Origin: a virus
Virus record (IMG/VR): IMGVR_UViG_3300032047_000141
Span: 1-22,943 of that record
Length of the DNA stretch: 22,943 nt
Direction: 5' to 3' (one strand)
The position numbers were made by a program, and so were the translations under genes. This document shows positions 1-22,943 of this stretch, piece by piece. Below the pieces are notes generated by a model. That model saw only the letters and a list, made by a program, of their open reading frames with translations, ran no database searches and was not told the DNA's origin. The stretch's first letter is position 1; the number at the start of each line of letters is the position of its first letter.

Positions 1-135
1 GGTATCACTGTTGCTCTTATGACACACCATAATTAGACCTGTTACTACGCTAAACACGTTACTTTCTTATATATGTCTCTTCATTATCCACTCCGCTCAC
101 GGTCGAGTAAACGGGGTCGGCACTCTTCATGCGTA

Positions 136-168
136 AGTTACACTATCAGCTTAGCTGTAGTTACACTA
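136..168. repeat. Direct repeats AGTTACACTA flanking a short palindrome
   Basis: AGTTACACTA occurs at 136-145 and again at 159-168, a 23-base period. Between them CAGCT (147-151) and AGCTG (153-157) form an inverted repeat around a single T. Direct repeats spaced about two helical turns with an internal dyad resemble an operator or a small iteron. Nothing else in the window shows what would bind it. Confidence 0.5.
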
Positions 169-200
169 ACGCCTTGCAGAGACCTAACCAGTAGGCTTCA

Positions 201-234
201 CGCGATAGAATCGCGCTCGTCGGTCTTTGACCGA
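201..234 (+). other. Two tandem hairpins in the leader
   Basis: CGCGAT (201-206) pairs with ATCGCG (210-215) over a 3-base loop. Five bases later TCGGTC (220-225) pairs with GACCGA (229-234), again with a 3-base loop. Neither is followed by a T-run, so intrinsic termination is unlikely. They would be stable in RNA and could be processing or protein-binding sites. Confidence 0.45.
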
Positions 235-278
235 TTACCCCATTGACTAGCCCTCCGCTTCGTAGTTCTCGGGACAGA

Positions 279-297
279 TAGTAAGATTGTCTTACTA
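279..297 (+). other. 7-bp hairpin just before the first gene
   Basis: TAGTAAG (279-285) pairs perfectly with CTTACTA (291-297) around a 5-base loop. It ends 8 bases before the AGGAG Shine-Dalgarno of the gene at 318, so in mRNA it would sit next to the ribosome binding site. It could protect the 5' end or be an RNase III-type processing site as in T7-like phages; this is inference from position only. Confidence 0.4.
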
Positions 298-317
298 CTT
301 AACTTAGGAGTTATAAC

Positions 318-485
318 ATGGAAGACTTTTTCAAACATTACTGTGACGGTCACGTATTCGAGGTACTCGTTTACGAGACTACAGGAACTGGCTCTAAGAC
401 AGCTTTACTAGCTGAGTCTAACTTACTCGCTCGTATGGAGCCAATGCTTGCTCTGAATAACTACTGGGATAAAACGGAGGATTAA
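318..485 (+). CDS. Small protein of unknown function (55 aa)
   Basis: An ATG at 318 follows TAGGAG (305-310) by 7 bases and opens a 55-codon frame ending TAA at 485. The protein begins MEDFFKHYCDGHVFEVLVYE and is acidic, with no membrane segment and no motif I recognise. It is the first gene of a run of small plus-strand genes with tight spacing; its last codons contain the ACGGAGG Shine-Dalgarno of the next gene at 490, so the two are translated from one message. Small proteins at the head of a phage early operon are often host-takeover factors, but nothing in this sequence shows that. The gene call rests on the good ribosome binding site, packing and coding look. Confidence 0.75.
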   Translation: MEDFFKHYCDGHVFEVLVYETTGTGSKTALLAESNLLARMEPMLALNNYWDKTED

Positions 486-489
486 TCAC

Positions 490-765
490 ATGACTTATTT
501 CGCAATTGGACTTTTGGTTCTGTTAGCTGTACCCACAATCGTGGGTATGGCGATGGTCGCTTTCACTGCACTCTGGATACGTAAACTATCTCAGGGAACT
601 GGTATCAACCTCAACACTACTTGGCTTGACCGTAACTACCCTGACCATGACTGCCCTATACGCAAAACGATCATCGACTCTAAAGTATTATCACCTTCGG
701 ATGACGCATGGATGGATGACTTCCGATCACGTATGGAGAACTTCAGCAAAAAGGATCTTCACTAA
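490..765 (+). CDS. Small single-pass membrane protein, unknown function (91 aa)
   Basis: The start at 490 follows ACGGAGG (474-480). Residues about 4-29 (FAIGLLVLLAVPTIVGMAMV onward) form a strong hydrophobic segment followed by Arg-Lys, so the protein is probably anchored with its N-terminus in the membrane and a soluble tail of about 60 residues in the cytoplasm by the positive-inside rule. The tail has two cysteine/histidine-containing stretches (DHDCPIRK) but no recognisable domain. Its stop overlaps the next start in a TAATG arrangement. The stretch 585-607 within it recurs nearly unchanged at 1623-1644 in non-coding DNA. No function can be assigned. Confidence 0.8.
   Translation: MTYFAIGLLVLLAVPTIVGMAMVAFTALWIRKLSQGTGINLNTTWLDRNYPDHDCPIRKTIIDSKVLSPSDDAWMDDFRSRMENFSKKDLH
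585..607 (+). repeat. First copy of a 22-23 base direct repeat
   Basis: This stretch contains AGGGAACTGGTATCA (593-607) preceded by ACTATCTC. The same string, minus one C, recurs at 1623-1644. This copy is inside a coding frame (codons for QGTGI), the other is between genes, so ordinary protein conservation does not explain the match. The window itself begins with GGTATCAC, the same 3' end, so a third copy may be cut off at the edge. Confidence 0.55.
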
Positions 766-908
766 TGGACATCTTATCTTTGCTTGTTTACGCTTGGTTA
801 TTCATAGCTTGTGCCTTAATCGGTTTCGGCACTCGCCACATCGTTTCTGACTTAACAACTTACCTAAGGAGTTTATCAAATGGCATTCTCAAGAGAAGAA
901 ATCGCTGA
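765..908 (+). CDS. Small membrane protein, unknown function (47 aa)
   Basis: The ATG at 765 shares its A with the TAA stop of the preceding gene (TAATG), a typical translational coupling arrangement. The protein MDILSLLVYAWLFIACALIG continues into a basic C-terminus ending in KRRNR, so it has one N-terminal membrane segment of about 20 residues (4-22) and a positively charged tail. The upstream AAGGAT (751-756) is a usable Shine-Dalgarno. It overlaps the next gene (start 880) by 29 bases in another frame. Two consecutive small membrane proteins (490 and 765) suggest a joint job at the inner membrane, but that is inference. Confidence 0.65.
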   Translation: MDILSLLVYAWLFIACALIGFGTRHIVSDLTTYLRSLSNGILKRRNR

Positions 909-1044
909 ATCTTATTACGAGGACATAGCGCCTCGCAACTGTGACATCCTTGGCTACATAGCCGAGGACATCACCCTCATCGCCGAGACTCGCGCCGATG
1001 GGATCTTTATCTTCGACAACATTTTCTCAACCGTAAAGGAGTAA
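880..1044 (+). CDS. Small acidic protein, unknown function (54 aa)
   Basis: The ATG at 880 follows AAGGAG (866-871) with 8-base spacing. The 54-residue product starts MAFSREEIAESYYEDIAPRN and is strongly acidic, with the repeated-looking phrase IAED/IAET; no membrane segment or known motif is visible. Its final codons (GTAAAGGAG) provide the ribosome binding site for the gene at 1050, 5 bases beyond its stop. The overlap with the preceding gene supports a polycistronic message. Acidic small proteins of early phage operons often bind host enzymes; there is no sequence evidence for a target. Confidence 0.75.
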   Translation: MAFSREEIAESYYEDIAPRNCDILGYIAEDITLIAETRADGIFIFDNIFSTVKE

Positions 1045-1049
1045 CTACT

Positions 1050-1589
1050 ATGACTTCATCAACTACAATGCGCAACCCGATAGCGGACATCGAGATCGCT
1101 TCTGACCTCGACAAAAATGTTCATGACATTGTCGGACAGCTTATCGCAATCGCAGAGACCAACTGTGACGGTCGCTACTTGCAACAATCGCAAGACGGCA
1201 CAGAACGACGGCCCCTCGATTATCAGGTTGTCTCAATGCTCTCCGCTATGCTTAACAAGTGCCACGCTCAAGAGACAAAGCACGCCCCACAGCGTGACTC
1301 TGTACTCCGCAAGCAGTGGAACGAGGTCAAAGCGTTGGCTACATCAACTAACGAGATCGACTCAGAAGTCGTAGCTCGTATCATGGCATCTAAGAACGCA
1401 TTCGACCTAGAGTGCATGTTCATCAGCGCGATACAGAAACACGCGTCCAAAGGCTATACCTACCTCACAGGTAAAGACTGGACTCCTTATGTACCTCCCA
1501 AGGTAGCACAGACGCCCAAGACAGAGAGCAAGTCCTTGTCGCAGGCTGTTAACGACGTTGTTTCTTCTATGGACGCAATGTTCGCCTAA
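1050..1589 (+). CDS. Unknown phage protein (179 aa)
   Basis: The start at 1050 follows AAAGGAG (1035-1041). The 179-residue product has no signal peptide or membrane segment and looks mostly helical and soluble. A Pro/Lys-rich linker (about residues 148-162, around VPPKVAQTPKTESKS) precedes a short C-terminal helix ending SSMDAMFA, a pattern often used for protein-protein contacts. I do not recognise the family. It is the last gene of the left plus-strand group. Base composition here is higher in G+C than downstream: the 60 bases from 1081 hold 29 G+C and those from 1381 hold 28, against 21 in the 60 bases from 2821. Confidence 0.85.
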   Translation: MTSSTTMRNPIADIEIASDLDKNVHDIVGQLIAIAETNCDGRYLQQSQDGTERRPLDYQVVSMLSAMLNKCHAQETKHAPQRDSVLRKQWNEVKALATSTNEIDSEVVARIMASKNAFDLECMFISAIQKHASKGYTYLTGKDWTPYVPPKVAQTPKTESKSLSQAVNDVVSSMDAMFA

Positions 1590-1622
1590 CATTACGACCT
1601 GAGCATGTCACAAAACTGCTCT

Positions 1623-1644
1623 ACTATCTAGGGAACTGGTATCA
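1623..1644 (+). repeat. Second copy of the direct repeat, in non-coding DNA
   Basis: AGGGAACTGGTATCA (1630-1644) preceded by ACTATCT matches 585-607 apart from one missing base. It lies 34 bases after the end of the last gene of the left group. It is followed by GGGATAC (1649-1655), which can pair with GTATC inside the repeat, and by a G+C-rich CCGCC/GGCGG inverted repeat (1666-1677). These may together form the 3' end of the left transcript, though no T-run follows. Confidence 0.5.
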
Positions 1645-1677
1645 CGAAGGGATACTGGCAACCACCGCCGGGGCGGG

Positions 1678-1710
1678 AACAATCAAACCGAACGGTTTTA
1701 ACAATCAAAC
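1678..1710. repeat. AACAATCAAAC direct repeats flanking a palindrome
   Basis: AACAATCAAAC occurs at 1678-1688 and 1700-1710, exactly 22 bases apart. Between and partly within them AAACCG (1685-1690) and CGGTTT (1693-1698) form a 6-bp palindrome. The second repeat overlaps the stop codon of the minus-strand gene at 1705. The core AACAATCAA recurs at 2132, 2239, 2267 and 3571. An operator, a protein-binding array or scars of element insertion are all possible. Confidence 0.5.
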
Positions 1711-1950
1711 TTTACGTTTCTTATAGTTTCTACTTCTATTTTTAGAACGTGACTCTAACTTGTAACCATCTCGATTGCTGCCACCTTTACTCAATGCTTT
1801 GTTGTGGCTAACATCTTTACCTTTTCGGTTAACGCCTTTGCGATCAAGTTTACGTCTTAAACGTTGTCGCTCCATTCTCGCTTTATGTGGAGCAGAACCC
1901 TTTGGGGCATTTACTTGTTTTTTACGGTCGCTTTTATTTTTGTAAGGCAT
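1705..1950 (-). CDS. Small basic HNH-like protein (81 aa)
   Basis: Read on the minus strand from an ATG at 1950 (a TTG at 1965 in the same frame is a weaker alternative), it begins MPYKNKSDRKKQVN and is very rich in Lys and Arg. Residues about 46-75 contain DVSHNKALSKGGSN followed by SRSKNRSRN. This resembles the core of HNH nucleases, where a D-H pair is followed by PLSKGGSN and a final Asn/His-containing helix. Here the D-H is S-H, and the zinc-binding CxxC pairs of larger HNH proteins are absent. Such mini HNH-like proteins occur scattered in phages, often as homing or intron-associated enzymes; activity here is unproven. It is the only gene on this strand between 1 and 10616, divergent from the gene at 1978 with 27 bases between starts, and looks like an inserted unit. 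Confidence 0.65.
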   Translation of the reverse strand: MPYKNKSDRKKQVNAPKGSAPHKARMERQRLRRKLDRKGVNRKGKDVSHNKALSKGGSNRDGYKLESRSKNRSRNYKKRKV

Positions 1951-1977
1951 ATTTAACACTAACAAAAGGAGAATAAA

Positions 1978-2133
1978 ATGTCCACTGCTGCTGAACTAAT
2001 GACTAAACAAGCCCAGATGATTGAACTACAAAAGGAGGTTATTAAAGACTTAGAAAACATGGTTGAACTACACAAGAAAAAGTATGGACTTTTACAAAAG
2101 TACTTACAAGACAAACATGGATGCACTTTTTAA
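1978..2133 (+). CDS. Small helical, coiled-coil-like protein (51 aa)
   Basis: An excellent AAAAGGAG (1964-1971) sits 6 bases before the ATG at 1978. The 51-residue product is highly charged and helical, with Leu/Ile/Met at heptad-like spacing (MIELQKEVIKDLENMVELHK), so a short coiled coil or an interaction helix is likely. It ends in a CTF tail. No known family is recognised. It lies between the divergent HNH-like gene and the tRNA; its stop at 2131-2133 overlaps an AACAATCAA repeat (2132-2140). Confidence 0.7.
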   Translation: MSTAAELMTKQAQMIELQKEVIKDLENMVELHKKKYGLLQKYLQDKHGCTF

Positions 2134-2275
2134 CAATCAATAGGGGTGCGGTGCAGATGGCGTGGCACACTAGTCTCCAAAACTAGGGATGATTTACCTC
2201 ATCCAGCAGGTTCGAATCCTGTCACCCTTGCCAATTTCAACAATCAAAGGATTATATTATGCTTCAAACAATCAA
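2132..2275 (+). repeat. Three AACAATCAA repeats around the tRNA gene
   Basis: AACAATCAA occurs exactly at 2132-2140, 2239-2247 and 2267-2275. The first ends one base before the tRNA begins and the second starts 5 bases after its CCA end, so the tRNA is bracketed by a direct repeat; the third is inside the first codons of the next gene. Other exact copies lie at 1678, 1700 and 3571, all on the plus strand. I found no copy on the minus strand. The bracketing is compatible with an inserted cassette or with binding sites for a phage protein. Confidence 0.5.
2142..2233 (+). tRNA. tRNA with CCA (Trp) anticodon and a long, class-II-type variable arm
   Basis: The full cloverleaf can be drawn. Acceptor AGGGGTG (2142-2148) pairs with CACCCTT (2223-2229, one G-U pair), discriminator G at 2230, encoded CCA 2231-2233. 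D arm GTGC/GCAC (2151-2154/2165-2168) with GG in the loop. Anticodon arm CTAGT/ACTAG (2170-2174/2182-2186), loop CTCCAAA, anticodon CCA at 2177-2179. T arm GCAGG/CCTGT with loop TTCGAAT. Acceptor, G73 and anticodon loop match bacterial tRNA-Trp closely. The 19-base variable region (2187-2205), however, folds as a 6-bp stem GGATGA/TCATCC, as in Leu, Ser or Tyr tRNAs. Position 8 is C instead of the near-universal U, and the D arm looks like tRNA-Leu. Which amino acid it carries is uncertain. Confidence 0.88.
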
Positions 2276-3167
2276 CACACACTCAACTATGGATGCCGAC
2301 CAAGATGCTAAGTTCGACATCGAGGTACGACCCCTATATAGTCGCAACCTTGACAACACCGAAAATCAATTAGATAGTCGTTATGCCCGTGCTATTGTTC
2401 GCACAGACACACAAGAACATCTTGGCATACTTGGGCCACGTACAGAGCCTATTCCCTACAAAGAAACTATCGAAGAAACCAACGATGCTTTAGCTCGTTT
2501 GGGTATATACCACAACTTTACTACAGAGGTATATGATAACGGTGCCATGATGCGCCGTAAAATAGAGTTTCCAAGACTTACAATAGAGCCTGTTGTTGGT
2601 GACGTTGTCTGTTTTTCTATAGATCACTTTGACAGTTATAATGGCAAATGGGCGTTACAACTCAACGCTACAGCAAAACGTCTTGTTTGTCTTAATGGCA
2701 TGACTAAACCTGACTATATAGTTCGTGCCTACACCAAACACACACGTAATGCAGGTCTTAAATACAGTGAAATACTCGACAAAATACAATTAGGCATCGA
2801 CACGTTTAGAGACAGCAGTGAGACATACACTAACTACTACAACACTCCAATGGTTCACGAACAGTTTGAAAAACTCATTAGTAAAACTATTGCTTACAAC
2901 CCTAAACACGATCCCAGTCAATTGCGTCCAGAATACAGCAAGTTAAAAATCAAAGCACTAAATGAACACTGGGACAGCAATTCAGCAACACTAGGTAGCA
3001 ATGCTTGGGCAGCTTACAATGCAATGACCGAATGGGCAACGCATGGAGCCACAAGAGGCGCTGCACATATGGTAGAACGTAATCGCAACCAAGAAGTTGC
3101 AAAAGCATTACGCAGCTCATACTGGAAAAACTTAGTCAACGAATCAACTAACCTACGGGTTATCTAG
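2259..3167 (+). CDS. DUF932-family phage protein (302 aa)
   Basis: The start at 2259 follows AAAGG (2246-2250). The body has the pattern of the DUF932 / phage-plasmid-like family: a segment around residues 54-72 (LGILGPRTEPIPYKETIEET), then a DNGAMMRRKIEFP strand region, then the signature YNGKWALQLNATAKRLVCLN (about 129-148) followed by a KHT motif. These proteins are widespread in phages and plasmids; their biochemical role is not established, though they often sit near recombination or anti-restriction genes. Length is near the family norm. It immediately follows the tRNA and is followed by structured non-coding DNA, so it is probably the end of its transcription segment. Confidence 0.85.
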   Translation: MLQTINTHSTMDADQDAKFDIEVRPLYSRNLDNTENQLDSRYARAIVRTDTQEHLGILGPRTEPIPYKETIEETNDALARLGIYHNFTTEVYDNGAMMRRKIEFPRLTIEPVVGDVVCFSIDHFDSYNGKWALQLNATAKRLVCLNGMTKPDYIVRAYTKHTRNAGLKYSEILDKIQLGIDTFRDSSETYTNYYNTPMVHEQFEKLISKTIAYNPKHDPSQLRPEYSKLKIKALNEHWDSNSATLGSNAWAAYNAMTEWATHGATRGAAHMVERNRNQEVAKALRSSYWKNLVNESTNLRVI

Positions 3168-3168
3168 T

Positions 3169-3237
3169 TAACCGCAATGACGCGGTTATGCCCTCGGACA
3201 TAGGATTTATTAACCCTACAGCCTCCCTGTCCGGGGG
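3169..3237 (+). other. Two hairpins in the gap after the DUF932 gene
   Basis: TAACCGC (3169-3175) pairs with GCGGTTA (3182-3188) around a 6-base loop, starting just after the stop codon. Then CCCTCGGACA (3191-3200) pairs with TGTCCGGGGG (3228-3237), ten pairs with one G-U, enclosing a 27-base loop. No clear T-run follows either, so this is not a textbook intrinsic terminator; it may be a Rho-independent-like pause, an RNase site or a stability element at the DUF932 3' end. Confidence 0.45.
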
Positions 3238-3257
3238 TTCCCTATATGGAGGATTAT

Positions 3258-3458
3258 ATGACAACTAAAAGCTTTGAATCACAAATCGAGTTTACTTTAC
3301 GGTTTTGTCATCAAATCGAATCTAAGTCACATGCAGATGCAGAAATGTGGTTTGACGATTTAAACCATGACGATCTAATGAATATTCTTAAAGATAAACA
3401 TTGGAGCGACACTATCGAATCAGAAATCGAAATACAATCAGTAGAGGAGATGTTCTAA
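3258..3458 (+). CDS. Small acidic protein, unknown function (66 aa)
   Basis: Two in-frame ATGs exist, at 3246 and 3258. GGAGG (3248-3252) lies 5 bases before the second and inside the first, so 3258 is chosen; the product begins MTTKSFESQIEFTLRFCHQI. It is acidic, soluble and probably helical, with a DDLNHDDLMNILKD stretch. No family is recognised. Its TAA overlaps the next ATG (TAATG at 3456-3460), implying coupled translation with the following gene. Confidence 0.75.
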   Translation: MTTKSFESQIEFTLRFCHQIESKSHADAEMWFDDLNHDDLMNILKDKHWSDTIESEIEIQSVEEMF

Positions 3459-3703
3459 TGGCTGATTTACTACGTTCTTTCTTGTCTCAATCACAACACT
3501 CTAACATTCAACCACCCCACGTTGAATACCGCAGTGCTGGTGAAACAGACGGGCTAGACCCTGCTTGTATAACAATCAACTTTGTAGACGCTGGCACAAT
3601 GGTCTTTCTTACACCAACAATTGCTCGTAATCTGCTTACTGACCTTGGTCAAGCGATGCACGAATATGACGTGCAAACAGGAAAGGTATTGCCTAATGAA
3701 TAG
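3458..3703 (+). CDS. Unknown small protein (81 aa)
   Basis: ATG at 3458 overlaps the preceding stop and is served by GAGGAG (3444-3449). The product starts MADLLRSFLSQSQ and has a compact beta-alpha look: two predicted strands (ACITINFVDAGTMVFLTP) followed by an amphipathic helix (TIARNLLTDLGQAMHEYDVQ). The pattern, with hydrophobic strands and a helix with LL..LG..M, is common in small phage proteins that regulate or bind partners, but I cannot name the family. The AACAATCAA motif at 3571-3579 lies inside its coding sequence. It overlaps the next gene by 8 bases. Confidence 0.75.
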   Translation: MADLLRSFLSQSQHSNIQPPHVEYRSAGETDGLDPACITINFVDAGTMVFLTPTIARNLLTDLGQAMHEYDVQTGKVLPNE

Positions 3704-4001
3704 TATGGATCAAAAACTATTAGATATGACTTTTGACCGAGAAGCTGAATGGAATGAGATTACGAAAGCACGAAAAGCTGAGTACGACCATGCAGTACGC
3801 AATTTCTGGAATGATATAGCTGGTCGTTTAGCACCAGAAAACTTGCACGAAGACGGTGAGATTTCTAACAAAGACGCAGAACGCAAACGCGATCACATTT
3901 ATAGGACAGCAGATATAGCCTTTAACAAAGGTTATTGGTGTCCCGATGATATCGCTGACAACTGCGATGATGATTTACAAATGTATAAAAGGAGTCAATG
4001 A
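3696..4001 (+). CDS. Unknown charged protein (101 aa)
   Basis: ATG at 3696 follows GAAAGG (3681-3686) by 9 bases; a second ATG three codons later (3705) is too far from it. The product begins MNSMDQKLLDMTFDREAEWN and is rich in Asp, Glu, Lys and Arg, helical in appearance, with no membrane segment or cysteine cluster. It carries a patch NKDAERKRDHIYRTADIAFN. No known domain is recognised. Its final codons include AAAAGGAG (3987-3994), the ribosome binding site of the membrane protein that follows, so the two are in one operon. Confidence 0.75.
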   Translation: MNSMDQKLLDMTFDREAEWNEITKARKAEYDHAVRNFWNDIAGRLAPENLHEDGEISNKDAERKRDHIYRTADIAFNKGYWCPDDIADNCDDDLQMYKRSQ

Positions 4002-4002
4002 C

Positions 4003-4287
4003 ATGTTCTTTATGCTTATATGTGGCCTGTGCGCTGCTACAGGCATACTATTCTTACTCGCAAAACTAAACATCAAACGTATACTTTATTTTGACGTTAT
4101 TATTGATGTTGTAGCTACTGTTGCGCTTCTTGCTATGTTTGCAGGCACTTTTGCAGGCATGATGGCAGGCGTTATCGGCGGTGCTGTTATTTCCGTTGTA
4201 TTGTTTATTCTCAAACGTGTTATCGGCGCGGAACGCCCGACTATTGACGGCTATAAACTTAAATGGGTAACTGTACCACCTCGCTAA
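4003..4287 (+). CDS. Small multi-pass membrane protein, possible holin (94 aa)
   Basis: ATG at 4003 follows AAAAGGAG (3987-3994) by 8 bases. Three hydrophobic segments are visible: residues about 1-20, 30-47 and 50-73, the last two Gly- and Ala-rich (MFAGTFAGMMAGVIGGAVIS), with a basic loop KRVIG after. Small multi-pass proteins with a Gly-rich pair of helices located a few genes before an endolysin are good holin or antiholin candidates. Against a holin call: two genes intervene and a holin-like gene is also present at 12046-12267 on the other strand. The C-terminus (about 20 residues) is soluble. Confidence 0.8.
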   Translation: MFFMLICGLCAATGILFLLAKLNIKRILYFDVIIDVVATVALLAMFAGTFAGMMAGVIGGAVISVVLFILKRVIGAERPTIDGYKLKWVTVPPR

Positions 4288-4326
4288 TGTGCGTACAATC
4301 AAACTGGTATGTTTGTACTTTGCAGT

Positions 4327-4485
4327 ATGGACACACCAATAGAAAATAAACACTGCGAAAAATGTGGTCGGCCTTTACACGAAACTGGCAAACCGCATTT
4401 TGTTCACGGTCACTTGCAATGCGCTTGTGGCAAAAACATTGACGAGTGTTGTCAGGGTGAGCAAGCAAACGAACTCAACGATTAG
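4327..4485 (+). CDS. Small cysteine-rich, zinc-ribbon-like protein (52 aa)
   Basis: The frame from ATG 4327 gives MDTPIENKHCEKCGRPLHET and then further cysteines: C10-x2-C13, C32-x-C34 and C41-C42, with His at 26 and 28. Two pairs of cysteines 18 residues apart resemble a zinc ribbon or knuckle; such miniature zinc proteins are common phage DNA-, RNA- or protein-binding factors. A second in-frame ATG at 4309 would add six residues; neither has a strong Shine-Dalgarno, so the start is uncertain. Between 4288 and 4326 is a non-coding stretch holding another ACAATCAAAC (4295-4304). Confidence 0.65.
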   Translation: MDTPIENKHCEKCGRPLHETGKPHFVHGHLQCACGKNIDECCQGEQANELND

Positions 4486-4496
4486 AAAGGTGTCCA

Positions 4497-4709
4497 ATGC
4501 GTATTTTCTCTGCCCGTGTAGGTGTATTTATGTGCCTTCATGTTATTACTGTACTTTGCGCTCTACTAGTTTGCATGATGGGTGCAGTTAATCCAACTCT
4601 TGTAACTAGCTATTTCGCATTTCCTATATTCGCATTATTTATGTGGGTTAACTACAAATTGTCTGGTCACATCACTAACAAATGGTTTAAGGAGCAACAA
4701 AGTGAATAA
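4497..4709 (+). CDS. Small two-helix membrane protein next to the endolysin, candidate holin (70 aa)
   Basis: ATG at 4497 is preceded by AAAGG (4486-4490). The protein has two hydrophobic segments, about residues 8-30 (VGVFMCLHVITVLCALLVCM) and 36-56 (LVTSYFAFPIFALFMWVNY), with a short polar turn and a charged C-terminus (KWFKEQQSE). Its 3' end overlaps the GTG start of the endolysin by 8 bases, so the two are translationally coupled. Size, topology and position are those of a class II holin; I cannot match it to a named holin family, so the role is inferred from context. Confidence 0.75.
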   Translation: MRIFSARVGVFMCLHVITVLCALLVCMMGAVNPTLVTSYFAFPIFALFMWVNYKLSGHITNKWFKEQQSE

Positions 4710-5322
4710 AGAAGAATTTGAAAAAAGCCTTCTCAAACAATTCAACTCTGTTATTGCCAAATGGGAAGGTGGCATTGTCAACGATCCAGAAGACCCCGGA
4801 GGGTTTACTCGCGGTGGCATTGCTTTAAATTACAATTCTGACATAACTAAAGATCAATTGATGGCTATGACACATGATGACATAGCTAATATTCTTTACA
4901 AAAAGTATGGCGAACCATACAAAATACACACAATGTCACCCGGACTTGCGTTAGCTTTCTTTGACTGCTCAATTAATCAAGGCCCAAGCAAAGCACAAGT
5001 GTCTTTACAACATGCTATAAACGAGTTTAATCAAAATTACCCTTATTCAAACGACAAGTATATTGACGCTGACGGTATATTTGGCAAAAGAAGTCACGCT
5101 GCTTTGCAAACTATTATGGCAAATTATGGTAACAAAAAGTCTTACAGGTTGTTATTAACTAATTTCTTGTCAAATCGTATGAATAGCTACGCTCAGAAAT
5201 ACAACCCAAAGTTTCACAAAGGGTGGTCTAACAGACTTATGGATATAGCGTTTCTTGCCAACATTATAGAACTAGAATGGCAGGCAGAGCCGGGGCATTT
5301 AGATAGTTGGCCTACTTCATAG
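4702..5322 (+). CDS. Endolysin, GH108 (ZliS-like) peptidoglycan hydrolase (206 aa)
   Basis: The start is a GTG at 4702, 7 bases after TAAGGAG (4688-4694). Residues 18-40 read IAKWEGGIVNDPEDPGG then FTRGGI, the hallmark of glycosyl hydrolase family 108; Glu22 of the EGG is the expected catalytic residue. The C-terminal part (about 118-200) carries the DADGIFGKRSHAAL pattern of the PG_binding_3 domain that usually follows it. Length is close to the family norm (about 170-210). There is no signal peptide, so it should need a holin to reach the cell wall. It cleaves glycan strands of peptidoglycan for lysis. It overlaps the gene before by 8 bases and the gene after by 16. Confidence 0.93.
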   Translation: MNKEEFEKSLLKQFNSVIAKWEGGIVNDPEDPGGFTRGGIALNYNSDITKDQLMAMTHDDIANILYKKYGEPYKIHTMSPGLALAFFDCSINQGPSKAQVSLQHAINEFNQNYPYSNDKYIDADGIFGKRSHAALQTIMANYGNKKSYRLLLTNFLSNRMNSYAQKYNPKFHKGWSNRLMDIAFLANIIELEWQAEPGHLDSWPTS

Positions 5323-5498
5323 TTACATACGGAAACGAAGACGATCCGCTGCGGTTTATTTTAATCGCAAAAGATTACTATAATGCTTTGTATTTATGTC
5401 AAACCCACGTAGAAGACGTACTTGACGTAGAAGAAGTAGTAAAAACAGGAATTTCTGACATTGGAGACCCTATTTTTGAGCCTCCAACCTACCATTAA
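5307..5498 (+). CDS. Unknown small protein with a TTG start (63 aa)
   Basis: The frame opens with a TTG at 5307 inside the last codons of the endolysin gene, with no strong Shine-Dalgarno, so translation probably relies on coupling to the upstream gene. The product reads as a convincing small protein: MAYFIVTYGNEDDPLRFILI, an amphipathic helix (YYNALYLCQTHVEDV) and a Pro-containing tail. It is acidic and soluble. The beta-alpha start suggests a small fold of the kind found in many phage hypothetical proteins. No family is recognised. Confidence 0.65.
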   Translation: MAYFIVTYGNEDDPLRFILIAKDYYNALYLCQTHVEDVLDVEEVVKTGISDIGDPIFEPPTYH

Positions 5499-5544
5499 TA
5501 CAAAAAAACTTGCATAATTAACTTTTTTACAGCATTTTAGCTCC

Positions 5545-5922
5545 ATGAGTGAGCGATTGACTGTAGAAATAGTTGAATATTTGCCGTTCATTAGAAAAAT
5601 ACTAACGGCAAAGCGTCACTCTATTGGCTTAACACAGGATGATCTTAACGAGCGACTCGGATACGCAGATCGTTTAGTGAGCAAATGGGAATGTGGTGAT
5701 AGAAACCCCAGTACATTCGCTTTTGAATGCTGGACTAATACATTAGAAATGGATGTAAATGAGTTGCTCCAAGAAAGTAAGGAGCAATATGAACATCATT
5801 ATGGGCATAGATCCCGGCTTAACAGGTGCAATAACGACGATAGAAATGGAGAACATTCGTGTGTTGCAGACAGACGATATGCCTGTTCTTGTCAACCAGA
5901 TTTGCCCTTATTTGCTGACTGA
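5545..5922 (+). CDS. XRE/Cro-CI-type DNA-binding regulator (125 aa)
   Basis: Residues about 16-70 form a lambda-repressor-type helix-turn-helix: IGLTQDDLNERLGYADRLVS then KWECGDRNPS, with the typical LTQ-x2-L start and S-x-W-E recognition helix end. It should bind operator DNA. The preceding 46-base gap has a weak promoter-like pair, TTGCAT (5510-5515) and CATTTT (5533-5538), 17 bases apart; no good Shine-Dalgarno is present before ATG 5545. The last 44 residues (82-125) are read out of frame across the start of the RuvC-like gene (overlap 5789-5922), are Cys- and Arg-rich and look unlike a domain, so they may be a read-on tail after loss of an earlier stop. No CI-type peptidase domain is present. 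Confidence 0.85.
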   Translation: MSERLTVEIVEYLPFIRKILTAKRHSIGLTQDDLNERLGYADRLVSKWECGDRNPSTFAFECWTNTLEMDVNELLQESKEQYEHHYGHRSRLNRCNNDDRNGEHSCVADRRYACSCQPDLPLFAD

Positions 5923-6286
5923 AATATTAACCAATCACGTTAGAAAGTTTCCGATACACAAGTTTGTTATTGAAGACGTACACTCTATGCCAAAACAAGG
6001 AGTTGCTAGTACCTTTAAATTTGGCAGAAGCAAAGGAGTTGTTGAAGGTGTTTTAGCTGGGTTACATAAACGACTTAGTTATGTTTCTCCTGTAACTTGG
6101 AAAAAACATCTTAATTTAACAAAACAAAGCAAAGACGCATCAGTTGCACTTGCTAACAGCATATTCAAAACCTCTGCGCATTGGCCTTTGAAAAAACATA
6201 ATGGTCGCGCTGAAGCTGCATTAATCGCATACCATGAAGGGATTACAAAATATGAAAAGGAGTCAGCCCAATGCCACAAGACTTGA
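5789..6286 (+). CDS. RuvC-like Holliday junction resolvase (165 aa)
   Basis: ATG at 5789 follows AAGGAG (5778-5783). The N-terminus MNIIMGIDPGLTGAI holds the first RuvC acidic residue (Asp8); Glu62 lies in FVIEDVHSMPKQGVASTFKF, and the last motif HNGRAEAALIA supplies His137 and Glu142 where bacterial RuvC has an Asp. The fold is RNase H-like, about 165 residues as in the family. Enzymes of this type cut four-way junctions and branched phage DNA during replication and before packaging. Its 5' end overlaps the XRE gene by 134 bases and its 3' end overlaps the DnaT-like gene by 35 bases, which ties regulation, resolution and replication into one transcript. Confidence 0.9.
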   Translation: MNIIMGIDPGLTGAITTIEMENIRVLQTDDMPVLVNQICPYLLTEILTNHVRKFPIHKFVIEDVHSMPKQGVASTFKFGRSKGVVEGVLAGLHKRLSYVSPVTWKKHLNLTKQSKDASVALANSIFKTSAHWPLKKHNGRAEAALIAYHEGITKYEKESAQCHKT

Positions 6287-6554
6287 CGAAGATTGGCAAC
6301 CATCTACCAACTATCAAATCGTCTTCCCGCATCTCGACCTCGACACAGAACTTGTCAAATTCCAAGAATACTACATCAACCTTACAACCAAAAAAGCCTT
6401 CAAAGTCAACTGGGATCTCACTTGGAAAAAATGGCTCCTTAACGCCGACAAGTGGGCAAAAGAAAAACTGGCTGACAAAACCACAACCAAACAATATGGT
6501 AACGACCAACGACAGGCTCTCAATATCGCGTTTAACGCAATACCAAACGATTAA
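6252..6554 (+). CDS. DnaT-like replication protein, DNA-binding domain only (100 aa)
   Basis: Residues about 11-62 (LDEDWQPSTN ... FPHLDLDTELVKFQEYYINL ... VNWDLTWKKWLLNA) match the C-terminal domain shared by DnaT and many phage replication-initiation proteins, where L-x-x-D-W, the D-x-E-x-x-K-F-x-x-Y segment and W-D-x-T-W-x-x-W are typical. In DnaT this part binds single-stranded DNA and acts in primosome assembly. The usual N-terminal winged-helix region is missing, so this is a stand-alone version. The ATG at 6252 is preferred over 6234 because AAGGG (6237-6241) is 10 bases upstream. It overlaps the next gene by 59 bases. Confidence 0.78.
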   Translation: MKRSQPNATRLDEDWQPSTNYQIVFPHLDLDTELVKFQEYYINLTTKKAFKVNWDLTWKKWLLNADKWAKEKLADKTTTKQYGNDQRQALNIAFNAIPND

Positions 6555-6975
6555 ATCATTAGAGCCGTTGTCTACTGAAGATTGCTACACTATGATAGGT
6601 AGTGTAAACGATCTAATTAATCAGTTATCCAACATGGAAGGCGCTACCAAACAAGAAATTGCTAAACTTATGCACAATCTTGCACTCGTTATTCGCTCAA
6701 CACTCCCCGGTGCTGACGAACCAGACGAACAAGATAGACAAACAATACTAACGCATTACGCTACAGAGTTAGGCGCAGTGCCATATCCTTTACTACAAAA
6801 ATCGTTTCAGCATTTACGCAAACACTGGAAATACAAAACATTTCCTAAGATTGCGGAAATAATGGAACCAATCAAAGAAGAAATGGGAGAGATAGAACAA
6901 ATGTATAAAAGTCTTATTCACCTTAATAAATTGTTGAGTCACAGAATAGAAAGAGATACCGGGGAGTCGCCTTAA
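6496..6975 (+). CDS. Possible replicative helicase loader-like protein (159 aa)
   Basis: The part from about residue 30 on is clearly protein-like. It contains ILTHYATELGAVPYPLLQKS then FQHLRKHWKYKTFPKIAEIM, a pattern (Y-x-x-x-L, P-x-x-x-L/V-x-x-A/S, a W, then FP-x-x-x-E/D-I/L) shared by small phage proteins annotated as helicase loaders or replication accessory factors. A long helical C-terminus follows. Position directly after the DnaT-like gene supports a replication role. The start is uncertain: ATG 6496 lies within the previous gene and has no Shine-Dalgarno, TTG 6568 and ATG 6592 are alternatives. Function is inferred from pattern and context. Confidence 0.65.
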   Translation: MVTTNDRLSISRLTQYQTIKSLEPLSTEDCYTMIGSVNDLINQLSNMEGATKQEIAKLMHNLALVIRSTLPGADEPDEQDRQTILTHYATELGAVPYPLLQKSFQHLRKHWKYKTFPKIAEIMEPIKEEMGEIEQMYKSLIHLNKLLSHRIERDTGESP

Positions 6976-6989
6976 CTCCTTCTTAGTGC

Positions 6990-7160
6990 ATGGAAGTAAG
7001 GAACAACTTCCTAAACACGGCGGGCTTTCAACAGTCCAGAGGTTACGGCAACCATCAAATTAAAACAAAGAGGTGTTCTGCTGATTGTATAGTGGCCCGG
7101 CTAAACTCAGTTGGTTTTGTATCCACTTTGCATGAGGTTAAAGCAGAGGCGACCGCCTAG
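6990..7160 (+). CDS. Possible 56-aa protein with an ExK-type nuclease signature
   Basis: From an ATG at 6990 a 56-codon frame runs MEVRNNFLNTAGFQQSRGYG ... to a TAG at 7158. Its second half reads SADCIVARLN followed after nine residues by LHEVKAEATA, i.e. an Asp (32) 17 residues before E49-x-K51, the arrangement of PD-(D/E)XK or VRR-type nucleases. Against a real gene: no Shine-Dalgarno, a length far below any such nuclease, and three TAG stops in all three frames at 7158, 7163 and 7168. It may be a truncated nuclease remnant, a tiny real protein, or a chance frame across a structured RNA. The gap 6976-7231 is otherwise unassigned. Confidence 0.35.
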   Translation: MEVRNNFLNTAGFQQSRGYGNHQIKTKRCSADCIVARLNSVGFVSTLHEVKAEATA

Positions 7161-7205
7161 CGTAGCGTAGGCACTGTCTAGGTCATTTAAAATGCAAAGA
7201 ACACC
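7072..7205 (+). ncRNA. Candidate structured RNA in the 6976-7231 gap
   Basis: GGTGTT (7072-7077) can pair with AACACC (7200-7205), and CTTTGCAT (7126-7133) with ATGCAAAG (7192-7199). The two 3' strands are directly adjacent, so the helices could stack end to end around a 48-base side domain. Inside, AGGC/GCCT (7147-7150/7155-7158) and GCCTA/TAGGC (7155-7159/7168-7172) are alternatives that exclude one another. An additional GGAAGT/ACTTCC hairpin lies upstream (6992-6997/7006-7011). The pairing ends 14 bases before the AAAGGAG that serves the gene at 7232, so a leader or cis-regulatory RNA is possible. No known RNA family is recognised. Confidence 0.3.
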
Positions 7206-7231
7206 AGCCGATTTACATAAAGGAGAATCAA

Positions 7232-7507
7232 ATGGTTAAAATCAAAGAAGTTTACGAAAAATATCTACCAGAAAACGCTCGCAGAAAACACGCTCTTAAT
7301 GAGATATACAGCATTTTAAAATCACATTCGTTCACGACCGCTGCTATAGAACATGCAACAGACGCTTTGCGAAACGCACAACCCGCTACTAGAAAAACCA
7401 TAGAAGATGGTTTGTATCATTTTGCAGAAGCAGCAAAACGAGAAAACGAGCAAATGCAGTCTATCATTGAAATTTACGAGGTAGAAATTAATGAAGATAA
7501 CAAATAA
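7232..7507 (+). CDS. Unknown helical protein (91 aa)
   Basis: A good AAAGGAG (7219-7225) precedes ATG 7232 by 6 bases. The product begins MVKIKEVYEKYLPENARRKH and is predicted to be all helix, with alternating charged and hydrophobic residues and no cysteine, membrane segment or known motif. The C-terminus is acidic (EIYEVEINEDNK). It overlaps the nuclease gene at 7491 by 17 bases and probably supplies its translation coupling. Location at the head of the nuclease/annealing/SSB group suggests a recombination accessory role, but only by association. Confidence 0.8.
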   Translation: MVKIKEVYEKYLPENARRKHALNEIYSILKSHSFTTAAIEHATDALRNAQPATRKTIEDGLYHFAEAAKRENEQMQSIIEIYEVEINEDNK

Positions 7508-8414
7508 TCACAATCTCCCCGAAGTCATTCTTGACTGGATTAATAATGCTAATAAAGAACGACAACGACAATTAGATCAAGGAGACTTTACTGTTACACA
7601 ATTGCTGTCTAATCCTAAAGAGCAATACCTATTGCACATGCACCCAGAAATAGAAATAGATGCCTCTAGGTATATTGCTTTATTATCTGGCGAAGCGTGG
7701 CATACTGGGATTGCTGCCAACAGCACAAACCGTAGGTTCAACGGTGCGCTTGTAGAAAAACGGTTTTCAACCAAGTATCAAGGTTGGAAAATTACAGGTC
7801 AGCCTGACGTTATTGATAACGATTATCTTATTGACTTCAAAGAATCTACTGTTGCACGGTTCAAGTCTCGCGTACCGCAAGAATACGAAAACCAACTTAA
7901 TTGTTATCATTATATACTCAGTCATAACGGCATACATCCTAAGTTCATGGGTATATGGGTCAAATACAAAGACTATATGCCAAGTCGTGCAGGTACTAAT
8001 CATTACCCTGACGCACAAATGGAATACTTTTCTGTGCCAATCTGGGACTACAACCAGCAAGACGAATTTATTCAAGATCGTTTAGAAAAACATCTTTCAT
8101 GGAATCCAAATGACGAGCTTCACATCAACCGCTGGGGTTGCAGTGATGAAGACCGTTGGTACGCAGGAGAAATATTTGCAGTTATGAAGAAAGGTGGCAA
8201 ACGCTCACTACATAACGCTGACACACGTCGTGCTGCTCAAGAATGGATTGATAGCGACAACACTAAAGTAAAGAAAGATCTATTAACAATAGAACACAGA
8301 CCGGGCGTATATCGCAAATGCGAAAATTATTGTTTTGCATCAACGGTTTGCACACAGTATAATGAACCACTAGGAGAGAGCAATGAAGGATCTACACCAC
8401 GCAGCGAAAGCTAA
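7491..8414 (+). CDS. PD-(D/E)XK nuclease of the RecB/Cas4 type (307 aa)
   Basis: Nuclease motifs appear in the RecB-family order: H71 in GEAWHTG, E89 in VEKRF, D106 in ITGQPD, D115-F-K117 in DYLIDFKES, and Q135-x-x-x-Y139 in ENQLNCYHY. Four cysteines (C217, then C277, C281 and C287 in RKCENYCFASTVC) could hold an iron-sulfur cluster as in Cas4 and AddB, although in those the first Cys lies near the N-terminus. Such enzymes are 5'-3' or 3'-5' exonucleases that prepare single strands for annealing. It lies upstream of a Rad52-type annealing protein and SSB, making an exonuclease/annealase recombination module. No CRISPR genes are near, so a Cas4 adaptation role is unlikely. Confidence 0.88.
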   Translation: MKITNNHNLPEVILDWINNANKERQRQLDQGDFTVTQLLSNPKEQYLLHMHPEIEIDASRYIALLSGEAWHTGIAANSTNRRFNGALVEKRFSTKYQGWKITGQPDVIDNDYLIDFKESTVARFKSRVPQEYENQLNCYHYILSHNGIHPKFMGIWVKYKDYMPSRAGTNHYPDAQMEYFSVPIWDYNQQDEFIQDRLEKHLSWNPNDELHINRWGCSDEDRWYAGEIFAVMKKGGKRSLHNADTRRAAQEWIDSDNTKVKKDLLTIEHRPGVYRKCENYCFASTVCTQYNEPLGESNEGSTPRSES

Positions 8415-8754
8415 TCCGGGCAAGGGCGACTTTGCTTCTAAGCAAACAGCAGACTTGTTTGACGGCAAAACACAAATAGGATGGGTCAAGTTAGGCCCAA
8501 AACGTGATGCAAAAGCTATCGCAAGAATAGTTATACGCTGTTTAGAGACATATGAGTACGGTTTAACTTCATCTGAAATTGCAAATGCAATTAATGAACC
8601 AATACACAATGTACGACCGCGTTGCTCTGATCTAGTACGTGACGGCATCGTTGTTAAACACCCAACACAAACATCAATAAACAGAAACAATAAGCCAGAA
8701 CGTGTTTACATTTTAAAGAGCAACTACGAAAGGCTATACAATGACCAATTATGA
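8383..8754 (+). CDS. Winged-helix DNA-binding protein (123 aa)
   Basis: AGGAGAG (8372-8378) lies 4 bases before ATG 8383, within the end of the nuclease gene (32-base overlap). Residues about 44-105 have a winged helix-turn-helix pattern: a first helix (AKAIARIVIRCLETYEY), LTSSEIANAI as helix 2, NVRPRCSDLVRDGIVV as recognition helix with the L-x-x-x-G-x-V/I turn, and a wing ending in RVYIL. The N-terminal 40 residues are polar and possibly disordered. It could be a regulator or an accessory DNA-binding factor of the recombination module. It overlaps the annealase gene by 14 bases. Confidence 0.75.
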   Translation: MKDLHHAAKANPGKGDFASKQTADLFDGKTQIGWVKLGPKRDAKAIARIVIRCLETYEYGLTSSEIANAINEPIHNVRPRCSDLVRDGIVVKHPTQTSINRNNKPERVYILKSNYERLYNDQL

Positions 8755-9301
8755 TTCAGCAAATACAGACGCACACCAGCGCAAACTAAAGCGCATGCTT
8801 TCTGCACCATTTGCAGACAATCAAATACTGTACCGTGTCGGCTCTAAAGGCCGTGACAACACAGCAATGATGCTTGCGTACCTTGATGCTCGTATGGTTC
8901 ACATGCGACTCGATCAAGCTGTTGGCCCATTCTCATGGGAAAACGAAGTATCAATACAAGGTTCTGCGTATGTTTCACGTGTAACATTGCATTTACCATC
9001 AGGCCAAGTCATTACACGTTCTGACGGTGCTGACGGCTCACAGGTAGAAGCAATCAAAGGTGGCATCAGTGACGCTTTCAAACGCACAGGCGTATTGTTT
9101 GGTATAGGTTCTTACCTGTATCGTATGCCTAACATTTTTGTACCTATGAAACAAAACGGCAAGTACCCAACAGACGAAGGTATTGCTATGTTACGCAAAG
9201 CACACGCTAATCTTGCTGTGCAATACAACGCATACCTTGACCAACATTTTGGCGCGATAGACGCTGATACCAAGACAATGTTAGCCAACCCTGACGGCTA
9301 A
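8741..9301 (+). CDS. Rad52/Rad22-type single-strand annealing protein (186 aa)
   Basis: The start at 8741 follows GAAAGG (8728-8733). The central fold is that of Rad52-like annealing proteins: YLDARMVHMRLDQAVGPFSW (about 47-66) with the conserved R-L-D-x-x-x-G-P-x-x-W, then a strand region with VTLHLPSGQ, then VEAIKGGISDAFKRTGVLFG (about 102-121), the K-G-x-x-D-A-x-K-R signature, and SYLYRMPN. The protein anneals complementary single strands coated by SSB. Length fits the phage (Sak-like) versions. It lies between a RecB-type nuclease and SSB, the arrangement expected for a phage recombination system. Confidence 0.92.
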   Translation: MTNYDSANTDAHQRKLKRMLSAPFADNQILYRVGSKGRDNTAMMLAYLDARMVHMRLDQAVGPFSWENEVSIQGSAYVSRVTLHLPSGQVITRSDGADGSQVEAIKGGISDAFKRTGVLFGIGSYLYRMPNIFVPMKQNGKYPTDEGIAMLRKAHANLAVQYNAYLDQHFGAIDADTKTMLANPDG

Positions 9302-9307
9302 CTTGTA

Positions 9308-9355
9308 TGGCCTCAGTGATGTATCTCTCCCAGATATCCTCCATCACTGGGGCCA
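9308..9355 (+). other. Strong extended hairpin between the annealase and SSB genes
   Basis: TGGCCTCAGTGATG (9308-9321) pairs with CATCACTGGGGCCA (9342-9355): 14 pairs including one G-U. Inside the loop TATCT (9322-9326) pairs with AGATA (9332-9336) around CTCCC, leaving a 5-base bulge. No T-run follows, so it is unlikely to be an intrinsic terminator. It could be an RNase III processing site, an attenuator or a translational operator for SSB, whose start is 43 bases downstream. Confidence 0.7.
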
Positions 9356-9398
9356 CCCATAACCGTTTGGCAACAAGCGAAAACAGAAAGGAAGTAAC

Positions 9399-9833
9399 AT
9401 GACTATTAACATTGCAATCGTAGGCGGTAACATGGCTGCTGATCCTGAGTACAGAGATATGCCTAATGGCGACCCTGTAGTTAATTTCAGCATTGCTACA
9501 TCCTACAAAACAAAAGCTGGTGACAAGATACCAACTTACCACAAATGCGTCAGTTATAACGCAGGTATTATAAAGTACATGCAAGCTGCCAGAGTTAAGA
9601 AAGGCACCCCATTGGTTATATGTGGTGAACGTACAACTCGGTCTTACGAAAAAGATGGTAAGAAACAGTATGCGCACGAACTGCAAATACCTAATTATGG
9701 TGGCAAAATATGGGTAATCAACCCACGAAGCGGTGACATGGACACGATTGGAGACAACAATGGACATGACGGAAGCATTAGCCAAAGCGCAGGAGCCGAT
9801 CAGGGACTCCCAGACGACAAGATCCCTTTCTAG
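9399..9833 (+). CDS. ssb: Single-stranded DNA-binding protein (144 aa)
   Basis: AAAGGA (9386-9391) precedes ATG 9399. The first 110 residues show the OB-fold pattern of bacterial SSB: MTINIAIVGGNMAADPEYRD, then PVVNFSIATSYKT, a Gly-rich turn and the VNFSIA / YHKCVSYN strands, and a KGTPLVICGERTTRSYEKDG segment. After a short linker the C-terminus ends in LPDDKIPF, the acidic tip that recruits other replication and repair proteins. It protects single-stranded phage DNA and cooperates with the annealing protein just upstream. The last 74 bases overlap the next gene in another frame. Confidence 0.95.
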   Translation: MTINIAIVGGNMAADPEYRDMPNGDPVVNFSIATSYKTKAGDKIPTYHKCVSYNAGIIKYMQAARVKKGTPLVICGERTTRSYEKDGKKQYAHELQIPNYGGKIWVINPRSGDMDTIGDNNGHDGSISQSAGADQGLPDDKIPF

Positions 9834-10053
9834 TCGTTGCGTAATAACACCACATGTAGAGGGCTATCCACCAGAGATAGCTCTTTACTATGGCGACAAA
9901 GAACTTGTATATTTACCCTTTCAACCAGAAACAGCTTTGCATTTAGCAAATCAAATCTTGCAAGCGTCAAAGGAACATATCGAATGGGTAAAGTTAAATA
10001 CAACGGACAAGGAGCCAATCTTAACAGAAGACCCTCCGAAACAATCGAAATAG
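9760..10053 (+). CDS. Unknown small protein overlapping the SSB gene (97 aa)
   Basis: ATG 9760 is chosen because TGGAG (9749-9753) lies 6 bases upstream; an earlier ATG at 9733 has no such site. The product begins MDMTEALAKAQEPIRDSQTT; the core HVEGYPPEIALYYGDKELVY followed by LPFQPETALHLANQILQ looks like three short strands and a helix, i.e. a compact fold. No named family is recognised. It overlaps SSB by 74 bases and the next gene by 70 bases, typical of dense phage packing. Confidence 0.75.
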   Translation: MDMTEALAKAQEPIRDSQTTRSLSSRCVITPHVEGYPPEIALYYGDKELVYLPFQPETALHLANQILQASKEHIEWVKLNTTDKEPILTEDPPKQSK

Positions 10054-10265
10054 ATGGGTTCGCGTTTACTCGTTCTTGGAATCCTGAAACTATGGAACCA
10101 TTTGAAATGTTTGCTGTAGAACGCGGGAAACCGGGAACGATAAACGATGTGCTTATGAAAGCAGGTATTGTTGCATCAATGCACATGCAGGGAAGAACAT
10201 CAAAAGAAATAGAAACAAATCTTAACAAAATAGATAGTTGCGAGGACAATGATCCTCTCTTCTAG
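9984..10265 (+). CDS. TSCPD-like small protein (93 aa)
   Basis: AAAGGA (9969-9974) lies 9 bases before ATG 9984. Residues about 25-82 read DGFAFTRSWNPETMEPFEMF, then GKPGTINDVLMKAGIVASMH and GRTSKEIETNL, which resembles the TSCPD domain: a strand pair with E-x-F, a G-x-x-x-N/D-x-x-L-x-x-x-G-x-x-x-S helix and a final -E-I-x-x-x-L helix. This domain is usually the C-terminal end of adenosylcobalamin-dependent ribonucleotide reductases. Stand-alone versions occur in phages; their role is unclear. The call is by pattern only. It ends in DNDPLF. Confidence 0.6.
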   Translation: MGKVKYNGQGANLNRRPSETIEIDGFAFTRSWNPETMEPFEMFAVERGKPGTINDVLMKAGIVASMHMQGRTSKEIETNLNKIDSCEDNDPLF

Positions 10266-10274
10266 GGAGGTATC

Positions 10275-10496
10275 ATGTGGTCAGCTAAAGTAACTCTTAT
10301 TCTAGCAAATATATGGATGTATGATTTTTACACACCCTATGTGTTTGAAACATCAAATGACTGCTTAAACACAGTGATGACCCATTTATCTATTTTACCA
10401 CAAGAAATGATAGAAAATGGTGTTGGCGTTTACAAAATGAGCTGCGAATGGGTTCCCCCACCACCAAGGGAAAAGCCAACATGGAACAAGAATTAA
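10275..10496 (+). CDS. Unknown small protein (73 aa)
   Basis: GGGAGG (10265-10270) lies 4 bases before ATG 10275. The product begins MWSAKVTLILANIWMYDFYT, a beta-like or weakly hydrophobic start, continues with a helical stretch and ends in a proline cluster (WVPPPPREKPTWNKN). Nothing identifies a family. The sequence TCTAGGGA followed by GGTATCA (10261-10275) partly echoes the 593/1630 repeat but contains this gene's ribosome binding site, so the resemblance may be chance. It overlaps the next gene by 16 bases. Confidence 0.7.
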   Translation: MWSAKVTLILANIWMYDFYTPYVFETSNDCLNTVMTHLSILPQEMIENGVGVYKMSCEWVPPPPREKPTWNKN

Positions 10497-10642
10497 AGCC
10501 GCTTAAAACAAGCGAAGCAGAAATCTATATGCACCCGCATACATTACGGTTCGTGCCTTATAAATTATCCGAAGATGGTGAACGTCTGTACGATATAGAA
10601 ACGCTTGATTACTGGTTATCGTTTTCCTCTCAGGAACGTTAA
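10481..10642 (+). CDS. Unknown small protein, last gene of the plus-strand block (53 aa)
   Basis: ATG 10481 is chosen over an in-frame ATG at 10448 because AAGGG (10466-10470) lies 10 bases upstream. The product MEQELKPLKTSEAEIYMHPH is acidic and ends in a Trp/Tyr-rich stretch (YDIETLDYWLSFSSQER). No family is recognised. Its last 27 bases overlap the end of the minus-strand metallophosphoesterase gene, and a hairpin spans this junction. Confidence 0.65.
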   Translation: MEQELKPLKTSEAEIYMHPHTLRFVPYKLSEDGERLYDIETLDYWLSFSSQER

Positions 10643-10649
10643 GTAATCA
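10606..10649. terminator. Hairpin across the convergent gene ends, candidate bidirectional terminator
   Basis: TGATTACT (10606-10613) pairs with AGTAATCA (10642-10649). Inside, CGTT (10620-10623) pairs with AACG (10635-10638), or alternatively TTCCT (10624-10628) with AGGAA (10632-10636). The structure straddles the overlap between the last plus-strand gene and the last minus-strand gene and reads similarly from both directions. It lacks a strong T-run on either side, so its termination efficiency is uncertain. Confidence 0.45.
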
Positions 10650-11704
10650 GCAGCATATTCTACGTCCCAAAAAATTTGGACAAGACCTGTCGCAGTCGTG
10701 GCATCTGGATCAATAATACACACACAACTAGAAGCAAAGTTATGATCTTCAAATCCCCCAACCTTTGCGTAGCTATCATATTTTTTATAGCCACCTACTC
10801 GTATGCAATGAGACAGCATCCCGTCTTGCTGCATTACAATATTATAGCCACTTACATGTTTATGACCCGCTAACAATATATGATCATTGTAGTGCATCTG
10901 AGCAGCTTTACTAACACCATGCACAAGATTCCATTGTGAATGACCGGGAAAATCATGTCTACAATTTATTCGTATTTCCCGTTTGTTTGGTAGCTGTAAT
11001 GCCATACGCACAGACCATTCTTCTAATATCCCTTGTCCGGGTATTTTCATATAGTCCAGAGGATCGCCTGTGCCTGTCCACATATCATGATTACCTTTAA
11101 TCAAAAATAACCATGGTACTTCTTTAGCTAACCATTCTGTCAATTGCCATGCTTGGCGTTTACTGGTGGACTGTTCGCCGTATAATCTACTCAACCTCCC
11201 AACCCAGTTGTTTTGTAGATCGCCTACGTTACCTGCCATCATTCCGGGAGTTGTTTTAGCAATTTCCACGTCCCTTAATAAAGCGGGCCAATCACAACCA
11301 TCGTCATCAACATGGGGATCGCCAAATACAATAATACCTATTGGGCCTGATTCTTTTATTTTTACAGGGATAAGCTTTCTGCTTTTGTAAGCATCTTCCT
11401 TTCGTTTGAAATCATGCACACGCCGCTCTATCAACTCATCGATAGGAATGTCTTCTTCAACTAATGCAGGTGGCTCAAATATTGGTTCTTTGATAGGCTC
11501 TTCTATTGTCATAGGTTTTACTTCGCCCCATTCTGTTTTTTCAAAATCATCTAGCATGTTTAATGCTCTAGCCCGTTCAATTCTACGAGATATTGCCCAG
11601 CGTGATATACCGCATTTTAATGCAGTAGCACGTATACTGTAGCCATTTTGTCTGTAGATATTTACAATGTCGGGAAGCTGTTCATCTAATTTATTAGAAG
11701 TCAC
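10616..11704 (-). CDS. Metallophosphoesterase with N-terminal helix-turn-helix (362 aa)
   Basis: The start is a GTG at 11704, overlapping the end of the Rz1-like gene by 11 bases. Residues about 8-48 form a helix-turn-helix (QNGYSIRATALKCGISRWAI), then a Pro/Glu-rich linker (60-95). The calcineurin-like fold follows: D129 and H131 in FGDPHVDDDG, G158-N-x-G-D162, G204-N-H-D207, H250 in CRHDFPG and G280-H-K-H283. These are the metal ligands of the phosphoesterase family that includes Mre11/SbcD nucleases. The combination suggests a DNA-targeted phosphoesterase or nuclease. Being distal to spanins in the minus-strand block, it may be a late, DNA-processing or packaging-related factor; substrate unknown. 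Confidence 0.9.
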   Translation of the reverse strand: MTSNKLDEQLPDIVNIYRQNGYSIRATALKCGISRWAISRRIERARALNMLDDFEKTEWGEVKPMTIEEPIKEPIFEPPALVEEDIPIDELIERRVHDFKRKEDAYKSRKLIPVKIKESGPIGIIVFGDPHVDDDGCDWPALLRDVEIAKTTPGMMAGNVGDLQNNWVGRLSRLYGEQSTSKRQAWQLTEWLAKEVPWLFLIKGNHDMWTGTGDPLDYMKIPGQGILEEWSVRMALQLPNKREIRINCRHDFPGHSQWNLVHGVSKAAQMHYNDHILLAGHKHVSGYNIVMQQDGMLSHCIRVGGYKKYDSYAKVGGFEDHNFASSCVCIIDPDATTATGLVQIFWDVEYAADYLTFLRGKR

Positions 11705-11900
11705 AAGCTTTTTCCATTGTTTCGTTAAAAACTATAACGCTGCGGACAGTTTTTTCTGTGTCTGATGATGATATGCTAGGTGTGTAGTTGCGCCAGATTT
11801 CACATCCAGCGTCAATCCTTTCGACTCCACTTAGAGAGCAACTCGATATTAACACGCTTACGCATAGTATCGCCAACAGTCTCGGCATGTTTCCGGGCAT
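11694..11900 (-). CDS. Rz1-like outer-membrane lipoprotein spanin subunit (68 aa)
   Basis: From ATG 11900 the product begins MPGNMPRLLAILCVSVLISS and continues C-SLSGVE: a short basic n-region, hydrophobic h-region and a lipobox-like LISSC with Cys21 as lipidation site. The mature part contains IWRNYTPSISSSDTEKTVRS and a final FNETMEKAC, a pattern seen in many phage Rz1 homologues (W-x-P-I-x, D-x-x-T, H/F-N-x-x-x-x-x-C). Upstream AAAAAGG on the minus strand serves as ribosome site. Its 5' third lies inside the Rz-like gene in another frame (11812-11900), the classic Rz/Rz1 arrangement. It should link to the inner-membrane subunit to disrupt the outer membrane. Confidence 0.82.
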   Translation of the reverse strand: MPGNMPRLLAILCVSVLISSCSLSGVERIDAGCEIWRNYTPSISSSDTEKTVRSVIVFNETMEKACDF

Positions 11901-12042
11901 CTTGCATAACCTTTTTTGTTTTAGCTATTTCTTTTATTTGCTGTTTGGCAGCGCCTGCTTCCATGAGGTTTTTCTCACGCAAAAATCCAGCTACATTGTT
12001 AAATAGCTTGATGACTCCTGACGCTATGCCAAATATGTTCAT
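11812..12042 (-). CDS. Rz-like inner-membrane spanin subunit (76 aa)
   Basis: ATG 12042 opens a frame beginning MNIFGIASGVIKLFNNVAGF, a moderately hydrophobic N-terminal helix, followed by a long charged helix (KQQIKEIAKTKKVMQDARKH ... MRKRVNIELLSKW) likely to form a coiled coil in the periplasm. It is shorter than lambda Rz (153 residues). The Rz1-like lipoprotein begins inside it in another frame, which is the best evidence for the assignment. The hydrophobic segment is less convincing than in typical Rz proteins, so the membrane topology is inferred. Confidence 0.68.
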   Translation of the reverse strand: MNIFGIASGVIKLFNNVAGFLREKNLMEAGAAKQQIKEIAKTKKVMQDARKHAETVGDTMRKRVNIELLSKWSRKD

Positions 12043-12045
12043 TGT

Positions 12046-12267
12046 TTAAGATTTCGGTGCTTCGTTAGGTGTATCGTCAGCGTTTTTGTTTTTGCCAAAG
12101 TTACCTGATAGCAAGTTTAACGCTTTGAGAATGGTATTGAATACCATATCGTCTGATTTAGTAGGGGTAAGCATTGTTATTGCCGTACAAGCTGTAACAA
12201 TCTGACATAGCCCTTCTATATACGCACCAAAATTAGGATGGTTGTATATCGCCATTAATGCGTCCAT
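12046..12267 (-). CDS. Small holin-like protein (73 aa)
   Basis: AAAAGG upstream on the minus strand precedes ATG 12267. Residues about 14-36 ([20 protein letters not shown]) form one hydrophobic segment, followed by TPTKSDDM, another moderately hydrophobic helix ([20 protein letters not shown]) and a polar tail. The phrase T-P-T-K-x-D-D followed by a helix with a basic end recurs in small phage proteins encoded next to spanins and often labelled holin-like. It sits 3 bases before the Rz-like gene. Its 5' end overlaps the hidden zinc-binding-like gene by 35 bases. A holin role is plausible, not proven. Confidence 0.7.
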
Positions 12268-12385
12268 GTTGTCTTTCCTTTTCTTTTTGTTCGTAGCAAC
12301 TTAAATGGAGTATGTCGCCATTAGCAAAAGTAACAAAGTAATCCTGTTTTACATCTATCTCTTTGCTACAATACGCACAAATCAT
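12233..12385 (-). CDS. Small zinc-binding-like protein hidden between fibre and holin genes (50 aa)
   Basis: On the minus strand an ATG at 12385 overlaps the TGA of the tail fibre gene as ATGA, a strong sign of translational coupling, and GAAGG lies just upstream. The product begins [20 protein letters not shown] and continues with [14 protein letters not shown]3-x2-C6 and H27-x2-C30 make one treble-clef or LIM-like zinc site, in the style of C-x2-C...Y-V-x-F-x-x-G...Y/L-H-x-x-C-Y proteins. The C-terminal third is charged and overlaps the holin-like gene by 35 bases. It fills what would otherwise be an unusual 114-base gap in the late block. Confidence 0.72.
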
Positions 12386-15321
12386 ATACCTTCAATAACT
12401 TCCATCCAAAGTTGGACGCCCCGCTCTAAAGTTACATCTACACCGCATGTATTTCCGAAAACCATATAAAAGTAATCGCCCGGATAAACGCGAATTAACC
12501 CAGATGTTGCTGTTAAGAAACTTGTGCTTTGGATTTGTTGAGCAGCAGATATATTTGCAACACCTTCCCAACCTAATCCGTGCGTTACAGTACCGGGAAA
12601 AGCACCATTGTTTGATGCGTAATCTTTTTGAACACTGCCTTGAATTGTATCTGATTTATAATGCACACCCGAACTGTGGTAATGCTTAACCATCAAATAC
12701 ACTGATCCAATTGTCCCTGCCGCAGATGATCGCGTGTAACTTGCTTTAGCACCAACACGAACCCAAAGAACAGAACCATCAGTAGGAATTTTAAGAACTG
12801 TGCGTGTACCACCACTTCCGATATTTTGCGTTCCAGTCAAACTTCCTGTGTCGTAAACTGCGACCATTGTTTGCGGAGTTAAATCAATTGTGTTGTTTGT
12901 TATTGCAGCGGCAGTTGATCCGCTTCTTGTGCTTATTAATTGTGCTATTCCCGAATCAGGAACATAAAGCGCAGCACGTTTAGATACTTCACAAATAATT
13001 TGTTCTGGGCTGGAATTATGAAATACGTTTGTCCCAGTGCCTTGTAACGAATTTCCAGAAACAGTTGTTCCTCTACAGTTGTCTCGAATAACAATTGCTG
13101 GTTGATTGCCGCTCCATTGAAAATGATTATGGTTAATATTAGTCCCTTGGATTAATTTAGATTCTCCATCTGTTCCAACAACAATACCAAAACAACCCGC
13201 AGAAGAAGAGTTGTTTACAAAATGATTGTTGCTAATAATAAATGACACATATTCATTTACATTGCCTGATTGCGCTCGTATTTGGATTATATGCGAATTG
13301 GTAGGGGCATTTGGCCTAGTGTAAAAAAGATTTCCACTTAAAATCAATTGGTTGTACCATCCAAATATACTGCTATTTTTGTTATTAAAATGACAATTTG
13401 TTGCCTGCACTCCTAAAGTACCATTAGCCGAATCACTGTTGAGTCCAGCATCGTTTCCAACAAAACCACAGTTAACAAGATATATACCTTCGGGTGGGCC
13501 ATTGGGGGCCACCCCTGACCCCCCTACAACTTTAATAGCGGTTTGACATAATAATATATTACAGTTTGAAATGTGGTATTCTGTAGCACTATTTGCTGAC
13601 GTTATATATATTCCAGAATTAGTTCCCGGTGTTTGCGCATTACTGTTTACATATTGACCGTCAATTAAAGAATTAGTTATTTTAGTATGAGGGCAGTTGT
13701 CTAAATAAATACCATAATGCCAATAAGCGTTATCAACATTATCACCCCCACTTACATTATTATTAGTTGTTCCACCTTGTATATGCACACGATCAACATG
13801 TACCGAAGGATCAATAACCCCAGCATTAAAAACACCGTTAAATTTTAACGCTATGTTATTAGCGCCTCCGGGGTTTGTTGTGTTTAACGTTAAATCACAA
13901 ACTGTCACTTCAAAACCATCTGGTAGGTTTGCTTGAATAGCCGTGCTTCCTGACATATCAAAAACAAAACCACCCGATGTACCTGTAAATCGTATTTTTG
14001 TTACATCAATACCCGCTCCCATAATTTTTACGGGTTTGCCTGCAATTGTTAAGGGTGTGCTACAAACCCAATCGCCTTCTGGAAAATATAAAACACCACC
14101 ATCAGAAGGAAGCGTTGCAATAGCAGCTACAAATTCTGCTGTGTTATCTCTTGACCCATTTCCAAGGGGTTGATGAACCGTTCCGCTTAATGTTCTCGCG
14201 TCACCCATATTAACCCAACCAATACCAGAAGCAGAACCGGGGGCTATTGCCGTTACTCGTCCATATGTATCAACTGTAACAGAAGCGTTGTGATGTTGCG
14301 TACTGTGAGAAGCAGACAAACTAGCAAGAGTTGCCATATTAATAGTTGGGTTTGTACTCAAGGCGCCGCCGCCAGTTAAAGCCCCTGTACCCGTTACGGT
14401 ATTTGTTGCTAAAGCTGCGCCTGTTACCCCTCCATCAACAACCCCTGTTACTTGTCCTTGAGCGTTTACTGTAATAGAATTAGGGTTGTCATATGTGCCA
14501 GCAGTAACGCCTGTTGTATTAAGCGCCATCGTTCTGTCTTGATCTAGTATACCGCCCCCTGACAATCCTGTCCCTGCAATAAGATTGACAACCGCCCCGC
14601 CTGTGCCAGAACCACTTGCTGCAGTTGTTATGCGGCCTTTGCTGTCTACTGTAATATTTGCATTTGTAAATGTGCCAGCAGGAGAAGGCGAAACATCAGC
14701 TAGTCCTAATGTTCTGTCCGATGACAATGGGCCACCGCCTGTTAACCCAGTTCCCGTATTAATTTTTCTTTCTAAAGGGACTTTGCTAGAATCATTCGTG
14801 CCAGCAACGCCCGTTGTCGAGCCTTCTTTAACGACAATGCTTTTACCAGTAGAGCTAAAACCAATGTATTTGTTCGCTCTGCTTGCAGCGCTTTCGGAAA
14901 CATTAACAACGTCATCATCAAAATCCGTTTCGTTAAAACCAATTTTCTGATCTATTTTGCGGTCAAGGTCTTGTGTAATAGCTGTTATTTGATCTAATTG
15001 TCTGTTTAGTTCGCGTATGTTAAACCCACCAGACGGAGGGAAATCAGTGATACGTTCTTGTGTTATGTTTCTTACAATTGCAATTGTGCAATCAGATTGA
15101 CCTGCGTTAAACGTAATTTCTCCAGACAAAAACCCACCATCAGCAGCAGCAATAGTGCTTATTGCATAGTCTGTAGTAAGATTTTTTAATACGCCGTCAA
15201 CGTAAACATCTACGTCTTTTGTTTGAAAAAACGGGAAAGGAACTGCAAAAACAGTTTGTGCTGTGTTACCAACTGTATAAGACGTTCTTGTAGCTACTTC
15301 CGTAATATTTAAATCAGTCAT
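12382..15321 (-). CDS. Tail fibre/tailspike with T7-like N-terminus, repeats and beta-helix (979 aa)
   Basis: GGAGG lies 7 bases before ATG 15321. Residues 1 to about 165 match the virion-attachment part of T7 gp17-like fibres (SYTVGNTAQTVFAVPFPFFQ, VDVYVDG, then ITQERITDFPPSGGFNIREL and a helical LDQITAITQDLDRKID). Three repeats of about 50 residues follow (189-363). From about 388 (DNTAEFVAAIATLPSDGGVL YFPEGD) begins a pectate-lyase-type right-handed beta-helix with many short N-rich turns, as in capsule depolymerases. From about 785 a C-terminal domain (VLWVRVGAKASYT ... GDYFYMVFGN) probably trimerises or binds receptor. It is likely the host-range determinant. Catalytic residues cannot be named from sequence alone. 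Confidence 0.92.
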   Translation of the reverse strand: MTDLNITEVATRTSYTVGNTAQTVFAVPFPFFQTKDVDVYVDGVLKNLTTDYAISTIAAADGGFLSGEITFNAGQSDCTIAIVRNITQERITDFPPSGGFNIRELNRQLDQITAITQDLDRKIDQKIGFNETDFDDDVVNVSESAASRANKYIGFSSTGKSIVVKEGSTTGVAGTNDSSKVPLERKINTGTGLTGGGPLSSDRTLGLADVSPSPAGTFTNANITVDSKGRITTAASGSGTGGAVVNLIAGTGLSGGGILDQDRTMALNTTGVTAGTYDNPNSITVNAQGQVTGVVDGGVTGAALATNTVTGTGALTGGGALSTNPTINMATLASLSASHSTQHHNASVTVDTYGRVTAIAPGSASGIGWVNMGDARTLSGTVHQPLGNGSRDNTAEFVAAIATLPSDGGVLYFPEGDWVCSTPLTIAGKPVKIMGAGIDVTKIRFTGTSGGFVFDMSGSTAIQANLPDGFEVTVCDLTLNTTNPGGANNIALKFNGVFNAGVIDPSVHVDRVHIQGGTTNNNVSGGDNVDNAYWHYGIYLDNCPHTKITNSLIDGQYVNSNAQTPGTNSGIYITSANSATEYHISNCNILLCQTAIKVVGGSGVAPNGPPEGIYLVNCGFVGNDAGLNSDSANGTLGVQATNCHFNNKNSSIFGWYNQLILSGNLFYTRPNAPTNSHIIQIRAQSGNVNEYVSFIISNNHFVNNSSSAGCFGIVVGTDGESKLIQGTNINHNHFQWSGNQPAIVIRDNCRGTTVSGNSLQGTGTNVFHNSSPEQIICEVSKRAALYVPDSGIAQLISTRSGSTAAAITNNTIDLTPQTMVAVYDTGSLTGTQNIGSGGTRTVLKIPTDGSVLWVRVGAKASYTRSSAAGTIGSVYLMVKHYHSSGVHYKSDTIQGSVQKDYASNNGAFPGTVTHGLGWEGVANISAAQQIQSTSFLTATSGLIRVYPGDYFYMVFGNTCGVDVTLERGVQLWMEVIEGI
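14233..14757 (-). repeat. Three tandem about 50-residue repeats in the tail fibre
   Basis: Residues 189-238, 249-299 and 310-363 of the fibre each begin with GTGL/A-(T/S)GGG, continue with a DRT/NPT-x-x-L/M segment, then a T/S-V-x-V/T-x-x-x-G-R/Q-V/I-T strand. The shared points are GTGLTGGGPLSSDRT, GTGLSGGGILDQDRT and GTGALTGGGALSTNPT, and DSKGRITT, NAQGQVTG, DTYGRVTA. These repeats look like a fibre shaft or a collapsible linker between the virion-binding domain and the beta-helix. The third copy is the most diverged. Confidence 0.8.
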
Positions 15322-15375
15322 TCAAACCTCCGCGATTAGAACATGCTGTAATAAGTTTGGCTAAACTACGCACAA

Positions 15376-18300
15376 TTATTCGGTATTTTCTTCAAGAGAA
15401 CTAAAAAGCCAGTCTAAATGTGCAATTCTATTATAAGGCAAAAGGTCTCTTACATCTGATCCATTAAAATTACCTGTTAACAAATCGCCAGCCGATTGAC
15501 CAAATGTTGTTGCCTGCTTAAAAGAAGGACCCAACATATATTGCATAGAGCTAAACTCACCATGGTTTTCGCTTGCTCCCAGCATTGATTGTATTGACAA
15601 GCTGCCACCTGTAGCATTACTAGCGTAATTGTCTGCATCTAAAAACCATCCTGTCCAACCCGCTCTGCCAATGCCCCCTATTAACATTTCATTCCACGTT
15701 TGATCAGGCGAGCCATTTTGAGCATTTCTAATTTGCTCAATCCCCATGCCTACAGCAGTCATCAAAGCTAATTGCGTTACTACATTTCTGTCAGCATCCT
15801 GCAATGCAGGAACCAACACACGTTGATGTGAAGACATGGCAAACGATTTAAACTGCGTTAACAAGGACAAATATTGATTACTCATAAATAATGGTTTTTC
15901 GCCAAGCCCCGGCGTAACAATAATTGTATTTATTTCTTTGCTTAAAGCATTTTCAAATGCGTCTCTAGCAATAAGATTGTCCCATTTACTACTGTTGGCA
16001 ATAATATTGGCATCTGTTACTTGCCAGTTGTCTGACATGGCTACAATAGATTCTGCTTCGGCTTGACCGATTCCTGATTTTGCCAATCGTTCTTTTTGTT
16101 TAACACTGGCTTTTCCAGCAGCAACAGCTTTAGCGTCTTGCAAAATTTTAGTTCCAACAACAATGCCTGTACTTGTTTTTACAAAATCATTCCAAAATGA
16201 CATTCCGTTTACAATAAAATTTAATGAGGCAAGCTGCCCAATGCCTTGCTCAAATCTGTTGTGCATCCCGAACGTATCACCAACATCTGCAATTTGTGCT
16301 GCGCGACTACTTAACCAAAATTCGTAGCTTTCTCCAATTGATCTGTTTTGCGCAAGACCTGCTTTCCACACTTGGTTATTAGTTAACGCCTCAAACAAAC
16401 TACCAAAAGATTTACGCAATCCATTAGCCGTAACCGTTCTTGCAATATCAGGAGCAGCAGCCATAGCCCCTGTTAGCATTGTCATTGCACTAAAGTTTTT
16501 TGCTATTCGTATTGCTTTAGAAACACCACTTGAAGGATCAGAAGGCATCATATAAGTCCCTCTTAGCAAATCTCTCATTGCTCTCAAATCCTCAAGCGTG
16601 TCGTTTTTCTGTTTTAAAAGTTTTTTCCGCGCTGCTTCATTTGTTGCTTCTGCAATTTTTTTATCAAAATTGTTAATAACCCTAGTAATTGGGCCAACAC
16701 CGCCATTAATTATATCGTCTAGCTCAAGGTCAACACTTCCAAATTTTTTGTATAACTCAAGATCCGGGGCAACGCCTCTCATATATGTAGTCATTATTGT
16801 AAGGATATCGTTTTCTAAAAAGTCTTCAAAATCTACGTCTTTTATAAAATCCAATTCCCTAGCGTGTAATGATCTAGCAACACCCGTTGTTGACCCTTCT
16901 GCCACAGCTAAAAACGGATTGTAATCTTTTAACTTTCTTGCAATTTTTACAGCTTCCTCTTTGCTTAAACGACCTGCGTTTTGTATACGCGTTACAAACT
17001 CATCAAAATTACCTTCTATTTTGTCTTTGCGCCACATGCGGGGAAGAAATCCATTTGATGCACCTCGTAAGCCGTCATTAGCTTGTTTCATTTCTTTAGT
17101 TAACAATGCTATTTGCGCTTTGATAGCATCTGTTTTTTTCGTTATAGCCGTTAGTTTTGCAAGTTCTCTTGCCCGTCTGTCATTTATTATATTGCTTTCA
17201 ATGATTTCGTCTGTGTATTTTGAAATAATTTTATTAACGTGCGCAGCCGCATTGTCTATTTCTGGTACTCCGCTTTTTTGTTTACTGCGTTGAACTTGTG
17301 TAACACGTTGTCGGAACTCTAATATAGTTGGAGCTTTATCTGATTTAACCCCAACAATACCACCCAATCTTCTTAATGGGTTTACATTCATTCGTTTTAA
17401 CATAGCGTTATATTGCCCAAATATATTACTGTGCATATCCCCTATATCGGCACGATATTTAGTTTTAATTTTAGTTTCTAACGCTTGTTCTGTTGGTTGA
17501 AAACCAAACTCTTTAGTGTTTTTTCTTAGTTTAGGAACAACTTCAAATACATTTAACAGTAATGTTTTTGCGTCATTATCTATACCAGAAAGTACTCTTG
17601 ATATTGGAGATAACATATCACCCAATGCCCACGTTTTCTCTACAGAGTTTTGTATAATTTCTTCTGCAACAGTTAAGGGTTCTGGGATGCTCGCATCATT
17701 AACCATTGACCCTACAGATGCTTTGTTTTCTGCTCCTGTTTTAATCGTTGTTTCTGACGATCCTGTTGCCCATTTCTTTTTGACTGTTGTTTCATTAAAC
17801 CCAGTAGCGGGTTCTGATCCTTTGCCTTCTTTAATTATTTTGTCAGCAACAACGTGTTGTCCTGTTGCTTCTTCTGGCGTTAACGGTTTGCCGTTTGACT
17901 TTTTTACGCTAGATTGCATTTTCCCAAATAAACCGCTTATAACATATTGCGCACCAGCAATCGTAAGTGTCTCAAATGCAGCCCCACTTGCGTCTCCTGA
18001 TGGGTCTGTTTGCGGAAACGTTCTCGCCCCGGCTAATGCACCAGCTTTTACTGCGCCAAGTAATTTTGGCCCTGCTAATGCTACCCAAACTTCTGGCACA
18101 ACAACATAAGATGCAATAGATCCTACCATTGCTGCTTCTGGAGCTTTCGCTATTTCGCTTCTACGTTTTTCTGCGTTAATCAAATACTCAGTGCGCTTGT
18201 CAAACATGTCACGATTTACAACCGCAGGAGCGTTCCATGCCCCCTCATAATATTTTTTCAGTGCTGACCACCCGTGCGCTTCTAAATGATCGTCAAGATT

Positions 18301-18681
18301 AAATGTGTTGTCTAATTCTGGATTTATATTGTTTTCATAATTGTAAGCTAACTGATCAATGTCTACGCCCGTTCTCATAAAAGACTCTTTAAGCCCCTCG
18401 AAGGTAACGGCATCAGGCAAAAATGTATCTGTAAAAGATTTCCAAACCGCGCCCCATGCTTCAGATTTTTTTAAATCATAAACAGCATCATCATACATAT
18501 GTGTGTAATTTGGTTGCTGTACCATTTGCCCCAACATCGGAGGTGTAGGACTCATGTGTGTAAAATCAGATGCTTCTTGCTCATTAAGAGTAAAGTCCGT
18601 TTGCGTAGGAATTTTATATTGCGTGTTTTCTCTAACCAGCCGACCAAGTGGGTCTGTTGTGTTAACTTGACCAATATCCAT
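15376..18681 (-). CDS. Large internal virion protein, gp16-like (1101 aa)
   Basis: ATG 18681 follows the stop of the preceding gene by one base; GGTGG just upstream is a weak ribosome site. The protein has Pro/Gly-rich N-terminal parts, hydrophobic stretches at about 182-219 (VGSIASYVVVPEVWVALAGP) and 233-252, a Lys/Ser/Thr-rich polar linker (about 256-340), then long helical regions. Near the C-terminus the segment LTQFKSFAMSSHQRVLVPAL resembles ejected inner-core proteins of podoviruses. Position as the largest gene just before the fibre fits T7 gp16 (1318 residues); no lytic transglycosylase motif is evident at the N-terminus. It is probably ejected into the host envelope at infection. Confidence 0.78.
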   Translation of the reverse strand: MDIGQVNTTDPLGRLVRENTQYKIPTQTDFTLNEQEASDFTHMSPTPPMLGQMVQQPNYTHMYDDAVYDLKKSEAWGAVWKSFTDTFLPDAVTFEGLKESFMRTGVDIDQLAYNYENNINPELDNTFNLDDHLEAHGWSALKKYYEGAWNAPAVVNRDMFDKRTEYLINAEKRRSEIAKAPEAAMVGSIASYVVVPEVWVALAGPKLLGAVKAGALAGARTFPQTDPSGDASGAAFETLTIAGAQYVISGLFGKMQSSVKKSNGKPLTPEEATGQHVVADKIIKEGKGSEPATGFNETTVKKKWATGSSETTIKTGAENKASVGSMVNDASIPEPLTVAEEIIQNSVEKTWALGDMLSPISRVLSGIDNDAKTLLLNVFEVVPKLRKNTKEFGFQPTEQALETKIKTKYRADIGDMHSNIFGQYNAMLKRMNVNPLRRLGGIVGVKSDKAPTILEFRQRVTQVQRSKQKSGVPEIDNAAAHVNKIISKYTDEIIESNIINDRRARELAKLTAITKKTDAIKAQIALLTKEMKQANDGLRGASNGFLPRMWRKDKIEGNFDEFVTRIQNAGRLSKEEAVKIARKLKDYNPFLAVAEGSTTGVARSLHARELDFIKDVDFEDFLENDILTIMTTYMRGVAPDLELYKKFGSVDLELDDIINGGVGPITRVINNFDKKIAEATNEAARKKLLKQKNDTLEDLRAMRDLLRGTYMMPSDPSSGVSKAIRIAKNFSAMTMLTGAMAAAPDIARTVTANGLRKSFGSLFEALTNNQVWKAGLAQNRSIGESYEFWLSSRAAQIADVGDTFGMHNRFEQGIGQLASLNFIVNGMSFWNDFVKTSTGIVVGTKILQDAKAVAAGKASVKQKERLAKSGIGQAEAESIVAMSDNWQVTDANIIANSSKWDNLIARDAFENALSKEINTIIVTPGLGEKPLFMSNQYLSLLTQFKSFAMSSHQRVLVPALQDADRNVVTQLALMTAVGMGIEQIRNAQNGSPDQTWNEMLIGGIGRAGWTGWFLDADNYASNATGGSLSIQSMLGASENHGEFSSMQYMLGPSFKQATTFGQSAGDLLTGNFNGSDVRDLLPYNRIAHLDWLFSSLEENTE

Positions 18682-18682
18682 T

Positions 18683-21421
18683 TTAGTCCACCATTGGGTT
18701 CATTATTGACCCTTGTACGCCTTTAGTGAGTCTTTCCAATCTTTGCCCAGACGTTTGCCCAGCTCTACCACCACCAAAAATATCCAATACTTCAGTATCA
18801 ATAGTGGGGTCGCCAAACCCTTTCCCGCTTGGATAAAGTCTATTTGATGCACTAGTTCGTCTAACCTCTGCAGCGTTTGTAAAATTAAAATTTACCCCGC
18901 CGTTTTTTGGAATCCTCAAAGGAACAGGATTATTTGCTTCATCTATAACATAGATTTGATATGTAACTTGATTTCTGCCCCCTACTTCCCCCGCAATGAC
19001 TTGAGGGTTAGCAAGTTTTAAACGACCTTGTGCAAACAAATAAGCAGGGTCTAATGGGCCTGTTGCGTCACCTTTTCTGTATTGTGATTCAGCAGGAAAA
19101 AACTTTTTAGAAAAATTAGGATCATTTTTTGATTCAAATTTAAATACTTGATCAACAATTTCAATAATCGACACAGCCATTTGATTGCCACTAATCCTTT
19201 TGCCGTTTCGATCTTTAATCATAGATTCTGGAGGATAAGGGTGTATCCGCACAGACTTTTGATCGGGTTGATACATAAAAGTAGAAAGACCAATTTTTCC
19301 TTCATTTGACAATTTGGTTAAAGCTGTTTTGATAGAAGAATTTACATTTGTGTTATCTTCGCCAAGGGTTAGATAATCAAGTCCAACATGGTTTTCTATT
19401 AAGGTTCTTGCTTGTGCTGTAGCTTTAATAGACATGTCATCTGCGCCCTTAAAAACCCAATCTACAAATCCTTGAACGTCTTCTAAACTTCTAAACGCAG
19501 GAAGCTTTGCATTGGTTTCTAGCCAAAAATCATATCCCCCGGATCGAGAATGACCAAACAATTGATTAAAAACATTTTTACCGAACATCATAATAAGTCC
19601 GTCATCAAACATTTCAGTTAATGCTTGTTGTATTGGGGGTATATTTGTTTCTGTATCTGCGGTATTTACAGCTTCTTTGGCTCTAGCAGTTGCTTCGGCT
19701 GGCGTTGTTCCTTTTTGGTTTTGCTGCAAAAATGATTGCCGTATTTGCGCAATCTCATCTATTGGCGTAGTTGCCGTAAACAAATCAAACAACGCGTCAA
19801 CTTTAGTGTCGGCAGGCAATGTCATACCTTTACCAGCAACCATATTGCCTTTAACAAAATCTTCAATCATAGATTTCATTACTTTCATATTGCGTAATGC
19901 TACAGGAGAAGACTCTACTCTATATAAATCGGTAAACGCCGTAGGCAATTTTCCGTAATTTGCCCAAGTATTTACGACATCTTTAAATGCCCCACGCCCA
20001 GCATCTGCCATAGTATGAAACGTTTCGCTTTCCAACATTGGTAAAACTGTTTCATTTACAAGATTTTTTTGTTGGCTTTCCCAATATGTCATTTGTTTTG
20101 AATCTGGGGTTTCAGTTCCCGCTCGTATAGCAGCATCATTTCGTTCGTAATTGTTTCTTTTTGCTATTAGTGCAGTTGCTTTTTTAATGTCACCAATAGA
20201 CAAATTTTCTTTTGTGCTTGGGTAAAAAGGAGGAAGTTCTTTAAGTTCGCCGTTTATTATTTTTTCTTCTATACCCATCATATCTTTAGTGTGTAGTTCC
20301 GCATTCCTTGCTTTAATTAAAGTTGCTTGTTCTTTTGCGCGGTCTGAAAAATAATTTTTCATTGTTTGCTTTCGCAAAATATTAAACGCATTACGTTCTT
20401 TCCCTTCGAACATGTTTTGCGTTGAATTGAAAAACTGATTAATATCTTCAGTAGAATTAAAATTGCTTTCCATGAGCATTATAGCTAACTCTGATATTTT
20501 ATCGCTGCTTTCAGCAGACCGCCCTTCTCCGATGTGCCGTATTGCAACACTTTGATAAACGGCTGATGGCAGCATTTGTTCTAGTTTTGGCAAATTTGCA
20601 GCTTGCTCTGAATAAGACAATAAAAGATGTTGTTGTATTAATTTATTTTGGTTTTTTTTAATTTTGTCCGAAAGATTGGTTTGATCAAGCGCACGTTTTA
20701 CTGTTTGCTCGAATGTTTGTTTGTTAGTAAATGTTTTTGCAAAATCATCAGCTCTATCATTTAAAAATTTTTCTGCACCTTCAATGCCCACAAAATTAAG
20801 TAATTCAGTGTATTGCCTAGCTGCTATTTGCGCAGCAAATGCAATTTTTTTACCTCTTGCAAATTTTTGTATTGCGTCTTGCGTTAATGTGCCTTGGCTT
20901 TCTTTTTTTAATCTTTCTGTTAACGCGTCTATCTTTGCATAATAATTTTTTTGAAAAGCTTCATCCCCAAAACTTTGATCCATTTGATCGTTTGCACGAA
21001 AAGTAAGATCTTCTGCTTCCGTTTCTATGTAATTTATGTTTTGATTAATGCCATATGTTACTTCTTGATCGATTGTACGATTTATTATTGGGCTTAATAT
21101 CCCCGGCACTTGCGCTTGTAACGTACGTCGCACATCATCATTAACGTTTCTATACGCTCTTTTTACAAATGTTCCTAACGCCACAGACATATCCTGTGAG
21201 TTTGGTACACCTTTTTGCCCTGTTTCTACTGTTTTTGCATAGTCATAAATAGAAGCTACAGTTTCTGCAACTGTTATGCGATTTTCTTCGGCATAAATAC
21301 GATCTCGTTCTTGTATGGAATCTTGTTGTACTTGTTGCGCAAAATCACCGATTGCGTTTGTAGGCCGTACATATGGCATATTCCCAATAGAAACATTTGT
21401 TTTTTCGCGCTCTAATGCCAT
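18683..21421 (-). CDS. Internal virion protein, gp15-like (912 aa)
   Basis: GAGG on the minus strand precedes ATG 21421 by 7 bases. The sequence is almost wholly helical and rich in Gln, Glu, Lys and Asn, e.g. FAQQVQQDSIQERDRIYAEE near residue 28, with a C-terminal part (about 790-885) of more strand-like character (RNQVTYQIYVIDEANNPVPL). No enzyme motif is seen. Size, helical nature and position between the small gp14-like and the very large gp16-like proteins match T7 internal virion protein C (gp15, 747 residues), which forms the inner core and ejection channel. Sequence similarity is not evident by eye; the call is by synteny. Confidence 0.75.
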   Translation of the reverse strand: MALEREKTNVSIGNMPYVRPTNAIGDFAQQVQQDSIQERDRIYAEENRITVAETVASIYDYAKTVETGQKGVPNSQDMSVALGTFVKRAYRNVNDDVRRTLQAQVPGILSPIINRTIDQEVTYGINQNINYIETEAEDLTFRANDQMDQSFGDEAFQKNYYAKIDALTERLKKESQGTLTQDAIQKFARGKKIAFAAQIAARQYTELLNFVGIEGAEKFLNDRADDFAKTFTNKQTFEQTVKRALDQTNLSDKIKKNQNKLIQQHLLLSYSEQAANLPKLEQMLPSAVYQSVAIRHIGEGRSAESSDKISELAIMLMESNFNSTEDINQFFNSTQNMFEGKERNAFNILRKQTMKNYFSDRAKEQATLIKARNAELHTKDMMGIEEKIINGELKELPPFYPSTKENLSIGDIKKATALIAKRNNYERNDAAIRAGTETPDSKQMTYWESQQKNLVNETVLPMLESETFHTMADAGRGAFKDVVNTWANYGKLPTAFTDLYRVESSPVALRNMKVMKSMIEDFVKGNMVAGKGMTLPADTKVDALFDLFTATTPIDEIAQIRQSFLQQNQKGTTPAEATARAKEAVNTADTETNIPPIQQALTEMFDDGLIMMFGKNVFNQLFGHSRSGGYDFWLETNAKLPAFRSLEDVQGFVDWVFKGADDMSIKATAQARTLIENHVGLDYLTLGEDNTNVNSSIKTALTKLSNEGKIGLSTFMYQPDQKSVRIHPYPPESMIKDRNGKRISGNQMAVSIIEIVDQVFKFESKNDPNFSKKFFPAESQYRKGDATGPLDPAYLFAQGRLKLANPQVIAGEVGGRNQVTYQIYVIDEANNPVPLRIPKNGGVNFNFTNAAEVRRTSASNRLYPSGKGFGDPTIDTEVLDIFGGGRAGQTSGQRLERLTKGVQGSIMNPMVD

Positions 21422-21429
21422 TTAGTGCC

Positions 21430-21834
21430 TCATTTTTTTATTAGCGATTTACCACCAGCAAATACTGTTGATAAAGCATTACCGTATGCTCTGGTTGAAT
21501 CTTCTCGTCCTTGCAATAACATACCTCGGCTCTGACTTCTTCCTGTTATAGAAGCAGCCAATTGATTGCTTGCATCTCTTCGCAAGTTTTCAGCCGTCAA
21601 TGCTAATGCTGATCGGCTAGAACTGTCGCCACCATACGCCGCTCGTAACGCTCTGTTTCTTGACTGACGTTCTTGGCTTTCGCGTTTTAACTGAGCAAGC
21701 TGTCGCTGTGTTTCTAGATCACGTTGTGCTGCCGCTTCTTTTGCTCTAGCTTTAGCTATATTGCCTTGCTTGATAGATGAAGCCGCGCCTACAACCGTAC
21801 TTGCGACTGTAATTAATGTTACTGGATCACCCAT
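21430..21834 (-). CDS. Internal virion protein, gp14-like (134 aa)
   Basis: ATG 21834 overlaps the preceding stop (TAATG on the minus strand). The protein has an N-terminal hydrophobic segment (MGDPVTLITVASTVVGAASS), a long charged alpha-helix (KARAKEAAAQRDLETQRQLA ... RESQERQSRNRALRAAYGG) and a Ser/Arg/Gln-rich C-terminus ending FAGGKSLIKK. This is the usual layout of gp14-like internal virion protein B: a membrane-inserting N-terminus followed by coiled coil. Together with the two following genes it would make the ejectosome channel through the host envelope. Confidence 0.82.
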   Translation of the reverse strand: MGDPVTLITVASTVVGAASSIKQGNIAKARAKEAAAQRDLETQRQLAQLKRESQERQSRNRALRAAYGGDSSSRSALALTAENLRRDASNQLAASITGRSQSRGMLLQGREDSTRAYGNALSTVFAGGKSLIKK

Positions 21835-22943
21835 TAGTACGCCAACTCCGCTTGCATTGATAATATAGTTGCTTTCATAGGTTCTGTTAAAAGTAATGTA
21901 ACAGTAGGCTCTCTTGTGTAACCAAGAAAATTAAACTCGTATGGGCCAGATGTTGCTGTAGGTTGCCCTGATAAGTCTTCTTGTACGTTGCGTGTTAACA
22001 GCACTTCTTTTTCTGCTGTTAATGATAATGTGTCAAATGTTTCTACTATTAGACGACTTAATCTACGTTTTCGACCCGATAATTGACCTGCCCGTGTAGA
22101 CGCATCAAAAGGCATAGGTTTTAAATACGCAAGAAATGGTAAGCCTATTTCTATAGTAACTTGCGGATTAACTGTATCTGGCAATGTTAGTACCCCTAAT
22201 ACAGAAACATCATATAGCCCTATAAAGGCGTTACGCGCCCGTACAGCGACCTTTTGTCCAGCGTAGGCTGTTAGTCCACTAAACGTCCTAGAAGCTGTTG
22301 AAGCCGCTGTAGTGTGTCCTAGATCGAAATATCTGTCAGTATTGAACCGTTCAACATAAAATTTATTAGTTCCAGCAACTTTTCGTTGCACTAGCACAAA
22401 TAAATCATCATTTACCACAGCAACACTTAAATATTTATCGCCTGTCGTCATAGATGAATAAAGATTAAGCTGACTAGCAAATTCAGATTGACTCGCATAT
22501 GTTGCTGTAGAGTTATTGTATGTTGTCGTGTTTGAGTCTTGACCCGAATCCGATGTACCGGGAAACCACAAAGACCAACCCCTTGTTTCTTCTTCTCGTA
22601 TAGAATGAAACACAGCCATAGAACCGTTGTCCATTACAAAAAATGCGTATTGTTCTGCAAAATTAGAAGATGTAAGAACTGCGCTATCAATTGGCTTTTG
22701 CACTAAATGCCCTGCTAATATACTAATTGATGAACTAGTATATGATTGGTTCAAATCTTTATAATGGTATTCGCGTATATTTCTACCATTACCACGTTGC
22801 GCAAACAAAATTGCACTGTCAAACACATGTGGCTTTACTCGTTTACATCCAAAAAATGTTTGTGGCCTAACGTTTATATTGCCGGGAGTTATAGCTTCCC
22901 CCTCATCAACAGAAATAAACAATTCTGCTCCATCAGTTAAAAC
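21834..22943 (-). CDS. Tail tubular protein B, gp12-like, 5' end beyond the window
   Basis: The frame is open to the window edge at 22943, so its true start lies outside; the visible part is 369 codons. An internal TTG at 22922 would only be an apparent start. The first visible residues VLTDGAELFISVDEGEAITP, then INVRPQTFFGCKRVKPHVFD, match the pattern of podoviral tail nozzle proteins (T7 gp12), with many beta strands. An IREYHYKDLNQSY and RGWSLWFPG region fit too. T7 gp12 has 794 residues, so about half is outside. It forms the tail nozzle to which fibres attach. Confidence 0.85.
   Translation of the reverse strand, partial: VLTDGAELFISVDEGEAITPGNINVRPQTFFGCKRVKPHVFDSAILFAQRGNGRNIREYHYKDLNQSYTSSSISILAGHLVQKPIDSAVLTSSNFAEQYAFFVMDNGSMAVFHSIREEETRGWSLWFPGTSDSGQDSNTTTYNNSTATYASQSEFASQLNLYSSMTTGDKYLSVAVVNDDLFVLVQRKVAGTNKFYVERFNTDRYFDLGHTTAASTASRTFSGLTAYAGQKVAVRARNAFIGLYDVSVLGVLTLPDTVNPQVTIEIGLPFLAYLKPMPFDASTRAGQLSGRKRRLSRLIVETFDTLSLTAEKEVLLTRNVQEDLSGQPTATSGPYEFNFLGYTREPTVTLLLTEPMKATILSMQAELAY

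Follow-up and report, generated by a model that had tools for sequence, protein, structure and literature searches.

In bacteria, long variable arms are confined by textbooks to the tRNAs for leucine, serine, tyrosine and selenocysteine, and tRNA-Trp belongs to class I by rule. A phage gene that joins a tryptophan anticodon to a class-II body raises the question of where such a body came from and which amino acid the tRNA carries. The gene lies in a 22,943-base IMG/VR virus record, which was analysed over its whole length and is referred to here as the window; it derives from an uncultured phage whose host group is marine bacteria. The 1101-aa virion protein of this phage has distant relatives (26–27% identity) in Vibrio phages, and further matches were found in Alteromonas and Pelagibacter phages.

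Anatomy of the window tRNA

A single tRNA gene was identified in the window using ARAGORN, at positions 2142–2233 of the plus strand, and was called as tRNA-Trp with the anticodon cca at position 36. The gene is complete, is 92 nt in length with its CCA end encoded, and aligns end to end with Rfam family RF00005 at 39 bits, the variable region appearing as a long insert. This analysis confirmed the preliminary description, in which a tRNA with the anticodon CCA, G73, C8 and a 19-nt variable region containing a 6-bp stem had been recognized at the same positions. The features of the gene are as follows.

2142..2233, plus strand: whole tRNA gene with anticodon CCA, class-II variable arm and encoded CCA end (ARAGORN; Rfam RF00005, 39 bits; covariance models)
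2142..2148, plus strand: 5′ strand of the acceptor-stem, AGGGGTG (A1, G5), pairing with 2223–2229; N1-U72 in 43 of 45 long-arm relatives
2149..2150, plus strand: C8 G9 in place of U8, common to phage tRNA-Tyr of the same body type
2151..2168, plus strand: D arm GTGC-AGATGGCGTG-GCAC, with a covarying 4-bp stem, Watson–Crick 13-22 and G21; D loop shared with C8 tRNA-Tyr
2170..2186, plus strand: anticodon arm CTAGT-CTCCAAA-ACTAG; U31-A39 in 46 of 47 members of a second class-II CCA group
2177..2179, plus strand: anticodon CCA, reading UGG (ARAGORN)
2187..2205, plus strand: variable region GGATGATTTACCTCATCCA, 19 nt, with a 6-bp stem GGATGA/TCATCC, loop TTTACC and A48; formed in the minimum-energy fold, with compensatory changes in relatives
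2206..2222, plus strand: T arm GCAGG-TTCGAAT-CCTGT (Rfam RF00005 alignment)
2223..2229, plus strand: 3′ strand of the acceptor-stem, CACCCTT (U72) (Rfam RF00005 alignment)
2230..2233, plus strand: G73 and encoded CCA end; G73 in 45 of 45 long-arm relatives versus A73 in 74 of 74 C8 tRNA-Tyr

The 7-bp acceptor-stem consists of A1-U72, G2·U71 and five Watson–Crick pairs, and the T stem has 5 bp. The predicted energy of the cloverleaf with its variable arm is −30.4 kcal/mol, and the minimum for the unmodified RNA, at −31.7 kcal/mol, lies 1.3 lower. This minimum contains no short variable region; the anticodon, variable and T arms are retained, and the re-pairing, which arises because GGTGC is present twice, is confined to D and acceptor bases. 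The motif AACAATCA occurs on the plus strand at window positions 1678, 1700, 2132, 2239, 2267 and 3571, and five of these six copies lie inside 1678–2275, on both sides of the tRNA gene.

Relatives in other phages and the variable arm

Viral contigs were scanned with two patterns. The first, which fixed the anticodon loop and T arm only, required a Trp anticodon loop followed by a T arm at class-II distance and returned at least 119 stretches, mostly parsed as class-II CCA tRNAs; the second combined the D loop of the window gene with the Trp anticodon, fixed U31-A39 and G30-C40, and returned 105 stretches. Positions 1-72, 5-68 and 73 were left free by the patterns. After removal of duplicates, the two scans provided, among the matches listed, 45 distinct long-arm CCA tRNAs from diverse IMG/VR phage contigs that share the body of the window gene: C8-G9, the D loop AGNNGGNGWG, a Watson–Crick 13-22 pair, G21 and A48. 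A gene-sharing analysis of the 49 C8-group loci gave a main cluster of 28, four small ones (4, 2, 2 and 2) and 11 singletons; therefore, the C8 CCA tRNA is carried by several phage lineages. The window and L004 form one of the small clusters, L011, L131, L150 and L171 form another, and in the stretches of all six the CCA tRNA is the sole tRNA. Among six neighbours encoding the 302-aa protein that flanks the tRNA in the window (approximately 60% identity), a tRNA is found in L004 only, on the opposite side of the gene for that protein, and the tRNA gene is therefore patchy. In one phage locus, L142, a C8 CCA tRNA occurs alongside a C8 Tyr paralogue.

In a scan for Trp tRNAs of any arm length, long-arm genes accounted for 3 of 100 phage Trp tRNAs, or 1 of 81 under stricter fold criteria, so most phages do without the long-arm form; it is common in absolute number and a small minority of phage Trp tRNAs. 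A blastn search with the window gene and five relatives as queries, which is insensitive at approximately 90 nt, found no long-arm CCA tRNA in named phages, where the top hits were to ordinary tRNA-Ser genes or to the T arm only; none was found in plasmids. A scan of 84,980 bacterial species genomes identified only 17 class-II CCA tRNAs recognised by ARAGORN. Three of the 17, on bacterial MAG contigs (L209, L222 and L233), are Leu-type tRNAs (A73, Leu D arm) with the anticodon CCA, and these are possibly missense tRNAs or errors.

The variable arm is maintained as a helix. In 13 distinct arms of 15 nt or more, 52 of 52 outer pairs are formed, against a shuffle mean of 43.7, and 1 of 2000 shuffles was as good, in a test that ignores the relatedness of the sequences; the five distinct 19-nt arms alone make a weak test (99 of 2000 shuffles). 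Compensatory changes keep the stem across relatives, so the arm is not a product of chance. Members with G26 keep a Tyr-style arm (T44, stem, TGA48) and have A20b; in members with A26, which include the window gene, the stem abuts position 44 and is mostly followed by a single A48. In L127 and L168, two members that share genes with the main cluster, the same C8 body carries a variable region of just 5 nt (GATTA/TATTA). The arm therefore appears to be tolerated and dispensable in the C8 CCA tRNAs, as expected of a legacy from a tyrosine ancestor.

Long variable arms with stems were also observed on other normally class-I phage isotypes. Among the fetched loci, a sample biased to CCA-carrying contigs, they were present on 11 of 96 Cys, 7 of 61 His, 8 of 113 Asn and 8 of 122 Lys tRNAs. 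Examples are found in L074, L088, L129, L146 and L250 (Pseudomonas phage RVTF4) for Cys; L018, L029, L032 and L042 for His; L040, L055, L093, L142 and L156 for Asn; L010, L055, L065 and L087 for Lys; and L010, L030, L077 and L098 for Met. The tRNA-Ile(UAU) of L009, L012, L172 and L320 has a 24-nt variable region with an almost invariant shared sequence (ATCGTCTCCAGATTAGAGAGCGTC), apparently more conserved than other variable arms.

Probable origin of the body and the apparent switch of identity

The D arm had been likened in the preliminary description to that of tRNA-Leu, a parallel that does not hold. Each of the 55 class-II Leu tRNAs from phages that were compared has U8, A73, A14-A15 and a non-Watson–Crick 13-22 pair; the window gene has C8, G73, A14-G15 and C13-G22, and its core follows the pattern of phage tRNA-Tyr. 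Phage tRNA-Tyr includes a subtype whose body carries C8 G9, AGTTGGAG(A/T)G, G21 and A48. To avoid circularity, this body was searched for with the anticodon left open, and the recognised tRNAs comprised 72 distinct Tyr(GTA), 27 CCA (two of them short-armed) and 2 Ser, the count of 27 including genes already obtained through the CCA scans. When only newly fetched loci were considered, 87 occurrences of the raw body pattern preceded GTA and 4 preceded GCT, the next commonest triplet; most of the CCA cases were already among the earlier matches. Two tRNA-Ser(GCU) genes on a C8 Tyr-type body, in L261 and L268, represent a further apparent switch of identity. A C8-type tRNA-Tyr at L120:7274-7430 (minus strand) is interrupted in the anticodon loop by approximately 71 nt, which matched no Rfam intron family; the whole scores 75.2 bits with the Tyr model described below.

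Covariance models were built for C8 Tyr, Ser and class-I Trp from 30 phage tRNAs each. The C8-Tyr model gave the window gene 55.0 bits, against 46.5 for the phage Ser model and 42.2 for the class-I Trp model, and the Tyr model was best for 12 of the 13 C8 CCA tRNAs searched, L011 being a near tie (Ser 59.4, Tyr 58.1). By simple body similarity, 37 of 49 C8-group CCA tRNAs are nearest to Tyr; the window gene is an outlier in this comparison, nearest to a class-II Asn tRNA, and so is a diverged member. It has C8 G9, the 4-bp D stem, G21, A48 and the long arm of the C8 tRNA-Tyr body, and departs from it in the D loop (AGATGGCGTG instead of AGTTGGAGWG) and in the variable stem that abuts position 44. 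In hosts the C8 Tyr body is rare: 714 sampled genomes gave four matches, of which two are tRNA-Tyr-like (one in the genome of L220 and one L256), and the body therefore looks phage-associated in these groups.

The positions that specify the amino acid differ between the two sets of genes sharing this body. Comparison of 74 C8 Tyr tRNAs (anticodon GUA) with 45 long-arm C8 CCA genes, among the matches listed, showed G1-C72 in 69 and A73 in all 74 of the former, versus U72 in 43 (G1-U72 in 38, A1-U72 in 5), G73 in all 45 and a nearly fixed G5-C68 (44 of 45) in the latter. In bacteria, Trp identity depends on G73, the anticodon, G3-C70 and G4-C69, with minor contributions from A1-U72 and G5-C68, and Tyr identity on A73 and G1-C72 (PMC9976931). 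The window gene carries all listed Trp determinants, including the CCA anticodon in the loop CTCCAAA, except G2-C71, a strong Trp pair in Bacillus subtilis (PMC9976931), in place of which it has G2·U71; its relatives vary at 2-71 and 3-70. It lacks the Tyr set, with CCA, G73 and A1-U72 where Tyr has GUA, A73 and G1-C72, and its 19-nt variable region with a 6-bp stem is unlike the 4–5 nt of class I. G73 and the long arm are also features of tRNA-Ser, but the window gene has A1-U72 and G2·U71 where most bacterial tRNA-Ser keep G1-C72 and G2-C71.

A second group consists of 47 other class-II CCA tRNAs, among the matches listed, which have U8 and a body nearest to tRNA-Ser in 34 of 47. The Ser model was best for the four members tested (L009, L031, L071 and L122; 64–73 bits). 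This group also has U72 (44 of 47), G73 (46 of 47) and U31-A39 (46 of 47, with a pattern that left 31-39 free), and C2-G71 in 25 of 47, where Ser has G2-C71. Given these Ser-like bodies, at least two switches of a class-II tRNA to Trp identity seem to have taken place.

Charging, function and precedents

The window gene is probably a phage tRNA-Tyr remolded to tRNA-Trp (alloacceptor remolding), charged by the host TrpRS and reading UGG, with the long arm as a legacy. The direction from Tyr to Trp is suggested by the distribution and shared features of the genes, tRNAs being too short for a resolved tree. The starting point would be the C8 tRNA-Tyr body common in phages, which would have gained the Trp identity set (CCA anticodon, G73, U72, G5-C68 and U31-A39) and lost the Tyr set (GUA, A73 and G1-C72). 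Transcription and processing would most likely proceed as for any phage tRNA, after which the host TrpRS would most likely charge the remolded tRNA with tryptophan, and UGG would be decoded in infection by an extra or depletion-proof tRNA-Trp. The long arm of the Tyr ancestor would be one that TrpRS probably neither requires nor is blocked by, kept as a helix, variable in length and lost in some relatives. TrpRS and TyrRS are sister enzymes. The suggestion in the preliminary description of a chimeric, evolved phage tRNA with possible Trp charging is supported, unlike its Leu parallel: a Tyr-type body appears joined to a Trp acceptor end and anticodon arm in many phages.

Since UGG has no synonym, a lone tRNA-Trp cannot benefit the phage by matching codon bias; a natural guess is that it would raise or protect the Trp-tRNA pool, and there is precedent in phage tRNA-Tyr and tRNA-Lys (PMC11555353). 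A related proposal, compatible with the remolding explanation, is that the gene serves anti-defence by replacing host tRNA-Trp destroyed by a defence nuclease. Its altered core or long arm would leave it poorly cleaved by that nuclease, or would let it act as a decoy; the decoy or sensor role raised in the preliminary description is speculative. Nucleases that attack tRNAs are indeed countered by phage tRNAs, with tRNA-Tyr acting against retron-Eco7 and tRNA-Lys against PrrC (PMC11555353), and a sole tRNA for a one-codon amino acid in the window and five relatives would fit such a role; yet no tRNA-Trp nuclease is known to be tied to these hosts, two relatives are without the arm and most phage tRNA-Trp genes are class I, which leaves the proposal rather unlikely. 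It is unlikely, too, that phages repeatedly converted class-II bodies to tRNA-Trp as a shield, with selection for a long arm and an altered core (C8, A48 and the stem abutting position 44) that host defence nucleases targeting tRNA-Trp cannot cut.

Charging by the host SerRS, through which UGG would be misread as serine or the tRNA would receive serine and tryptophan promiscuously, appears quite unlikely. SerRS uses the long arm and G73 (PMC7609411), the class-II nev-tRNAs of nematodes are leucylated in vitro (PMC4300185), and the second CCA group has Ser-like bodies. However, phage Ser tRNAs have G1-C72 (62 of 68) and G2-C71 (65 of 68) where C8 CCA tRNAs have U72, and the C2-G71 of 25 of the 47 Ser-bodied CCA tRNAs is a pair reported to oppose SerRS in Escherichia coli tRNA-Leu. 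The serine charging considered in the preliminary description is thus disfavoured by the acceptor-stem and by the complete loss of the arm in two C8 members, and serine at UGG would harm the phage's own proteins.

Phages often integrate at tRNA genes, and the gene might be left over from a host tRNA gene, or be a copy of one at an attachment site, and play no part in translation. This is very improbable: the gene is complete and structurally conserved, with compensatory changes and an encoded CCA end; no integrase match was found among the 10 window proteins, a subset of the ORFs, scanned with PHROGs; and the scarcity of class-II CCA genes in the species genomes means that the window tRNA was not copied from an ordinary host tRNA. 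A role as a near-cognate suppressor of UGA, for which the Hirsh suppressor, a Trp-CCA tRNA with an altered D arm that reportedly can read UGA, would be the precedent, is hardly credible, since TGA, at 6 of the 19 stops counted, is not avoided, and TGG occurs at an ordinary 12.8 per 1000 codons.

No published description of a long-arm tRNA-Trp in phages was found in the open-access literature. Remolding, or alloacceptor recruitment, is already known as a process in which a tRNA takes a new anticodon and identity and its body betrays its origin (PMC4783518, PMC3923123); those cases come from animal mitochondria and eukaryotic nuclear genes, whereas here phages appear to convert a class-II Tyr body, and separately a Ser-like one, to Trp, which is apparently undescribed in phages within the literature searched. 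The nematode nev-tRNA-Gly and nev-tRNA-Ile likewise place the anticodon of a class-I amino acid on a class-II body (PMC4300185), but in the phage genes the discriminator and the first pair of the acceptor-stem have also changed to those of the Trp set. The selC* tRNA-Cys and allo-tRNAs combine a long variable arm with a non-standard anticodon (PMC7609411), but have Sec-like lengthened acceptor-stems, in contrast to the 7-bp acceptor-stem and 5-bp T stem of the window gene. A role beyond codon bias is likewise seen in the phage tRNA-Tyr and tRNA-Lys by which tRNA-targeting defences are evaded; tRNA-Trp is not mentioned in that report (PMC11555353), and the anti-defence role here is putative.

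These genes suggest that phages have evolved tRNA identity across the boundary between classes, and for Trp by itself on at least two occasions. They offer a natural chassis for testing what TrpRS, TyrRS and SerRS really read, are possible starting points for orthogonal tRNAs, and are a caution against using arm length to infer class or isotype in annotation pipelines.
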